A stretch of 64,000 bases of DNA, taken from NCBI GenBank assembly GCA_013153635.1, contig JAADDZ010000015.1, forward strand, positions 84,151 through 148,150, given 5' to 3'. The stretch is from Aquificota bacterium (GTDB lineage: Bacteria > Aquificota > Aquificia > Aquificales > Hydrogenothermaceae). Position 1 is the first letter of the stretch. Every line of letters begins with the position of its first letter. Made by a program: the position numbers and the translations under genes. The notes beneath the pieces were generated by a model, which worked only from the letters and a program-made list of their open reading frames with translations, did not search any database and had not been told where the DNA came from. Positions 1 through 64,000 of the stretch are shown here, one piece after another.

Positions 1-1
1 G

Positions 2-799
2 AAGAAAGGGGCAAAAATCGTATGTACCCAAGAGCTTTTTAAAACAGAGTACTTCCCTCAAGTAGAGCGGTGGTCTTATTTTAGATACGCAGAAAAGATA
101 AACGAAAATTCAAAATCTATAAAAAAATACCAAAAACTTGCAAAAGAGTTAAATGTAGTGCTGATTCTTAGCTTGTTTGAAAAAAGGGCTGACGGTATAT
201 ATCACAATACGGCGGTTGTTATAGATGCTGATGGTAGGTATTTAGGGAAGTATAGGAAGATGCATATCCCTGACGACCCTCATTTTTATGAAAAATTCTA
301 TTTTACTCCGGGAGATTTAGGGTACAAAGTTTTTGATACAAAGTATGGAAAGATAGGCGTTCTTATCTGCTGGGATCAGTGGTTTCCAGAAGCGGCTAGA
401 CTAACTGCAATGAAAGGAGCAAAGATAATCTTTTACCCTACAGCTATAGGCTGGCTTCCTTCAGAAAAAGAAAAATACGGAAAATCTCAATATAACGCTT
501 GGGAAACTATACAGCGTTCTCACGCAGTAGCCAACGGTATATATGTAGCTTCAGTAAATAGAGTAGGTTTTGAAGAAAGCCCTGACAAAGATGAAGGTAT
601 AGAGTTTTGGGGGAAAAGTTTTATTTCTAACCCTTATGGAGAAATAATAAAACAAGCATCTTCAAAAAGGGAAGAGATTGTTTTAGCAGATGTAGATTTG
701 TCTGTTATCGATGAGATTAGAACCAGTTGGCCTTTTTTCAGAGATAGAAGAATAGACAGCTACAAAGAGTTACAAAAAAGATGGTTGGAAGATGAGTAA
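2..799 (+). CDS. aguB: Carbon-nitrogen hydrolase, N-carbamoylputrescine amidase-like (5' partial)
   Basis: The reading frame is open from base 2, so the N-terminus lies outside the window. A GTG at 158 is internal, because conserved family sequence precedes it. All three nitrilase-superfamily catalytic residues are visible: Glu in TQELF (about base 32), Lys in KYRKMH, and Cys in LICWDQWFPEAARL. The last motif is typical of AguB, which hydrolyses N-carbamoylputrescine to putrescine, CO2 and ammonia in polyamine synthesis from agmatine. The last 8 bases overlap bioD, so the two are probably co-transcribed. Another amidase of this superfamily is possible, but CWDQWFPE favours AguB. Confidence 0.85.
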   Translation, partial: KKGAKIVCTQELFKTEYFPQVERWSYFRYAEKINENSKSIKKYQKLAKELNVVLILSLFEKRADGIYHNTAVVIDADGRYLGKYRKMHIPDDPHFYEKFYFTPGDLGYKVFDTKYGKIGVLICWDQWFPEAARLTAMKGAKIIFYPTAIGWLPSEKEKYGKSQYNAWETIQRSHAVANGIYVASVNRVGFEESPDKDEGIEFWGKSFISNPYGEIIKQASSKREEIVLADVDLSVIDEIRTSWPFFRDRRIDSYKELQKRWLEDE

Positions 800-1475
800 A
801 ACAATCTTTGTTACAGCAACAGATACAGGTGTAGGCAAAACTACGGTATCAGCCGCATTAGCTAACTTGTTAAAAGAAAGAAAAAAACATGTAGGCTACT
901 TTAAACCTATAGAAACAGGTTGTCAGCCTATACCCCAAGACGCAAAACTTCTGTCCAAGATAACAGGACAGCCTTTAGAGGAAGTAGTTTTGTATACATT
1001 TAGGCAACCTGTAGCTCCGTATGTAGCTGAAAAAATAGAGAGAAAATCCATAGATGTCCAAAAGATAATTAAACACTTCTTTAGATTAAAACAGAAATAT
1101 GAGTATCTTATTATCGAAGGAGCTGGAGGTATATGTGTACCTATCACCAAGATAAAAAATAGATTTTATACATACGTAGATTTAATCAAGGATATAAAAG
1201 CCCAGACTCTATTAGTAGCAAGAGGAACTTTAGGTACAATAAATCACACATGTATGACCGTTAAAATACTAAAAGAAAACGAAATAAAACTCATAGGAAT
1301 CATACTAAACTTATTTGAAGAAAACGATGACGTTTCACAGAATACGAATTCTATAGTTATTATGGAAATGACAGGAGTACCTGTTTTGGCAAAATGTAAA
1401 AAAACGAACACAGAACCTATACAAGAATGTAAAAACTCTCTCCAAGAGAAACTGGAAAGAATTCTAAAATTATGA
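792..1475 (+). CDS. bioD: Dethiobiotin synthetase
   Basis: A 227-residue protein of normal family length. It opens with TATDTGVGKTTVSAAL, the modified P-loop of ATP-dependent dethiobiotin synthetases, and has the EGAGGICVPI motif near residue 110. It closes the ureido ring of 7,8-diaminononanoate with CO2 and ATP in biotin synthesis. It overlaps the upstream amidase by 8 bases and the downstream nucleotidyltransferase by 4 (ATGA), so translation is probably coupled. The preceding biotin step, bioA, lies far away at 30.7 kb, so the pathway is dispersed. Confidence 0.95.
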   Translation: MSKTIFVTATDTGVGKTTVSAALANLLKERKKHVGYFKPIETGCQPIPQDAKLLSKITGQPLEEVVLYTFRQPVAPYVAEKIERKSIDVQKIIKHFFRLKQKYEYLIIEGAGGICVPITKIKNRFYTYVDLIKDIKAQTLLVARGTLGTINHTCMTVKILKENEIKLIGIILNLFEENDDVSQNTNSIVIMEMTGVPVLAKCKKTNTEPIQECKNSLQEKLERILKL

Positions 1476-2044
1476 AAGTACTAGCCTCTATCTTGGCAGG
1501 AGGATTCTGTACAAGGTTCAGTTATCCAAAATTTTTGACCTTATACGGAAATCGTACCCTTATAGAGATTTTGATAGAAGAGGCTAGCTATGCCTTTGAC
1601 CAAGTAATTATTGTCTCTGGGCATTATCACAGATTATTAAAAATATATACAAAAGTACCAGTAATCTACAATAGAGATTATCCAAAAGGAATGGCTTCTT
1701 CTATTAGAACCACCGTGAAATTTGCAAAAGAACACAATTTTGATGCTTTATGTATACTGCCTTCTGACATGCCTTACATAAACAAAAAGATGCTTTTCTT
1801 GCTAAAAGAGTACTTATACAGAGAAAAGGTTGAAGGAGTCTCTTTCTGGTATAAGGATAGACCATCTCCCCCGGCTATATTTTCTCATACTTTGTTTGAT
1901 GAACTCTTAAAATTAGATGGAGATAAAGGAGCTAGGGCTGTTTTAAAAAACAGTAAAAGTTTTTATATACAAGGATATGAAGATTATCTTATAGATATAG
2001 ATACCTTAGATAACTACATAGATGTAATTACACCTTTTATATAA
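1472..2044 (+). CDS. MobA-like NTP transferase
   Basis: A 190-residue protein of the MobA/MocA-like nucleotidyltransferase family. The nucleotide-binding signature LAGGFCTRFSYPKFLTLYG is at residues 9-27, and the metal-binding acidic motif LPSDMPYI lies near residue 100. MocA-type members transfer CMP or GMP to molybdopterin; the SPPAIFS segment resembles MocA proteins, which use 'R.SPPALF'. The substrate cannot be decided from sequence alone. The start overlaps the bioD stop (ATGA). Its 3' end overlaps the convergent dnaJ-like gene by 8 bases. Confidence 0.75.
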   Translation: MKVLASILAGGFCTRFSYPKFLTLYGNRTLIEILIEEASYAFDQVIIVSGHYHRLLKIYTKVPVIYNRDYPKGMASSIRTTVKFAKEHNFDALCILPSDMPYINKKMLFLLKEYLYREKVEGVSFWYKDRPSPPAIFSHTLFDELLKLDGDKGARAVLKNSKSFYIQGYEDYLIDIDTLDNYIDVITPFI

Positions 2045-2921
2045 GAAAAACCTTTATATATAAATCCCCAAAGACACCTTTTCTATTTTTGAATCCTCTA
2101 CCTTTTATGCGGAAAATCGTTTTATTCTGCGTTTCTTTCGGTATTTTCACTGAAAGTAGATTTCCATTAAGGTCGTAAAAAGATATATCAACAGGTAAGT
2201 TATCCTTTTTCAGTTTTATCTCTTTGTACAAATCTAACCCTTTCTTTTTAAAGGTCTTATGTTTGTAAAACTTTACCTTCAAATATAAATTACCTACCTC
2301 TGAAGGAGTTATATTCCCCCCCTGTTCTAAGAATAGAACTTCACCTTCGTCTATCCCTGATGGAACTTTAACAGTTTTTTCAATAAAATCTTCAAAGAAA
2401 CCTTCCCCTTCACAAAAATGGCAAGGGTTTTGTATAACAAAACCTTTTGCCTTACAAGATAGACAGGGAATCTTAAGATTTAGATAAGTTATGTATCCTC
2501 TGTTCTTACATCTAGGACAGTTTGATAGTTTGCTATTTCTGGTTATACCTGTACCTTCACAATTTTTACATCTTTCTACTCTTTTGTACCTTATATTTTT
2601 GTTTGTTCCTGTGTAGGCTTCTTCTAAAGACAGGGTTAAGGTCTTGTAAATGTCCTTTTTTATATGTTTAGACAGAAGTATCTTTTCAAGGGTCTTTTCT
2701 AAAGAAGACTTTATCTTTGAGTTTTGGTACAGCTTTTTATCATAAATTTTTCTCTTTTCTGGGTCTATAAGAGTTTTGTAAGCTTGGGTTATCATCTTGA
2801 ACTTTTCATCGTCAGATTTGTTAATATCTGGGTGATACTTCTTCGCCAAGTTCCTATAAGCTACCTTTATCTGTTTAGAGGTAGCATCTTTAGGTATACC
2901 TAAAAGCTTATAAAAATCCAT
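2037..2921 (-). CDS. dnaJ: Short DnaJ-type co-chaperone
   Basis: A 294-residue Hsp40. The J domain (residues 1-65) carries HPD at 30-32, which stimulates the DnaK ATPase. Four zinc-binding repeats follow (CKNCEGTG, CPRCKNRG, CLSCKAKG, CHFCEGEG), then part of the substrate-binding beta domains, ending at GDLYIKVFLI. The usual Gly/Phe-rich linker is missing and replaced by a Lys-rich stretch, and the C-terminus is about 80 residues shorter than standard DnaJ, so the dimerisation tail is lost. It lies 5 bases after grpE, so the two form a co-chaperone operon; dnaK is not in the window. It could be a secondary DnaJ beside a full-length copy elsewhere. Confidence 0.88.
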   Translation of the reverse strand: MDFYKLLGIPKDATSKQIKVAYRNLAKKYHPDINKSDDEKFKMITQAYKTLIDPEKRKIYDKKLYQNSKIKSSLEKTLEKILLSKHIKKDIYKTLTLSLEEAYTGTNKNIRYKRVERCKNCEGTGITRNSKLSNCPRCKNRGYITYLNLKIPCLSCKAKGFVIQNPCHFCEGEGFFEDFIEKTVKVPSGIDEGEVLFLEQGGNITPSEVGNLYLKVKFYKHKTFKKKGLDLYKEIKLKKDNLPVDISFYDLNGNLLSVKIPKETQNKTIFRIKGRGFKNRKGVFGDLYIKVFLI

Positions 2922-2926
2922 CTTTT

Positions 2927-3481
2927 TTAGGTAATTTCTTCTTTTTCATCAGGGGACAAGGCTACTACTACTTTTGCTGGTCTTATCACTTTGCCTTTGA
3001 ATTTGTACCCTTTTTGGATAACCTTTACTATCTCGTTTGGCTTATGGTCTGTAGAGTAGATAGTCTCTAGAACTTCATGCTCCATAGGATTGAATGTACC
3101 GGCTGTTTCTACAGCTTCTATCCCATGCTCCTTCAAGAATCTAACAAGCTGGTAATGAATCATCTCTATGCCTTGCATCAGAGCATTTACATCTTGGGTG
3201 ACCTTTGCACTCTCTAGAGCTTTTTCAAAATTGTCCAAAATGTCTAAGAACCCTTTTGCCACTTTTAGTACACTTTCTTCCTTCAATTCTTCTTTTTCTC
3301 TTTGGGTACGCCTTTTATAGCCTTCAAAATCTTCTTGGAGAGATTGGTACAGCAAACTCAATTTTTTTGCGGCTTCTTCTGTTCTTTCTAATTTTTTTTC
3401 TAACTCTTGTATCTGCTTTTTTAATTCTTCTACATTTTCTTTTTCTTCTATCTCTTCTTTTTTACTTTCTTTATCTTCCAT
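2927..3481 (-). CDS. grpE: Nucleotide exchange factor GrpE
   Basis: A 184-residue protein. A highly charged coiled coil covers residues 1-60, followed by the GrpE core ([14 protein letters not shown]-like segment, 'VLDNFEKAL'-type helix and [11 protein letters not shown]), and a C-terminal beta wing with the family-typical [16 protein letters not shown]. It releases ADP from DnaK in the Hsp70 cycle. Length and layout are normal. It is the first gene of the grpE-dnaJ pair and diverges from dnaG across a 131-base spacer. I see no CIRCE element (TTAGCACTC inverted repeat) in that spacer. Confidence 0.95.
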
Positions 3482-3552
3482 TACGCTCCCTCTATGTTTT
3501 GTTTTAATCGGTTATATAATTTTTTTCATTTTTACTGTATTTCAAGAAAATG

Positions 3553-3562
3553 TTGCTAGCAA
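3553..3562. promoter_or_regulatory. 10-bp palindrome in the grpE/dnaG divergent spacer
   Basis: TTGCTAGCAA is a perfect palindrome midway between two divergent genes. TTGACC at 3570-3575, followed by AT-rich sequence, could be the -35 of a dnaG-rpoD promoter. On the other strand CTTGAAA could serve a grpE promoter, but no heat-shock -10 (CCCCAT-like) follows. A palindrome this short may be chance. Confidence 0.25.
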
Positions 3563-3612
3563 AACTTCTTTGACCAATATTATAAAATAATAGATAACCT
3601 TTTGGAGAAAAA

Positions 3613-5190
3613 ATGGCTATATCTCCAGAAACTATAGAAGAAGTTCAAAGAACAGCAAACATCTATGATGTTGTCAGCGATTATCTAGACCTAAAGAGAG
3701 CTGGTGCCTCTTACAGTAGTCTATGTCCGTTCCATGCGGAAAAAACACCCTCCTTCTATATATCCCCAGAAAAAAATGTATGGAAATGTTTTGGCTGTGG
3801 AAAAGGAGGAGACCCAATAAAATTTGTAATGGAATACGAGGGGTTATCCTTTACCCAAACGATACTAAAGCTAGCTGAAAAATACGGTATAGAGATAAAA
3901 TACACAGATGGAACAAAAGATAGCCAAAAATTAAAAGGTCTATTTAATGTCACAGAAAAAATATCAGAATTTTATTTTCAGCAACTAAAAAAATCATTTG
4001 AAGCTAAAAACTACCTTATCAATAAAAGGAAACTATCTCCAGAGACTATAAAACGATTTCACCTAGGTTACTCTCCAGAGTCTATCGAAGAGCTTTTAGC
4101 ATTTTGTAAAAAAGAAGATATATCTATTGAAGACCTAAAAAAGGTTGGTGTTCTCTCTGAAAAAAGTGAAAAACCAAAAGATATTTTTGCCGGGAGAGTG
4201 ATATTTCCTATTAGAGATTTAAGAGGTAGAGTCGTTGCCTTTGGAGGAAGAGCTATAAAAGAAAACCAAAACCCAAAATATATAAACTCTCCACAAACAC
4301 AGCTTTACCAGAAAAAAGATGTACTTTACGGCATGTACGAATCCCGAGACTACACAAGAGAAAAAAGAACAGCCGTGCTTACAGAAGGATACATAGATGT
4401 TCTTTCTATGTACCAAGTAGGTATAAAGAATGTTATGGCTCCTTTGGGTACAGCCCTTACAAAGAATCAAGCAAAACAGATAAAAAGATTTGCCAAGAAA
4501 GTAGTGCTGATGTTCGATGCTGATAAAGCAGGCAAAAAAGCTGTGATTTCTGCCGCAAAAGTACTTCTATCCGAAGATATAGATGTTTTATATGCCCCTT
4601 TGCCAGAGGGAGAAGATGCTGATGGACTTGCCAAAAAGGGTTATAAAGCCATTCATTCAATACTGAATGAAAAAAGAGATATATTTATATTTTTAATAGA
4701 ACAATTGGAAAAATTAAATACAGAAAGTACAGAGAATCACGAAGATTTATTGAAAAAAAGATATAAGCTTATAAATTTATATTTAGAGCTTTTAGCTTAT
4801 GTAAAAAATACTGCTAAAAGAATAGTATATCATCAAGCATTATCTCAAGTAACAGGTTTGCCGCTTGAGGCTTTGTCTTTTAGTATTGTAAAGGAAAATA
4901 AAAGTGAGGATAAGGTGATAGATAGTAAATTATCATTAAGAGAGAAGATTGTATTAAAAGCTTTGATCCATCACAAAGACGAGTTGTTAGAGTTTGTAGA
5001 TGATTTTAGTAAAATCTCAAGCTCTGGTTATTTCCTCCATCTTACAGACCTTATTTTGAATAATCAACTTTCACAAGAAGAAAAACAGATGATAGAAAAT
5101 TTTGATGTTCCTCATGACATTAATGTAGCCCTTGAAGCTATTCAAATCATGGAAAATCTCCAAAGGAAAAAATCAATTCTTTCTTTTTAA
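3613..5190 (+). CDS. dnaG: DNA primase
   Basis: A 525-residue primase. The N-terminal zinc-binding domain has CPFH near residue 38 and CFGCGKGGD about 24 residues later. The RNA-polymerase core includes the GRVIFPIRD-like segment and FGGRAIKENQNPKYINSP. The Toprim motifs TEGYIDVLSMY and MFDADKAGKKA hold the catalytic Glu and the metal-binding Asp residues. The C-terminal DnaB-interacting region is short and poorly conserved, which fits a length below the E. coli 581. It sits 28 bases ahead of rpoD in a cut-down macromolecular synthesis operon (no rpsU seen). The start has TTTTGGAG as Shine-Dalgarno. Confidence 0.96.
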   Translation: MAISPETIEEVQRTANIYDVVSDYLDLKRAGASYSSLCPFHAEKTPSFYISPEKNVWKCFGCGKGGDPIKFVMEYEGLSFTQTILKLAEKYGIEIKYTDGTKDSQKLKGLFNVTEKISEFYFQQLKKSFEAKNYLINKRKLSPETIKRFHLGYSPESIEELLAFCKKEDISIEDLKKVGVLSEKSEKPKDIFAGRVIFPIRDLRGRVVAFGGRAIKENQNPKYINSPQTQLYQKKDVLYGMYESRDYTREKRTAVLTEGYIDVLSMYQVGIKNVMAPLGTALTKNQAKQIKRFAKKVVLMFDADKAGKKAVISAAKVLLSEDIDVLYAPLPEGEDADGLAKKGYKAIHSILNEKRDIFIFLIEQLEKLNTESTENHEDLLKKRYKLINLYLELLAYVKNTAKRIVYHQALSQVTGLPLEALSFSIVKENKSEDKVIDSKLSLREKIVLKALIHHKDELLEFVDDFSKISSSGYFLHLTDLILNNQLSQEEKQMIENFDVPHDINVALEAIQIMENLQRKKSILSF

Positions 5191-5218
5191 ATAAAAACTT
5201 TTAGGAGGCAGGTACTCA

Positions 5219-6955
5219 ATGAACATGCATGAACGAGATGATGTAAGAAAACTCATCATGCTCGCCAAAGAAAAAGGGTATGTTACCTACAAAGAGCTAA
5301 ACGAAACAATCGATGAGGATATTCTCCTATCTGAAGAGTTAGACGCTCTAATAGAATATCTAAACGAACTAAACATAGACGTGGTAGACGAAGGGAAACC
5401 TGAAGAAATATCTTCATCAGATAACAACCACGAAGACTACTTGGGTATTGACCTTTCTGATGATGTTTGGGCAAAAACAGACGACCCTGTAAAACTGTAC
5501 TTGAAAGAGATGGGAAAGATACCTCTTTTAACAAGGGAGCAAGAGATACAGCTAGCAAAAGAGATAGAAAGAGGAAGAAAGATAGTATTTAGAGGGCTAC
5601 TTAGAACATCTTTCCTCATCGATAGAATCCTAGATGAGTGGGCTAAAATAGCAGACGGTAAAATGAAAGTAAAAGATTTTATAAATATAAACATAAACGA
5701 AGACGAAGATGACGGCTCTTACGATGAGACGATAGACGCAATAACAAAGGAGTTTATACAAAAAGGTCTAGAACTAGCAAAGATGTATAGAGACCTAAAG
5801 GACTTAGAATTAAAAGTTATTGAAGACCCTACCAATATAGAACTAAAAAAAGAGTTCCTGTATCAGCATGCTAGAGTGAACAGATTTATAAAATCTATGA
5901 ATATAAAATTTACCAAAATAGACAAATTCGCTGACGAGCTAAAAGAGCTTTACCAAAGGTACAAGAGAAGGCAGAAAGATTATGAAAAAAGAGTTAGAAA
6001 AATATCACAGATATACCCTGATGTAGAAAAGGTTTTAAAAGGTGAATATGACGACGAGATACTAAGAAAAATAGAGGAACATGGGTTTTCCTTTGGAAGG
6101 TTTGAGATACTAAGAACAGAAACCTTAAAGATAAAAAATGAGATAGAAGAGATAAGAGAAAAGATAGGAACAATTCCTTCAGAACTTCAGCACATTATAG
6201 ACATAATCCAAGAAGGAAGACATATAGTAAATACCACAAAACAACTGATAGTCCAATCTAACCTTAGACTTGTCGTTTCAATAGCCAAAAAATATACAAA
6301 TAGAGGATTACAATTCCTTGACCTAATTCAAGAAGGAAACATAGGTCTTATGAAAGCGGTGGATAAATTTGACTACAAAAAAGGATACAAATTTTCTACA
6401 TATGCTACATGGTGGATAAGACAGGCTATTACTAGAGCTATAGCAGACCAAGCAAGGACTATAAGAATCCCTGTCCATATGATAGAAACCATTAACAAAA
6501 TCATAAGGGTATCAAGGCAGATGTTCCAAGAGCTAGGAAGAGAACCAACCCCAGAAGAGATAGCAAAGAAAGTAGGAATGTCTCCAGAAAAAGTAAGAAA
6601 AATACTTAGAACATCTCAAGAACCTATATCTCTAGAAACACCAATAGGAGATGATGATGAGTCCCATCTTGGAGATTTTATAGAGGACAAATCTGTTATG
6701 TCTCCAGAAAAATATGTACTAAGACAGGCTCTTAGAGCCCAACTAGAAGAAGTTCTATCCACTTTATCAGAGAGGGAAGAGCAGGTTCTAAGATACAGAT
6801 TCGGTTTAGAAGATGACACAGAATACACCCTTGAGCAGGTAGGTAAGAAGTTTGGCGTTACAAGAGAGAGGATAAGACAGATAGAAGCAAAAGCGTTGAG
6901 AAAGTTAAGGCATCCAAACAGAGCAAAATATCTAAGACCTTTCTGTGAAGACTAA
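5219..6955 (+). CDS. rpoD: RNA polymerase primary sigma factor
   Basis: A 578-residue group 1 sigma-70. Region 1.1 is at the N-terminus ([17 protein letters not shown]). Region 1.2 has [27 protein letters not shown] long charged non-conserved insert follows, then region 2 ([28 protein letters not shown], and the -10 reading helix [12 protein letters not shown]). Region 3 follows, and region 4 has the -35 reading helix [19 protein letters not shown]. It is preceded by a strong Shine-Dalgarno (AGGAGGCAGG) and followed at once by a terminator. Primary sigma is preferred over an alternative sigma because regions 1.1 and 1.2 are present. Confidence 0.97.
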
Positions 6956-6960
6956 TCTTA

Positions 6961-6990
6961 CTACCGCCCTTGGGGGTGGTAGCTTTTCTG
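6961..6990. terminator. Rho-independent terminator after rpoD
   Basis: Stem CTACCGCCC (6961-6969) pairs with GGGTGGTAG (6974-6982), with one G-T wobble, across a TTGG loop and followed by CTTTTCTGTT. It lies 5 bases after the rpoD stop and just before the convergent CDF gene, so it may also serve the minus strand, although the T run there is weak. Confidence 0.85.
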
Positions 6991-7875
6991 TTAATGTACA
7001 TTTTCACATCTAAAGTTTTCTGTTTCTGGTTGTATCGTTATATGTTTTATACCTTTTGATTTTAATATCTTTGAAATGTCTAAAATTATCTGTTCTATTT
7101 CCTCAAGCTTTGTATCTGGATTTAGAATGATATGTCCAGTGAAATATATATCTTTTGACGACAAAGCCCATACATGAATGTCATGAATATCCTTTATTGA
7201 AGGAACTTTCTTTATTTCAGTTTTCAATAGTTCTATATCAATATCTGGAGGTACTCCCTCCATAAGGATATTGTAGCTTTTCTTCAAAATAGGCAAAGTC
7301 TCTTTTAGTATATATAAACTAAAAAGCAAAGATAAAACAGGGTCTATCCAATAGATTCCTGTATAGTACATAGCTATACCACCTAAGGCTACTGCTAAAG
7401 AAATCCCAGCATCACTAATCAGATGAAGATAAGCCGCAGTTATATTTAGGTCATGGTGGTGGTGATGATGATGGTGAAAACCTAGTATCACAGCTGAAAA
7501 ACTGTTTATAAAAAAAGCTATAAACCCAAAGATTATGACATATATACTTTTGACCTCTTCAGGAGTTATAAGCCTTTCTATACTTGTTAGTATAACTAAG
7601 AAGATAGCCCCTACCAAAAATCCAGAATTGATAAACCCAGCAAGAGCCTCTGCCCTTAGGTATCCATAGGTCATTTTTTTAGTAGGTTTTTTATTAGACC
7701 ATAAAACAGCTACAAAAGCGATAATCAACGAAAGAACATCTTGAAAGTTGTGTACCGCATCTGTTATCAATGCGATAGAATGACTAACTATCCCAAAAAA
7801 CAGTTGAAGGATAACTATAACTACATTAAGAACAATAGCTATAAGAAGTCTTTTTGTATTAGTTAAATTTCTCAT
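6991..7875 (-). CDS. Cation diffusion facilitator (zinc-type efflux) with poly-His loop
   Basis: A 294-residue CDF antiporter with six predicted membrane segments. The metal-site motifs are DAVHNFQD in TM2 and HLISD in TM5, the pattern of ZitB/CzcD zinc exporters. Between TM4 and TM5 is a run of eight histidines (about residues 135-142), a typical Zn-binding cytosolic loop. The C-terminal cytoplasmic domain has the usual ferredoxin-like pattern (VPSIKDIHDIHVWALSS) and ends with a Cys/His tail (CENVH). It probably exports Zn2+, perhaps Cd2+ or Co2+, in exchange for protons. Its start abuts the phosphatase stop, suggesting one transcript. Confidence 0.9.
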   Translation of the reverse strand: MRNLTNTKRLLIAIVLNVVIVILQLFFGIVSHSIALITDAVHNFQDVLSLIIAFVAVLWSNKKPTKKMTYGYLRAEALAGFINSGFLVGAIFLVILTSIERLITPEEVKSIYVIIFGFIAFFINSFSAVILGFHHHHHHHHDLNITAAYLHLISDAGISLAVALGGIAMYYTGIYWIDPVLSLLFSLYILKETLPILKKSYNILMEGVPPDIDIELLKTEIKKVPSIKDIHDIHVWALSSKDIYFTGHIILNPDTKLEEIEQIILDISKILKSKGIKHITIQPETENFRCENVH

Positions 7876-9411
7876 CTAGTATTCTATAAATTTTGTATTA
7901 TTAAGGTATAGTCTAAAATTTCTTTTTATTTTAATACCTTTATCTGCATTTTGTATGTCCACAGACTTAAATATTATGTCTGTATAATCTTTTGTCATCT
8001 CAACAATAGTGTACCCATTGGTGCTAGAGTTAAAGTATTTTATATGTTCATTTTCTAGAGAGACTAGACTTTCTAATAAATCTACATCGATAGGTACGAT
8101 TTCATCTAGATTTGACGAAGTTGCAGATGTTGTTATAAATTCTGGGACTATATTTTCTTCGTCTAATTGGGCAAAACCACCAACAAAACTGTGCAAATCT
8201 CCAGTCAAGATAAAAAGATTTTTCAACTGAATCTGTTTTATTTTCTGTAAAATCAAATCTCTTTCATATTGATAACCGTCCCATGAATCAAAGCTTATGT
8301 ACCGATTATCTAGTTTGAGCTTCATAAAAGCTACAGGATTTGCCCAGACAGTCCATCTTTGCTCGTTAGAACTTAACTGATAGAAAAACCAGTTAAGCTG
8401 TTCTTCTCCTAACATCGTTCTATCTGGAGACTTTTCTTCTCCACACCCTTGAGAGAGATACCTTTGGAACTTTCTCTCTCCACAAGGGTGAGAAGACCTA
8501 TAACTCCTCTCATCTGTAAGTATAATCTTCATCAAATCTCCAAAGCAAAACTCTCTATATATCTTGATTTTATCAAAAGATTCTACTTGAACATCTACAG
8601 GCATACTGTAAAACCATGCCTTACTGGCGGCTGTTCTTAAATTTTTTAGATACTCTTCGTCTTTTATAAAGTGGTCAGGAGCATTGTAACCATAGCAATC
8701 GTTGGCATATTCATGGTCGTCCCACACGACTAAAAATGGGAATTTTCTGTGGAGTTCCTGTAGATACATATCAGATTTGTAGGTATTGTATAGATAATAG
8801 TAATCTTCCAGTGCTGATGCTATCTCATTACCAGAGGGTAAGTTCAGTTTTCTTAGTACTTTATCTGCTTCTTTATCAAAAGAGTATTCGTATATGTAAT
8901 CACCTAAAAATAGGACAAAATCTAAATCTTCCTGTGCCAAGTATCTGTGAGCATAGAAGTTCCCTACAGAGTAATCTTGACAGTTCAAAACTCCAAATCT
9001 TACCTTTTCTATCTCTTGATTCTTCTCTGGTAATGTTTTAAACATTCCGATACTCGAAAGGTGATTTTTATATCGAAACCTGTAGTAATACTTCTGCCAT
9101 GGGTTTAATTTTGAAGAAGTTATGTATGATTTTACAGTAAAATTCTCCTGTAGGTTTATGTACTCTGTTTTAGAAATCAAAATGTCACGGAAAGATGAAT
9201 CTTCAGATATTTCTACTGTTATCTGGTGGTTATCAAAAATTTCAGGGTTTACTCTAGTCCACAAAACGATACCGTTTGGTTTAGGGTCTCCAGACCCAAT
9301 TCCTTGAGGAAAAACAGATGAACCATTATCATTTTTATCTTCACAAGATACTAGTATACTTGGAAATAAAGGCAATACTGCACTAAGTTTTATAAAATCT
9401 CTCCTTTTCAG
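7876..9411 (-). CDS. phoD: PhoD-family alkaline phosphatase, likely Tat-exported lipoprotein with CTG start
   Basis: The PhoD domain is clear: GIGSGDPKPNGIVLWTRV at the N-terminus, then FLGDYIYEY, WDDHEYANDCYG and LTGDLHSFVGG, which supply the metal ligands of this Ca/Fe-dependent phosphodiesterase/phosphomonoesterase. The first ATG/GTG/TTG in frame is TTG at 9373-9375, which would lack a signal. Reading upstream in frame gives KRRDFIKLSAV and then a hydrophobic run ending LVSC. That is a twin-arginine motif followed by a lipobox. The best-placed start is CTG at 9409-9411, 7 bases after AAAAGGGG; a TAA in frame further upstream limits other choices. I therefore extend the gene to about 511 residues. 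An unusual start codon or a sequence change at that codon are the two explanations. Confidence 0.85.
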   Translation of the reverse strand: MKRRDFIKLSAVLPLFPSILVSCEDKNDNGSSVFPQGIGSGDPKPNGIVLWTRVNPEIFDNHQITVEISEDSSFRDILISKTEYINLQENFTVKSYITSSKLNPWQKYYYRFRYKNHLSSIGMFKTLPEKNQEIEKVRFGVLNCQDYSVGNFYAHRYLAQEDLDFVLFLGDYIYEYSFDKEADKVLRKLNLPSGNEIASALEDYYYLYNTYKSDMYLQELHRKFPFLVVWDDHEYANDCYGYNAPDHFIKDEEYLKNLRTAASKAWFYSMPVDVQVESFDKIKIYREFCFGDLMKIILTDERSYRSSHPCGERKFQRYLSQGCGEEKSPDRTMLGEEQLNWFFYQLSSNEQRWTVWANPVAFMKLKLDNRYISFDSWDGYQYERDLILQKIKQIQLKNLFILTGDLHSFVGGFAQLDEENIVPEFITTSATSSNLDEIVPIDVDLLESLVSLENEHIKYFNSSTNGYTIVEMTKDYTDIIFKSVDIQNADKGIKIKRNFRLYLNNTKFIEY

Positions 9412-9482
9412 TGTTATACCCCTTTTGTACGTTATAATTACAAGAACAATTTATATTAATAGAAAATCTCAAGGAGATAAAG

Positions 9483-9845
9483 ATGAAAGAAACTTTTTTT
9501 CTAACCCCGGAAAAATTATACGAGGAGGTTAAAACTTATGTAGAAAAGGGAGTATTCTCTCTAGAGAATTTTGATAAAGCGGAATCTCCAAAAGATATAT
9601 ACATCTTCCAGCCAGCTTTTATAGAAGTTTTTGAAAAACTGTTATTTGAGCTATCAAAAGAAAATCTTAAAGAACTTACCCCAAAACTTGAAAAATTTGT
9701 AGAAGAATCCCCTTACACTGTAGAAAACAAAGAAGAGCTTATATGGGCTTTACAGCTTTGGAAAGAGAGTCCTAATGCTTCTTTTACAAAGACTTTAAAC
9801 ACTGCCAAAGCAAGAAGCAATAAGATTCATTCTGTTATCAGATAG
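9483..9845 (+). CDS. Conserved-looking hypothetical protein, 120 aa
   Basis: I do not recognise this protein. It is 120 residues, acidic in the N-terminal two thirds and predicted mainly helical (EKLYEEVKTYVEKGVFSLENFDKA, ELTPKLEKFVEE). It ends in a basic tail (KARSNKIHSVIR). There is no signal peptide, membrane segment or cysteine. A good Shine-Dalgarno (AAGGAG, 7 bases before ATG) and codon use like its neighbours support a real gene. It diverges from the PhoD gene across about 70 bases and runs tail-to-tail into carA with an 8-base overlap. Confidence 0.7.
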   Translation: MKETFFLTPEKLYEEVKTYVEKGVFSLENFDKAESPKDIYIFQPAFIEVFEKLLFELSKENLKELTPKLEKFVEESPYTVENKEELIWALQLWKESPNASFTKTLNTAKARSNKIHSVIR

Positions 9846-10980
9846 TTTTAATAAACTCTCTATCCTGTATCAATCTTTTAAACAAATCAAAAACATAAAA
9901 AGAATCGTGAGGTCCCGGCGCTCCTTCTGGGTGGTACTGAACAGAAAATACTGGATAACTTTTGAGTTTTATACCTTCTATAGTATTGTCATTTAGGTTT
10001 ATGTGGGTAATTTCTACATCTGAAGGAATAGAGTCTGGACTGGTAGCATAGTTATGATTCTGTGCGGTAATCTCAACCTTTCCAGTTTTTAAATATTTTA
10101 CCGGGTGGTTTCCTCCGTGATGTCCAAACTCGAGTTTGTAAGTCCTTCCACCGATAGCCCAAGATAAAAGCTGATGTCCTAAACATATACCGAAAATAGG
10201 TATATCAGTATGTATCAGTTTTTTTATCTGTGATATTTGATAAGAAAGAGTAGATGGGTCTCCAGGTCCATTTGATAAAAATATACCATCTGGTTTGAAG
10301 TCTATTATCTCTTTTGCTGATACATTATAAGGAAAACATGTTAAGTCAAACTCTCTTTCAGCTAAAAGTCTTAAAATATCTCTCTTTATGCCGTAATCTA
10401 TGACTGCTACTTTATGCTTTTTTTCCTCTATCTTCCGAAAACCTTTTCCTAACTGCCAATATCCTTCTTCCCATTTGTAGATATTTTTGTGAGCTACTTT
10501 CTCCACTAGATTTATCTGGGAAATATCTGGTACTTTTCTCGCTTTCTCTACAGCTTGGTAAGGAGAAATATCCCCTATACCTATGTATCCTTTCATTACA
10601 CCATGCTCTCGTAGTACTTTGACTACTGCTCTTGTATCTATGCCAAAGATACCAATTATACCGTTCTGTATTAGATACTCCTGTAGGCTTTTTACTGCCC
10701 TCCAGTTTGAGTATACAGAAGGGATATGTTTTACAACAAAACCGTTAACTTGGACTTTGTCTGACTGTATATCTTCTAGATTTATACCATAGTTTCCTAC
10801 TTCTGAAGGAGTCATTACTACTATCTGTCCCTTGTATGAAGGGTCAGTTAAGATTTCTTCATAGCCAGTCATTGATGTATTGAATATAACTTCTCCACCT
10901 GTTTCATTTAATCTAGGATTTGAGAAGGCATATCCATAAAAAAAATGTCCGTCTTCAAGAGCGAGTATGGCTCTTTCCAT
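9838..10980 (-). CDS. carA: Carbamoyl-phosphate synthase small (glutaminase) subunit
   Basis: A 380-residue protein of normal CarA length. The N-terminal small-subunit domain contains TGYEEILTDPSYKGQIV and EVGNYGIN. The class I glutamine amidotransferase domain follows, with IFLSNGPGDPS, the nucleophile Cys in GICLGHQLL and the His/Glu pair in QYHPEGAPGPHD. It passes ammonia from glutamine to the CarB large subunit for arginine and pyrimidine synthesis. It is the last gene of the leuD-usp-TPR-lipoprotein-carA operon, starting 2 bases after the lipoprotein stop. carB is not in the window. Confidence 0.96.
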   Translation of the reverse strand: MERAILALEDGHFFYGYAFSNPRLNETGGEVIFNTSMTGYEEILTDPSYKGQIVVMTPSEVGNYGINLEDIQSDKVQVNGFVVKHIPSVYSNWRAVKSLQEYLIQNGIIGIFGIDTRAVVKVLREHGVMKGYIGIGDISPYQAVEKARKVPDISQINLVEKVAHKNIYKWEEGYWQLGKGFRKIEEKKHKVAVIDYGIKRDILRLLAEREFDLTCFPYNVSAKEIIDFKPDGIFLSNGPGDPSTLSYQISQIKKLIHTDIPIFGICLGHQLLSWAIGGRTYKLEFGHHGGNHPVKYLKTGKVEITAQNHNYATSPDSIPSDVEITHINLNDNTIEGIKLKSYPVFSVQYHPEGAPGPHDSFYVFDLFKRLIQDREFIKTI

Positions 10981-10982
10981 GT

Positions 10983-11564
10983 TTACCTCTCATATATGAT
11001 TTTTTCTATCTTAAATTGGGCAACTAACTCTCCCATGTCGTATATGTAGATATTATTGCCGTCATATCTTATAAGAAGATTCTTTAGAAGAACATTTTTC
11101 AGTTTTCCATCTTTATAAATAAGGCTAAATCCGGGTTTTTCTATAATTAAACTGTCTTCAGAATTACATCTATAGCTGTCATTTTTAGAAATCATAAAGT
11201 TTTGAGTAAGTATCTTTTCTACAGAGATTCCTAGTTTTCTAAAAGGATTAGACACTTTTTTGCAGTTTTTATCTTCTTTGATACAGAACTCTTCTCCGTT
11301 TTTCTCGACAGTGGCTACCTTTTTACCTATTGGTAGGTAAAATTTCATAGTACCTCCACCATACTCATTAAAATCCCCTTTCATCAATAGATGTTTTCCA
11401 TCTATATAGACATAGGAATAAACTTTAAACGCTTTTTTAGTTTTTTGTTTTTGGAGTATCTGTGCAAAATACTCATCACAGCTCTTATAAGAAGGCTTTT
11501 TTTCTTTTTTTACTGCACAAGAGGTAATCATGATAGGAATTAACAATAGAGCTAACTTCTTCAT
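10983..11564 (-). CDS. Envelope lipoprotein, possibly LolB-like
   Basis: A 193-residue protein with a clear lipoprotein signal (KKLALLLIPIMITSC, cleavage before Cys16), so it is probably lipid-anchored in the envelope. The mature part is rich in predicted beta strands (YVYIDGKHLLMKGDF, TMKFYLPIGKKVATV, SLIYKDGKLKNVLL) with four further cysteines. I cannot assign it by motif. Its place right after a TPR protein matches the TPR-lolB order known in Pseudomonas (TPR gene, lolB, ispE), and its size and beta content suit LolA/LolB. That assignment is inference only. The start overlaps the TPR stop by 4 bases (ATGA). The Shine-Dalgarno is GGAGGTTC. Confidence 0.75.
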   Translation of the reverse strand: MKKLALLLIPIMITSCAVKKEKKPSYKSCDEYFAQILQKQKTKKAFKVYSYVYIDGKHLLMKGDFNEYGGGTMKFYLPIGKKVATVEKNGEEFCIKEDKNCKKVSNPFRKLGISVEKILTQNFMISKNDSYRCNSEDSLIIEKPGFSLIYKDGKLKNVLLKNLLIRYDGNNIYIYDMGELVAQFKIEKIIYER

Positions 11565-13270
11565 TTTTGAACCTCCAACTGTTTTAATTTTTTCAAAATC
11601 CTCTGCTTTTGATTCTTCTCTGGCTCGTTACCTGTTTTTTCTATAATCTCAAGAGCTTTTTTAAAGTATTTTATCGCTTCTTCTTTTTTCCCCATTTTTA
11701 GAAGAACTTCTGCGTAATGTTCATTTAGTACTGGGTCTTCAGGGAGCTTTTCATAGGCTTCTTTTATGTATCTGTAAGCTTTCTCTATGTCTCCTTTTTT
11801 GAAGTAACCCCAACCTAAACTGTCAAGATAAGCTGGATTGTTTGGGTCATACTGTAGAGCTTTTTTAACCAGCTCTATACCTTTATCTATGTCTATATCT
11901 CTCAAGATATAGGAATACCCTAAGTAATTAAGAGCGTCTGCATAGTTAGGTCTAATCTCTATAGCTTTTAAGAAAGCTTTTTCTGCTTTTTCCCAGTCTC
12001 CAAGTTTGTCGTAATACACGCCAAGTAAAAAGTAAGCCACTGGGTCTTCATTGTTTATCTCTAGAGCTTTTTTTACATACTCGATAGCTTTCTTTGTGTC
12101 TCCCATTCTGTCTGCTATGTCAGCCATCATCAGATATATTTTGTGGTCATTTGGTCTTATCGATAGGAGTTTTTCTAAGGTTTTTAGGGCATCTTTATAT
12201 TGGTTTAACTGTATATAAACATTGGCAAGCCTCTCTAGAACTTCTTCATTTTTAGGCTCTTCTTTTAGTATTTCTAGATATATCCTTTTCGCATCTTTGT
12301 ATCTTCCTACACTTTCGTATGCCATACCTAGTATCGTTTTTACAAAATTGTCATGAGGTCTCTTTTTAGCTAACTCTTCCATCTCCTTGACTATCTCTTG
12401 TGCCTTTCCCTCTTTTAGGTATAGGAGGAACTTTTTTAGTAAGGCTTGTCTATCACTTGGATTGAGTAAGGTTATTTTATTGATAACCTTTTCTGCTTCT
12501 TCGTATTTTCCTTGGTCTATATATACTTGAAACAGTCTGTTTAAAGCCTCTAAATCATCTGGTTTTGAATTTAAAACTTTTTTGTACACATTTTCCGCCT
12601 TTTCAAACTGTTTTGATTGGCGGTATATCTCTCCTAAAAGTACGTAAACAGGTTTAAAAGTAGGGTCTATCTCAAAAGCTTTTTCCAAAAATTCTATAGC
12701 TTTGTCTTTGTTACCTTCTACAAGGTATATCCTAGCGAGGGTATAGTATATCTTTGGTTTTTCTTCAGAGAAAACAGCAAGCTCTAGGAGGAGTTTTTTT
12801 GCTTTTTCAAACTCTTTTAGATTTATATAGGTGTTTATAAGCTCTGTTATTATTTTTTCATCTTTAGGAAATTTTTTGTAAGCCTGCTCTAAGATTTCTT
12901 TTGCTTTTTCTGGTTTCCCTGTATTTTTGTATACACTAGAAATAAATATATAAGTTTCTGGTTTGTTTGGAAATTTTTGTTTTAACTCTTCTAACAGTTT
13001 GAATGCTTCGTCCTCTTTTCCAGTATGAAGAGCTAAGGTTATGGTCTCTTTATACACCAAGAAAGTATCTGGTAATGTTTTTAGAGCTTTCTTGCAGTAG
13101 TTATAGGCTAGTTCTAAATTTTTATTTTTTTGTTCGTACTTACATGCCACATAGTAGTAGTAAGGATTTTCTGATTTAAGGTTTAAAAAAGTTTTTACAG
13201 ATGCGGCTGATAGGTTACAAGAGCTGTATATAAAGCTCAATATAATTAGGAATAGTAACTTAGTTTTCAT
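11561..13270 (-). CDS. Exported tetratricopeptide-repeat protein
   Basis: A 569-residue protein with an N-terminal signal (MKTKLLFLIILSFIYSSC). The Cys at 18 may be lipidated, though Tyr at -3 is not a canonical lipobox residue. From about residue 40 to the end it is a near-continuous solenoid of roughly 15 TPR units of 34 residues, with the typical G-Y-A-P pattern (for example KAIEFLEKAFEIDPTFKPVYVLLG and YLGYSYILRDIDIDKGIELVKKALQYDP). Such proteins are scaffolds in envelope assembly. It overlaps the universal stress gene by 11 bases and the downstream lipoprotein by 4. A role beside a LolB-like lipoprotein is suggested by synteny only. Confidence 0.88.
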   Translation of the reverse strand: MKTKLLFLIILSFIYSSCNLSAASVKTFLNLKSENPYYYYVACKYEQKNKNLELAYNYCKKALKTLPDTFLVYKETITLALHTGKEDEAFKLLEELKQKFPNKPETYIFISSVYKNTGKPEKAKEILEQAYKKFPKDEKIITELINTYINLKEFEKAKKLLLELAVFSEEKPKIYYTLARIYLVEGNKDKAIEFLEKAFEIDPTFKPVYVLLGEIYRQSKQFEKAENVYKKVLNSKPDDLEALNRLFQVYIDQGKYEEAEKVINKITLLNPSDRQALLKKFLLYLKEGKAQEIVKEMEELAKKRPHDNFVKTILGMAYESVGRYKDAKRIYLEILKEEPKNEEVLERLANVYIQLNQYKDALKTLEKLLSIRPNDHKIYLMMADIADRMGDTKKAIEYVKKALEINNEDPVAYFLLGVYYDKLGDWEKAEKAFLKAIEIRPNYADALNYLGYSYILRDIDIDKGIELVKKALQYDPNNPAYLDSLGWGYFKKGDIEKAYRYIKEAYEKLPEDPVLNEHYAEVLLKMGKKEEAIKYFKKALEIIEKTGNEPEKNQKQRILKKLKQLEVQK

Positions 13271-14159
13271 TATAATTTCTCCTTACGATGATTACTGGAA
13301 TGTTTGCTTCTTTAACTACTTTTGATGCAGTCGTCCCTATGAACAGTCTCTTTACTACAGATGTTTTTCTTTTACCGAGTATAACTATATCAGGTTGATA
13401 TATGTGAATCTCATCTATTATTGCTTCGTAAGGTGGCTCTCTCAAAATTTCATAATCCATAACGATGTTTTCTTTTTCCATCTGCTTTTGTATCTGGTTT
13501 AGTATAATCTTTTTTCTTTCTAGTACTTTTTTGTATATACCTTTAAAATGGGCAAAAGGCTCGTCAGCATCTCCATGAATGATTCTTATAATGGCATTAA
13601 ATTTTTTGGCTAGTTGTTTTGCTATCTCTAGAGCTTCTTTTGAGTTTGGCAGGAAGTCGTAGCCACAAAGTATCTTATTTATCTGGCTTAAGGGAGTACC
13701 TTTTATTACCAAGACAGACTTGCTTGCCTTTGATATTATTTTCTCTGATACTGTTCCTAGTATAAGCTTGTTTACTAGACCTTTCTTATGACTACCTATA
13801 ATTATAAGGTCTATATTATTTTCTTCTGAAAAATCAAGTATCGTATCGACTATATCTCCTGTCTCTATCAAAATCTTTGTTTTGATTCCTTTTTCTTCTA
13901 ATTTTTTCTGGTACATCTTAAGATTTTCTAGAGCTTCTTCTTTTAGTTTTTCTTCTGCAAGCTGGAGTATCTCTTCTTCATCTGGTTCAAAGAAAATTTC
14001 AAGGTTTTTGACATATACAAGGGGGGAGAGATGTTCTACAACAAATAGCAGATGTACAGTTGAGTCGAAATTCTTGGCTATGAATTCAGCAGATTTTATT
14101 ACCGCATCTGTTATCTGTGAAAAATCTACAGGTACAAGAATGTTTTCAAACACATGCAT
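13260..14159 (-). CDS. Tandem-domain universal stress protein
   Basis: A 299-residue protein made of two UspA domains. Domain 1 (residues 1-150) starts NILVPVDFSQITDAV and carries the ATP-binding motif G-x2-G-x9-G-[ST] (GSHKKGLVNKLILGTVS). Domain 2 repeats the pattern with GKRKTSVVKRLFIGTTAS. ATP-binding Usp proteins respond to starvation or redox stress. The start codon shares one base with the leuD stop (TAATG), and the 3' end overlaps the TPR gene by 11 bases, so it is embedded in a leucine/arginine/envelope operon. Its partner is unknown. Confidence 0.92.
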   Translation of the reverse strand: MHVFENILVPVDFSQITDAVIKSAEFIAKNFDSTVHLLFVVEHLSPLVYVKNLEIFFEPDEEEILQLAEEKLKEEALENLKMYQKKLEEKGIKTKILIETGDIVDTILDFSEENNIDLIIIGSHKKGLVNKLILGTVSEKIISKASKSVLVIKGTPLSQINKILCGYDFLPNSKEALEIAKQLAKKFNAIIRIIHGDADEPFAHFKGIYKKVLERKKIILNQIQKQMEKENIVMDYEILREPPYEAIIDEIHIYQPDIVILGKRKTSVVKRLFIGTTASKVVKEANIPVIIVRRNYNEN

Positions 14160-14659
14160 TAATCACCTTTTATCTGTGATTTGGCATATTCCATTAAACC
14201 ACCAGCTTCTAATACTTTTTGTAGGCTTTTGGGAAGTTTTTTTATTTTGTACTCTTTTCCTTTTGTTAGATTTTTTACTATTCCTTGTTCCATATCTATC
14301 TGTAGAATATCTCCTTCTTCAGCGTCTTTTACAATTTCTGGAGATTCTATAACAGGTATTCCTAGATTTATAGCATTTCTAAAAAATATCCTTGCAAAGG
14401 ATTCAGCGATAACAGCAGATATTCCAGCTCCTTTTATAGCTAAGGGAGCATGCTCTCTTGAAGAGCCACAACCAAAGTTTTTTCCAGCTATAATGATGTC
14501 TCCTTCTCCTACTTTTTTTGCAAAATCAGGGTCTATGTCTTCCATAACGTATTTTGCTAATTCTTTTGGGTCTGTAGTAACTAGGTGTCTTGCAGGGATT
14601 ATCTCATCTGTATTTACATCGTCTCCAAATTTCCAAACTTTACCTTTGATGGTTGACAA
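14159..14659 (-). CDS. leuD: 3-isopropylmalate dehydratase small subunit
   Basis: A 166-residue protein of the short (archaeal/thermophile-type) LeuD family. It has KFGDDVNTDEIIPARHL near the start and the hallmark GCGSSREHAP at about residues 63-72. With LeuC it isomerises 2-isopropylmalate to 3-isopropylmalate in leucine synthesis; homoaconitase small subunits look alike, so a broader aconitase-type substrate is possible. The start is TTG at 14657-14659 behind AGGAGG, 9 bases away. It heads the minus-strand operon running to carA. leuC is not in the window. Confidence 0.93.
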   Translation of the reverse strand: MSTIKGKVWKFGDDVNTDEIIPARHLVTTDPKELAKYVMEDIDPDFAKKVGEGDIIIAGKNFGCGSSREHAPLAIKGAGISAVIAESFARIFFRNAINLGIPVIESPEIVKDAEEGDILQIDMEQGIVKNLTKGKEYKIKKLPKSLQKVLEAGGLMEYAKSQIKGD

Positions 14660-14717
14660 TATTGCTTCCTCCTAGATGAATAGTGTAAATTTATTATAAC
14701 AAATATCGGAGGATTTT

Positions 14718-15746
14718 ATGAAAATCTACTTTTTCGAAATAGAAGATTGGGAAAAGCTCTATATAGAAAAAGTTGTTAAAGAAAAAGGTCTCCAAGCTGA
14801 TATAGAGTTTTTCAAAGAGCCTTTAACTCCTGCTATTGTAGACAAAATAAAAGATGCAGAAGCTATAAGTATCTTTATATATTCTAAGATTACTAAAGAG
14901 ATTATAGACAGCCTCCCAAATCTAAAGATGATAGTTACAAGGTCTGCCGGCTACGACCATATCGACATAGATTATGCAAACAAAAAGGGTATTATCGTTA
15001 GTAATGTACCCGGATACGGTGATAACACTGTGGCAGAATACACATTCGCCCTTATTTTAGCTTTGGCAAGAAAGTTAAAACCTATGATAGAGAGAACATC
15101 TAAAGGTATCTTTTCTAGAGAGGGACTTACTGGAATAGATTTGATGGGAAAAACTATCGGGATATTGGGTACAGGGAGAATCGGTAGTCATGTGGCAAAG
15201 ATTGCTAATGGTTTTGGAATGAATATCATTGCCTATGATAGAACTAGAAGAGAAGAACTGATAGAAAAATACAACGTTCAATATATGGGTCTTGAGGAAC
15301 TCCTTATGAATGCAGATATTATAACTATTCATCTTCCGTACAATAAATCCACCCATTATTTGATAAACAAATTTAATATCAAACTCACTAAGTTAGATGC
15401 GATGCTAGTAAATACCTCAAGAGGTTCTATAGTTGAGTTGGAGGCAATTGTAGAGGCATTAAAAGAGGGAAGATTAGCTGGAGGTGTAGCTTTAGATACT
15501 GTAGAGTTAGAAGAGGTTCTCCCTGAAGAAGAGGAGTTAAAAAGAGGGGACATTACAGCCATAAGAATCAAAAAAGCTATAGATAGATATTTTATTCTTC
15601 AGTCTGAAAATGTGATAATATCCCCTCATATAGCGTACAGTACAAAGGACGCTCTCCACAGGATACTTGATATAACTATAGAAAATCTGTTCTCTTGTCT
15701 TGTAGAAGGAAAACCAAGAAATGTTGTTTCAAAGGCAAGCTGTTGA
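14718..15746 (+). CDS. D-isomer 2-hydroxyacid dehydrogenase
   Basis: A 342-residue NAD-dependent oxidoreductase. The NAD-binding loop is GILGTGRIGSHVAKIA. The catalytic trio is Arg in NTSRGSIVELEA, Glu in GVALDTVELEE and His in SPHIAYST. It resembles D-lactate dehydrogenase (LdhA-type), but a glycerate or hydroxypyruvate reductase cannot be excluded. The Shine-Dalgarno is TCGGAGG. The stop overlaps the TTG start of the next gene (TTGA), so the two are translationally coupled. Because that neighbour acts on phosphoglycerate-derived compounds, D-glycerate is a reasonable alternative substrate; this is inference. Confidence 0.88.
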   Translation: MKIYFFEIEDWEKLYIEKVVKEKGLQADIEFFKEPLTPAIVDKIKDAEAISIFIYSKITKEIIDSLPNLKMIVTRSAGYDHIDIDYANKKGIIVSNVPGYGDNTVAEYTFALILALARKLKPMIERTSKGIFSREGLTGIDLMGKTIGILGTGRIGSHVAKIANGFGMNIIAYDRTRREELIEKYNVQYMGLEELLMNADIITIHLPYNKSTHYLINKFNIKLTKLDAMLVNTSRGSIVELEAIVEALKEGRLAGGVALDTVELEEVLPEEEELKRGDITAIRIKKAIDRYFILQSENVIISPHIAYSTKDALHRILDITIENLFSCLVEGKPRNVVSKASC

Positions 15747-16567
15747 AAGATATAATCATTTTTACAGATTTAGATGCTTCGTTGTTAAACCATGATGATT
15801 ATTCCTTTGAAGATGCCAAACCAGCCCTTTCTATAATAAAAAATCTAAATATTCCTTTGATTATCACCACAAGTAAAACGAGAAAAGAGATAGAAATCCT
15901 ACAAAAAGAGTTACAGATATATGACCCTTTTATAAGTGAGAATGGAGGAGGCATTTTTTTCCAAAAGGGTTATAGAGGTTTTTATATCACTAATTGTAAA
16001 TCGGTAGATAATTACTGCCTTATACAGCTTGGTAAAGCTTATTCCCAGATTGTTGATTTTGAAAAAAGGGTAATGAAAGAGATTTTACTAAAGGGTTTTT
16101 ACTTTATGTCCCTAGAAGAGATTGCAGAGCTTACAGGTCTCACGACACAGCAGGCTAAATTGGCAAAAGAACGGGAATTTACCGAGCCTTTTATACTGTA
16201 TGAAAAAGACAAGTACGCCCTTCTAGAAAAAAAAGCGGATAAAGAGGATATAAAAATAACAAAAGGTGGAAGGTTCTTTCATTTTATAGGAAAAAATCAA
16301 GATAAAGGTAAAGCTGTTAAGCTGGTTAAAGATATTTTTGAGAAAAATACAGGCAAAAAGTTCTTGTCTGTAGGGTTGGGAGATAGCAAAAATGATATTC
16401 CTATGTTGGAGGTTGTGGATATTCCTATCTTGATAAGAAAGCCTGACGGGAGTTATGAAAACTTCGAGAAAGAGGGTTTAATCAAATCTCGTTACTCTGG
16501 AAGCAGAGGTTGGAATGAAGCTATGTTTAAGGTTTTTAATCACGTAGGGATTAGCTCCCCTGAATGA
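15743..16567 (+). CDS. mpgP: HAD phosphatase, mannosyl-3-phosphoglycerate phosphatase-like
   Basis: A 274-residue HAD-superfamily (Cof/MpgP type) protein. Motif I is IIFTDLDASLL, motif II has IITTSKTRKEI, a cap contains ISENGGGIFF, and the C-terminal GGRFFHFIG and GLGDSKNDIPMLE match mannosyl-3-phosphoglycerate phosphatases. That enzyme makes mannosylglycerate, a compatible solute common in thermophiles. I place the start at TTG 15743, overlapping the previous stop (TTGA), because DIIIFTDLD begins the family fold there; 16 extra in-frame codons upstream lie inside the preceding gene. The synthase (mpgS) is not in the window. The 3' end overlaps smc by 28 bases. Confidence 0.8.
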   Translation: MKDIIIFTDLDASLLNHDDYSFEDAKPALSIIKNLNIPLIITTSKTRKEIEILQKELQIYDPFISENGGGIFFQKGYRGFYITNCKSVDNYCLIQLGKAYSQIVDFEKRVMKEILLKGFYFMSLEEIAELTGLTTQQAKLAKEREFTEPFILYEKDKYALLEKKADKEDIKITKGGRFFHFIGKNQDKGKAVKLVKDIFEKNTGKKFLSVGLGDSKNDIPMLEVVDIPILIRKPDGSYENFEKEGLIKSRYSGSRGWNEAMFKVFNHVGISSPE

Positions 16568-19500
16568 AGTTTTGATATATCTAAGGTGTATATGTTAGAT
16601 ATACCTTCTGTCGCTGTTACACCGATTAGTCTATCAGCAAAACTTGCCATTGTGTCTCTAAGGGTTACTACTATGAACTGGGCTTCTTTTGATAGTTCTT
16701 TCATCAGCTCTGCTATTTTTCGTGCATTTGCATCGTCGAGATGAGCATCAACTTCATCAAAATAATAGAAAGGAGCTGGTCTGTACTGTTGAACAGCGAA
16801 TAAGAATGCCAAAGCTGTTAATGTTTTTTCTCCTCCTGACATTATTTCTAGTCTTTTTACATCTTTTCCTCTAGGTCTTGCTTTCAAGAATACTCCTGCT
16901 TCTAGTGGGTTTTCTGGAGCTTCTAGTTCAAGATAGGCTTTTCCTCCGGGAGATAACCTCCTAAAGATTTTACCTAGATTTTTGTTTATCTCTTGGTATA
17001 CTTCCATAAATGCTTTAAATTTTTTGTCTTCTAGCTGTTGTATTAGCTCTTCTATAGATTTCTTTTCGTCTAAAAGGGTATTTACTTTTTGGTTTAAGTC
17101 TTCGTAGCGTTTTAAGGTTTCTTTGTAGTCTTCTAATGCTCTTTGATTAACTGCTCCTATATTTTTTCTAATCTCTTCTAGTTTTTTTAACTCTCTTTCT
17201 AGTACATCTAGGTCTCCTTCTTGTGCCTCTCCTGTGTATTCTAAAGTTAGCTCTTCTATAGATAAGTTTATATCTTCTATCTTCTGCTCTAGCTTACCTT
17301 TTTCTTCAAGGAGGTGGGTTATTTCTTTTGTGTAGTAGTCCTCTTTTTTTCTTAAAGATTTTAGCTGGTCTCTAATGTCCTCTATCTGGTTTATCAAGCT
17401 GTCTCTCTCTTTTTCTTTGTCTTTTAGACCTTTCCAAAGGTTTGACACTTCTTTACTTAACTGTTGTATCTTTTGGGTTATCTGTTGTACTTCTTGTTTT
17501 TTATGTTTTATCTGGTCTTCTATCTTTAGTTTTTCACTTTCTATCTGGAATATGCGGACTTTTAGGTTGTTTTCTACTTTGTCTTTTAGATTTTCTATCT
17601 GATTTTCTAGGGAGATTTTTTTCTCTCTTAGTTTATAAACCAAGTTTGTAGCATCTTCCCATTCTTTTCTAAGTTGATGGAGTCCTTCACTTTCCATTTT
17701 GTTCAGTATCTTTTGTTTTTCTTCTTTTACTAGGTTTAGCTGACTTTGTATCTTGGTTAGTTGTTTGTTTATCTCGTCTATCTTATTCTCTTCTTCAAAC
17801 TGTTTCTTTTTTATATTCACTAACTCATTTTCTAACATGTTTATTTTGTTACTTATGGATAGTATGCTTTCGTTTAGCTGTTTTCTTCTTTGGGATATAC
17901 TGTGTTCTTCTGTTTGGAGCTTGTAGATTTCTTTGTCTTTTTCTACAAGGTTTCTTTGGATATTTTTTAGCTCTTGCTCTATAGCTTCTTCTTCTTTTTT
18001 TAATCTATCGTCTTCAGCTTCTAATTTTTCTTTTTCGTTTTCTAGTGTACCTCTACCAAGTAAAGTTCCTGCTTGTTTTTGAGAACCTCCAGATATTGTT
18101 CCTGATTTTTCAAACAGCTCTCCTTTTGGGGTGACCATTCTAAAGGTTCCTATTCCTACTGCCCGTGCTGTATCAAAGTCTTCTACTAACAGGGTATCTC
18201 CAAAGACAAATCTTATAGCTTTTTCTACTTTTGAGTCGTACTCTACAAAGTCTAAAATATATCCTTTTATTCCTCTGTACCTTGGAAGCATAGGTAGATT
18301 TTGAGTTTTGATTTTGTTCAGTGGTATAAATGTTGCTCTACCTGCTTTATTTTTCTTTAGCTCTTGGATACACTCTTGGGCTACTTTGTCGTCTTCGACT
18401 ACTATATGTTTCAGTCTACCTCCTCCTGCTGTTTCTACTGCGGTAGACAGAGCTGGGTCTTTTAATCCTATAAGGTCTGCTACCTGTCCATAGACACCGG
18501 GTATATGCTTTAGGATAGATATTGACCTGTCTTCTCTTATCTGGGAGAGGGAAGCTAAGACTTGGGCTAACCTTTTGAATATCTCTTCTTTTTTTGCTCT
18601 TATCGTTTTTAGTCTATTTTCTAAGGTCTCTTTTCTTACTTTTAATCTTGTTATTTCACTTTTTATTGTGTTTAGTTTTTTTTCGTAAGTGTTTGTGTAA
18701 GAGCCTATATTTTTTTGGGTTTCTTTTAGTTTTTCAAGCTCTTGGGTTTGCTCTTCTATGGTCTTTTGGTACTGGCTGTAGGTTTCTTGTAGTTTTTTGA
18801 GCTGGAATTCTAATTGTAGTTTCTCTTTTTCTAGCTTGGATAGGGTGTGCTGAAGCTGTTTTTCTTCTTTTTCTATCTCTCCTAAGTCTATCTTTGCTTT
18901 TTGTCCACCGATTTCTATCTGATGGAGCTTTTTATTTTTCTCTTCTAGAGCTTCTTCTGCTTCTTCTAGCTGTTTTTGTATCTGTGGTAGGTCTTTTGTT
19001 AGTTGTTCTATCTGGTTTTCTAAAGATATTATCTGTTTTATTTTTTCGTCTTTTTCTTTTTGGTAATGGTTTATAGTTTCTTGTAACTGATTTATGCTGT
19101 CTTCTAACTCTTTTTTCTTTTCGTTTAATGAGCTTATCTGTGCGGTTATTGCTCCCTCTTTTTCTTTTATAGGTAGTAGTGATTCTTGTATCTGGTTTAA
19201 ACTATCTTCTAACTGTTTTATCAGGATAAATAGCTCCTTTTGTCTATCTGCATTTATGTTTTTCTCTTGTTCTAAGGATTTTATTTTGTTTTCTATCTGA
19301 TTTAAGCGGTTTAAGCTCTCTTCTTTTGCCTTCTCTAGAGTATAGAGTTTTACTGCATTGATTTTCTGTTTTGTATAAGCTATTTTTTCTTCTATCTGTG
19401 ATGCTTTCTCTGCGTTTTCTTTTTCTTCTTCTAATCTTTGGAGGTTGTGTTTTACTTCTTTTAGGACTAATTTTGCGGCGTTTAACTTTTCTTGAGTTTC

Positions 19501-20049
19501 TTCTAATCCTTTTAGAGCTTTTTGTTTTTTTTCTTCATATTCAGTGATACCTGCTATGTCGCTTAATATGTCTCTTCTCTCTGATGGTGTCATTTTTATG
19601 AATCGGAATATGTCTCCTTGGGTTACTATGTTATATGCTTGTTTTGGTATACCTGCGTATGATAACAGCTCTTCTATCTCATACTGTTTTACTACTCTGC
19701 CGTTTATCTTATAGATAGAACGACCGTTATGCTCTACCTTTCTGTATATAGAAACTTCTTCGTCATTTAGGGGGAATGCTCCTAGGTTTTTAAATACTAC
19801 TTCTACTTCTGTATATTCTGCGGTTTTTCCTTTTGAGGAAAATATAAGGTCTGAAAGCTTCATAGCTCTCATGGATTTTGCTGTTGCAAGTCCAAGGGCA
19901 AATATGATAGCGTCCCCTATGTTACTTTTACCAGAACCGTTTGGCCCTACTATAGCTGTAAAACCGTCTCCTAGGGGGATAGTTAATCTTTTTTCTCCGT
20001 AAGATTTAAATGCATAAACGTTAATTCTGTCTATATATGCTTTTTCCAT
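16540..20049 (-). CDS. smc: Chromosome segregation SMC ATPase
   Basis: A 1169-residue full-length SMC. The N-terminal head has Walker A GPNGSGKSNIGDAI and the Q-loop region NIVTQGDIFRF. Two long coiled coils flank the hinge (about residues 500-660, with GVYGQVADLIGLKDPALSTAVE). The C-terminal head has signature MSGGEKTLTALAFLFAV, Walker B FYYFDEVDAHLDDANA and a D-loop. It organises and separates chromosomes with ScpA and ScpB, which are not adjacent. It is the last gene of the long minus-strand run from prmC and lies 39 bases after fabI. Confidence 0.97.
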   Translation of the reverse strand: MEKAYIDRINVYAFKSYGEKRLTIPLGDGFTAIVGPNGSGKSNIGDAIIFALGLATAKSMRAMKLSDLIFSSKGKTAEYTEVEVVFKNLGAFPLNDEEVSIYRKVEHNGRSIYKINGRVVKQYEIEELLSYAGIPKQAYNIVTQGDIFRFIKMTPSERRDILSDIAGITEYEEKKQKALKGLEETQEKLNAAKLVLKEVKHNLQRLEEEKENAEKASQIEEKIAYTKQKINAVKLYTLEKAKEESLNRLNQIENKIKSLEQEKNINADRQKELFILIKQLEDSLNQIQESLLPIKEKEGAITAQISSLNEKKKELEDSINQLQETINHYQKEKDEKIKQIISLENQIEQLTKDLPQIQKQLEEAEEALEEKNKKLHQIEIGGQKAKIDLGEIEKEEKQLQHTLSKLEKEKLQLEFQLKKLQETYSQYQKTIEEQTQELEKLKETQKNIGSYTNTYEKKLNTIKSEITRLKVRKETLENRLKTIRAKKEEIFKRLAQVLASLSQIREDRSISILKHIPGVYGQVADLIGLKDPALSTAVETAGGGRLKHIVVEDDKVAQECIQELKKNKAGRATFIPLNKIKTQNLPMLPRYRGIKGYILDFVEYDSKVEKAIRFVFGDTLLVEDFDTARAVGIGTFRMVTPKGELFEKSGTISGGSQKQAGTLLGRGTLENEKEKLEAEDDRLKKEEEAIEQELKNIQRNLVEKDKEIYKLQTEEHSISQRRKQLNESILSISNKINMLENELVNIKKKQFEEENKIDEINKQLTKIQSQLNLVKEEKQKILNKMESEGLHQLRKEWEDATNLVYKLREKKISLENQIENLKDKVENNLKVRIFQIESEKLKIEDQIKHKKQEVQQITQKIQQLSKEVSNLWKGLKDKEKERDSLINQIEDIRDQLKSLRKKEDYYTKEITHLLEEKGKLEQKIEDINLSIEELTLEYTGEAQEGDLDVLERELKKLEEIRKNIGAVNQRALEDYKETLKRYEDLNQKVNTLLDEKKSIEELIQQLEDKKFKAFMEVYQEINKNLGKIFRRLSPGGKAYLELEAPENPLEAGVFLKARPRGKDVKRLEIMSGGEKTLTALAFLFAVQQYRPAPFYYFDEVDAHLDDANARKIAELMKELSKEAQFIVVTLRDTMASFADRLIGVTATEGISNIYTLDISKLHSGELIPT

Positions 20050-20088
20050 TTTTTAACTTTTAAAATTTTTTATAATTTTCGTCAAGTT

Positions 20089-20859
20089 TTACATTCCTAT
20101 TATATGATAACCTGCATCTACGTGTAAGATTTCTCCTGTAACTCCTGTCCCTAAATCACTGCACAGGAATAAAGCCGCTTTTCCCACTTCCTCTATTGAG
20201 ACTGTTTTTTTAAGTGGAGCTTTTTCTTCTGCCATTTTTTGTATTTCTGAAAATCTAGCTATCCCTGTCGCGGCTAAGGTTTTGATAGGTCCTGCTGATA
20301 TTGCGTTGACTCTGATTTTTTTTATCTCTCCTAAATCTCTTGCTAGATATTTCACACTAGCTTCTAAGGCGGCTTTTGCCACTCCCATTATGTTGTAGTT
20401 GTATATGACTTTCTCCGCTCCATAGTAGGATAACGTTAAAAGAGAGCCTCCTTCATTCATTATAGGTAGGAACTCTCTCGCTAATGCTGTAAATGAATAA
20501 ACGCTTATGTCCATTGCTTGTAAAAAGGACTGTCTATCTATTTTGTAGTAATAATCTCTAAGGTACTCTTTATTGGCAAATGCTATAGAGTGAACGATAA
20601 TATCTACACTTCCCCATTTTTCTTTTACTGTGTTTACGAAATCTGTTATCTCTTTATCAGAGGATACGTCTAGTTTCTCGTAAATCGTTGCTCCTAATTC
20701 TTCTGCTATTGGTTGGAGTTTTTTTTGAAATTTTTCATTTAGATAGTTGATTCCTATCTCTGCTCCTTCTTGATAAAATGTCTTTGCTATACCATAAGCT
20801 ATACTTCTGTTGTTTGCTATTCCTAAGATAAGTGCCTTTTTACCTTGTAATAATCTCAA
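20089..20859 (-). CDS. fabI: Enoyl-[acyl-carrier-protein] reductase (NADH)
   Basis: A 256-residue short-chain dehydrogenase of the FabI group. The nucleotide-binding start is ALILGIANNRSIAYGIA, followed by DIIVHSIAFANKE. The catalytic Tyr/Lys pair sits in SYYGAEKVIYNYNIMGVAKAALE (Tyr-x6-Tyr-x6-Lys). SAGPIKTLAATGI and the C-terminal GVTGEILHVDAGYHIIG are also typical. It performs the last reduction of fatty-acid elongation. The start is TTG at 20857-20859 behind GGAG, 7 bases away. Confidence 0.96.
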   Translation of the reverse strand: MRLLQGKKALILGIANNRSIAYGIAKTFYQEGAEIGINYLNEKFQKKLQPIAEELGATIYEKLDVSSDKEITDFVNTVKEKWGSVDIIVHSIAFANKEYLRDYYYKIDRQSFLQAMDISVYSFTALAREFLPIMNEGGSLLTLSYYGAEKVIYNYNIMGVAKAALEASVKYLARDLGEIKKIRVNAISAGPIKTLAATGIARFSEIQKMAEEKAPLKKTVSIEEVGKAALFLCSDLGTGVTGEILHVDAGYHIIGM

Positions 20860-20913
20860 TTTTTATCTCCTTTTTCTTATTAATCATAAATTTTTTGATG
20901 TTTAGTTTCAATT

Positions 20914-22233
20914 TTACAGATTCCAATATAGGAAACCTTCTTTTTCTGCTTTTTTTCTATCGTACAGTCCCTTTATGTCTATCAGTATAGGTACTGGCTC
21001 TTTTGATATTTGTTTGAATTTTTTTAGGTCTAGCTCTTGCAAAAATATCCCATGTCTGACAGCTACTATTACTGCATCGTAAGGTGCTTTTGAATCTATA
21101 GACTCTAAAAGGTCTATCATGTACTCTTTTTTTACTTCTTCTGGGTAAGCAAAAGGGTCATATATATATGTATCTACTCCATACTCTAGAAGTTCGTTAT
21201 ACATATCTATAACTTTTGTATTTCTAACATCGCTGATGTTTTCTTTGAATGTAAATCCTAAGATTAGGACTTTTGTTCCTTTTACTGCTTTTCCTGCTTT
21301 TATCATAAGCTTAACTGTGTTCTCTGCGATAAATTTTCCCATATTGTCATTTATCCTTCTTCCTGCAAGGATAACCTCTGGGTGATGTCCTATCGCCTCT
21401 GCTTTGAAGGTTAGATAATAAGGGTCGACTCCTATACAGTGACCTCCTACTAGCCCCGGTTCGAATCTTAAAAAGTTCCATTTTGTTGATGCGGCATTTA
21501 GAACATCTCTTGTATTTATCCCTAGTTTGTGAAATATGATAGCTAATTCGTTCATTAGGGCTATGTTTAGGTCTCTTTGGGTGTTTTCTATAACTTTTGC
21601 GGCTTCTGCTGTTTTTATATCAGGGGCTTTATGTATTCCAGCAGTGATAACTGCTCCGTAGAGCTTAGCTAAGAACTCTGTGGTCTGTGGTTCATCTCCA
21701 GCAACTACTTTTATTATTTTGTCTATTGTGTGCTGTTTGTCTCCGGGATTAACCCTCTCTGGGGAGTATCCTACATGAAAGTCTACTTTCCATTTGTAGC
21801 CGCTTTCTTTTTCTAGGATTGGTACACATTCTTCTTCTGTAAGTCCCGGATAAACGGTAGATTCGTATACTACAATGCTGTTTTTTGGCATGTACGTTCC
21901 TACAGTTTTGGTGGCTTCTTTTATCGGTTTAAGGTCAGGTATTTTATGCTCGTCTATAGGAGTAGGTACTGTAATGATGATAACTCTACATTCTGATAGT
22001 TTTTTTGGGTCGTTGGTAAATTCTATCTTGCTCTTTAAGAGTTGGTCTTTTTCTACTTCTCTTGTTTTGTCTATCCCTTTTTTTAGTTCTTCTATCCTCT
22101 CTTTACTAATGTCGTAACCAATAACATTAAATTTCCTGTCCAATAGTACAGCTAAGGGAAGACCCACATAACCTAATCCTACTACTGCAATTTTTTGCTT
22201 ACCTTTTTTAAAATCTTCAATATCTAGCTTCAT
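20914..22233 (-). CDS. Nucleotide-sugar (UDP-HexNAc type) dehydrogenase
   Basis: A 439-residue member of the UDP-glucose/UDP-ManNAc dehydrogenase superfamily. NAD binding is at AVVGLGYVGLPLAVLL and the catalytic Cys is in GLVGGHCIGVDPYYL. YSPERVNPGD and GFTFKENISDVRNTK match the TviB/WbpO subgroup, which makes UDP-GalNAcA or related uronates for surface glycans. I chose ATG 22231-22233, directly behind GGAGAGGG. A TTG 12 bases upstream has no good Shine-Dalgarno. It overlaps trpC by 17 bases. No other sugar genes are adjacent; the polysaccharide region is 38 kb away. Confidence 0.9.
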   Translation of the reverse strand: MKLDIEDFKKGKQKIAVVGLGYVGLPLAVLLDRKFNVIGYDISKERIEELKKGIDKTREVEKDQLLKSKIEFTNDPKKLSECRVIIITVPTPIDEHKIPDLKPIKEATKTVGTYMPKNSIVVYESTVYPGLTEEECVPILEKESGYKWKVDFHVGYSPERVNPGDKQHTIDKIIKVVAGDEPQTTEFLAKLYGAVITAGIHKAPDIKTAEAAKVIENTQRDLNIALMNELAIIFHKLGINTRDVLNAASTKWNFLRFEPGLVGGHCIGVDPYYLTFKAEAIGHHPEVILAGRRINDNMGKFIAENTVKLMIKAGKAVKGTKVLILGFTFKENISDVRNTKVIDMYNELLEYGVDTYIYDPFAYPEEVKKEYMIDLLESIDSKAPYDAVIVAVRHGIFLQELDLKKFKQISKEPVPILIDIKGLYDRKKAEKEGFLYWNL

Positions 22234-23014
22234 AGCCCTCTCCAAGAAGCTCTTTTAGTTTATGGTATATATCTTTTTCTCTCATCAAGGATTCCCCTAT
22301 TAAAAATGCATCTACACCACAGCTTTTTAACTGTTTTATATCTTCGTTAGAAGATATTCCGCTTTCTGCTACTACTACTTCTATTTCTTTACTTTTTAGG
22401 TAAGGGGCTAACTTTTTTGAGGTGTTAATGTCTACTTTAAAAGTTTCTAAATTCCGGTTGTTTATTCCTACTATCTTTGCTCCTGCATTTACAGCTATAT
22501 CTGCCTCTTGTTTTGAATGTATTTCTACAAGAGCTTCCATACCAAATTCTCTACCGTATTCTAAAAGCTCTCTTAGCTGGTTTTCTGTTAAAACTTTTAC
22601 TATCAGTAGATAACTGTCTGCTCCGTATGCGAAAGCTTCTAATATCTGTTTTTTGTCGATTATGAAATCTTTTCTTAGTAGTGGTATAGTAGTAACTTTT
22701 CTTACTTTTTCTAAAAAGAAAATCTCCCCTTGGAAATATTTTTTATCTGTTAGTACAGATATGGCACTAGCTCCTCCTGATTCGTATATCTTTGCTATAT
22801 CAACTGGGTCAAAGTTCTCTCTTATTATTCCTTTTGAGGGAGAGGCTTTTTTTAGCTCTGCTATTATATTTATTTTTTCTTTTTTTAAGGCTGATTTAAA
22901 GTCTCTAACTAGGTCTCTTTTTGCGATTTTTCTTTCGAGAAATTTTATATAATCAGGAGTAAAATCTAAAAGTTCTATCTGTTTTGTCTTTATTATTTTC
23001 TCTAAAATGCTCAA
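22217..23014 (-). CDS. trpC: Indole-3-glycerol-phosphate synthase
   Basis: A 265-residue (beta/alpha)8 enzyme. Signature elements are IIAELKKASPSKGII near residue 50, SVLTDKKYFQG, LLRKDFIID, GINNRNLETF and VAESGISSNEDI. It converts CdRP to indole-glycerol phosphate in tryptophan synthesis. No other trp gene is nearby. The start is TTG 23012-23014 behind GGAGGAG. Transcription probably continues from purN, 12 bases upstream. Confidence 0.96.
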   Translation of the reverse strand: MSILEKIIKTKQIELLDFTPDYIKFLERKIAKRDLVRDFKSALKKEKINIIAELKKASPSKGIIRENFDPVDIAKIYESGGASAISVLTDKKYFQGEIFFLEKVRKVTTIPLLRKDFIIDKKQILEAFAYGADSYLLIVKVLTENQLRELLEYGREFGMEALVEIHSKQEADIAVNAGAKIVGINNRNLETFKVDINTSKKLAPYLKSKEIEVVVAESGISSNEDIKQLKSCGVDAFLIGESLMREKDIYHKLKELLGEGYEARY

Positions 23015-23026
23015 GAAAACTCCTCC

Positions 23027-23674
23027 TTAGAAGTCCTCTAATGCTGGATTTGTCGGCAATGTTCCATATCTTGCATTTTTTACGATAACTTTTCTTCCAT
23101 TTTGTTTTATTCTACCATCTTCTATCCATTTTATAACTTGGGGATATATTCTGTGTTCATATTTTAGTATTTTCTTGGATAATGTTTCTTCTGTATCATC
23201 AGGTAGAATAGGGACTACAGCTTGAATAATTATAGGTCCACTATCTAGCTCTTTTGTTACAAAGTGGACGGTACAACCACTGTACTTTGCTCCGTATTCT
23301 AAAGCTCTTTTTTGGGGTTTTAAGCCTTGAAAAGCTGGGAGCAAAGACGGGTGAATATTAATAAGCTTACCTTCAAATTCTTCTATAAACCTATCAGATA
23401 GTATCCTCATATACCCAGCTAGGACTACCAAATCTATACTGTGATTCTGTAAGATTTCGATTAATTTTTGGTCAAAACTCTCTCTACTTTCAAAAGAGTT
23501 TGGGTCTATGTAAAAGGTTTTTATACCATAATTTTTGGCTATTTTTAATCCTTGGGCATTTGGGTTGTTTGATAAAACAACCCTTATATTTGATTTTATT
23601 TTTCCAGCGTTTTTTGCTTTTAGAATAGCTTCTAGATTAGAACCTCTTCCTGATATTAGGATACCTATGTTCAA
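23027..23674 (-). CDS. purN: Phosphoribosylglycinamide formyltransferase
   Basis: A 215-residue formyltransferase. It starts NIGILISGRGSNLEAIL (phosphate-binding loop) and holds the catalytic Asn/His/Asp in INIHPSLLPAFQG and ELDSGPIIIQ, with SGCTVHFV between them. It uses 10-formyl-tetrahydrofolate to make FGAR in purine synthesis. The start is TTG 23672-23674 behind AAGGA. Usual family length. Confidence 0.95.
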   Translation of the reverse strand: MNIGILISGRGSNLEAILKAKNAGKIKSNIRVVLSNNPNAQGLKIAKNYGIKTFYIDPNSFESRESFDQKLIEILQNHSIDLVVLAGYMRILSDRFIEEFEGKLINIHPSLLPAFQGLKPQKRALEYGAKYSGCTVHFVTKELDSGPIIIQAVVPILPDDTEETLSKKILKYEHRIYPQVIKWIEDGRIKQNGRKVIVKNARYGTLPTNPALEDF

Positions 23675-23697
23675 CTGTTTTTCCTTTTTATTTTAAA

Positions 23698-24615
23698 TTA
23701 TACTATCACAAGTTTTTGTGTTGCTCTTTTTGCTTTGAAAGCATCTTGTATCTGTTTTAAAACTCCTTGTTTCTTTTTTGGTGAACACCAGCTAGGAGCT
23801 ATCAGCTCTTCTTCAGGTGCTTCTCCTGTGAGCCTATGAACTATAATATCTTTTGGCAGGTATTCAAACATGTCTGCTACTATTTTTGCATATTCTTCCA
23901 TAGATAGTAGGTTAATCTCCCCATTTTTATACTGCTTCTCCATGACCGTATGTTTTACTATGTGAAGAGGGTGTATCTTTATACCATCTATAGGTAAAGA
24001 AGCTATAAGTTTCGCTGATTCTATGTAGTCCTCGTATTCATCTCCCGGAAGACCAACGATTAAGTGAGCACAGATTTTTATATGTGGTCTTTTTTTGGTT
24101 CTTAAAACGGCATCGATAAATTCAGCGACCCCGTGCGCCCTATTTATGTTTCGTAAAGTTTTAGGGTTAGCTGTCTGTAAGCCATATTCTATCCATATCT
24201 CTGGTTTTTCTACAGTATAGGTAGCTATCAAGTCTAAAACTTCATCTGGAACAGTATCAGGTCTTGTACCAATAGATATACCGATAATCTCTTCGTATTC
24301 TAAGGCTTTATCGTATAGGTCTTTTAGTTTATCTACTGGTGCATATGTATTTGTATATGCTTGAAAGTAAGCTAAAAATCCTTTTATGCTTTTGTACCTT
24401 TTTTTATAGAACTCTATAGACTTCTCTATCTGATTTTGGACTGTCTTTTTTGTCATAGCATATGGACTAAAGGCGACATTGTTACAAAATGTACAGCCTC
24501 CAGAAGCCTTTGTTCCATCTCTATTTGGACAGGTAAAACCTGCATCTATTGAGATTTTCTGGATTCTACCTTTATACCTATTTTTTAGGTAGCTATTGAA
24601 ACTCGTGTAATACAT
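23698..24615 (-). CDS. YhcC-type radical SAM protein
   Basis: A 305-residue radical SAM enzyme of the YhcC/TIGR01212 family. The iron-sulfur cysteines have the wide spacing of this group, C29-x11-C41-x2-C44 (FTCPNRDG, SGGCTFCNN). QAYTNTYAP and IGISIGTRPDTVPDEVLD follow, and AHLIVGLPGDEYEDY is typical of oxygen-independent coproporphyrinogen oxidase relatives. Its substrate is not established as far as I know. It lies between murA and purN with short spacers, so it is part of the minus-strand housekeeping run. Confidence 0.9.
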   Translation of the reverse strand: MYYTSFNSYLKNRYKGRIQKISIDAGFTCPNRDGTKASGGCTFCNNVAFSPYAMTKKTVQNQIEKSIEFYKKRYKSIKGFLAYFQAYTNTYAPVDKLKDLYDKALEYEEIIGISIGTRPDTVPDEVLDLIATYTVEKPEIWIEYGLQTANPKTLRNINRAHGVAEFIDAVLRTKKRPHIKICAHLIVGLPGDEYEDYIESAKLIASLPIDGIKIHPLHIVKHTVMEKQYKNGEINLLSMEEYAKIVADMFEYLPKDIIVHRLTGEAPEEELIAPSWCSPKKKQGVLKQIQDAFKAKRATQKLVIV

Positions 24616-24663
24616 CTATACTCCTAAGAATTTTTGGATTAAAAAGATATTCCTGTTTGTAGC

Positions 24664-25974
24664 TTATTCAAACATGTTTTCTTTTATTGGGACTGCTTTA
24701 CGCTCTATGTTCGCCCCAAGAGAACTTAATTTTAAGTCTATCTTTTCATACCCTCTATCTAGATGGTGAAGGTTATGTATCGTCGTATATCCTTCAGCGA
24801 TTAACCCAGCGATAACCATTGCGGCACTTGCCCTTAGGTCTGTTGCTTTTACATTTGCTCCACTAAGGTTTTTGACCCCATTTATTATAGCTACTTTGTT
24901 GTTTATTGTACTGATACATGCTCCTAGTCTAATTAACTCTGGTACATGTAAAAATCTATTTTCAAATATGTTTTCCTTTATAAGAGACAGTCCATCTATG
25001 GTTGATAATAGGGTCATTACTTGAGCTTGTAAATCTGTTGGAAAAAATGGATACTCTTTTGTTTCTATGTATGTAGGTTTTAGGTATTTTTCTCTTTTTA
25101 CTATTACTGTATCGTTTCCAGTCTTTATAATGTGTATTCCTATTTTATTCAAAATAGAATGAACGTAAGTCAATAGATTGTACGGATAGTTTTTCAGTAT
25201 GATTTTACTTTTCGTTAGTGCAGACATTATGGCAAATGTACCAGCTTCTATTCTGTCTGGTATTATTTTATGAGCTGTACCTTTTAACTTTTGAACTCCT
25301 CGTATTTTTATCGTCCTGCTTCCTTCTCTCCAATTCCACTCAATATCTGCTCCCATTTTTTTCAAAAGGTTAGCAAGGTCTACAACTTCTGGTTCCAAAG
25401 CCGCATTTTCTATTATGGTCTCTCCTTCTGCAAGTACAGAAGCCATCAAAATATTTTCTGTACCTGTAACGGTTATTTTATCAAAAGTAATATGAGACCC
25501 TTTTGGTCTACCTTTTGCTATAACAAACCCATGTTCTATGTCTATAGACACTCCCATCTTTCTTAAAGCTTTTATATGTAAGTCTATAGGTCTTTGTCCT
25601 ATTGGACAGCCTCCGGGCAGAGCTATTTTTGCCTCTCCAAATCTAGATAACATCGCTCCTAGAACAAGTATAGATGCTCTCATTTTGTTAACAATTTCGT
25701 AATCTACACATAAAGATGTAGGTTCTTTTAGAGAATATACAAAAGTCTTTTCGTCTATCTGTTCAACTTTAGAACCGATAGCTTTTAGGAGGGAATTCAT
25801 ATATTTTACATCTAATAGTTCCGGTAGATTCTGTAGTATAACTGGTTTGTCTGTTAATATAGTAGAGGCTATGTTAGGTAAGGCAGAATTTTTTGCCCCT
25901 GATATTTCTAAAACCCCCTCTAAACTTTCTGCTTTGTGGACGATTAGAACCTCTTTTTTTTCTTTATTTTTCAT
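24664..25974 (-). CDS. murA: UDP-N-acetylglucosamine 1-carboxyvinyltransferase
   Basis: A 436-residue EPSP-synthase-fold enzyme. The start GVLEISGAKNSALPNIAS holds the conserved Lys/Asn. Cys123 in LPGGCPIGQRPIDLH is the residue that adds PEP and is attacked by fosfomycin. TDLRASAAMVIAGLIAEG is near the end. It performs the first committed step of peptidoglycan synthesis in the cytoplasm. The start overlaps prmC by 11 bases. Confidence 0.96.
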   Translation of the reverse strand: MKNKEKKEVLIVHKAESLEGVLEISGAKNSALPNIASTILTDKPVILQNLPELLDVKYMNSLLKAIGSKVEQIDEKTFVYSLKEPTSLCVDYEIVNKMRASILVLGAMLSRFGEAKIALPGGCPIGQRPIDLHIKALRKMGVSIDIEHGFVIAKGRPKGSHITFDKITVTGTENILMASVLAEGETIIENAALEPEVVDLANLLKKMGADIEWNWREGSRTIKIRGVQKLKGTAHKIIPDRIEAGTFAIMSALTKSKIILKNYPYNLLTYVHSILNKIGIHIIKTGNDTVIVKREKYLKPTYIETKEYPFFPTDLQAQVMTLLSTIDGLSLIKENIFENRFLHVPELIRLGACISTINNKVAIINGVKNLSGANVKATDLRASAAMVIAGLIAEGYTTIHNLHHLDRGYEKIDLKLSSLGANIERKAVPIKENMFE

Positions 25975-26809
25975 GTTTTTCTCCTATGATAACCCTATCT
26001 ATACCTTGTAAATCTTTATAAGAATAGGTTTTAAAATTTTTTACTTTTAATAAATCTTCTACTATTCTTCCTTGGTTGTAACCCACCTCGAAAGCTATAA
26101 AACCTTTTGGTTTTAAGTACTTATCTATTTCATCTAAAATTTTTTCGTAAAACTCTGTCCCTACTTGACCTGCTAAAAGAGCTTCTACAGGTTCTTTTTT
26201 AACTTCTTTTTGCAAAGTCTCGTATTCCTTTACAGGTATATAGGGAGGATTTGATACGATAAAATCAAATTTCCTCCCTTTTATGTTCTGAAATAAGTTA
26301 CTTTTTAAAAGTAGTAATCTATCTGTAACATTATGTATTTTAGCATTTTTTTGGGATACAGCTAAAGCTGTATCTGATATATCGATTCCTAACATGTTTA
26401 CTAAAGGTCTATTCTTCAGTAGGGCTATACTTATAGCTCCGCTACCTATTCCTATATCTAAGCCTATATAACTTTTTTCTGAATCTAACCTGTTTAATAC
26501 AGCTTCCACCAAAATTTCTGTCTCTGGTCTAGGTATTAATACCCCTTCTTGTACAAAGAACTCTAATCCGAAAAACTCTTTCTTTTTTGTTATGTATGCG
26601 ATAGGAAAACCGGTAATCCTATGTTTGATGCGCTTTTTGTAAATATCTATTATTTTTATATCGATAGTTTTTTCTTTTAATAGAATCAGTTCCCAAGTTT
26701 GTATATTGAGTAAGTCTGCAAGGAGTATGTAAGCGTCTATAATATGATTTTCTATTTCGGCATCTTTTAAACTTTTTATCCCGTAATCTAATAGTTCTTT
26801 TACTTTCAT
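25964..26809 (-). CDS. prmC: Release-factor glutamine methyltransferase
   Basis: A 281-residue HemK/PrmC methyltransferase. A helical N-terminal domain of about 75 residues is followed by the SAM-binding fold with LDIGIGSGAISIALL, and by the substrate motif SNPPYIPVKEYE. It methylates the Gln of the GGQ motif in RF1/RF2. It is the first gene of the minus-strand run that ends with smc. The Shine-Dalgarno is weak. It diverges from glnB over a 160-base spacer. Confidence 0.95.
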   Translation of the reverse strand: MKVKELLDYGIKSLKDAEIENHIIDAYILLADLLNIQTWELILLKEKTIDIKIIDIYKKRIKHRITGFPIAYITKKKEFFGLEFFVQEGVLIPRPETEILVEAVLNRLDSEKSYIGLDIGIGSGAISIALLKNRPLVNMLGIDISDTALAVSQKNAKIHNVTDRLLLLKSNLFQNIKGRKFDFIVSNPPYIPVKEYETLQKEVKKEPVEALLAGQVGTEFYEKILDEIDKYLKPKGFIAFEVGYNQGRIVEDLLKVKNFKTYSYKDLQGIDRVIIGEKHEK

Positions 26810-26848
26810 AAGGTTTGCACTAAATTTGTGAAAATATCTTTAATATTT

Positions 26849-26865
26849 TGACACATTATTGTGCA
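26849..26865. promoter_or_regulatory. Imperfect inverted repeat, possible enhancer site for the glnB sigma-54 promoter
   Basis: ACACATTATTGTGC gives CACA and TGTG arms around TTAT, about 55-70 bases upstream of the -24 element. An NtrC-type activator would be expected to bind in such a place. The arms are short, so this is suggestive only. Confidence 0.3.
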
Positions 26866-26917
26866 GTTTTCTTCCTTTGCAGTGCTTAAACCTGTGTAAT
26901 CTTTTGTATTTCTTGTA

Positions 26918-26933
26918 TGGCATATTCTTTGCA
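26918..26933 (+). promoter_or_regulatory. Sigma-54 (-24/-12) promoter of glnB-amtB
   Basis: TGGCATATTCTTTGCA matches the RpoN consensus TGGCAYR-N4-TTGCW at every fixed position, with the GG and GC doublets 10 bases apart. It lies 36 bases before the glnB ATG and leaves room for AAGGAGG. Nitrogen-regulated genes such as glnB-amtB are classic RpoN targets. A sigma-54 activator is encoded at 37.7 kb, but nothing links it to this site. Confidence 0.85.
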
Positions 26934-26939
26934 TTTTGA

Positions 26940-27308
<369 letters not shown>

Positions 27309-27337
27309 AAAATAAAAATTTTAAAGGAGGTATAAGA

Positions 27338-28639
27338 ATGAAACACAAGATATGGTTGTTTTTGGCATCTTTAATACCCTTTTTCGCAATAGCTGAAGAA
27401 GCAAAGATAGACACTGGAGATACTGCATGGATGATAACAGCTACAGCTTTAGTTGTTCTTATGACTGTAGGAGGACTTACACTTTTCTATGGAGGAATGA
27501 CAAGAGCCAAAAATATAGTAAACACTGTTATGATGGTATTTACTGCCTATGCATTGGCGATTATCGTATGGACACTGTGGGGATACTCCCTTGCTTTTTC
27601 CGATGGTGAAGGTGCAATATACGCAATAGTGGGAGACCTTAAATACTTTTTACTTAATGGGATTGACTACAAACAGATAAGTGGAATAGGCCCTTTTCCT
27701 GAATGGGTGTTTATAGCATTCCAGTCTACATTTGCGGCTATCACAATAGCACTAGTCTCTGGGTCTGTTATTGAGAGAATGAAGTTTTCTACTTGGGTAT
27801 TATTCGTAATTCTTTGGGTTACATTCGTTTATGCTCCGATTGCTCACGTTGTATGGGGAGGAGGATTTTTATTTGATTTAGGAGCTTTAGACTTTGCTGG
27901 TGGAACTGTTGTTCATATAAATGCAGGGGTTGCTGGACTTGTACTTGCTATACTTCTTGGTAGAAGAAAAGATTACAAAAAGGCGGCTATCTTACCTTCT
28001 TCTGTAGTTTTAACAACTCTTGGCGCAGGTTTACTTTGGTTTGGTTGGTTTGGATTTAATGCCGGTTCTGCCTTTGGAGCTAATGATGTTGCTGGTGTAG
28101 CATTACTCACAACTAATTTGGCAACTGCCACCGCTGTAGTCTCTTGGGTTTTGGTTGAGTGGATTGTTGCTAAAAAACCTACTTTACTTGGTGCGGCTTC
28201 AGGGGCTATTGCTGGACTAGTTGCTATAACTCCAGCGGCAGGTTTTGTTGATGCCAAAGGAGCTATTATTATAGGTTTCATTGCTGGTATTGTAGGCTGG
28301 TTCGGAGTATTTGTTCTGAAAAAAGCGATTGGCTATGATGATTCTTTAGATGTTTTTGGAATTCACGGTCTTGCAGGAATATGGGGAGCCTTAGCTACCG
28401 GATTTTTTGCCCTCCAATCATTGGCATGGGACGGAAGCCCTCTTCAAAACGGAGATAGAATGGGACAGATTATAGTTCAAGTTGAATCTATATTATTCAC
28501 TATCATTTACACAGCTATAATGACAGCTATCTTATATTTTGTGTCCTCTATCTTAACTGCTGGAGGTAGAGTTGATGAAGAAACTGAAACGATTGGATTA
28601 GATGAGGCTACCCATGGTGAGAGGGGTTTCAACTTATAA
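27338..28639 (+). CDS. amtB: Ammonium transporter
   Basis: A 433-residue Amt/Rh channel with a cleavable N-terminal signal (residues 1-19, ending AIAEEA) and about 11 membrane segments. The family signatures are present: the conserved Asp/Ala/Gly segment FAGGTVVHINAG, the first pore His in APIAHVVWGGG and the second in FGIHGLAGIWGALATG. It conducts ammonium across the inner membrane and is plugged by PII when nitrogen is ample. It is preceded by glnB and driven by the sigma-54 promoter. The terminator stem begins inside the last codons. Confidence 0.96.
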   Translation: MKHKIWLFLASLIPFFAIAEEAKIDTGDTAWMITATALVVLMTVGGLTLFYGGMTRAKNIVNTVMMVFTAYALAIIVWTLWGYSLAFSDGEGAIYAIVGDLKYFLLNGIDYKQISGIGPFPEWVFIAFQSTFAAITIALVSGSVIERMKFSTWVLFVILWVTFVYAPIAHVVWGGGFLFDLGALDFAGGTVVHINAGVAGLVLAILLGRRKDYKKAAILPSSVVLTTLGAGLLWFGWFGFNAGSAFGANDVAGVALLTTNLATATAVVSWVLVEWIVAKKPTLLGAASGAIAGLVAITPAAGFVDAKGAIIIGFIAGIVGWFGVFVLKKAIGYDDSLDVFGIHGLAGIWGALATGFFALQSLAWDGSPLQNGDRMGQIIVQVESILFTIIYTAIMTAILYFVSSILTAGGRVDEETETIGLDEATHGERGFNL

Positions 28640-28661
28640 GGGTTGAACCCCTTTCCTTTTT
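28622..28661 (+). terminator. Terminator overlapping the amtB stop
   Basis: AGGGGTTTCAAC (28622-28633) pairs with GTTGAACCCCT (28642-28652), with one bulged T, and is followed by TTCCTTTTT. The amtB stop codon sits in the loop. Some transcripts may read through into the porin gene. Confidence 0.8.
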
Positions 28662-28714
28662 ATGTTATAAGTTTATTTGAATATTAAAATATCTTTATGT
28701 AGGAGGTTTAGAAG

Positions 28715-29611
28715 ATGAAGAAAATGATAGGTGCTTTAGCTGTATCTTCCTTATTTGCTGTAGGTTCGATAGCGGCTGAACTCCCGATAGAAGTTCACGG
28801 AGGGGTTTCTGCTGGTTATCAGTACACCGATGGAAATAATGAAGGGTTTTTTGTATCTAACGCTTTAGTTGAGCTTTCAAAAGAAGCTAAAGACGGCATA
28901 GGATTTGCGGCGGCTTTTGGTTATCTTATGAACTGGGACCCTTCTACCACAGGAGATAGCTTTGGTCTTCAATATGGTTACCTTTCTGTACCTGTTGGAA
29001 AGCTCACAATAGACGCAGGGGTTCTCCCAACTATGGTTGGTTATGAAGTTGCCAATACTTATGCTAATCCAAACATCAATATAGCTACCATCTGGGGTGG
29101 ACAACCTGTTTACTATGGTGGATTAAGAGCTACTTACTCTTTGGGAGATGAAAATATATGGATAGAAGTAAATGATGACGGTAAAGATGTAGGTACTGAT
29201 GGTGCTTGGTCTGTTGGTGGTTCTGGAGATTTAGGTGCGGTTAGTATAGTTGCTAGTTATTATGCGTACAATAAAGATAGAGACATTGTAGATATTATTT
29301 TATCCTCTACGATTGGTGGTCTTGATGTAGCTTTAAATTTCGATTATCAAATCAATGATGGAAACGGTGATGATGGATATGGAGTAGCTTTTTACATAAT
29401 ACCTAAACTTGGAGAGATAGATATTCCTATAAGGATAGAGTCCTTTGATCCGGGAGATACTGGTGCGTATGGTGATAAAGGTTGGGATATTGCTATTACT
29501 CCTACTTTGAGACTAGGAAACGGCTATGCAAGAGCAGAAGTTTTCTATACTGATTATGATATAGCTGGAAGTGATACCCAAGTAGCTGTTGAATTTGGTC
29601 ATGTGTTCTAA
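28715..29611 (+). CDS. Outer-membrane beta-barrel porin-like protein
   Basis: A 298-residue protein with a cleavable signal (KKMIGALAVSSLFAVGSIAAEL). The mature chain is a string of amphipathic strands rich in Gly, Tyr and Asp (VHGGVSAGYQYTDGN, GIGFAAAFGYLMNW, TLRLGNGYARAEVFYTDY) and ends in Phe (VAVEFGHVF), as expected for BamA-inserted barrels. It resembles the putative BBP2-type porins. It follows amtB behind a leaky-looking terminator and has its own Shine-Dalgarno (GTAGGAGG). Its position suggests outer-membrane passage of small nitrogen solutes, which is inference. Confidence 0.8.
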   Translation: MKKMIGALAVSSLFAVGSIAAELPIEVHGGVSAGYQYTDGNNEGFFVSNALVELSKEAKDGIGFAAAFGYLMNWDPSTTGDSFGLQYGYLSVPVGKLTIDAGVLPTMVGYEVANTYANPNINIATIWGGQPVYYGGLRATYSLGDENIWIEVNDDGKDVGTDGAWSVGGSGDLGAVSIVASYYAYNKDRDIVDIILSSTIGGLDVALNFDYQINDGNGDDGYGVAFYIIPKLGEIDIPIRIESFDPGDTGAYGDKGWDIAITPTLRLGNGYARAEVFYTDYDIAGSDTQVAVEFGHVF

Positions 29612-29632
29612 TCTCTGCTGCTAAACCTACAA

Positions 29633-29660
29633 CGGAGCCTTTTAGGCTCCGAATTTATTC
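29633..29660. terminator. Terminator between porin and fmt (convergent)
   Basis: A perfect stem, CGGAGCC (29633-29639) and GGCTCCG (29645-29651), with a TTTTA loop, lies 21 bases after the porin stop and just before the convergent fmt stop. AATTTATT follows on the plus strand. It could serve both strands. Confidence 0.75.
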
Positions 29661-30593
29661 AAATTTTTCTCCAACTTTGATGTGATAACCTTTTACTGCT
29701 TCAAAAGCGGGAATAGGTTTTGAATTTGGGAACTGAATTTTCTTAATAAGAATCTTCCCTTTTCCTGTTTGAACTACAAGCCCTTCTCCTTTTATTATCT
29801 GGGTTATTTTTCCTGCTTCATCTTCCACTGAAGTTTCATCTATTATTTTTGCTTCTAATATTTTTACTTGTTGGTCTCTAAAATCGGTAAAAGCTTTAGG
29901 CCATATTTTTAATGCCCGAATCTGATTAAAGATGTCTCTAGATGATTTTTTCCAATTTATCTTTCCTTCTGCCTTTTGTATAGGTTTTGCGTAGGTAGCT
30001 TTTTTATGATCTTGAGGTTTTTTTTGTATCTGTCCTTCTTCTATCTTATCCAAAACTTTTAAAAGGAGATTTGCTCCTTTTTTGGCGAGTTTATCGTGTA
30101 GAGATTTTATATCATCTGTATCTTTGATTTCTATCTCTTCACAGGCATATATATCTCCTGCATCTAACTCTTTTGTTATCTCCATTATACATACACCTGT
30201 TTTTGTTTTCCCTTCCATTAATGCTCTATGTATTGGTGCAGAACCTCTGTATTCTGGCAATAAAGATGCATGTACATTTATCGTTTTGAAATTAGGGATA
30301 TTTATTATCTCTTCTGGTAAAATCTTCCCGTATGCTACTACTACAAAGATGTCTGGATTCATATCTTTTAATATTTTTATCAGTTCTTTATTTTCCTTTA
30401 AGTTTTTAGGTTGGAGAACTTTTATATTATGTTTTAGAGCTTCTTCTTTTACAGGAGGAGGCTGAATTTTTTTCCCTCTGCCTTTTGGTTTGTCTGGTTG
30501 GGTTACCACTGCTAGTACTTTATGATTACTCTTTATAAGAGCTTTTAGGCTCTCTACTGCAAACTCTGGAGTTCCCCAAAAAATTACCTTCAA
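29655..30593 (-). CDS. fmt: Methionyl-tRNA formyltransferase
   Basis: A 312-residue enzyme. The formyltransferase domain has [12 protein letters not shown] at the start and the catalytic segment [20 protein letters not shown] with ELDAGDI. A C-terminal tRNA-binding OB-like domain follows. It formylates initiator Met-tRNA. The start is TTG 30591-30593 behind AAGGAGAAC. It is convergent with the porin gene and diverges from bioA over about 60 bases. Confidence 0.96.
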
Positions 30594-30654
30594 CTTGTTC
30601 TCCTTGATTTATAATTTTGAAATATAATAACAAAAAATAAAAAGAGGAATTGGT

Positions 30655-32016
30655 ATGTTAGATAAAAGCTATCTTCAGCAGTGGGACAAGGAATATTTCT
30701 GGCACCCATTCACCCAGATGAAAGTTTACAGAGAAAAGGAGAATATTATTGTTGAAAGAGGTGAAGGTGTATATATATATGATATTTATGGAAATAGATA
30801 TTTAGATGGTGTTGCCTCATTATGGTGCAATGTTCACGGTCACAATCACCCTAAGTTAAATAAAGCTATTATCCATCAGTTAAAAAAGATAGCTCACTTT
30901 ACTACTTTAGGAGCTTCTAATATCCCAGCTATCGTTTTTGCTAAAAATCTTGTGGATATAGCTCCAGAAAAATTGACGAAAGTTTTTTATAGTGAAGATG
31001 GTGCTGAAGCTATGGAGATAGCGATAAAAATCGCTTACCACTATTGGCATAATAAAGGAGAAAAACAAAAAAATAAATTTATAACTCTTAGTGAAGCTTA
31101 TCATGGAGATACAATAGGAAGTGTGAGTGTTGGAGGGATAAATATTTTTCACGAAAAATACAAACCGTTACTTTTTGATGTTTACAGATTGCCCTCTCCT
31201 TACAGAGAAGCGGTGAAAAAAGTAGGAAGGGATAAAGCCTTAGAATATGACACCACAAAGCTTTTGATAGAAGAAGTTGAAGATTTTGTATTCCATCACC
31301 ATCAAGAGATAGCTTCTATCGTTTTAGAGGGTGGAGTACAAGGAGCGGCAGGAATTTTACCTTTTCCTCATGGATACCTAAAAGAAATTAGAAGAATCTG
31401 TGACGAGTATGGGATATTGATGATAGTAGATGAAGTAGCTACAGGTTTTGGAAGGTCTGGTTATATGTTTGCCTGTGAAAGAGAAGGGGTAGAGCCGGAT
31501 ATTATGGCTTTAGGAAAAGGGATAACAGGTGGTTATCTGCCACTTGCGGCTACTTTGGTTTCACAGGAGATTTTTGAAGCTTTTTTAGGAGAATTTGGGG
31601 AGGCTAAGCAGTTTTACCATGGACATACATATACAGGAAACCCTCTTGCGTGCAATGTTGCTATTGCAAATCTGGAAGTATTTGAAGAAGAACAAACATT
31701 GAAAAAACTCCAACCTAAGATAAAGCTCCTACAGGAGAAACTAGAGGAGTTTTGGGATTTGGAACATGTTGGAGATGTTCGCCAGTTTGGATTTATGGCT
31801 GGGATTGAAGTTGTAAAAGATAAAAAAAGTAACGAGCCGTATCAGTACGGTGATATGGTTGGTTTTAAGATAGCTGATGAGATGCTTAAAAAAGGGATAT
31901 GGATAAGACCTTTGGGAGACGTTATGGTGGTAATGCCTCCTTTGGTAATAACTCACCAAGAACTTGAGTATTTCTTAGACTCTCTCAAAGAGAGTATTAG
32001 GACAGTTACAGAATAG
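30655..32016 (+). CDS. bioA: Adenosylmethionine-8-amino-7-oxononanoate aminotransferase
   Basis: A 453-residue class III PLP aminotransferase. WHPFTQMKVY and GVASLWCNVHGHNHP near the N-terminus are BioA markers. The PLP Asp is in LMIVDEVATGFGRSG and the PLP Lys in ALGKGITGGYLPLAATL. YHGHTYTGNPLAC follows. It makes 7,8-diaminononanoate, the substrate of BioD encoded at 0.8 kb. Its 3' end overlaps dgt by 11 bases, so transcription from the two sides collides here. Confidence 0.96.
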   Translation: MLDKSYLQQWDKEYFWHPFTQMKVYREKENIIVERGEGVYIYDIYGNRYLDGVASLWCNVHGHNHPKLNKAIIHQLKKIAHFTTLGASNIPAIVFAKNLVDIAPEKLTKVFYSEDGAEAMEIAIKIAYHYWHNKGEKQKNKFITLSEAYHGDTIGSVSVGGINIFHEKYKPLLFDVYRLPSPYREAVKKVGRDKALEYDTTKLLIEEVEDFVFHHHQEIASIVLEGGVQGAAGILPFPHGYLKEIRRICDEYGILMIVDEVATGFGRSGYMFACEREGVEPDIMALGKGITGGYLPLAATLVSQEIFEAFLGEFGEAKQFYHGHTYTGNPLACNVAIANLEVFEEEQTLKKLQPKIKLLQEKLEEFWDLEHVGDVRQFGFMAGIEVVKDKKSNEPYQYGDMVGFKIADEMLKKGIWIRPLGDVMVVMPPLVITHQELEYFLDSLKESIRTVTE

Positions 32017-33037
32017 CCCACCCTTTTGGGATAAAAATCTTTTCATATGTTTTTATGGCAAACCTGTCTGTCATGCCTGCTACATAGTCTACAGATGCTT
32101 GATTTGGGTCGTATTCTCCCCATTTTTTTAGGTATTTTTCGTAAAATGGTATCTCATAATAGTTTTGAGTAAAGTATTCAAAAAGTGCTTTTACTATACC
32201 TTTTCCTTTTTCTAGCTCTTTTACAACCGGTTCAGATAAGTAAACATGTTCAAATAACCAGTCTCTCAATAGATACATCGTTTTATAGATTTTTTCTTCC
32301 ATTACTATATGCTGGTATTTATCTTCTATCGTTGCATTGATAACACTACTTACTATTGTTTTTATCCTTTGTGATTTAGTTTCTCCAAGAACAGCTACGA
32401 CCTGTGAAGGAATATCTGTGTAAGATATGATTTTAGCTCTTATTGCATCTTCTAAGTCATGATTTATGTATGCTATTTTGTCTGAAAGTCTTACTATTTC
32501 ACCTTCTAAACTTTTAGGCATATTCCCTTTTGTTATCAGTGGAGATTTTCCTTTGCTGTGTTTTAATATTCCGTCTTTGACTTCTTCTGTTAGATTTAAG
32601 CCTTCTCCCTCATTTTCTAGCTTTTCTACTATCCGAAGGCTCTGTTTTGCGTGATGGTAGCTTGTTTTTCCTTCTCTTAGTATAAACTCTCCAGCATGTC
32701 CAAAAGGGGTGTGTCCTAGGTCATGTCCTAGTGCTATAGCTTCCGTTAGGTCTTCATTTAGTCTAAGGGCTTTGGCTATGGTTTTCGCTATCTGGGCTAC
32801 TTCTAATGTATGGGTCATTCTTGTTCTGTAGTGGTCTCCTTCTGGAGCCATAAAAACTTGGGTTTTGTGCTTCAATCTTCTAAAAGATTTAGAATGTAAA
32901 ATTCTATCTCTATCTCTTTGAAACTTTGTTCTTATACTACACTCTTCTTCGTACTTGTTTCTCTTGGCTTCTTTACTTTTTGAAGCTCTACTATGGAGAT
33001 ATTTGTATTCTAGATTTTCTAGGTTTTCTCTAATCAT
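32006..33037 (-). CDS. dgt: Deoxyguanosinetriphosphate triphosphohydrolase-like HD protein
   Basis: A 343-residue HD-domain dNTPase of the short (Thermus-type) group. It has RRLKHKTQVFMAPEGDHYRTRMTHTLEV, which supplies the first His, the metal-binding pair in AIALGHDLGHTPFGHAGE, and a later Asp in IVRLSDKIAYINHD. It removes triphosphate from dNTPs and helps balance pools. It diverges from the TlpA-like gene over a 120-base spacer that holds two inverted repeats. Confidence 0.92.
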   Translation of the reverse strand: MIRENLENLEYKYLHSRASKSKEAKRNKYEEECSIRTKFQRDRDRILHSKSFRRLKHKTQVFMAPEGDHYRTRMTHTLEVAQIAKTIAKALRLNEDLTEAIALGHDLGHTPFGHAGEFILREGKTSYHHAKQSLRIVEKLENEGEGLNLTEEVKDGILKHSKGKSPLITKGNMPKSLEGEIVRLSDKIAYINHDLEDAIRAKIISYTDIPSQVVAVLGETKSQRIKTIVSSVINATIEDKYQHIVMEEKIYKTMYLLRDWLFEHVYLSEPVVKELEKGKGIVKALFEYFTQNYYEIPFYEKYLKKWGEYDPNQASVDYVAGMTDRFAIKTYEKIFIPKGWAIL

Positions 33038-33072
33038 AGTACCTTCCCTTTACGAAAAACTGTTTTGTAACA

Positions 33073-33085
33073 TTCTATAATAGAA
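33073..33085. promoter_or_regulatory. Inverted repeat with embedded TATAAT
   Basis: TTCTAT and ATAGAA flank a central A. The sequence contains TATAAT (33076-33081), a perfect -10 hexamer for the plus strand, though no good -35 precedes it. It resembles half of the larger palindrome 35 bases downstream (shared TTCTA/TAGAA), so one DNA-binding protein could recognise both. Confidence 0.35.
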
Positions 33086-33119
33086 CTAATATGATATAAG
33101 TCATAAATATTTTAGGAAA

Positions 33120-33143
33120 TATTATTAGAATATTCTAATAATA
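33120..33143. promoter_or_regulatory. 24-bp perfect palindrome upstream of the TlpA-like gene
   Basis: TATTATTAGAAT is followed directly by its exact reverse complement. It ends 2 bases before the Shine-Dalgarno AAAGGG and 14 bases before the ATG. It can act as an operator for a dimeric repressor or fold as an RNA hairpin next to the ribosome site. Twelve-base perfect arms are unlikely by chance in 64 kb, even at this AT content. Confidence 0.65.
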
Positions 33144-33157
33144 CTAAAGGGTTAATT

Positions 33158-33652
33158 ATGAAAACCTTTACTTATTTTGCTTACTTTTTAATACTGTTAC
33201 TCTTTGCTCCTTCTTTTGCACAAAAGAAAGCTCCCTATTTTGAACTTTTTGATGAAGATGGAAATACTGTAAAAAGCCATTCCTTAAAAGGTCAACCTAC
33301 AGTTCTTGTTTTTTGGGGTATTAACTGCTCTAGCTGTAGAGAAGACCTTCCTAAAATGGAAATTCTGTACCAAAAATATAAGGAAAAGAATATCCGTTTT
33401 TTTGCTATCGTTATGGATAGCAGTTCCATAGATGAGATTAAAAAAAGGAAGATTCAGTGGAATTTTACTATTCCTGTTCTTATCGGGAACAAAAAAATCA
33501 TGTATAAGTATAGAATAATAGGTGTCCCTATTACCTATATCCTTGATAAGGATATGAAAATTAAAAAGGTGCTATACGGAGTACAGCCTGTACAAAAAAT
33601 AGAAAAAATCCTTTTACAGTTGTTAAAAAATGAAAAAACAGCTAAAAATTGA
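33158..33652 (+). CDS. TlpA/ResA-like periplasmic thioredoxin
   Basis: A 164-residue protein with an N-terminal signal or anchor (TYFAYFLILLLFAPSFAQ). The thioredoxin fold carries the redox pair C57-S-S-C60 (VFWGINCSSCREDLPKM) and the cis-Pro in GVPITYILD. Such proteins reduce disulfides outside the membrane, for example in cytochrome c maturation; a CSSC centre is unusual compared with CxPC. It stands alone, 39 bases before the flagellar gene, and is preceded by the 24-bp palindrome, so it is probably regulated. Confidence 0.9.
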   Translation: MKTFTYFAYFLILLLFAPSFAQKKAPYFELFDEDGNTVKSHSLKGQPTVLVFWGINCSSCREDLPKMEILYQKYKEKNIRFFAIVMDSSSIDEIKKRKIQWNFTIPVLIGNKKIMYKYRIIGVPITYILDKDMKIKKVLYGVQPVQKIEKILLQLLKNEKTAKN

Positions 33653-33703
33653 CCTATCGATTCCGATAATTATAACCAAGAAAAAATATATGTGAGTGAA
33701 GCT

Positions 33704-34645
33704 ATGAGAATCCCAGATATAGCTTTTTTTGATACTTTTATAAAGTACGACCGACTAAAAGAAAAAGATATTAAAAAGTTTACCCAGCAACTTGCATCTG
33801 GGAAAAAGATTCTTACTCCTTCTGATAATACAGTAGATACTGTTAGGTCTTTGAGGCTTTCCAATATCGCTGACGACTTAAATGTGTACAGAAAAAATAT
33901 AGATATTGTCAAATCTACTCTAGAGATTGCTGAAGATTCGTTAAGGTCTACTGTAGATGCTATGCAGGAAACGAGAGTAGAGATTATTAGACTTCACAAT
34001 ACAGGTGTGCTTGACTATGAAGATGCACAGATAGTAAAAGATTTTTTAGAAGGTATGAGAGATTATGTTATTGATATGGCTAATGTAAAAGTAGGAGATT
34101 CCTATATATTTTCTGGAGTAAGAAATCAAATAACTCCTTTTGATTCTGCTGGAAATTACAGTGGAGCGGTAGAGGAGTCAAAAGTTTTTATATCAAAAGG
34201 TGTAGAAACCAGCAATAACTTTAGTGGAAAAGATTATTTTGGCGTTAATGAAATCACAAACAAAATAACGGTAGTAGAAGTGATAGACCAGATTATTAGT
34301 ATAATTGATAGCGGTGATTTATCCCAGATTCATAACAGAACCATAAATCTATCTATAGGTGGAAAATCCTATGGAGATGTAAAACTCTTAGAAGCTTTCG
34401 ATATTGGTCTTTCTGAACTGATGAAGTACCAATCAAAAATCGGCTCTGATGTAAACGTTATTGATAACATATATCAGCAACATCTACAGATAGAAGTTAA
34501 TGTTAAAAATCTCCAATCAAAATTAGAAGACGCCGACTATGCATATGCTATATCAGAACTAGAAAAAGCAAAAACGTCTTATCAAGCTTTGCTTTCATCT
34601 ATCGCTCAAAATAAAGACCTTAGTTTGCTAAATTTTATTAGTTAG
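33704..34645 (+). CDS. flgL: Flagellar hook-associated protein 3 (hook-filament junction)
   Basis: About 313 residues, flagellin-like. The N-terminal D0/D1 helix has KFTQQLASGKKILTPSDNTVDTVRSLRLSN, and a C-terminal helix has LEDADYAYAISELEKAKTSYQALLSSIAQN, which would pair with it in the assembled rod. DSYIFSGVRNQITPFD is a FlgL marker. The start could be GTG 33692 or ATG 33704; I prefer ATG because MRIP begins the family alignment, though neither has a strong Shine-Dalgarno. No flgK or other flagellar gene is next to it. It ends by overlapping the convergent kinase by 8 bases. Confidence 0.88.
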   Translation: MRIPDIAFFDTFIKYDRLKEKDIKKFTQQLASGKKILTPSDNTVDTVRSLRLSNIADDLNVYRKNIDIVKSTLEIAEDSLRSTVDAMQETRVEIIRLHNTGVLDYEDAQIVKDFLEGMRDYVIDMANVKVGDSYIFSGVRNQITPFDSAGNYSGAVEESKVFISKGVETSNNFSGKDYFGVNEITNKITVVEVIDQIISIIDSGDLSQIHNRTINLSIGGKSYGDVKLLEAFDIGLSELMKYQSKIGSDVNVIDNIYQQHLQIEVNVKNLQSKLEDADYAYAISELEKAKTSYQALLSSIAQNKDLSLLNFIS

Positions 34646-36224
34646 AGTTTAGTTTTATCTCTATAATAAACCTTGTTCCTTTGTTATTGCTGTCTAAATT
34701 TATACTCCAACCGTGACTGTACACTATTTTGTAAACGATAGGTAATCCTAATCCTGTACCTTTTGTTTTGGTGGAGAAAAACGGCTTAAATATTTTGTCT
34801 TTTATCTCTTCTGGAATACCTGTTCCAGAATCTTCAAAGGTTATTCTTATTATTTTACTGTTCTGTTTTTCTATTAGTTTTGTCTGGATTTTAAATACCT
34901 TAGGTGGCTCTTTTTTTTCTCTAAGAGTATCTAATGCATTGATAGCAAGATTAAGGATTATCTGTTTAAACAGATTTTTATCAAATTTTATTTTAGGTAT
35001 ATTAGTATCTAACTCTAATTGGAGCTGGATATTTTCATTTTTAAAATCATCTTCTAACAGTTTTATACTTTCTTCTATCACAGAGTTTAGATTATGGTAC
35101 TCAAATTTTGGCTCTATCAGTTTTGAAAAATTCAAGAAAGATACTGTTATCTCGTTTAGCCTATTGACTTCGTTCCTGATAACAGTGGAAAATTCTTTTA
35201 CCAAAGGGTTATTTACATTCCTTCTCATGTAATCAGCCGCGTTTCCTATAGCATATAGAGCATTTTTAATCTCGTGGGCTATCTTTGCACTCATCTCTCC
35301 CATACTTGCAAGACAGTTTAGAGTTTCCCTTTCTTTATATGCTTCTTCTAACTTTTTTAAGTAATCTTGTAGGGAGGCTGTCATCATATAAAAGCTATAC
35401 GTTAGCTCCTCTATCTCTCCTGACACAGAGTTTTTGTATTTTGGACAGTTTTGACACTCTCTTAAGGTTAGCTCTCCTAGCTCTTGCATGATTTTTGATG
35501 CATTTTCACTAGATAACCAACATTCTTCAGATATTCCCTTTGTACACTCTTTTGATAGTTTTGGTTTAAAAACTTTTTCTACTTTTAGGGGTTTATCTAT
35601 GTTAGAGGCTAGATTTACTATCTTATCTTTTAGAACTTTGATAGGTCTAATCATAATCCCAGAGATAACAAAAGTCCCTATAAAAGAAGCAAAAATCACA
35701 AAAAAGGATATGGATAGAGTTTGTATAGCGATTTTTAGAATATCAAAATCTACAGAAGCTTTTAAGATTTCTCTATCATATGAGGTTACTACGTACCCTA
35801 TAGGGGTTGTTTCTACCGTAACTGGATAGAAATACTTGATTAGATTTTTATTTTTTTCTAAAAAGGCTTCTTTTTTTTGACCAAATTTATCTAAAAGCTC
35901 CCGGGAAAACTTGCCAAGATTTCCAATATCAGAGTGTCCTATGATTCTACCATCTATATCTAGAACTACTACTTCATCTATTGATTCTAAAGATGAGATA
36001 GTTTTTACCATCTCGTCGATTTTTTCTAGATTCCTTACGATAAAAAAATCTTTATAACTCTCTATTATGTTTACTATACTTTTGACTGTATTTTTTTCTC
36101 TTTCTTTTAAAAGGTTCTTCTCAAAATTAGCTACAGCAAAAAGAATAGAGCCTACTAAGATTATCAATATATAAACAGAAGTTAAAAAAGCTATTTTCCA
36201 TTGTATTGATAGATTTTTCATCAC
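34638..36224 (-). CDS. Sensor histidine kinase with cysteine-rich CW-type linker
   Basis: A 528-residue inner-membrane kinase. TM1 (about 11-33) and TM2 (165-192) enclose a roughly 130-residue periplasmic sensor. A HAMP-like linker follows. Between it and the kinase core are C227, C235, C257 and C260, arranged as EECW..., RECQNCPKY, which resembles the CW...C..CP.Y pattern of 'two-CW' domains. The DHp helix has phospho-acceptor His317 (KIAHEIKNAL). The catalytic domain has the N box (ILNLAINALDTL), G1 (DSGTGIPEE) and G2 (TKGTGLGLPIV). It overlaps the binding-protein gene by 4 bases (ATGA) and probably phosphorylates the regulator at 37.7 kb. Confidence 0.92.
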   Translation of the reverse strand: MMKNLSIQWKIAFLTSVYILIILVGSILFAVANFEKNLLKEREKNTVKSIVNIIESYKDFFIVRNLEKIDEMVKTISSLESIDEVVVLDIDGRIIGHSDIGNLGKFSRELLDKFGQKKEAFLEKNKNLIKYFYPVTVETTPIGYVVTSYDREILKASVDFDILKIAIQTLSISFFVIFASFIGTFVISGIMIRPIKVLKDKIVNLASNIDKPLKVEKVFKPKLSKECTKGISEECWLSSENASKIMQELGELTLRECQNCPKYKNSVSGEIEELTYSFYMMTASLQDYLKKLEEAYKERETLNCLASMGEMSAKIAHEIKNALYAIGNAADYMRRNVNNPLVKEFSTVIRNEVNRLNEITVSFLNFSKLIEPKFEYHNLNSVIEESIKLLEDDFKNENIQLQLELDTNIPKIKFDKNLFKQIILNLAINALDTLREKKEPPKVFKIQTKLIEKQNSKIIRITFEDSGTGIPEEIKDKIFKPFFSTKTKGTGLGLPIVYKIVYSHGWSINLDSNNKGTRFIIEIKLNSN

Positions 36225-37033
36225 TTTAACATAGGATACTGATTTAGTATAGATTTATAATCTTTCAAAATATCAAAAAGTCCCGCTGGTGGTGGAACAA
36301 AAGCATCTATCCCAAGCCTTTTTAACGTCTTTTCATCATTTAGGTGATAGAGAGATTTTACGATTTTTCTAAACTTTCTTTTTGGGAGATTCGTTGACAG
36401 ATTTACTACATATCTTGGGACATATGGAGATTTGGCAAGGATTTTTATACCTTTATCTAAAAACTTTAGAGCGCTTTCTTCTTTTACACCTGCCGCATCA
36501 GCTAGTCCTGCTATTACAGCTAAGATAGCCGCTTTATCTGAACCAGAACTCCACAAGTCTGGAATATCTTCATAAGTTATCCCTTCTTTACTCAAAACAT
36601 AAAGAGGCATAACACAATTACTGGCACATATGGAACTTCCTAAAGTAACTCTTTTGTCTTTTAGGTCTTTTACCGTTTTTATATCACTATCTTTTCTTAC
36701 TACTATTACTCCTGACTCTAAAATCTGCCCATTTATCTTTATTACAGCAACAGCATTTATATCAAAACCTCTATCTTTTAACTCAAAATACACAATAGGA
36801 CAGGTTATAGACATATCTATCTGCTCTTTCTCATAAAGGTATAAAAGCTGGTCAACTTTTGCTATGATTTTAAGCTCTACAGGCTCATTTATCCGTTTTG
36901 CTAGGTATTCTGATAGGTTTTTGAATCTTTTATACTCTTGGACTGGATTTCCAGCAGATAATATAGCTAAAGTAAAGGCGTATGATAATTTATAAAAAAG
37001 AATTAGAAAAAGAATGCTACTTCTTTCTACCAT
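36221..37033 (-). CDS. PhnD-like periplasmic binding protein with three cysteines
   Basis: A 270-residue protein with an N-terminal signal (SILFLILFYKLSYAF). The body is a PhnD-type phosphate/phosphonate binding fold (AKVDQLLYLYEKEQIDMSITCPIVYFEL, VKDLKDKRVTLGSS, GLADAAGVKEES). At the place where classic members have a Ser/Thr-Ser-Gly ligand loop it has SSICASNC, giving C136 and C140, with C78 also in the cleft region. No ABC permease or ATPase is adjacent; instead it overlaps a sensor kinase, so a sensing role is likelier than transport. AioX (arsenite) and the TtrS sensor (tetrathionate) are known relatives with this logic. The ligand here is not known. Confidence 0.85.
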   Translation of the reverse strand: MVERSSILFLILFYKLSYAFTLAILSAGNPVQEYKRFKNLSEYLAKRINEPVELKIIAKVDQLLYLYEKEQIDMSITCPIVYFELKDRGFDINAVAVIKINGQILESGVIVVRKDSDIKTVKDLKDKRVTLGSSICASNCVMPLYVLSKEGITYEDIPDLWSSGSDKAAILAVIAGLADAAGVKEESALKFLDKGIKILAKSPYVPRYVVNLSTNLPKRKFRKIVKSLYHLNDEKTLKRLGIDAFVPPPAGLFDILKDYKSILNQYPMLK

Positions 37034-37544
37034 ACTTTTCCTTTATCTTTTTAAAGTCGTGTACAATGGCAGGAACCAATCTATAACCTTGGTCTTGTAA
37101 GACAGCCAGTTTAGCTACTCCGGCAGGTGTAAGTATAACAAATGGAAGTACATCTTCTTTTGAGTAACCTAGCGCTCTTATAGCGTTGTAGCATACATAA
37201 AACTTTATCCCATAACCTTTATTAAAAGATTTCATTCTAGCTATAACATCTTTGAATTTTTCAAAATTATCTTTAACGAAGATAGCCACTTCAGGACCGT
37301 GACTTACAACCACTATTTCTACCTCTTCAAAAGGAGAATATTCAGAATAAGCTTTTAGATGATTTGATATATAGTTTAGAGCTTGGTTTACTGCTTCTGG
37401 ACTTTGTAGATTCCAGTCATAGACTACTTTTGTAGAAGGATACGTACTGTCTGAAATCTCCAAAACAGCTTCCTTCTGTTTTTCTTTCGCTAATGAGGAC
37501 AAAACCAGTACTAACATAGCCAAAATTAAAAAATTTTTAAACAT
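37017..37544 (-). CDS. Exported DsrE-like protein
   Basis: A 175-residue protein with a signal or anchor (FKNFLILAMLVLVLSSLA). The rest matches the DsrE/DsrF-like fold: VEIVVVSHGPEVAIFV, a Cys at 118 in KFYVCYNAIRALGY, and VILTPAGVAKLAVLQDQGY. DsrE proteins carry sulfur on a Cys; periplasmic ones are common in sulfur oxidisers. An ORF extension of 49 codons upstream is rejected, because ATG 37542-37544 follows GGAGGAAAG. The 3' end overlaps the PhnD-like gene by 17 bases, so it heads a DsrE-binding protein-kinase operon. Confidence 0.82.
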   Translation of the reverse strand: MFKNFLILAMLVLVLSSLAKEKQKEAVLEISDSTYPSTKVVYDWNLQSPEAVNQALNYISNHLKAYSEYSPFEEVEIVVVSHGPEVAIFVKDNFEKFKDVIARMKSFNKGYGIKFYVCYNAIRALGYSKEDVLPFVILTPAGVAKLAVLQDQGYRLVPAIVHDFKKIKEKYGRKK

Positions 37545-37690
37545 CTCTTTCCTCCAGAGCCTTTTTGTTTTGGTGTTACAAAAATAATATATTCTGTCAT
37601 TTAAAATAGCAAATAAGTTAGTATATTCAAACATTGCAGTATATTTATTATATTTATAATATATAAGGGTAAATATCTGGAGGTTTTTCA

Positions 37691-39022
37691 TTGAAAAAAA
37701 GAATACTTTTGATAGATGATGAGAAAAGTATCAGAAAGGTTATAAAAACAATACTAGAGAGTGAAGGATTTGAAGTAGACACAGCAAAAACTAAACAAGA
37801 AGCTATAAATCTTCTACAGAAAAAAGATTTTGACATAATCCTTTGTGATTATAGACTTCCTGACGGAACAGGTATAGAGATTCTAGAGTTTTTTAGAAAG
37901 TTTAACACTGCTGTTCCTTTTATCATAATAACCGCTTACGGCTCTATCAACGGAGCAGTTGAAGCTGTAAAAAAGGGAGCTACCCATTATGTAGCAAAAC
38001 CTATAAATGCAGAAAATCTGATTCAGATGATAAATTTCCATATATCTAAACAAGAAAGTGATGAGATAAAAGAAAATGAGTTTCACGGGATAATAGGTAA
38101 AAGCAAAAGAATGAAAGAGCTTTTTAGAGAAATATCCATTATCGCAAATACAGAATCCTCTGTTCTGTTAGAAGGAGAAAGTGGAACAGGAAAAGAACTC
38201 ATAGCAAAAGCAATACATAACTTGTCAAAAAGGAAAAAAAATCCGTTTATTGCGATAAACTGCTCTGCTATACCTTTGGAATTATTTGAAAATGAACTAT
38301 TTGGACATGAAAAAGGAGCTTTTACTGGAGCAGTATCAAAGAAAACAGGTAAATTTGAACTAGCAGGAGAAGGTACATTATTTTTAGATGAAATATCAGA
38401 GATGCCAATAATAATTCAGGCAAAACTACTTCGGGTACTTCAAGAGAAAGAGTTTTACAGACTAGGCGGAACAAAACTAGTATGTGTAAAATGTAGAGTT
38501 ATATCAGCTACCAATAAAGATATAGAAAAAATGGTAGAAGAAGGTAGTTTTAGAGAGGATTTGTTCTATAGGATAAATGTGATACATATAAAGATTCCTC
38601 CTTTAAGAGAAAGGAAAGAAGACATTCCCCTATTAGCAAAACATTTTTTAGAGAAATTCAGTAAGATAAACCTAAAAGATATTCACCATATAGACTGCCA
38701 AGCTATGGAAGCATTAATAAACTACAACTGGCCGGGAAATGTAAGAGAGTTAGAAAATGCGATAGAAAGGGCGGTCGTTATGTGTACTTCTGATACAATT
38801 AAGTTAGAACACCTCCCAAGGAGAATCACTCATAGCCAAAAAGAAGATGATTTTCAGTACATAAATTCCACGAATCTAAATGAGATAGAAAAAAAAGTTA
38901 TTCTAAAAGTTCTAGAAGAAGAAAACTGGAATCAGACAAAATCAGCCAAAAGATTAGGTATCTCTAGAAAACAGCTTAGAACGAAGATGAAGAATCTAGG
39001 TATCTTTCCAAAAAGAGTTTAA
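37691..39022 (+). CDS. NtrC-family sigma-54-dependent response regulator
   Basis: A 443-residue protein. The receiver domain (1-120) has phospho-acceptor Asp53 in ILCDYRLPDG. The AAA+ domain has Walker A GESGTGKE (162-169), the sigma-54 contact loop GAFTGA (209-214) and Walker B FLDEIS (231-236). The Fis-type helix-turn-helix is at the C-terminus (NWNQTKSAKRLGISRKQLRTKMK). The start is TTG 37691 behind TGGAGG. It diverges from the DsrE-PhnD-kinase operon across 146 bases, the expected arrangement for the cognate regulator. It overlaps cmk tail-to-tail by 4 bases. Confidence 0.94.
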   Translation: MKKRILLIDDEKSIRKVIKTILESEGFEVDTAKTKQEAINLLQKKDFDIILCDYRLPDGTGIEILEFFRKFNTAVPFIIITAYGSINGAVEAVKKGATHYVAKPINAENLIQMINFHISKQESDEIKENEFHGIIGKSKRMKELFREISIIANTESSVLLEGESGTGKELIAKAIHNLSKRKKNPFIAINCSAIPLELFENELFGHEKGAFTGAVSKKTGKFELAGEGTLFLDEISEMPIIIQAKLLRVLQEKEFYRLGGTKLVCVKCRVISATNKDIEKMVEEGSFREDLFYRINVIHIKIPPLRERKEDIPLLAKHFLEKFSKINLKDIHHIDCQAMEALINYNWPGNVRELENAIERAVVMCTSDTIKLEHLPRRITHSQKEDDFQYINSTNLNEIEKKVILKVLEEENWNQTKSAKRLGISRKQLRTKMKNLGIFPKRV

Positions 39023-39675
39023 GTTTTTAACTTTTTTGCCTTTTCTAGTATAAAGTCTACAACTTCATCAATAGACTTTCCTGTTGTATCCAAAATGATA
39101 GCATCTTTAGAAGGCTTTAGTGGAGCTTCCTTCCTTTGGGTATCGTTTTTGTCCCTGTTTAAAATCATCTTTAGAATCTCTTCATAGGAAACTGCTAATC
39201 CCTTTTCTTTTAGCTGAATATATCTTCTTCTAGCTCTTTCTTCTGGTTGAGCTGTCAAAAAAATTTTCAAATCAGCATTAGGGAAAACAACGGTACCTAT
39301 ATCCCTACCTTCTAGCACAGCGTTTTCCTTTTGAAGTGCCATATTTCTTTGAAGCTTCACTAAAGCTTTTCTCACTTCTGGAATTGTAGCTATCTGTGAA
39401 GCTACTTTACCAACTTGTTCTGTTCTAATTTTGTCAGTAATATCTTCTCCATCAAGTATTATTCTTATCTGATTATCTACCTCTATAAACTGAAGATTCA
39501 AACCGTCCAAGACGGTAGATACATCTTCTACAGAAATCTTATCTTTTATTAATTTGTAGGCTACCGCTCTATACATAGCTCCTGTATCTATATAAGAAAA
39601 TCCCAATTTTTGGGCTACGAGTTTAGCTACTGTACTTTTGCCAGAACCAGCAGGACCATCTATAGCTACTATCAT
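39019..39675 (-). CDS. cmk: Cytidylate kinase
   Basis: A 218-residue P-loop kinase. AIDGPAGSGKSTVAK starts the protein, DTGAMYRAVAYK is the acceptor segment, VLEGRDIGTVVFPNADLKIFLTA is family-specific, and RDKNDTQRKEAPLK forms the lid. It phosphorylates CMP and dCMP. It lies 12 bases after the UbiB-like gene and is probably co-transcribed with it. Confidence 0.96.
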   Translation of the reverse strand: MIVAIDGPAGSGKSTVAKLVAQKLGFSYIDTGAMYRAVAYKLIKDKISVEDVSTVLDGLNLQFIEVDNQIRIILDGEDITDKIRTEQVGKVASQIATIPEVRKALVKLQRNMALQKENAVLEGRDIGTVVFPNADLKIFLTAQPEERARRRYIQLKEKGLAVSYEEILKMILNRDKNDTQRKEAPLKPSKDAIILDTTGKSIDEVVDFILEKAKKLKT

Positions 39676-39687
39676 TAACTAACCTCA

Positions 39688-41295
39688 CTATAAAAAAGAT
39701 TTCCTAAAAAAGAGTATCTTAATTATGGTATATATTCCTACAATAATACCAAAAATTAGAAATATATCCCCTAATCTCTCTTTTCCTGCTAGATAAAAGA
39801 TTCCAGAAGCTATAAAAAATGAGGTAAAAAGAAGAACACCAATAAGCCTGTACATCAGTTTTCTTTGAAAGATAAGATAATCTTCAAAATCTTTAAATAT
39901 TATCTGTAGCGTTAGTCTTTCTCTTACTATAAGTCTATACAGATTTTCTAGTCTAAATATAAACTCATATCCAGTATTTAAAGCTTCTTTTATTTCAGCG
40001 GTTTTTTCCTTTATATAATCAGCTGTAGATTTTTTTATAAAATTTTGTAGTCTTTGAGTAGGGTTAAAATCTGGATAAATCTCTCTAACGATACCTTCAA
40101 GGTTTATAGCTGTTTTCCCAAGATAGGCAAGCTGTCTAGGTAACTTTAGTTTATGCTCTCTTATAATATCAAGCAAATCTAAAACTAACTCCCTCATATC
40201 TATCTTTTCCAAAGTTTTATTGTGGTACTTTTCTAAAAAAATCTCTATATCGTTCAAAAAAGCATCTATATCTGTTTTTGGAGTAATCATTCCCAGATTT
40301 TCATAAAATCTCATAGCCAAACTCACATCAAGAGTTGTAACTGCGATAATATGCTCATACAGTAGTTTTTTTAAATCTTTAGAAACCCTAGAAACCATTC
40401 CAAAATCTATACACCCTATCCTCCCATCATGAAGTACAAATAGATTTCCCGGGTGAGGGTCTGCATGAAAGATACCATCAACAAAAACCATCTTAAAATA
40501 GGCATCTGTGAGATTTTCTACTATCCTTCTCAAGGAAAAACCTTGTTTAACTATATTTTCTTTATCTGTAATTTTCCAACCTTCCAAAAATTCTGTAACA
40601 AGGACTTCTCTATTAGAAATATCCATAAAACATTTTGGAATATAAAAATCCTTAAAGTCTTTAAAATTCTCTCTAAAAATCTCTATATTGTTAGCCTCTA
40701 TTTCAAAATTCGCCTCTCTTAGGGTTGTATGTTTAAACTCATATATCAAACCTCTTAGATTTAGTTCTTTTACTATCTCAAAATGCCTTTCCAAAACAGA
40801 AACGATAAACTCTAAGACCTCAACATCTAAAGATATGTACTGCTCAATGTTAGGTCTTTTCACTTTTACAGCTACCTTCTCTCCTGTTTGTAGATAACCA
40901 AGATGTACTTGAGACATAGAAGCAGAAGCCACAGGTTTTGGGTCAATATAAGCAAAAATTTCCTCTAATTTATCCCCATAATTTTCCTCTAAGACCTGCC
41001 TTATTACCTCATAATCAATAGGTTTAGCCTTATCTTGAAGTTTTATAAGCTCCTGTATAATAGGCTGTGGAACAATGTCAGGTCTTGTACTTAAAACCTG
41101 TCCCAACTTTATAAAAGAAGGTCCCAATCTCTCTAGCGCTTCTCTTATCTTTCTCGGTTTGACATTCTCATCAACATCAATACCAAAGAGTATCTTAAAA
41201 TATTCATACACATCATAAAATCCGATTTTGGTTAAGGTTAAACTAATTTCTACAAATCTTTTAAAGACTTTTAACTTCTTTTTTATCATAAGCAA
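39688..41295 (-). CDS. ubiB: UbiB/ABC1-family atypical kinase
   Basis: A 535-residue protein of the ADCK/UbiB family. The Ala/Lys-rich N-terminal segment has the invariant KxGQ motif in LGPSFIKLGQVLSTRPDIVP. VKVKRPN carries the ATP-site Lys, FHADPHPGNLFV is the catalytic loop and CIDFGMV the DFG-type metal site. Two C-terminal membrane helices (about 480-530) anchor it. It supports quinone biosynthesis by ATP-dependent handling of lipid intermediates. An alternative start is the Met two codons later. It diverges from gspC. Confidence 0.92.
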   Translation of the reverse strand: MLMIKKKLKVFKRFVEISLTLTKIGFYDVYEYFKILFGIDVDENVKPRKIREALERLGPSFIKLGQVLSTRPDIVPQPIIQELIKLQDKAKPIDYEVIRQVLEENYGDKLEEIFAYIDPKPVASASMSQVHLGYLQTGEKVAVKVKRPNIEQYISLDVEVLEFIVSVLERHFEIVKELNLRGLIYEFKHTTLREANFEIEANNIEIFRENFKDFKDFYIPKCFMDISNREVLVTEFLEGWKITDKENIVKQGFSLRRIVENLTDAYFKMVFVDGIFHADPHPGNLFVLHDGRIGCIDFGMVSRVSKDLKKLLYEHIIAVTTLDVSLAMRFYENLGMITPKTDIDAFLNDIEIFLEKYHNKTLEKIDMRELVLDLLDIIREHKLKLPRQLAYLGKTAINLEGIVREIYPDFNPTQRLQNFIKKSTADYIKEKTAEIKEALNTGYEFIFRLENLYRLIVRERLTLQIIFKDFEDYLIFQRKLMYRLIGVLLFTSFFIASGIFYLAGKERLGDIFLIFGIIVGIYTIIKILFFRKSFL

Positions 41296-41365
41296 TCTCT
41301 TGAAAAAAATTAAATTTGAACAAATATTTCTTTTGGTTTTTAATTATAAAGTCGGAGGGTTTTTA

Positions 41366-42259
41366 ATGACAATAGTAAAAGATTTAAATCTTATAAAATT
41401 TGTAAAGGATTTTTCTATACTAGTAGTAATAATTTCTATCTCATTTTCATTGGCATATATAATAAACAGCTATATAGCATATAGACTATTTGACATACCC
41501 GAAAAAACAATCACCAAGCAAATATCCCAAGAAGAAAGAACCAAAACATACCAATACATAACCTATCTTTTTAAAAAACTATCAGCTCCTTCAGTCCAAA
41601 CTCCAACCCTAGAAAACGAAAACCTACCTCCATCTCCAACCTCAACAAACATACAAACAACCACTGAAGAATCTAGAAATATCAAGTTAATAGGAACAGT
41701 CCTTGGAGAAGGAGAAAAATTAGCTCTTCTAGAAATAGATGGTAACTTAAGACTAGTTAAAGAAAGAGAAAAGGTCGATAATCTAAGAGTAAAAAAAATA
41801 GACAGATTTATAGTAGTACTAACAGACGGTAAAAAAGAATACAAAATAGCCCTAGAGCTAAACCCAAAAAGAACAATCCCAAGAAGAGAACCTCCAAAAG
41901 TTGTATCAACAAAACCAGTAACCACCACACAAAAAACAGAAAACTTTTATGAAATCAGCAAAAGAGAAGTGGAAAAGCATACCGCAGACCTTGGAAAGTT
42001 ACTAAAATACGTAAGAATAGTACCAGTAGTTAAAAATGGAGAAACAAAAGGTTACAAATTTATATATGTAAGTCCTAGAAGTGTACTATACAAATATGGT
42101 TTAAGGTCTGGAGATTTTATAATAAGTGTAAATGGTATGTCTGTTAAAACTGCTGAAGAAGCTTTTAAAGTGTACAATATACTTAGAAATGAAAAAACTA
42201 TAAACCTAGAAATAGAGAGAAAGGGAGAAAGAAAAACCATAACTTACCAGATAAAATAA
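41366..42259 (+). CDS. gspC: Type II secretion inner-membrane protein GspC
   Basis: About 297 residues. One N-terminal membrane helix (FSILVVIISISFSLAYII), a Pro/Thr-rich periplasmic linker, an HR domain (NIKLIGTVLGEGEKLALLEIDG... LRVKKIDRFIVVL) and a C-terminal PDZ domain (SPRSVLYKYGLRSGDFIISVNGMSVKTAEEAF). HR binds the secretin GspD. The start is ATG 41366 behind TCGGAGGG; 46 in-frame codons further upstream overlap the divergent ubiB gene and are not used. First gene of gspCDEF. Confidence 0.9.
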   Translation: MTIVKDLNLIKFVKDFSILVVIISISFSLAYIINSYIAYRLFDIPEKTITKQISQEERTKTYQYITYLFKKLSAPSVQTPTLENENLPPSPTSTNIQTTTEESRNIKLIGTVLGEGEKLALLEIDGNLRLVKEREKVDNLRVKKIDRFIVVLTDGKKEYKIALELNPKRTIPRREPPKVVSTKPVTTTQKTENFYEISKREVEKHTADLGKLLKYVRIVPVVKNGETKGYKFIYVSPRSVLYKYGLRSGDFIISVNGMSVKTAEEAFKVYNILRNEKTINLEIERKGERKTITYQIK

Positions 42260-42309
42260 AATTTTGCTAAAATGAAAGGTAAAAATATAAAGATAAAAGT
42301 GGAGAAAAC

Positions 42310-44337
42310 ATGTCTAGGTTAATAATAAATTTTGTTATAATACTAGCAATCTCATTTTTCTCATACTCCGTAGAAAAAACAGATACAGACTTCCAACAGC
42401 TCCTAGCCCAAGCAAAGCTCTTTAAAAAGACTGGTAAAGTGACCCTGAATTTCGAAAAGATAGATATAAAACTCCTTACCTACTTTATGGGAGAGCTAGC
42501 TGACAAAAACATAATATTAGACCCGAAAATAAGAGGAGAAGTATCTCTTATATTCTCAAAACCGATAAGTATACAAGATGCTTGGGCAGTGTTCTCTAGT
42601 ATATTAAAATCTAAAAACTACACAATGATAGATTATGGTTCTTATATTCAGATAATACCTGAATCTGCCTCCAAAAAAGCAACCCCTCCTTTTTCAAAAG
42701 ACGATGCCAAAGAAGACAAACTGATAACATATGTATATGAACTAAAACATGCAGAAATCACCCATGTACTCAATGTACTAAAAGGTCTAAAATCTCCAAG
42801 AGGAACAGTACTATCCTACAATCCTGCAAACACTATAATAATAACTGACTATGCAACAACCATAGACGTACTGAAAAATGTCCTTTCGTTTATCGACACA
42901 AAAGATGCATCTTTATCTATGAAGATATACACCTTAAAATATGCAGATGCCAATGAAGTAGCATCAGCCCTAAATGTAGCGTTTTCTGACGTATCTAAAA
43001 AAGGTATCATATTTAAAACTCATGCACTAAAAAGTCAAAACGCACTACTGGTAAAAACACAGGAAAAAATATTTCCACTAATAGAAAGCCTCATAAAAAC
43101 CTTAGACGTAGAGACAGAAAAAGTAACCATTAGAACCTTTTGGATAGTACATCTAAAAAATACAAAAGCAGAAGACCTAGCAAATGTACTCAACAAACTA
43201 CTAGAAAACATACAGCTTATAAACTTTGATGATACTTCAAAAACCTCAACTTCCTCTAAGAAAAAAAGGAAAACTTCAACAGACCTCCTAAGAAGGTTGT
43301 ACACAAAAAGAAAAACCTCCACCATAGAAAGACCCAAAATTATAGCAGAAAAAACAACAAATACCCTAATCATATATGCAAACAAAGATGAATACGAACA
43401 AATCAAAAAAATAATAGATGAATTAGACCAAAGAAAGAAACAGATACTAGTATCAGCACTAATAACAGAAGTTTCAGAGCAAGCTCTAAAAGAAATAGGA
43501 GTTAGATGGCAGATACTAGGAACACAAGGAGGAGCGGCATTTAGAGGAGGTATAGCAAAACAAGACTTCTTCTCCACATTAAAAAGTGCTGGGTTCATAG
43601 CTGGAGTGCTATCTTCAGCAGGAACAAACATAAATATCGGTGGTACAGACTTCTTCTTCCCAGACTTAGTCTTTATCTTATCTTTACTACAAAAAGGTTC
43701 TGGATTTAACGTTATATCTTCTCCAAAAATATTAACAATGGACAACCTAGAAGCCCAAATAAATGTAGCACAAGTAGTACCATTTGCAGAGTCAACAAAA
43801 TTCGATATAAATGGAAACCCAATCATAACATTCGACTACAAAGAAGTGGGATTAAAGCTAAAAGTAACTCCCCACATCAGTGGAAACAATGTTATCTTGG
43901 AACTTCATCAAGAGATAAACGAAGTAGTTAGTCTAGAAAAACTCCAATTAGGACAGATAACCTACCAAATCCCAACCACCACAAAAAGAGAGATAGATAC
44001 AACGATAACTGTAGAAAATGGAAAAACAGTAATACTAGGAGGTCTCATATCCAAGAAAACTATACAATCGATGGAAGGGATACCTCTTATCTCAAAAATC
44101 CCTATAGTAGGAAGACTATTTAGATACAATTCAGACGAATTCAACAAAACAAATCTATTTGTTTTCATAACCCCATTTATCATAGAAAGCCCAGAACAGC
44201 TAGCAAAAATAACAGAAGAACTCCAGAAGATAAGTACAAAACTAATAAAAGAAGTAGAAAAAAAACGAAAAGTAAAATTTGAAAAAATAGAAAAGAAAGA
44301 TATTTTTGAAGATTACAGAAAATACTTTGGAGGGTAA
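42310..44337 (+). CDS. gspD: Type II secretion secretin GspD
   Basis: A 675-residue outer-membrane secretin. Signal peptide (RLIINFVIILAISFFSYS), N0 domain (VTLNFEKIDIKLLTYFMGELADKNIILDP), N1 and N2 (YELKHAEITHVLNVLKGL, YTLKYADANEVASALN), N3, then the secretin core with ISSPKILTMDNLEAQINV, KLKVTPHISGNNVILELHQEI and GGLISKKTIQSMEGIPLISKIPIVGRLFR. The N3 domain contains a long Lys/Ser/Thr-rich insertion (about residues 312-345), strongly basic compared with the usual Gly/Ser loop. No pilotin-binding tail is evident. The 3' end overlaps the annotated gspE start by 32 bases. Confidence 0.95.
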   Translation: MSRLIINFVIILAISFFSYSVEKTDTDFQQLLAQAKLFKKTGKVTLNFEKIDIKLLTYFMGELADKNIILDPKIRGEVSLIFSKPISIQDAWAVFSSILKSKNYTMIDYGSYIQIIPESASKKATPPFSKDDAKEDKLITYVYELKHAEITHVLNVLKGLKSPRGTVLSYNPANTIIITDYATTIDVLKNVLSFIDTKDASLSMKIYTLKYADANEVASALNVAFSDVSKKGIIFKTHALKSQNALLVKTQEKIFPLIESLIKTLDVETEKVTIRTFWIVHLKNTKAEDLANVLNKLLENIQLINFDDTSKTSTSSKKKRKTSTDLLRRLYTKRKTSTIERPKIIAEKTTNTLIIYANKDEYEQIKKIIDELDQRKKQILVSALITEVSEQALKEIGVRWQILGTQGGAAFRGGIAKQDFFSTLKSAGFIAGVLSSAGTNINIGGTDFFFPDLVFILSLLQKGSGFNVISSPKILTMDNLEAQINVAQVVPFAESTKFDINGNPIITFDYKEVGLKLKVTPHISGNNVILELHQEINEVVSLEKLQLGQITYQIPTTTKREIDTTITVENGKTVILGGLISKKTIQSMEGIPLISKIPIVGRLFRYNSDEFNKTNLFVFITPFIIESPEQLAKITEELQKISTKLIKEVEKKRKVKFEKIEKKDIFEDYRKYFGG

Positions 44338-45778
44338 TACAATTAAAAAGCTAGAGCTTCCATTAGAATTTATCAAAAAAAATTTTATACTCCCTACCGA
44401 AGATGGAAAAGTACTCATCACCCAAAAAACCCCATTTTTTGCAGTAGAAGACCTTAGATTTTTGTACAACCTATCTATAGAACCTATAGTTATTTCAGAG
44501 GAAGAATTCAAAGAAAAGTTAGAAGAATACATATCCAACTTAGAGAGTAAACTAGAAGAAGAGGAAGAAGAAACAGCAGAGACCTTAGAAGACATCTTAG
44601 AAGGTTCAGAAGCCCCAGTTATACAGCTCCTTAACTCCACATTCCTAAAAGCTGTACGCTCAAGAGCAAGTGACATACATTTTGAGCCTTATAGCGACTA
44701 TGTCCTAATAAGATTTAGACTTGATGGTGTTTTACACAAAATAAATAAACTTCCAAAGAGTAGTTACCCTTCTGTAGTTTCTAGAATAAAAGTTATGGCA
44801 AAACTCAACGTAGCAGAAAAAAGGCTACCCCAAGATGGAAGAATAAGAATAAAAATCGGTGATAAAGAGATGGACTTGAGAGTATCAACATTACCTACAA
44901 TATTTGGAGAAAGAGTAGTTATAAGATTACTTGACAGGTCTAACAGAATTTTAACCCTATCCGAACTAGGATACATGGAAGATGACCTAGAAAAACTAGA
45001 AAGAATGATAACAAAACCGTATGGACTTATCCTAGTAACAGGACCCACCGGTTCTGGTAAATCAACAACTCTATACGCATCACTACAAAAACTAAAATCT
45101 CCAAGAAAAAATATAATAACCATAGAAGACCCGATAGAGTACCAAATAGATGGAATCAGTCAGATACAAGTAAATCCAAAGATAAATCTAACATTTGCAA
45201 ACGGACTTAGAAGTATCCTAAGACAAGACCCAGATATAATAATGGTAGGAGAGATAAGAGACCTAGAAACTGCCGAAATTTCAATACATGCCTCTATGAC
45301 TGGACACCTTGTACTATCCACACTTCATACCAACGATGCTCCTTCAGCTGTAACCAGATTGGTAGATATGGGAGTAGAATCATTTTTGGTAGCTTCCTCT
45401 CTAGAAGGAGTAATAGCCCAAAGATTAGTAAGAAGAGTATGTGACAACTGTAAAACCGCATATAAACCTACAGACCTAGAAAAAGCTCAAATTAACAAAC
45501 TAGCAGGAGAAAATATCATAAATGATGATAGCTATCTATACAAAGGGAAAGGTTGTGAAGAATGTTTTAACACAGGTTACAAAGGAAGAATAGCCATAGC
45601 AGAGATTATGGAAGTAGATGAAGACCTAAGGTCAACTATTTCAAAAACTCCAGAAAGTACAATAATAAGAAAAAAAGCATTAGAAAAAGGAATGAAAACC
45701 CTCTTAAAAGACGGTATCAAAAAAGCTCTATCAGGTATTACTACACTAGAAGAAGTAATCCAAGCAACAAAGGTATAA
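44306..45778 (+). CDS. gspE: Type II secretion ATPase GspE
   Basis: Up to 490 residues. The hexameric traffic ATPase has Walker A GPTGSGKSTTLYA, Asp box (IITIEDPIEYQI), Walker B (DPDIIMVGEIRD), His box (MTGHLVLSTLHTNDA) and a four-Cys zinc module (CDNCKTAYKP, CEECFNTGYKGR). It powers pseudopilus assembly. The start is uncertain: TTG 44306 lies inside gspD with no good Shine-Dalgarno, while ATT 44342-44344 sits 7 bases after GGAGGG (44329-44334) just past the gspD stop. The upstream TTG is reported for safety. Confidence 0.94.
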   Translation: MKITENTLEGNTIKKLELPLEFIKKNFILPTEDGKVLITQKTPFFAVEDLRFLYNLSIEPIVISEEEFKEKLEEYISNLESKLEEEEEETAETLEDILEGSEAPVIQLLNSTFLKAVRSRASDIHFEPYSDYVLIRFRLDGVLHKINKLPKSSYPSVVSRIKVMAKLNVAEKRLPQDGRIRIKIGDKEMDLRVSTLPTIFGERVVIRLLDRSNRILTLSELGYMEDDLEKLERMITKPYGLILVTGPTGSGKSTTLYASLQKLKSPRKNIITIEDPIEYQIDGISQIQVNPKINLTFANGLRSILRQDPDIIMVGEIRDLETAEISIHASMTGHLVLSTLHTNDAPSAVTRLVDMGVESFLVASSLEGVIAQRLVRRVCDNCKTAYKPTDLEKAQINKLAGENIINDDSYLYKGKGCEECFNTGYKGRIAIAEIMEVDEDLRSTISKTPESTIIRKKALEKGMKTLLKDGIKKALSGITTLEEVIQATKV

Positions 45779-45779
45779 A

Positions 45780-46973
45780 ATGCCTATCTACAGATACAAA
45801 GCGTATAACGAAAAAGGAAACGAAATCAGTGGCGTATTAGAAGCTCCATCAACAAATCATCTTAGGAAACAACTCCTATCAAAAAACATATTCCCATATG
45901 AAATAAAAGAAATAACAAAAGAAAAGAAAAAATTTTCTTTAAATTTAAAACTAGGAAAAAGTATAAAAGATGAGGAACTTGCTCTACTCCTTTATGAAAT
46001 AGGACTTCTTTTAGAGAAAAATGTCCATATAACTAACATTCTTGAAATACTATCAAAACAAGCAGAAAATCAAGAAATCCAAAACGCTTTACTAAAAGCA
46101 AAATCTCTAATACAAGAAGGAAAAAGCATAGCAGATGCATTTCAAGAAACAGGAATATTCCCAGTTTTCTTGATAGAGATGATAAGGGCAGGAGAAACAT
46201 CAGGAGCATTAGATAAGATATTTTTATCGGCTTCTGAATTTATCGAAAAACAAAGTGAATTCAAAAAAAACCTTGTATCCTCCCTAATATATCCAACGAT
46301 AGTGATTATCGCCGGTTTTATAGCTATGATAATAATAATGACTGTGGTCGTTCCTACGATAACCAAGATATATCAACAATTTGGTAGAGAACTTCCTCCA
46401 AGTACAAAGGCGGTTATAATCTTCTCCAAATTCTTTACTTTCTTACTAAAACTATCGCCGATTATCTTTATAGGAGCAGTCTTAGCAAAAATAAAATTCC
46501 TAAAAAAAGAGCATATAGACAAACTTAAACTAAAACTCCCTTTCTTTAGTAAAGTTTACATATATTCAACTCTATCCTCATGGGCAAAAACCCTAAGTCT
46601 CCTACTAAAAGGAGGCATCACCTTAGATACAGCTCTATCCATCGCAAACAAATCTATAGACAACAAAATATTCTACGAAAAATTAAACAAAGTAGTAGAA
46701 GAGATAAAAACAGGAAAAAAACTATCCTCTTCTTTAAAAGAAACCCAGATATTTACAGAAAATATTATCCAATTAATAGTACTAGGAGAAGAAACAGGAC
46801 AACTAGATGAGATGCTAGACCTCATTTCCAATATATACAGAAGACAGACAGATAGACTTATATCAATATTCCTTAGTTACCTAGAGCCTATGACTATAAT
46901 AATACTAGCAGTAATGATAGGTTTCTTCGTGTTTGCTACTCTAATGCCAATAATGACCCTCTCTGTCAAGTAA
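45780..46973 (+). CDS. gspF: Type II secretion inner-membrane platform protein GspF
   Basis: A 397-residue GspF/PilC-type protein with two repeated cytoplasmic domains (ALLLYEIGLLLEKNVHITNILEIL and TLSLLLKGGITLDTALSIANKSI), each followed by GMIRAGE/VLGEETGQLDEML-type motifs. It has three membrane segments (about 165-190, 215-240, 365-390). It starts 2 bases after gspE. PilC of type IV pili is similar, but the gspC-D-E context decides for type II secretion. Pseudopilin genes (gspG-K) do not follow, so they lie elsewhere. Confidence 0.94.
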   Translation: MPIYRYKAYNEKGNEISGVLEAPSTNHLRKQLLSKNIFPYEIKEITKEKKKFSLNLKLGKSIKDEELALLLYEIGLLLEKNVHITNILEILSKQAENQEIQNALLKAKSLIQEGKSIADAFQETGIFPVFLIEMIRAGETSGALDKIFLSASEFIEKQSEFKKNLVSSLIYPTIVIIAGFIAMIIIMTVVVPTITKIYQQFGRELPPSTKAVIIFSKFFTFLLKLSPIIFIGAVLAKIKFLKKEHIDKLKLKLPFFSKVYIYSTLSSWAKTLSLLLKGGITLDTALSIANKSIDNKIFYEKLNKVVEEIKTGKKLSSSLKETQIFTENIIQLIVLGEETGQLDEMLDLISNIYRRQTDRLISIFLSYLEPMTIIILAVMIGFFVFATLMPIMTLSVK

Positions 46974-46976
46974 AAC

Positions 46977-48167
46977 TCACTTCGTAAATCTATCTATTAT
47001 CTTTGCCCCGATAAGGTCTCCCCATACATTTATAGATGTTCTAAGCATATCCAAGAATCTATCAACAGCCAAAATCACAGCAACCCCTTCCAAAGGAAGC
47101 CCAACAGCGGAAAGCACCAAAGTCATCGTCACCAAACCAGCGCTAGGAATACCAGCCGCCCCAACTGCCGCAAGCGTTGCAGTTAGAAAAATAATAATCT
47201 GCTCCCCTAAAGACAGCTCTATACCATACATATGAGCAATAAACATAGCCGCCACAGACTCATATAGAGCTGTTCCGTCCATATTTATAGTAGCTCCTAA
47301 AGGGAGAACAAAACCAGCAACCTTCTTTTTAATCTTCACCTTATCCTGTGCAACCTCCAGAGAAACAGGTAACGTTGCAGAACTAGAAGAGGTAGAAAAG
47401 GCAACCAATATAGCTTCCCGCACTTTTAAAAAGTACTTAAAAGGATTGACCTTTCCAAAAATAAAAGCTATTAATCCTAGATTAAAAACAGCATGAATTA
47501 ATAATCCGAAAACAACCACCACTACATAATGCCACAAAGAAAAAATAGTTCCTAACCCTCTATCCGCTATCACATAAGCCACAAGAGAAAAAACCCCTAT
47601 AGGAGTAAGGAGGATAATCCATCTAGCTATCCTAATTAACACATCATTAAAACCGTCCATAAATAAAACCAAAACTTCCTTTTTTCTTCTCTCTAGATAC
47701 AAGGTAGCAACAGCTAAAAGTATAGAAAAAATAATAATCTGAAGTACTTTCCCCTGTGCAAAACTCATAAAGATATTCTCTGGGATAAGACTCTCAAAAA
47801 AAGACCGCAAAGAAAACTCATGGCTCGTTACATTTTCCCCTAAACCACTCCTAGGAATTTCTCCCCCAAAACCTATAAGGTTAACAGTAATAATTCCAGT
47901 TAACACCGCCAAAGCAGTAGTAGAAAAATAATATACTATAGTCTTTATTCCCATGTCTTTTAGCTCATAGATAGAAGAAAGAGCAGAAATACTAACAAAT
48001 ACAGATACAAAAATAAGAGGAATAGCAACAGCCTTTAAAATATTCAAAAAAGCTTCCCCTAAAAACTTTATACCCAATGCTATTTCTGGGAAATAATAAC
48101 CAGTCAAAACCCCAAGAATGATACCTATAACAGTTAAGTTTTCTATAGAAATTAGCCTCTTCCACAT
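46977..48167 (-). CDS. Sodium:dicarboxylate (DAACS) symporter
   Basis: A 396-residue transporter of the GltP/DctA family with about eight membrane segments. The Ser-rich re-entrant loop (STSSSSATLPVSLE), the signature PLGATINMDGTALYESVAAMFIA and VDRFLDMLRTSINVWGDLIGA (the substrate Arg/Asp/Thr helix) are all visible. It imports glutamate, aspartate or C4-dicarboxylates with Na+ or H+. It is convergent with gspF (3-base gap). The cytosolic N-terminus is short, as in GltPh. Confidence 0.92.
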   Translation of the reverse strand: MWKRLISIENLTVIGIILGVLTGYYFPEIALGIKFLGEAFLNILKAVAIPLIFVSVFVSISALSSIYELKDMGIKTIVYYFSTTALAVLTGIITVNLIGFGGEIPRSGLGENVTSHEFSLRSFFESLIPENIFMSFAQGKVLQIIIFSILLAVATLYLERRKKEVLVLFMDGFNDVLIRIARWIILLTPIGVFSLVAYVIADRGLGTIFSLWHYVVVVVFGLLIHAVFNLGLIAFIFGKVNPFKYFLKVREAILVAFSTSSSSATLPVSLEVAQDKVKIKKKVAGFVLPLGATINMDGTALYESVAAMFIAHMYGIELSLGEQIIIFLTATLAAVGAAGIPSAGLVTMTLVLSAVGLPLEGVAVILAVDRFLDMLRTSINVWGDLIGAKIIDRFTK

Positions 48168-48254
48168 AATAAAAGGTTAACATTACCAAACAACAATCTT
48201 CAAATAAATCTTAAGTGATTAAAATATAAGAAAAATTTATCGATAAATATAATT

Positions 48255-48563
48255 ATGGATTTTTTAAACATCATTTTAAGTCATACGAAAATAAGGATTT
48301 TTATAAATGGAAAAGAGCTAAGAAATATACTCAAAACTGACCAAATACCAAATAACGCGTATGAGTATATACCTATCCTTTTGGATATTGGAGAAGAATA
48401 CAACCTAACTAGTAACATAAAAATTAAAACAGACATACAAAATCAAAAAATAATATGGAATATCAAAAACATATATAACTATGAACAGATAACATTTAAA
48501 TTTGACTTTTTACAATACAAAACCCAAATAGAAAAAATCAAAAATCTATACATACATACTTAA
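48255..48563 (+). CDS. Hypothetical protein, 102 aa
   Basis: Not recognised. It is a 102-residue AT-rich-coded protein, rich in Ile, Asn, Lys and Tyr, with alternating strand-like segments (IRIFINGKELRNIL, SNIKIKTDIQNQKIIWNIKNI, ITFKFDFLQYKTQI). There is no signal, membrane helix or cysteine. No clear Shine-Dalgarno precedes the ATG. A 14-bp palindrome (ATTTATCGATAAAT, 48235-48248) lies 6 bases ahead. It overlaps the convergent CTERM-type gene by 4 bases. Base composition favours a real but lineage-specific gene. Confidence 0.5.
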   Translation: MDFLNIILSHTKIRIFINGKELRNILKTDQIPNNAYEYIPILLDIGEEYNLTSNIKIKTDIQNQKIIWNIKNIYNYEQITFKFDFLQYKTQIEKIKNLYIHT

Positions 48564-49282
48564 ACAAGAACTCTTCTAAACATAATGAAGAATACTCCAA
48601 AAATCATAAAAATTCCCCAATTATTTCCAGCTGAAGAAAAACTACAACCTCCCTCTTCACCCTCTTTTACCATTGGGACTTTTTTTACCCCTACAATATT
48701 AAAAAATATCCTCAAATCAGCTTCACCTGCATCATAAGCCTTTATGACAATACCACAACCAGCTGTCGAGAATTCAGAAAGAGGTTTTCCAATACAATTT
48801 TCCTTCACTATCTCAAAACTATCTTTATCCTCTCCATCTATATCAAGCTCCGTTATAACCACAGGCTCTAAACCTTTATTAACTACAACTACAACAGCAC
48901 CAGTACTTCCAGAATTTATCCTTACACTTTGAGGATAAATCTTTATATCAGCTTGCCACCCTGTTATCTCTGGCATAAAAGGAAACCAACTATCACTCTC
49001 ATTCAACGTTTCCTCATCAATAATACCTGCATCTATCATATCCTTATACATGTTACCCCACGCTCTACCAGCTACTTGATGAAGCTCATCTTCATCTTCA
49101 AAACACTCATCAAACCTGCCTTCTATAGATTCACCAAAACAAAAATCAGGCATCTCTTCCAAAGGCTCATCTACTATCTCAAAAAAAGTATCTGAAGGAT
49201 TTTTTACAAAATCACTCACCCCAAAACCATAAGAGAACCCTACAAAAACAAAGAGCATAAAAAAGATTTTTGTAATCTTCAT
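48560..49282 (-). CDS. Exported protein with choice-of-anchor-D-like domain and CTERM-type C-terminal anchor
   Basis: A 240-residue protein with a signal peptide (KITKIFFMLFVFVGFSYGF). An acidic middle has paired cysteines (FCFGES, DECFEDED). A beta-sandwich (IKIYPQSVRINSGSTGAVVVVVNKG...ITELDIDGED..FEIV) resembles choice-of-anchor D/ASPM-SPD2-Hydin repeats. The C-terminus is GGCSFSSAGNN, a hydrophobic helix (WGIFMIFGVFFIMF) and RR, the tripartite layout of sorted CTERM tails (JDVT/GlyGly/MYXO types). Such proteins are processed and surface-anchored, often through type II secretion; gspCDEF lies 2 kb away. The exact CTERM family is not established. Confidence 0.75.
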   Translation of the reverse strand: MKITKIFFMLFVFVGFSYGFGVSDFVKNPSDTFFEIVDEPLEEMPDFCFGESIEGRFDECFEDEDELHQVAGRAWGNMYKDMIDAGIIDEETLNESDSWFPFMPEITGWQADIKIYPQSVRINSGSTGAVVVVVNKGLEPVVITELDIDGEDKDSFEIVKENCIGKPLSEFSTAGCGIVIKAYDAGEADLRIFFNIVGVKKVPMVKEGEEGGCSFSSAGNNWGIFMIFGVFFIMFRRVLV

Positions 49283-49446
49283 CTTTCTCCCTTTTATTTT
49301 CTAATATTTGAATATACTAATATAGTATTCCTTTTTATAAACATTTACAAATCTGATGATAAGCCTTATGACACCTATCATAGTGTTTATATTTCAATAC
49401 TCTATTATTAACTTAAATTTCTACAAACAAAAAATTGGAGGTATCT

Positions 49447-50526
49447 ATGGCACTACAAGGCGTAATAGACGCACTAAAAAAAACAACATTAGAAGAGATA
49501 GGAATCAATTTTTCCCTAGCAGACCTACTAAAAGATATAAAGATAGAAGGAGATAGCGTCCAGTTAGTCTTATTCTCCCCAAGTGAAAAATACCACCAGT
49601 TTCTAAAAGAAAAAGCAGAACAAACCCTAAAATCAATAGGAGCAAAAGAAATTAAAATACTCTTTACAGACCAACCTCCAGCACAAAGACAACAACCACC
49701 CCCTCCTCCACCACAACCAGAAAACCCATTTGAAAACAGAAAAAGAATCCCAAAAGTGAAAAAAGCTATAGCAGTATCTTCTGGAAAAGGAGGAGTAGGA
49801 AAATCTACAGTAGCGGTTAATATAGCATCAGCTCTAAAAAAGATGGGTTATAACGTAGGATATTTAGATGCAGACATGTACGGTCCATCTGGTCCAACAA
49901 TGCTAGGAGCAAAAGATAAACAGGTTATGGCAAAAAAAGTAGAAGGAAAAGAAGTATTAATAGCACCCCAAGCTCACGGAATAAAAGTTATGTCTATAGG
50001 ATTTCTACTTCCATCAGAAGACACACCTGTTATATGGAGAGGTCCTGTACTATTTAAAGCTCTCAATCAATTCCTTTTTGATGTAGATTGGGGCGACGAA
50101 GAACTAGATTTTCTAATTATAGACCTACCCCCGGGAACTGGAGATGTCCAAATAACATTAGGGCAGTTAACAGAACTCGATGGAGCAGTCATTGTAACTA
50201 CCCCCCAAGATGTAGCTCTAATAGATGTAAAAAAAGGAATCCAGATGTTCAATGAAATAATGATTCCTGTACTAGGAATAGTAGAAAACATGAGTTACTT
50301 TGTATGCCCAGACAACGGAAAAAAATATGAGATATTTGGAAAAAGTAAAACAGAAGAGATAGCAAAGAAATATAACACAGAACTGCTTGGGAAAATACCT
50401 ATCGAACCAAAAGTAGCTGAATTTTCCGACTTAGGTATTCCTATAGTCTTTGCAAAAGAAGACTCTCAATCAGCCCAAGCATTCATGGAAATAGCTAGAA
50501 ACATAATAAAAAAACTAAGCCAATAA
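49447..50526 (+). CDS. mrp: Mrp/ApbC-type Fe-S cluster carrier ATPase
   Basis: A 359-residue protein. An N-terminal DUF59/MIP18-like domain (residues 1-75) is joined by a Pro/Gln linker (residues 76-95, seven prolines in a row) to a P-loop ATPase with the deviant Walker A SSGKGGVGKST, a switch (YLDADMYGPSGP) and IIDLPPGTGDVQ. Mrp proteins hand Fe-S clusters to apo-targets. The usual CxxC near the C-terminus is reduced to a single Cys287 (YFVCPDNGKKY), which is the only Cys in the protein. I place the start at ATG 49447 behind GGAGGT; the TTG 12 bases earlier is part of that Shine-Dalgarno region. It begins the Fe-S/sulfur island. Confidence 0.92.
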   Translation: MALQGVIDALKKTTLEEIGINFSLADLLKDIKIEGDSVQLVLFSPSEKYHQFLKEKAEQTLKSIGAKEIKILFTDQPPAQRQQPPPPPPQPENPFENRKRIPKVKKAIAVSSGKGGVGKSTVAVNIASALKKMGYNVGYLDADMYGPSGPTMLGAKDKQVMAKKVEGKEVLIAPQAHGIKVMSIGFLLPSEDTPVIWRGPVLFKALNQFLFDVDWGDEELDFLIIDLPPGTGDVQITLGQLTELDGAVIVTTPQDVALIDVKKGIQMFNEIMIPVLGIVENMSYFVCPDNGKKYEIFGKSKTEEIAKKYNTELLGKIPIEPKVAEFSDLGIPIVFAKEDSQSAQAFMEIARNIIKKLSQ

Positions 50527-50542
50527 CAAGGAGGTATCAAAC

Positions 50543-51781
50543 ATGTTAGAAACAAGAGGCATTGTTTATGTAGACCATCTAGCAACTACCCCAGTTGCAG
50601 AAGAAGTAATCCAAGCCATGATGCCTTATTTTAGAGAAAAGTTTGGAAATCCTACATCTCTTCACGAACTTGGAGTAGAAGCTAAAAAAGCTATAAACAA
50701 AGCAAGAGAACAAGTCGCAGAACTTTTAAATATAGGCAGACCTGAAGACATCGTATATACATCAGGAGCAATAGAAGCTAACAACCTTGCGATAAAAGGA
50801 TATGCAAAAGCACCGGGAGTTTCAAGGAGAGGAAAACATATAGTAGTATCTTCCATTGAGCATCACTCTATACTCCACTCATGTAAAACTTTAGAAAAGG
50901 AAGGTTTCGAAGTAACATATGTAGAACCTGATGAATATGGTATCATACACCCAGAAAAACTTGCAGAAGCTATAAGACCAGATACTATACTAGTATCCGT
51001 AGGTTATGCCAATAGAGAGATAGGAACACTTCAAGACATTCCTGTTTTGGTAGCCGCCGCAAAAGAAAAAAATCCCCGTGTAGTCTTTCACTCGGACATA
51101 GCCGCCGCCGTTGGACATACACCAGTAGATGTAGAAGGGTGGGGACTAGATATGGCATCATTCACAGGACACTACTTTTATGCCCCAAAAGGCGTAGGAG
51201 GACTCTTTGTAAAAAAAGGAGTTAGACTCAAACCCCTTATCGAAGGAGGTATACAAGAAGGTGGAAGAAGAGCAGGCACAGAACCAGTCCCACTAATAGT
51301 AGGTATGGGAGCCGCCGCAGAACTTGCTCTTAAAGAGATGGACGATAGAGTAACAAGACTAAAACGACTAAGAGATAAACTCAAAAAAGGAATAGAAGAG
51401 AGAATACCTTACATAAAATTTACAGGACACCCAGAAAAAAGACTACCAAACCATCTATCTCTAATAGTGATGTACATCGAAGGAGAAGCGATGCTCTTAA
51501 TGTTAAATATCAAAAAAACATACACCGCATCAGGGTCAGCGTGCGTATCATATGCACTAAAACAATCACACGTCCTAGCGGCTATAGGAGTAGAAAAAGA
51601 GGCATCAAACGGTTCTATCGTTTTCTCCTTGGGAAGAGAAAACACAGAAGAAGATATAGACTACATTATCGAAGAATATCCAAAAGTAATTCAAAGATTA
51701 AGAGAAATATCTCCATTTGGTCCCGAGAACTGGGATAAATTTGCAAAGAAAGCAGACAAATTCAAAAATGTTCAAGGCTAA
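50543..51781 (+). CDS. IscS/NifS-like protein lacking the PLP-binding lysine
   Basis: A 412-residue class V aminotransferase-fold protein, plainly homologous to cysteine desulfurases along its whole length (ATTPVAEEV, SSIEHHSI, HSDIAAAVGHTPVDV, APKGVGGLFV, YTASGSACVSYALKQSHVL). The lysine that holds PLP in GHK(F/I)(H/Y)xPKG is Tyr211 here (GHYFYAPKG, codon TAC). Other PLP-pocket positions also differ: Gln after the Asp185 motif is Ala188, Thr in SGATE is Ile77, NNATTP is HLATTP, NNEIG is NREIG, and QERG is QEGG. Asp185, His107 and the mobile-loop Cys334 are retained. It should not form the normal aldimine. It is intact and well expressed by its Shine-Dalgarno (AAGGAGG), lying between mrp and iscU. 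Confidence 0.88.
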   Translation: MLETRGIVYVDHLATTPVAEEVIQAMMPYFREKFGNPTSLHELGVEAKKAINKAREQVAELLNIGRPEDIVYTSGAIEANNLAIKGYAKAPGVSRRGKHIVVSSIEHHSILHSCKTLEKEGFEVTYVEPDEYGIIHPEKLAEAIRPDTILVSVGYANREIGTLQDIPVLVAAAKEKNPRVVFHSDIAAAVGHTPVDVEGWGLDMASFTGHYFYAPKGVGGLFVKKGVRLKPLIEGGIQEGGRRAGTEPVPLIVGMGAAAELALKEMDDRVTRLKRLRDKLKKGIEERIPYIKFTGHPEKRLPNHLSLIVMYIEGEAMLLMLNIKKTYTASGSACVSYALKQSHVLAAIGVEKEASNGSIVFSLGRENTEEDIDYIIEEYPKVIQRLREISPFGPENWDKFAKKADKFKNVQG

Positions 51782-51797
51782 CTTATGACAAAACTCA

Positions 51798-51826
51798 TTG
51801 AGTATAAGCATTTAGCAAAATATATT
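51798..51826 (+). promoter_or_regulatory. Sigma-70-type promoter for iscU
   Basis: TTGAGT (51798-51803), a 17-base spacer and TATATT (51821-51826) lie 46 bases before the iscU ATG. The -35 overlaps a small inverted repeat (ACTCA-T-TGAGT, 51793-51803) that could be an operator. It would let iscU be expressed apart from mrp and the IscS-like gene. Confidence 0.55.
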
Positions 51827-51871
51827 AAATTATGAAGATTATAAAAATTAAACTCCATAGGAGGTATCAAA

Positions 51872-52333
51872 ATGTTTGAATATACAGAAAAAGTTATGGA
51901 TCATTTTATGAATCCAAGAAATTTAGGAGAGATTCCAAATCCTGATGGATACGGTCAATGTGGTAACCCGTCTTGTGGAGATGCTATGTTATTCACCATA
52001 AAAGTAGACAAAGAAAAAGATATTATTACCGACGTTAAATTCAAAACATTTGGTTGTGGCTCTGCAATCGCAGTATCATCTGTACTCACAGAAATGGTAA
52101 AAGGAAAACCTATAGATTACGCACTGAATCTAACCTACAAGGAAATCTTTGAAGAATTAGGAGGTTTGCCAGCTCAAAAGATACACTGTACAAACCTTGG
52201 CTTAGAAACATTACACGTAGCAATAAAAGACTATCTACTAAAACAAGGTAGAGTTGAAGAAGCCGCAAAAATACCAGATTGTATAGAAGAAGAACACGAA
52301 GAAGAAACCATTGACCTTGAACATATAGGATAA
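51872..52333 (+). CDS. iscU: Fe-S cluster scaffold IscU
   Basis: A 153-residue NifU-N/IscU scaffold. The three cluster cysteines are C35 (GNPSCGDAM), C62 (FGCGSAIA) and C106 (IHCTNLG), with the regulatory Asp37. An additional C30 (QCGNP) precedes the first, as I recall from the Aquifex protein. The usual HscA-binding LPPVK is replaced by GLPAQKI, and a long acidic tail (EEEHEEETIDLEHIG) closes the chain. It assembles [2Fe-2S]/[4Fe-4S] clusters. It is followed by a strong terminator. Confidence 0.95.
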   Translation: MFEYTEKVMDHFMNPRNLGEIPNPDGYGQCGNPSCGDAMLFTIKVDKEKDIITDVKFKTFGCGSAIAVSSVLTEMVKGKPIDYALNLTYKEIFEELGGLPAQKIHCTNLGLETLHVAIKDYLLKQGRVEEAAKIPDCIEEEHEEETIDLEHIG

Positions 52334-52368
52334 AAACCTATATTAAAACTTAAATAACCAAGAACCAA

Positions 52369-52395
52369 AGGGCTTTTATAAGCCCTCTTTTTTTT
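52369..52395 (+). terminator. Rho-independent terminator after iscU
   Basis: Perfect stem AGGGCTT (52369-52375) and AAGCCCT (52380-52386) with a TTAT loop, followed by C and eight Ts. It separates mrp/IscS-like/iscU from the PP-loop-tusA-nfu-aroE genes, although only 14 bases remain before the next ATG. Confidence 0.92.
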
Positions 52396-52409
52396 GTAAA
52401 TGAGGAAAA

Positions 52410-53453
52410 ATGGGAAAAAAGATAAAAGCAATAGCCTTATATTCAGGAGGACTTGATAGTACCTTAGCGATAAAACTGATTCAACAGCAAGGTATAGAAG
52501 TTCTTGCAGTTCACTTTTATACTGGCTTTTGTATCACAGAAACAAAAAGAAGAAGAGGAGAAAAAAAATCAGACGGTACCCATTATATCAACCCTGCACT
52601 AAAATATGCCGCAAAATACAAAATCCCAATAGAGATAGTAGATATTTCCTCTGACTATTTTCACATCATAACAAATCCCAAATATGGTTACGGAAAGAAC
52701 ATAAATCCATGTATAGACTGTAGAGCATTTATGTATAAAAAAGCAAAAGAAATAATGATAAAAACAAAGGCAGATTTTATCATTTCAGGAGAAGTACTAA
52801 ACCAAAGACCAATGAGCCAGCACCTAAAAGCTATGAAACTTATAGAAAAAGAAGCAGGCGTAGAAGGTTTAGTAGTAAAACCACTTTCAGCTAAACTCCT
52901 TCCACCTACTATACCAGAGATAAAAGGCTGGATAAACAGAGAAAAACTAGAAGGTATAAGCGGAAGAAGCAGAAAGAGACAACTAGAATTAGCAAAAACC
53001 CTAAATATAGATGAATTTGAACAACCAGCAGGAGGGTGCTGTTATCTTACAGATGAAAATTTTGCAAAAAAATATCAAGAAATAATATCAGTAGAAAACA
53101 CAATCAGCAGAGATGACCTATATCTACTTACAATAGGAAGACACTTTAGATTACCATCAGGAACAAAAGTTATAGTTACTAGAAACGAAGGAGAAGGTAA
53201 CTTTGTCAGAGGACTAAAAGACAGATATTGGTTCTTTGAACCAATAGGAAAAGGAGCAGTAGCCATCGCTAAAACGATAGACGCAAATCCCCCCTCAAAA
53301 GAAGACCTAAAACAGATAGCTAACCTAATCGCAAGATACAGTAAAACGGAGAATGGTAAAATAAATGTCAAATATCATAGTCCCCAAGGGGAAGAAAGTA
53401 TAATTTTAGGAGAGAAGCTAGAAGAAGCAACCTTGGAAAATTGGAGGATATAA
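52410..53453 (+). CDS. PP-loop ATPase, MnmA/ThiI-like sulfurtransferase
   Basis: A 347-residue N-type ATP pyrophosphatase. The PP-loop is SGGLDS (12-17). Two cysteine motifs, C101-x2-C104 (NPCIDCRAFMYKKA) and C210-C211 (PAGGCCYLTDENFAKK), are in positions used by tRNA-thiolating enzymes. It resembles proteins annotated as 'tRNA (5-methylaminomethyl-2-thiouridylate) methyltransferase', but it is not classic MnmA. A C-terminal RNA-binding-like domain (LPSGTKVIVTRNEGEGN) is present. The position directly before tusA suggests sulfur is received from TusA for tRNA thiolation. The RNA target is unknown. Confidence 0.82.
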   Translation: MGKKIKAIALYSGGLDSTLAIKLIQQQGIEVLAVHFYTGFCITETKRRRGEKKSDGTHYINPALKYAAKYKIPIEIVDISSDYFHIITNPKYGYGKNINPCIDCRAFMYKKAKEIMIKTKADFIISGEVLNQRPMSQHLKAMKLIEKEAGVEGLVVKPLSAKLLPPTIPEIKGWINREKLEGISGRSRKRQLELAKTLNIDEFEQPAGGCCYLTDENFAKKYQEIISVENTISRDDLYLLTIGRHFRLPSGTKVIVTRNEGEGNFVRGLKDRYWFFEPIGKGAVAIAKTIDANPPSKEDLKQIANLIARYSKTENGKINVKYHSPQGEESIILGEKLEEATLENWRI

Positions 53454-53454
53454 A

Positions 53455-53709
53455 ATGAGTGTAAACCTTGATGAAATTAAGCCAGATATAGTCCATGATG
53501 CTACTGGGACTTACTGTCCAGTACCTATCACAGAATTAGCAAAAATTATAAAAACCGCAAAAACAGGGCAGATTATAGAGCTTCTCGCTGACGACGAAGG
53601 AGCTATTCAAGATGTTCCTGCATGGTGCGAAGCAACTGGCAATGAATTTTTAGGATACAAAGAAGACGATGGAATACTAATATTTTATGTGAGGAAAACC
53701 CAAGAATGA
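53455..53709 (+). CDS. tusA: TusA-family sulfur carrier
   Basis: An 84-residue protein with the SirA/TusA hallmark YCPVPITELAK, where Cys21 of CPxP is the persulfide-bearing residue. GQIIELLADDEGAIQDVPAWCEATGNE matches the rest of the fold. A second Cys (about 58) is in a variable place. It relays sulfane sulfur between proteins. It starts 1 base after the PP-loop gene and overlaps the next gene by 4 bases (ATGA), so all are translated together. Confidence 0.94.
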   Translation: MSVNLDEIKPDIVHDATGTYCPVPITELAKIIKTAKTGQIIELLADDEGAIQDVPAWCEATGNEFLGYKEDDGILIFYVRKTQE

Positions 53710-53930
53710 AAATAACATTAGATACAAAAGTTTTTCATCTTTTAGAAGATTACCCGCAAACAGAACAGATTATAAAAAAATACTTTAATTACTTTTACAA
53801 AGAAAAACTTGAGAATATCGCCCTAAAAAGGTTAAGTATAAAAGGAGCTTTTTGCGTTCTTAACCTACCAGAAAAAGATAGAGAAATATTTTTAGATGAA
53901 ATAAATCAAGTAATAATCAAATCTAAATAG
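53706..53930 (+). CDS. DUF1858-like small protein
   Basis: A 74-residue all-helical protein with the pattern of the ScdA-N/DUF1858 family: TLDTKVFHLLEDYPQTEQIIKKYF, then ALKRLSIKGAFCVLNLPEKDREIFLDEIN. Members occur beside Fe-S, NO-stress and hybrid-cluster genes; their biochemical role is unclear to me. One cysteine (about 50). It overlaps tusA by 4 bases and precedes nfu by 12. Confidence 0.7.
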   Translation: MKITLDTKVFHLLEDYPQTEQIIKKYFNYFYKEKLENIALKRLSIKGAFCVLNLPEKDREIFLDEINQVIIKSK

Positions 53931-53942
53931 AGGTGTTTAGAT

Positions 53943-54200
53943 ATGATAAAAGAGATGAGTGAAAAAGAAAAGGAAGTAGAAAATGTTTTAGAAAAGATAA
54001 GACCTGCTCTAACAGCAGACGATGGAGATATAAAGCTTGTAAAAGTAGAAAACGACGTAGTATACCTAGAGCTGTTGGGAATGTGTATTCACTGTCCAGT
54101 TTCAGACATGACAATGAAAGACCTTATTATATATACAGTAAGAGAATCTCTTCCTTGGGTTAAAACTGTGATGATAGGACAAAACAAGTTCAGCCTTTAG
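53943..54200 (+). CDS. nfu: NifU C-terminal-domain (Nfu) Fe-S carrier
   Basis: An 85-residue stand-alone Nfu domain. KIRPALTADDGDIKLVKVEND leads to the cluster-binding CxxC in LLGMCIHCPVSDMTMK (common form GxCxGCPxSxxTL). A dimer bridged by a [4Fe-4S] cluster passes clusters to client proteins. Shine-Dalgarno GAGGTG. It belongs to the same transcript as tusA and is followed 5 bases later by aroE. Confidence 0.93.
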   Translation: MIKEMSEKEKEVENVLEKIRPALTADDGDIKLVKVENDVVYLELLGMCIHCPVSDMTMKDLIIYTVRESLPWVKTVMIGQNKFSL

Positions 54201-54205
54201 GTTTA

Positions 54206-55060
54206 ATGAAACTAGAGTGTAACATAAATGGACAAACCCAAATCTATGGTATCTTTGGTTATCCAGTAAAACATTCTAAATCTCCCACCTTTCAAACTTA
54301 CTCTTTCCAAACTCTTGGAATAAATGCAGTTTATATACCATTTGAGATAAAACCAGAAGATTTAGAAAAAGCGGTGCAATCAATCAAAATATTGGGAATC
54401 AAAGGGATAAACGTTACTGTACCGCACAAAGAACAGATAATAAAATATGTAGATGAGCTGTCCCCAGAGGTAAAATATATAAAAGCTACAAACACTATAC
54501 ATAACTTAGAAGGCTATCTAAAAGCATATAATACAGATGTAGTTGGATTTATTAGAGGACTAAAAGAGATAGAGCCAAACTTCTCAAACAAAAGATTCCT
54601 AGTAATAGGAGCTGGAGGTGCATCTAGAGCTGTTTTATATGGACTTGTTAAAGAAGGAGTACAAAAAATAATCATAGCAAACAGAACAACTTCAAAAATA
54701 CAAAACATAATAAAAGATTTTTCCACACTACATAGATACATAGACCAGATAATAACAGCTATCACTCTAGAAGATATAGACAAACAGCTAAAAAATGCTG
54801 ACATCATAATAAATACAACATCAATAGGTCTAAAAGAAGAAGACCCAGAACTATTTAACTACAAACTTATAGAACCTAGACACACAGTTATAGATATAAT
54901 CTACAGAAAAACTAAACTCTTAAAAACTGCGGAAGAAAAAGGGTGCAAATGGCAAGATGGTTTACCTATGCTTATGTATCAAGGTATTGAATCTTTTAAG
55001 ATATGGACAGGAAAAGAACCACCCATAGATAAAATAAAAAATATCCTAACACACGGATAG
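54206..55060 (+). CDS. aroE: Shikimate dehydrogenase
   Basis: A 284-residue NADPH enzyme. The shikimate site is FGYPVKHSKSPTFQTYSFQ, catalytic Lys/Asp are in GINVTVPHKEQII and NTDVVGF, and NADP binding is at VIGAGGASRAVLYGL with NRT. DGLPMLMYQGIESFKIWTG is also conserved. It makes shikimate for aromatic amino acids. No Shine-Dalgarno of note is present; it is 5 bases after nfu, so coupled translation is likely. Confidence 0.96.
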   Translation: MKLECNINGQTQIYGIFGYPVKHSKSPTFQTYSFQTLGINAVYIPFEIKPEDLEKAVQSIKILGIKGINVTVPHKEQIIKYVDELSPEVKYIKATNTIHNLEGYLKAYNTDVVGFIRGLKEIEPNFSNKRFLVIGAGGASRAVLYGLVKEGVQKIIIANRTTSKIQNIIKDFSTLHRYIDQIITAITLEDIDKQLKNADIIINTTSIGLKEEDPELFNYKLIEPRHTVIDIIYRKTKLLKTAEEKGCKWQDGLPMLMYQGIESFKIWTGKEPPIDKIKNILTHG

Positions 55061-55146
55061 TCCTTATTCTACAGCTATACTCCCTACAGTAAAAACATTT
55101 ATTGTATTATATATAAACATAAAAATTTTAAAAGGACATTTAACAA

Positions 55147-55956
55147 ATGAACATCAATATTGAAAAAATAATCCAAACCGCAAAGGAAGCAGGAGAGGAG
55201 ATACTAAAAATCTATAACGGCTATATTGACGTAGAGTACAAAGAAGATAAATCCCCCTTAACCCAAGCTGATAAGAACTCCCACAAAGTTATAGAAAATT
55301 CGTTAAAAAAACTATACAGTTATCCTATACTAAGTGAAGAAGGAAAAGATATTCCTTTTGAAAAAAGGAAACATTGGGAATATTTCTGGCTGATAGACCC
55401 CCTAGACGGCACAAAAGAATTTATAAAAAAGAACGGACAGTTTACAGTAAACATAGCTCTTATACATAAGAATAGACCTATTTTCGGAGTGATATTTGCC
55501 CCAGCAATAGATACTCTTTACTATGGAGGACTAGATATAGGAGCATTCAAAATAGAAAACGGTGTACAGACTGAACTAGTTTTGAACAAATCTCCTAATA
55601 AAGCTCAACTAAACATAGTTGCCAGCAAATCTCATCTAAATGAAGAAACACAAGAATTCATAGACTTTCTAAAACAAAAATTTGGAAAAGTAAACACTGT
55701 TTCTATAGGTTCATCTCTAAAGATATGTTTAGTCGCCGAAGGAAAAGCAGACATATACCCGAGACTAGCTCCAACTATGGAATGGGATACAGCCGCCGCT
55801 CATGCAGTTTTAAACGCCGTAGGTGGTAAAATATTAAAAATTGAGCATTTAGATGATTTGAAAAAAGGAAAAATAAGCTCTCTAAAAGAACTAGAATATA
55901 ATAAAGAAAATCTGTTAAACCCATACTTTGTAGCTATAGGAAGAGATGTTTTTTGA
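55147..55956 (+). CDS. cysQ: 3'(2'),5'-bisphosphate nucleotidase
   Basis: A 269-residue inositol-monophosphatase-fold enzyme. Metal sites are in LSEEGK, WLIDPLDGTKEFIKKNGQFTVNIAL (the CysQ form of DPxDGTxxF) and EWDTAAAHAVLNAVGG. It hydrolyses 3'-phosphoadenosine-5'-phosphate (PAP), the by-product of PAPS-using reactions. The neighbours are a SLC13 permease (11-base overlap), cysC and sat, all of sulfate activation. An AT-rich 86-base spacer upstream with TATATA could hold the operon promoter. Confidence 0.92.
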   Translation: MNINIEKIIQTAKEAGEEILKIYNGYIDVEYKEDKSPLTQADKNSHKVIENSLKKLYSYPILSEEGKDIPFEKRKHWEYFWLIDPLDGTKEFIKKNGQFTVNIALIHKNRPIFGVIFAPAIDTLYYGGLDIGAFKIENGVQTELVLNKSPNKAQLNIVASKSHLNEETQEFIDFLKQKFGKVNTVSIGSSLKICLVAEGKADIYPRLAPTMEWDTAAAHAVLNAVGGKILKIEHLDDLKKGKISSLKELEYNKENLLNPYFVAIGRDVF

Positions 55957-57715
55957 CCTAGAGTCTGTACTCCTTTTGGGAGTAATTATTTTTCTTATAC
56001 TAGCTTTATACAAAGAGATTTTTCACCCTGCGGCTGTTTTTTTTATAGCCGTAGCCATTCTTATAATTTTTGGTATCTTGACTCCAGAACAAGCTTTAGC
56101 AGGATTTTCTAATGTTCAAATAGCCACTATTATACTTCTTTTGATAGTAAGCAACGTAATCCAAAAAACAGGAATTATGCGTTTTTATTTTGCCAAAATA
56201 CTAAAAAAAGATATGTCTTATTCCTCCTTTTTAGGAAGAATGTTTTTAGTAGTATCATCAGCATCTTCTTTTTTAAATAATACTCCTATAGTAGCTATGT
56301 TTATTCCATATGTATACAATTGGGCAAAAGCAAAAAATGTAGCTCCCTCAAAAGTCCTGATACCTCTTTCTTATGCCGCAATATTAGGTGGAACTATAAC
56401 CTTGATAGGTACCTCTACTAACCTCATTGTTAATGGATTTATGATAGAAAATGGTTTTAAGCCTTTTAATATCTTTGATTTTGCTTATGTAGGTATTCCA
56501 GCAACGATAGCAGGGTTTTTATACATGGTTTTTATAGGCAAAAACTTACTTCCAAGAAGAGAAGATGCAGTAGAGAAATTTTTAGAGAGAAAAACAGACT
56601 ATTTCGTTGAAACAATTGTAGATAAGAACTCTTTTCTCATTGGAAAAACTATCAAAGAGGCAAAATTAAGAAATTTAGAAGGTCTGTTCTTAGCAGAAAT
56701 CATAAGAAAAGAAGAAAAAATCTCACCAGTAAAACCTACCGAAATTATTAAAGAAGGAGATTTACTTATTTTTGTAGGAAATACAGATTCTATATATAAC
56801 CTTATAAACCAGAACATAGGAATTTCTCTACCAAAAGAGCATATTATAAAAAGTGAGTATTTAGAACTCGTAGAAATAGTTATCTCCTATAATTCTTCTT
56901 TAATAAATCAAAAAGTAAAAGATACAGATTTTAGAGGTAAATATGATGCAACAATTATCGCTATTCATAGAAATGGAGAAAAACTAAGCGGTAAAATCGG
57001 AGACATCGTACTAAAACCCGGTGATTTATTACTAGTACTAGCAGGTGAAGATTTCTTCAAAAGAGCAGAAGATACCACTGACTTTTATATAGTCTCAAAA
57101 TACAAAGAAATTTCTAAAATAGATAAAAAGAAAGGAAATTTTGTTTTTTGGGGATTTCTAACAGTAATAGTTCTATCAGCATTAAAGATAATTCCTCTAT
57201 TCGTAGGACTTATTTTACTGATAGCTTCCTTTGTCCTCTTTAAAATAGGTAGATATTCAGATATTAAAAAAGGTTTAGACATTAACCTAGTCGTTATAGC
57301 CGCTTTATCCCTTGCCATAGGAAAAGCGATGCTAGTTACAGGAACAGCCGACTTGTTAGCAAGCATTATTAACAGTTCTCTTCAGCCTTTAGGGTTATTT
57401 GGAGCTTTATTAGGAATCTATCTAATTACGAATATTCTCACTGAATTTGTAACCAATATAGCCGCCGCCTCTATAACATTTCCTATAGCTATATCTTCAG
57501 CATCAGTTTACTCTGTAGAACCTACCGCTTTTGCACTGGCAGTAGCATATGGAGCTTCTGCTAGCTTTGTTACTCCAATAGGCTACCAAACAAACCTAAT
57601 GGTATATGCGATAGGTAACTATAAATTCAAAGACTTTGTAAAAGTAGGTTTACCTCTATCTATCATATATGGGATAATATGTTTAACAGTTTTATACTTT
57701 TTATTTTTAGCTTAG
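55946..57715 (+). CDS. SLC13/DASS-type anion permease with two RCK_C domains
   Basis: A 589-residue protein with about a dozen membrane segments in two blocks. Block one has the family motif SSFLNNTPIVAMFIPY and ILGGTITLIGTSTNLIVNGFM. Between the blocks are two TrkA-C/RCK_C domains (about 215-290 and 305-385; IGKTIKEAKLRNLEG, INQKVKDTDFRGKYDATIIAIHRNGE). Block two has VTNIAAASITFPIAIS and SFVTPIGYQTNLMVYA. Proteins of this layout transport sulfate or other anions with Na+. Context (cysQ before, cysC after) points to sulfate. It overlaps cysQ by 11 bases. Confidence 0.88.
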   Translation: MFFDLESVLLLGVIIFLILALYKEIFHPAAVFFIAVAILIIFGILTPEQALAGFSNVQIATIILLLIVSNVIQKTGIMRFYFAKILKKDMSYSSFLGRMFLVVSSASSFLNNTPIVAMFIPYVYNWAKAKNVAPSKVLIPLSYAAILGGTITLIGTSTNLIVNGFMIENGFKPFNIFDFAYVGIPATIAGFLYMVFIGKNLLPRREDAVEKFLERKTDYFVETIVDKNSFLIGKTIKEAKLRNLEGLFLAEIIRKEEKISPVKPTEIIKEGDLLIFVGNTDSIYNLINQNIGISLPKEHIIKSEYLELVEIVISYNSSLINQKVKDTDFRGKYDATIIAIHRNGEKLSGKIGDIVLKPGDLLLVLAGEDFFKRAEDTTDFYIVSKYKEISKIDKKKGNFVFWGFLTVIVLSALKIIPLFVGLILLIASFVLFKIGRYSDIKKGLDINLVVIAALSLAIGKAMLVTGTADLLASIINSSLQPLGLFGALLGIYLITNILTEFVTNIAAASITFPIAISSASVYSVEPTAFALAVAYGASASFVTPIGYQTNLMVYAIGNYKFKDFVKVGLPLSIIYGIICLTVLYFLFLA

Positions 57716-57743
57716 ATTTCAAAATTTAATCTGGAGGAAATAG

Positions 57744-58349
57744 GTGAACAACAATAACTTTATAATTCCACATGAAGGAAAAATAAAAAAAGAAGACAGA
57801 CAAAGACAAAAAAAACATAAGTCAGCTATCCTATGGTTTACAGGGCTATCTGGAAGTGGAAAATCTACCCTAGCACATGCGGTAGAAGAAAAACTATTCG
57901 AAATGGGAATCCATACATATGTTCTCGATGGTGATAATATAAGAACAGGACTAAATAAAGATTTAGGTTTTTCTGCTGAAGACAGGGAAGAAAATATAAG
58001 AAGGATAGGTGAAGTTGCCAAACTGTTCGTTGATGCAGGAATTATAACATTAACAGCATTTATCTCTCCATACAAAAAAGATAGAGAACTAGTTAGAAAC
58101 TTAGTTGATAAGGACGAATTTATAGAAATCTATGTAAAATGCCCGCTGGAAGTTTGTGAACAAAGAGATGTAAAAGGATTATACGAAAAAGCCAGAAAAG
58201 GCATTATTAAGAACTTTACCGGTATAGATGACCCATATGAAGAGCCAGAAAACCCAGAGATAGTTGTAGAAACAGACAAAGAAACCTTAAAAGAGAGTGT
58301 CGATAAAATAATTAACTATCTAAAAGAAAAAGGTCATTTACAAATATGA
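57744..58349 (+). CDS. cysC: Adenylylsulfate kinase
   Basis: A 201-residue stand-alone APS kinase. P-loop [14 protein letters not shown], then [36 protein letters not shown] and [13 protein letters not shown] are canonical, as is [14 protein letters not shown]. It phosphorylates APS to PAPS. Shine-Dalgarno TCTGGAGGA. Sat, its usual partner, is 1 kb downstream beyond a toxin-antitoxin pair. The stop overlaps a small broken ORF (ATGA). Confidence 0.96.
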
Positions 58350-58485
58350 ATTTAAGGTTAAGCTCTGAAGAAATTAAAAGTATCAAAAAGCTATAAAGAT
58401 AAATCAAACTCCTGTAAGAAAAATATTAAACACCGGAGTTTATCTAAAGATAGATAAGAATGATTTAGTAATCATAGGACTGTAA
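58346..58485 (+). pseudogene. Broken small ORF, MntA-like N-terminus with frameshift
   Basis: ATG 58346 overlaps the cysC stop and encodes [15 protein letters not shown] before TAA at 58394. This resembles the start of the next gene (NIRLTKEELKAIKDIA). From about 58390 another frame (-1) is open to TAA 58483-58485 and reads INQTPVRKILNTGVYLKIDK then NDLVIIGL. One added A in the CAAAAAG run would join the two into a roughly 46-residue protein. It may be a degraded antitoxin-like relic or, less likely, a frameshifted gene. Confidence 0.45.
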
Positions 58486-58486
58486 T

Positions 58487-58807
58487 ATGAGGAAAACAAT
58501 AAATATTCGCTTAACAAAAGAGGAACTAAAAGCTATAAAAGATATTGCAAAGCAGATTTTTGGAGACGATATAAGAATATGGATTTTCGGTTCACGGGTT
58601 AATCCTGAATTCAAAGGGGGAGATATTGATATATATATTGAAATACGAAATTACGAAAAATCTAATATTTTTGAAAAAAAGGTCAAATATTTAGTTAATC
58701 TTGAAGATAAAATTGGAGAACAGAAAATAGATTTGATAGTAGCTCCTTATAATTGTAATGAATTTTATTGCTTGGAAGCAAAAAGAACAGGAGTAAGAAT
58801 TCTATGA
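58487..58807 (+). CDS. mntA: MntA-type nucleotidyltransferase antitoxin
   Basis: A 106-residue minimal nucleotidyltransferase. The catalytic motif is GSRVNPEFKGGDIDIYIE, giving GS-x9-D-x-D (Gly35, Ser36, Asp46, Asp48). MntA antitoxins adenylylate the partner HepT on a Tyr and so silence it. The stop overlaps the HEPN gene start (ATGA), typical of this pair. Codon use and context differ from the surrounding sulfate genes, suggesting insertion. Confidence 0.9.
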   Translation: MRKTINIRLTKEELKAIKDIAKQIFGDDIRIWIFGSRVNPEFKGGDIDIYIEIRNYEKSNIFEKKVKYLVNLEDKIGEQKIDLIVAPYNCNEFYCLEAKRTGVRIL

Positions 58808-59253
58808 AAAATATAACTCTTGTTTTAGAAGAAATAGATAGACACAGGGATGGGTTAGATTATGTAGTTAACAAAATTAAAAACTGGGATAAGTTGGATA
58901 CAGAAATATTAGATGACCCTGAAAAAGTGGAAACTTTAGATGCTTTTTTGTTTAGATTTTCTAAAATGCAAGATACAATGGGAGATAAGTTATTTCCCTT
59001 AATTTTAGAAACTCTTGGAGAAGAAGTAAGAAGTAAACCTTTTATAGATATATTGAATAGACTTGAACAGCTTGAAATTTTGCCATCTGCGAACAGATGG
59101 AAAGAGCTTAGAAAAATAAGAAATTTATTGATACATACATATCTTTGGGAAAAAGAAATTTTAATAAAAGAACTATACCATGCCATAAATGCTTCAGATG
59201 AACTGGTAAATATCTATCAAAATATAAAAGAAAAAATTAAACCTTATTTATAG
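58804..59253 (+). CDS. hepT: HepT-type HEPN RNase toxin
   Basis: A 149-residue all-helical HEPN protein. The active-site motif R106-N-L-L-I-H111-T-Y113 fits RX4HXY; in HepT the Tyr is the residue modified by MntA. Start ATG 58804 overlaps the mntA stop; twelve in-frame codons upstream lie inside mntA and are not used. With MntA it forms a type VII toxin-antitoxin module that separates cysC from sat. Confidence 0.9.
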   Translation: MKNITLVLEEIDRHRDGLDYVVNKIKNWDKLDTEILDDPEKVETLDAFLFRFSKMQDTMGDKLFPLILETLGEEVRSKPFIDILNRLEQLEILPSANRWKELRKIRNLLIHTYLWEKEILIKELYHAINASDELVNIYQNIKEKIKPYL

Positions 59254-59365
59254 GAGTTAAATAAAAAGTTTTCATTTAACCTTTAACATTTTTAATTAAA
59301 TTTCGTAAAATAATAAAAAGATTTTTATATACTTTCAAATAGTTATTAAATGGTAGGAGGAGTAA

Positions 59366-60520
59366 ATGCTTAAACCACATGGAGGAAAACTAGTTAACAA
59401 AATAGCAACAGAAGAAGAAAAAAAGGAGCTTACAGAAAAAGCTAAATATCTAAAAAAATTAACCATAGCAGATAGATATGTCAGTGATTGTGAAATGATA
59501 GCAAACGGAGGTTTTTCACCTCTAAACGGATTTTTAACAAAAGAAGACGCAGAAGAAGTAATAAATAATATACACTTAAAAAACGGACTACTTTGGTCTA
59601 TACCAATAGTACTCCCGATACCAAACGAAATACATAAAGATATAAAAATAGGAGACGAAATAGCACTATATGACAAACATAACAGATTAACAGCTATCAT
59701 GGTAGTAGAAGATAAATTTAATCTAGATTTAGATAACTATTGCAAAAATGTATTTAAGACCAACGATGAAAATCACCCGGGAGTAAAAGTGGTAAAACAG
59801 GCTGGAAACAACTTTATAGGTGGAGAAATCATAAGACTAATCAATAGACCAATCAGAGAAGGAATAGATGAAAAATACTACTTAGACCCTGCACAAGTAA
59901 GAGAAAATATAAAAACCAAAGGCTGGCAAAAAATTGTAGCTTTTCAAACCAGAAACCCCATTCATAGAGCGCACGAATATATTATAAAAGTTGCTCTAGA
60001 ACCAATGGACGGAGTAATGATACACCCACTAGTAGGAGAAACAAAACCAGATGACATACCTGCAGACGTAAGAATGAAATGTTATGAAGTTCTAATAGAC
60101 AATTACTTTAATAAAGAAAAAGTTCATCTATCAGTTTTACCTGCATCTATGCATTACGCAGGTCCAAGAGAAGCAATTCACCATTTACTTATGCGTAAAA
60201 ACTACGGAGCAACTCATATGATAATAGGAAGAGACCACGCCGGAGTAGGAGACTACTATGGAACATATGAAGCCCAAGAATTCGTAGAGCAGTTTACAAA
60301 GGAGCTTGAAATCCAACCATTAAAATTTGAACACTCTTTTTACTGTACCAAATGTGAAAACATGGCATCGTCTAAAACCTGCCCACACCCAAAAGAAGAC
60401 CACGTCCACTTAAGCGGAACAAAAGTAAGAGCAATGCTAAGAGAAGGCAAAAGACCCCCAAAAGAGTTCTCTAGACCAGAAGTGGCAGATATTTTGATAC
60501 AGTGGGCAAGAGGAAGTTAA
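59366..60520 (+). CDS. sat: Sulfate adenylyltransferase (ATP sulfurylase)
   Basis: A 384-residue Sat of the PUA-like plus nucleotidyltransferase type. ATP/sulfate motif QTRNPIHRAHEYI, then GRDHAGVGDYYG and a zinc knuckle CTKCENMASSKTCPHPKEDH with HLSGTKVRAMLREG. It makes APS from sulfate and ATP, or runs backward during sulfur oxidation. Strong Shine-Dalgarno (AGGAGGAG) in a 112-base spacer suggests its own promoter. There is no fused APS kinase domain; cysC is separate. Confidence 0.96.
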   Translation: MLKPHGGKLVNKIATEEEKKELTEKAKYLKKLTIADRYVSDCEMIANGGFSPLNGFLTKEDAEEVINNIHLKNGLLWSIPIVLPIPNEIHKDIKIGDEIALYDKHNRLTAIMVVEDKFNLDLDNYCKNVFKTNDENHPGVKVVKQAGNNFIGGEIIRLINRPIREGIDEKYYLDPAQVRENIKTKGWQKIVAFQTRNPIHRAHEYIIKVALEPMDGVMIHPLVGETKPDDIPADVRMKCYEVLIDNYFNKEKVHLSVLPASMHYAGPREAIHHLLMRKNYGATHMIIGRDHAGVGDYYGTYEAQEFVEQFTKELEIQPLKFEHSFYCTKCENMASSKTCPHPKEDHVHLSGTKVRAMLREGKRPPKEFSRPEVADILIQWARGS

Positions 60521-60542
60521 CCAAAAATTTTTTAAAAGTTAA

Positions 60543-60571
60543 TTGAACTTCTGTTAAAGTAGCTTTATTTA
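60543..60571 (+). promoter_or_regulatory. Sigma-70-type promoter of the polysaccharide genes
   Basis: TTGAAC (60543-60548), a 17-base spacer and TATTTA (60566-60571) lie 24 bases before the flippase ATG. GGAG at 60576-60579 is further from the ATG than usual. Confidence 0.45.
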
Positions 60572-60595
60572 GTGCGGAGATAAAAACACTTGTAA

Positions 60596-61936
60596 ATGAT
60601 AAACAAAATAAAAAAAGATATTCACTTAAAAGAAATATTAAAAGGTTCTTCTATTGCATTTATTTTAAGAATAGTTGGTATAATCGCAGGATATATATTT
60701 ACATTAATAATTACACGCAATTACGGAGCAGAGGCAATGGGTATTTTTGCCTTGTCTCTTACATTATTCCAAATTTCTTCAGTTCTTAGTAGACTTGGTA
60801 TGGATACTGCACTACTTCGCTTTGCTGCTGAATATTCGTCACAAGGAAAATGGAATATTGTCATTGATATTTATAAAAAAGCACTAAAGCTTGTGGTCCC
60901 TTTCTCTTTAATAATTTCCGTTCTTATATTTGTTTTTTCTCCTTATATAGCAGAATATTTCTTTAAAAAACCATATTTAGCTTCATACTTTCAGTTAATT
61001 TCTATAGGAATACTTCCATTAGTTTTACTTTATATCCATGCGGAAGGCCTACGCGGATTAAAGAAAATAAAGGAATATATGCTTTTACAGCAAACAGGTA
61101 TTTTTGTAATTGCATCACTATTGCAGGGGCTGATAACTGTTTTGTATCTAAGTGGAAAAGTTTTAATAGCGCCAGCTAAAACACCAATTGTTTCTTACAT
61201 TATTTCCGTATTTCTGCTTTCAATTACTGCTTATTTTGTATGGCGTAAATACATAAAACCTTATTTCCATTCAGCAAGAAACATATCTCAAAGCCCTTCA
61301 TATAAATATATTTTGAGTGTATCTATACCGATGCTTTTTTCCAGTTCTTTGGCCTTGATAATGGGTTGGACAGATACTATAGTATTAGGTATTTTTAGAG
61401 CGGAAGAAGAAGTAGGAGTATATAATGTAATAATTAGAATAGCTTCCATTTTGATTCTCCCTTTAACCGCGATAAATGCAATAGTTGCTCCCAAAATATC
61501 GGGATATTATTGGAATAATGAAAAAATTTTGTTATATAAATTAATGCAAATATCCTCTAAACTAAATTTGGTATTTTCATCGTTAATATTCTTTATTTTG
61601 ATGATTTTTGGAGAAAATATATTAAAATTTTTTGGTGAGACTTTCGTAAGAGGTAATTTTTCTCTAATTATTTTACTCTTTGGTTATTTTTTTAACTCTT
61701 ACTTTGGAAATGTAGGAGCTTTTTTAAATATGACGGGAAATCAAAGGGTGCTTCAAAATATTATTTTGTTATCTATAATTATTAATGTTATTTTAAATTT
61801 TTTATTAATCCCAAGTTATGGGATTTTAGGAGCTTCTATATCTACTAGTTTTAGTATGTTTATTTGGAACTTGCTAGGAGCTATTTTTGTTAAACAAAAA
61901 TTTAATATTCTTACTTTTTACATACCTAAAATTTGA
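60596..61936 (+). CDS. Polysaccharide flippase (Wzx/MATE-like)
   Basis: A 446-residue membrane protein with about 12-14 hydrophobic helices of the MOP/MATE superfamily. The start GSSIAFILRIVGIIAGYIFTLIITRNYGAEAMGIFALS and the VSIPMLFSSSLALIMGWTDTIVLGIF segment are typical of Wzx-type flippases. It turns lipid-linked oligosaccharide across the inner membrane. It leads a sulfotransferase, a GT2 enzyme and a further membrane protein. AT-rich and Ile/Phe-rich, with base use unlike the upstream genes, so it may be part of a laterally acquired region. Confidence 0.9.
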   Translation: MINKIKKDIHLKEILKGSSIAFILRIVGIIAGYIFTLIITRNYGAEAMGIFALSLTLFQISSVLSRLGMDTALLRFAAEYSSQGKWNIVIDIYKKALKLVVPFSLIISVLIFVFSPYIAEYFFKKPYLASYFQLISIGILPLVLLYIHAEGLRGLKKIKEYMLLQQTGIFVIASLLQGLITVLYLSGKVLIAPAKTPIVSYIISVFLLSITAYFVWRKYIKPYFHSARNISQSPSYKYILSVSIPMLFSSSLALIMGWTDTIVLGIFRAEEEVGVYNVIIRIASILILPLTAINAIVAPKISGYYWNNEKILLYKLMQISSKLNLVFSSLIFFILMIFGENILKFFGETFVRGNFSLIILLFGYFFNSYFGNVGAFLNMTGNQRVLQNIILLSIIINVILNFLLIPSYGILGASISTSFSMFIWNLLGAIFVKQKFNILTFYIPKI

Positions 61937-61958
61937 AATAAAATTAAGGAGTCTTATT

Positions 61959-62777
61959 ATGAAGATTATTCCTATGGCAAATGCACTACCGAAATCTGGA
62001 ACAAATTTACTTCAAAAACTATTTGAATTGATGGGATATAAATATGATAGATTAGGTATAGCCGAATCTTTAATCTTAGGAAAGATATATCCTATGAGAC
62101 AATTGATTAGAGGAGCTAAATTTGATAAAAATCCTTTACACATAGGTTTCTATTCACCTGTAGCTGTCAGCTCTAGATGGCTACTACGGAGGATAAAAAG
62201 AGTAAAAAGGGGAGGATATATCTCTGGTCATGCGAACTATTCTGAAAGGTTGAATTATATATTGGAAAAGTATAAGGTTAAAGTTGTTCATATAATTCGT
62301 GATCCAAGAGATGTTTTAGTTTCTCATGCTCATTTCTTTGCAAAGAAAAAAGATTATTTTTTATATCCTCTTTTCTCAAATCTTTCATTTGAAGATAGAA
62401 TTAAAATTACTTTAAATGGTGGATTTTATGAAGAAATAGGTCTTCATTTAAACTCCTTTAGTTATGCTCTTGAAAATGTTTTAATGTGGAAAAAAAGTAA
62501 CAATTGTTTGATAGTAAAGTTTGAAGACTTAATAGGAGAAAAAGGAGGAGGTTCAAAAGAAAAACAAATGGAAACTATTGAAAGCATATTAATTTTCTTA
62601 AAAAGAAAAGATTTATTAAATGAAATTGAAGAATTAGCTGATAAGTTATATGGTGGAACTCATACTTTCAGGAAAGGAAAAAAAGAAACATGGAAGGAAG
62701 AGCTATCAACTAAATTGAAAAAAGAAATTCACGATTCTATAGGAAATCTTATCATAGAGCTAGGATATGAAATATGA
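61959..62777 (+). CDS. PAPS-type sulfotransferase domain protein
   Basis: About 272 residues. The 5'-phosphosulfate loop is ALPKSGTNLLQKLF (residues 9-22) and the 3'-phosphate motif VVHIIRDPRDVLVSHAHFF (109-127); a basic middle (RWLLRRIKRVKRGG) and TWKEELSTKLKKEI-type end match Sulfotransfer_1. It should move sulfate from PAPS to a sugar or lipid acceptor. The start is ATG 61959 behind AAGGAG; 24 codons upstream overlap the flippase and are not used. It overlaps the GT2 gene by 4 bases. Confidence 0.85.
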   Translation: MKIIPMANALPKSGTNLLQKLFELMGYKYDRLGIAESLILGKIYPMRQLIRGAKFDKNPLHIGFYSPVAVSSRWLLRRIKRVKRGGYISGHANYSERLNYILEKYKVKVVHIIRDPRDVLVSHAHFFAKKKDYFLYPLFSNLSFEDRIKITLNGGFYEEIGLHLNSFSYALENVLMWKKSNNCLIVKFEDLIGEKGGGSKEKQMETIESILIFLKRKDLLNEIEELADKLYGGTHTFRKGKKETWKEELSTKLKKEIHDSIGNLIIELGYEI

Positions 62778-63679
62778 AAGATATATCTGTAATTATATTA
62801 ACATATAATGAAGAAAAACATATAGAAAGATGTGTAAAAAGTTTAAAACCGTTTGTTAAAGATATATTTATTGTTGATTCTTATTCTACAGACAGAACAT
62901 TAGAAATAGCTGAAAGTTTGGGTGCTAAAATTTACCAAAATAAGTGGGTTAATTACGCTACACAATTCCAGTGGGCTCTTGACAATTGTCCGATTAAAAC
63001 TAAGTGGGTTATGAGAATGGATGCAGATGAATATATAGAACCAGAGCTGGCTGAAGAAATAAGGAGAACTATTGATAAATTGCCAGCTAACATAAAAGGT
63101 ATATATCTAAAAAGAAAAGTTTATTTTCAAGGAAAATGGATTAGATGGGGAGGGTTTTATCCACATATATTACTAAGGATATGGCAATATGGATATGGAA
63201 AAATTGAACAAAGATGGATGGATGAACACATAATCTTAAGTGAAGGAGACACTATATTAATAGAAAAAGGAAATATAGTAGATGATAATAAAAACAATAT
63301 AACTTGGTGGATAGATAAACATAACAAATATGCTACTCGTGAAATGTTAGATTTGATGAATATCAAATATAAATTTTTTAAGAATGACAATTTTTTATTA
63401 AAAATGAAAGACCCACAGGCTAAAAAGAAAAGATACATAAAGGAAAAATTTTATTCAAAACTTCCTTTAGGATTAAGGCCTACTTTGTATTTCCTATACA
63501 GATATTTTTTTAAATTAGGTTTCCTAGATGGTTGGCAAGGATTTATATTTCACTTTATGCAAGGATATTGGTATAGACTTTTAGTAGATGTTAAGTGTTG
63601 GGAATTCGAAAAAAAGCTAAAAGAACACAATGGAGATATAGAAGGTTTGTTGAAAGATGAGTATGGTATTAAATTTTAA
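62774..63679 (+). CDS. Family 2 glycosyltransferase
   Basis: A 301-residue GT-A enzyme. It starts DISVIILTYNEEKHIERCVKSL, and has IVDSYSTDRTLEIAE and the metal-binding WVMRMDADEYIEP. The long C-terminal half (WWIDKHNKYATREM, PLGLRPTLYFLYRYFFKLGFLDGWQGF) resembles WaaE/KdtX-like LPS core glycosyltransferases. The sugar is unknown. Start overlaps the sulfotransferase stop (ATGA). Confidence 0.9.
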   Translation: MKDISVIILTYNEEKHIERCVKSLKPFVKDIFIVDSYSTDRTLEIAESLGAKIYQNKWVNYATQFQWALDNCPIKTKWVMRMDADEYIEPELAEEIRRTIDKLPANIKGIYLKRKVYFQGKWIRWGGFYPHILLRIWQYGYGKIEQRWMDEHIILSEGDTILIEKGNIVDDNKNNITWWIDKHNKYATREMLDLMNIKYKFFKNDNFLLKMKDPQAKKKRYIKEKFYSKLPLGLRPTLYFLYRYFFKLGFLDGWQGFIFHFMQGYWYRLLVDVKCWEFEKKLKEHNGDIEGLLKDEYGIKF

Positions 63680-64000
63680 TAAATATTTTGGAAAATTTTT
63701 AGTTGTTTTTATTCTAACTTTAGCCATATTTGGTGTTATATCTACCAATAGTTATAACTTTCTCCCAAGCAAACCTTTATTAATGCTTATAATATTTTTA
63801 TTTTTTTCTATACTATTTATAATAGTTTTATCAAAAAATAAATCTACTATAAATAAAAGTATTTCCATTATAGCAAGTATTTCTTTAATGTATATTTTTG
63901 TAACCTTCTTTAATTCTGTTGTAATACATGGAGTTTATTTTTTAGATTATTTTGTAGCATATTTATCTTTTATTTACTTGCTTGTTTTAGTATTACTTTA
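63657..64000 (+). CDS. Polytopic membrane protein, 3' partial (possible O-antigen polymerase/ligase)
   Basis: An open frame from ATG 63657 (or ATG 63663) to the window end, 114 codons visible. It overlaps the GT2 stop by about 20 bases. Four hydrophobic helices can be read (GKFLVVFILTLAIFGVIS, LLMLIIFLFFSILFIIVLS, SIIASISLMYIFVTFF, YFVAYLSFIYLLVLVLL). Position after flippase, sulfotransferase and GT2 fits a Wzy/WaaL-type protein, but no motif is in view. Confidence 0.65.
   Translation, partial: MSMVLNFNKYFGKFLVVFILTLAIFGVISTNSYNFLPSKPLLMLIIFLFFSILFIIVLSKNKSTINKSISIIASISLMYIFVTFFNSVVIHGVYFLDYFVAYLSFIYLLVLVLL

Follow-up and report, generated by a model that had tools for sequence, protein, structure and literature searches.

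A lysine-less IscS homolog of the Aquificales, a probable PLP-free partner of IscU

An IscS/NifS homolog of an Aquificota bacterium (Hydrogenothermaceae), encoded in the 64,000-nucleotide stretch of contig JAADDZ010000015.1 that we analyzed (the window), carries tyrosine in place of the lysine that forms the internal aldimine of pyridoxal phosphate (PLP)-dependent cysteine desulfurases, and none of its Aquificales orthologs has lysine there. We propose that the protein is probably a PLP-free, non-desulfurase partner of the scaffold IscU, in which the mobile-loop cysteine would ligate the cluster, accept sulfur supplied by TusA or as sulfide, or do both. This reading is built on the missing lysine, the joint loss of PLP contacts with the cysteine kept, low dN/dS values, co-occurrence with IscU, linkage to TusA, the absence of SufB and SufS, the many genomes without a lysine-bearing desulfurase, and a structural model nearest to an archaeal IscS solved with IscU.

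PLP site, mobile loop, and fold

The gene is an open frame from its ATG to its stop codon, preceded by a strong ribosome binding site and lying between mrp and iscU; rereading the sequence bore out the coordinates, frame, and motifs given in a first-pass annotation (Table 1). Its product has the class V aminotransferase fold of the IscS/NifS type and scores below the cutoffs of the NCBIfam equivalog models, the best being TIGR03402 with 462 bits against a cutoff of 530.75. An AlphaFold2 model (pLDDT 88, pTM 0.88) is of low confidence only at its ends, at residues 234 to 244, and in the mobile loop (333 to 339), and matches IscS chains with Z scores above 50. The closest structure is Archaeoglobus fulgidus IscS from its complex with IscU (PDB 4EB5; Z = 52.8, RMSD 1.3, 373 aligned residues, 44% identity); structures within 1 Z unit, and hence tied with it, include Escherichia coli IscS in its complexes with TusA and with IscU.

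Table 1. Features of the lysine-less iscS locus in the window
Feature	Positions	Strand	Basis or remark
mrp/NUBPL-ApbC-type Fe-S carrier ATPase	49435..50526	+	PF10609, E 2e-99
Ribosome binding site of lysine-less iscS, AAGGAGGT	50528..50535	+	Read in sequence
Lysine-less iscS/nifS homolog, 412 aa	50543..51781	+	PF00266, E 2e-70
Ile77 (E. coli T76, PLP phosphate contact)	50771..50773	+	Alignment to E. coli IscS
Arg158 (E. coli N155)	51014..51016	+	Alignment to E. coli IscS
Ala188 (E. coli Q183)	51104..51106	+	Alignment to E. coli IscS
Tyr211, codon TAC (E. coli PLP Lys206)	51173..51175	+	Motif GHYFYAPKG, alignment
Cys334, mobile-loop cysteine (E. coli C328)	51542..51544	+	Retained in 152/157 lysine-less homologs
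Lys340, mobile loop	51560..51562	+	Lys in 41/45 lysine-less homologs; lysine-bearing ones mostly Glu/Gly
Val360 (E. coli R354, substrate carboxylate Arg)	51620..51622	+	Alignment to E. coli IscS
iscU scaffold	51872..52333	+	PF01592, E 8e-51; three cluster Cys, Asp39, and Tyr3 (E. coli numbering) kept
ThiI/MnmA-like ATPase fused to NFACT-R_2 domain	52410..53453	+	PF02568, PF18297
tusA sulfur carrier	53455..53709	+	PF01206, E 1e-20
DUF1858-like protein	53706..53930	+	PF08984, E 2e-4, under gathering score; often retained in cluster
NifU C-terminal domain (Nfu) Fe-S carrier	53943..54200	+	PF01106, E 9e-22

The protein shares with the PLP cysteine desulfurase E. coli IscS its fold, 42% identity, the loop cysteine, and the counterparts of the E. 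coli partners IscU and TusA. Aligning the two confirmed every residue change and retention listed in the first pass, beginning with tyrosine at the position of Lys206. T76, N155, Q183, and S203 (Thr208) are replaced, and His107 (E. coli H104), Asp185 (D180), His210, Thr246, and Cys334 are kept. One of the listed changes, the motif QEGG, is indeed present but characterizes the family to which the window belongs; Aquificaceae-like genomes keep QERG. The alignment also added a loss that had been overlooked: R354, which we take from general knowledge of the enzyme class to hold the carboxylate of the substrate cysteine, is Val360. N155, Q183, and R354 are invariant in all 64 lysine-bearing homologs compared. 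The protein thus lacks the aldimine lysine as well as the substrate arginine and the Gln/Asn contacts. With these positions replaced, the proposed loss of ordinary PLP chemistry is almost certain, and the pocket residues predict that the product very probably binds no PLP.

That the protein is nonetheless still a PLP enzyme, holding the cofactor with no Schiff base, or by a different lysine, and with low or altered activity, seems very unlikely. Asp185, His107, and His210 are mostly kept, and a figure legend on the A. fulgidus IscS-IscU structure shows PLP in it despite the missing lysine (PMC9769115). However, T76, N155, Q183, and R354 are all replaced in the Aquificales, and the depositors of an Aquifex structure series described below restored this very residue set. 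No substitute lysine emerges either: compared with lysine-bearing homologs, the lysine-less clade gained lysines at positions 337 and 340 of the mobile loop and at 98 and 131, and none at any pocket column. His107 and Asp185, as PLP-site residues kept in nearly all members, do count against our explanation, and some ligand may still bind.

The mobile loop and its cysteine, noted as retained in the first pass, hold up in the alignment and have a signature of their own. Across lysine-less homologs, N155, Q183 (to Ala), and R354 (to Val or Leu) are lost together with K206, while the loop cysteine stays in nearly all (Table 1). Within the clade E334 has become lysine (41/45), P335 is lost, A331 is Lys or Arg, and the cysteine is present in 45/45; the altered loop charge suggests that the cysteine may have been re-tuned.

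Two structurally characterized proteins are close parallels. A. fulgidus IscS (IscS2; PDB 4EB5, 4EB7, and 4HVK; D199K mutant 4R5F) likewise combines the IscS fold and a loop cysteine with a replaced catalytic lysine and an IscU partner, all of which the window encodes. It is reported to have no desulfurase activity and to donate a cysteine ligand to the IscU cluster (PMC7585200, PMC9769115). It differs in being archaeal and in having Asp for Lys, whereas the bacterial proteins have Tyr, Leu, or Gln. In the archaeon Methanosarcina acetivorans, IscS1, one of three IscS paralogs, is likewise described as missing the essential lysine (PMC7585200). The second parallel is an ortholog, Aquifex aeolicus IscS (PDB 9WFY), 69% identical to the window protein, with a natural Leu212 at the lysine position and QERG kept where the window protein has Tyr and QEGG. 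Its sequence is, letter for letter, that of the natural protein in one of our genomes (G003), which we take to be Aquifex aeolicus VF5. In the variants 9WFE, 9WFB, 9WF8, 9WEW, 9WER, and 9WEP, the K, N, R, Q, T, and other residues are restored stepwise. The Aquifex case has thus already been recognized by others in this recently deposited series, for which no paper was found in the literature searched.

Conservation in Aquificota and the wider lysine-less clade

A genome search found orthologs in 20 of 30 Aquificota genera, all in two families: that of the window, Hydrogenothermaceae (f1), and one that we call Aquificaceae-like (f2), its genomes being taken to include Aquifex and relatives. The same search gave no IscS match in the families f3 to f5. 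The lysine position is Tyr in 32/32 f1 orthologs read and Leu in 40/40 f2 orthologs; lysine occurs in 0 of these 72, so that the outcome named in the first pass as refuting, orthologs with lysine retained, did not appear. Against its nearest orthologs the gene has a dN/dS of 0.012 to 0.05, the same as iscU, which indicates purifying selection. The lysine loss together with these values is a pattern far above chance and in line with the earlier judgment that the gene is not decaying. A strain mutation or pseudogene as the cause of the lysine loss has a negligible probability and was rejected, given 72/72 lysine-less orthologs with open frames and dN/dS of about 0.02. A contig titled as a Flavobacteriales metagenome-assembled genome (MAG) (L167) encodes a lysine-less IscS that shares 85% identity with the window protein; it is probably a misbinned Hydrogenothermaceae contig.

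Lysine-less IscS extends well beyond this phylum. We scanned 84,980 species genomes with a pattern for non-lysine residues at the PLP-lysine site, restricted to the codons of H, Q, D, E, and Y; two phyla were then searched as well; the hits read were those most like the window protein, so the counts are not frequencies. Among the best 30 Nitrospirota hits fetched, all are lysine-less (mostly Gln, also Arg, Glu, Ile, and Met), as are 19 of the best 30 fetched from the phylum of a Thermodesulfobacteriaceae genome (Gln, Ser, Pro, Ala, Thr, and Asn). Further examples come from an Eisenbacteria MAG (Gln), Asgard archaea (His and Asp), DPANN archaea (His), and Planctomycetes (His). In a maximum-likelihood tree computed with the pocket columns excluded and the A. 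fulgidus and M. acetivorans sequences not included, 44 bacterial lysine-less representatives form one group free of lysine-bearing sequences, with moderate support (bootstrap 82, SH-aLRT 99); one more, of the Asn type, stays unplaced, and the Asgard and DPANN proteins fall outside. An ORF read in a wrong frame (L079_f4391) was omitted from the final tree. A single origin for all lysine-less proteins is therefore unsupported. We conclude with moderate confidence that there is one large bacterial clade (Aquificota, Nitrospirota, the Thermodesulfobacteriota-like phylum, and the Eisenbacteria MAG) and separate archaeal cases.

Lysine-less IscS is far wider than described in the literature searched, in which its link to TusA was not found either. 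New here are the extent of the clade, the loop signature, the TusA linkage, and, in the Aquificales, the absence of SufB and often of any desulfurase. The NCBIfam model NF002806 ("IscS subfamily cysteine desulfurase," cutoff 304 bits) is passed by lysine-less proteins of Aquifex (330 bits; L035) and Nitrospirota (305 bits; L284). Automatic annotation errs in calling members of this clade "cysteine desulfurase," and public annotation based on NF002806 would imply active enzymes.

Gene neighborhoods and the proposed role

The window's gene order is mrp, lysine-less iscS, iscU, the ThiI-like/NFACT-R fusion, tusA, the DUF1858-like gene, nfu, and aroE. The minimal IscS-IscU (MIS) system consists of IscS and IscU homologs and lacks HscAB, Fdx, and IscX; a search of the window's gene cluster showed none of these three there. 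The run of iscU, thiI-like gene, tusA, and nfu recurs in 22/22 Aquificales loci examined, and mrp lies directly 5' of the lysine-less iscS in nearly all loci long enough to show it; this pair stands ahead of the iscU cluster in f1 and elsewhere, away from iscU, in f2. The fusion protein, which lies between iscU and tusA in the 22 loci and has CxxC and CC motifs, is a probable tRNA or small-molecule thiolase by its domains and a candidate Fe-S-dependent thiolase fed by sulfide.

The constancy of the mrp pair, even where iscU is distant, raises the alternative that Mrp, and not chiefly IscU, is the working partner of the protein, which might, for example, provide a docking platform where clusters are handed over. 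We consider this unlikely, because Nitrospirota and the Thermodesulfobacteriota-like phylum have tusA and iscU, instead of mrp, beside the gene, and because IscU presence tracks the lysine-less IscS across Aquificota. The order is iscR(Rrf2)-tusA-iscS-iscU in Nitrospirota and tusA-iscS-iscU in the Thermodesulfobacteriota-like phylum, where a DsrE_2 gene (PF13686) is sometimes added (L290, 5752 to 6252; L245, 432 to 935); its product is a possible sulfur source for TusA.

Outside Aquificota, TusA is encoded within 1.5 kb of 31/39 lysine-less loci versus 0/27 lysine-bearing ones (Fisher P of about 1e-11, with related rows), and IscU within the same distance of 35/39 versus 14/27. When the TusA link is tested with phylogeny taken into account, only two or three independent pairs are available, which gives no power. 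A Thorarchaeota copy of the Asp type, outside the bacterial clade, has both TusA and IscU as neighbors. The IscU cluster ligands are conserved (C37 and C63 in 116/116, D39 in 113/116, and C106 in 114/116). These neighborhoods lend support to two ideas of the first-pass annotation, that IscU is the likely partner and that TusA-borne sulfur may be used.

In our preferred reading, the lysine-less IscS and IscU would most likely assemble as an (IscS-IscU)2 complex, with Cys334 on the flexible loop extending to the site on IscU. There the cysteine would be a cluster ligand, an acceptor of sulfur arriving as TusA persulfide or sulfide, or both, and clusters would form without cysteine desulfuration on this protein. 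Binding to IscU is predicted with high confidence. The chances that Cys334 serves as a cluster ligand appear evenly balanced, and TusA as the physiological sulfur source, with a route to Cys334 and IscU, falls only a little short of that. Sulfur would then move opposite to the E. coli direction, which is from IscS to TusA. Counting against this explanation are the f2 loci, where the gene adjoins mrp and not iscU, the small number of independent transitions, a lysine-bearing homolog in the bacterium's own genome, and a near-complete genome (G036) that has IscU but in which lysine-less IscS was not found.

A stricter A. fulgidus model, possible though rather doubtful, would make the protein only a structural ligand donor: Cys334 would cap an IscU cluster built from free sulfide and iron, and TusA would serve tRNA thiolation with the ThiI-like gene, unrelated to IscS. 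The archaeal precedent favors this model, as does the position of tusA directly after the thiI-like gene in the Aquificales; many lysine-less lineages are anaerobes or sulfur bacteria, and sulfide is a plausible supply for such organisms. What speaks for a TusA connection instead is that outside Aquificota tusA adjoins the lysine-less iscS and iscU, in the order iscR-tusA-iscS-iscU, and no thiI-like gene is seen there.

Fe-S assembly without a recognizable desulfurase

The suggested search for a normal IscS elsewhere in the bacterium's own genome turned one up, excluding the notion that there is no normal copy. This NifS-like homolog (G000:C1:57735-58832) is 33% identical to the lysine-less protein, has the lysine and all canonical pocket residues, and adjoins neither iscU nor tusA; cysteine desulfuration as such therefore need not be lost in this organism. 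A PF00266 search of 24 Aquificota genomes (20 from f1 and f2, 4 from f3 and f5) gave a different picture for others. Lysine-less IscS is present in every f1/f2 genome except G036, and a lysine-bearing NifS, IscS, or SufS is absent from 12 of these 20 (G099, G101, G031, G032, G035, G036, G038, G039, G041, G053, G055, and G060). The other PF00266 matches in the 12 are glyoxylate-type aminotransferases, presumed glycine dehydrogenase subunits (weak matches near E = 1e-11 in frames of 480 to 500 residues), or a second lysine-less NifS in a nif cluster. Hidden desulfurases among them were considered and rejected, the 15 remaining matches read being glyoxylate-type aminotransferases by sequence (one compared with NCBIfam).

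None of 136 Aquificota genomes has SufS, and SufB/D (PF01458) is missing from all 20 f1/f2 genomes, each of which has a single copy of IscU. Because SufB is missing, IscU with the lysine-less IscS is the sole recognizable Fe-S scaffold system in these Aquificales, and some have no recognizable cysteine desulfurase whatever. A bacterial order has retained the ISC scaffold and discarded the PLP chemistry of IscS; several of its genomes lack every known type of desulfurase, and SUF is absent from all that were tested. In bacteria without an ordinary version, cluster assembly must be fed otherwise, perhaps by the sulfur carrier TusA.

Sulfur is generally held to enter Fe-S clusters through cysteine desulfurases almost universally. 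The known exception is the methanococci, where sulfide is used (PMC7585200). A Thermococcus kodakarensis paper (PMC12442378) reviews archaeal assembly fed by sulfide or S0, as well as the minimal MIS and SMS systems. We tentatively suggest that lysine-less IscS, IscU, and TusA may constitute a separate kind of bacterial Fe-S assembly system. The "desulfurase" would then work as acceptor and scaffold, and the sulfur would be delivered by TusA, itself charged from sulfide or sulfur metabolism, instead of by cysteine. In many Aquificales this would be the only Fe-S assembly system, hence life without any cysteine desulfurase. Cultivable bacteria are thereby offered for testing sulfide- or TusA-fed cluster assembly.

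Several genomes depart from the common pattern. The four deeper Aquificota genomes (G106, G107, G114, and G120, from f3 and f5) encode SufB/D, and neither IscS (lysine-less or otherwise) nor IscU nor SufS was found in them; they likely use a sulfide-fed, SMS-like assembly. In G036 (Aquificaceae-like, 99% complete), IscU-thiI-tusA-nfu is present and lysine-less IscS was not found. In the Aquificaceae-like genomes G033, G038, G031, and G053, the gene at the nifS position of the nif cluster also lacks the PLP lysine (GHYFYAP, DGPSLMAPQG, and DGPFLLAPQG; L083, 2157 to 3353; L087, 3671 to 4738; L088, about 3640 to 4720; L089, 3727 to 4848), and its neighbors are nifV, nifB, and an aldehyde ferredoxin oxidoreductase-like gene.
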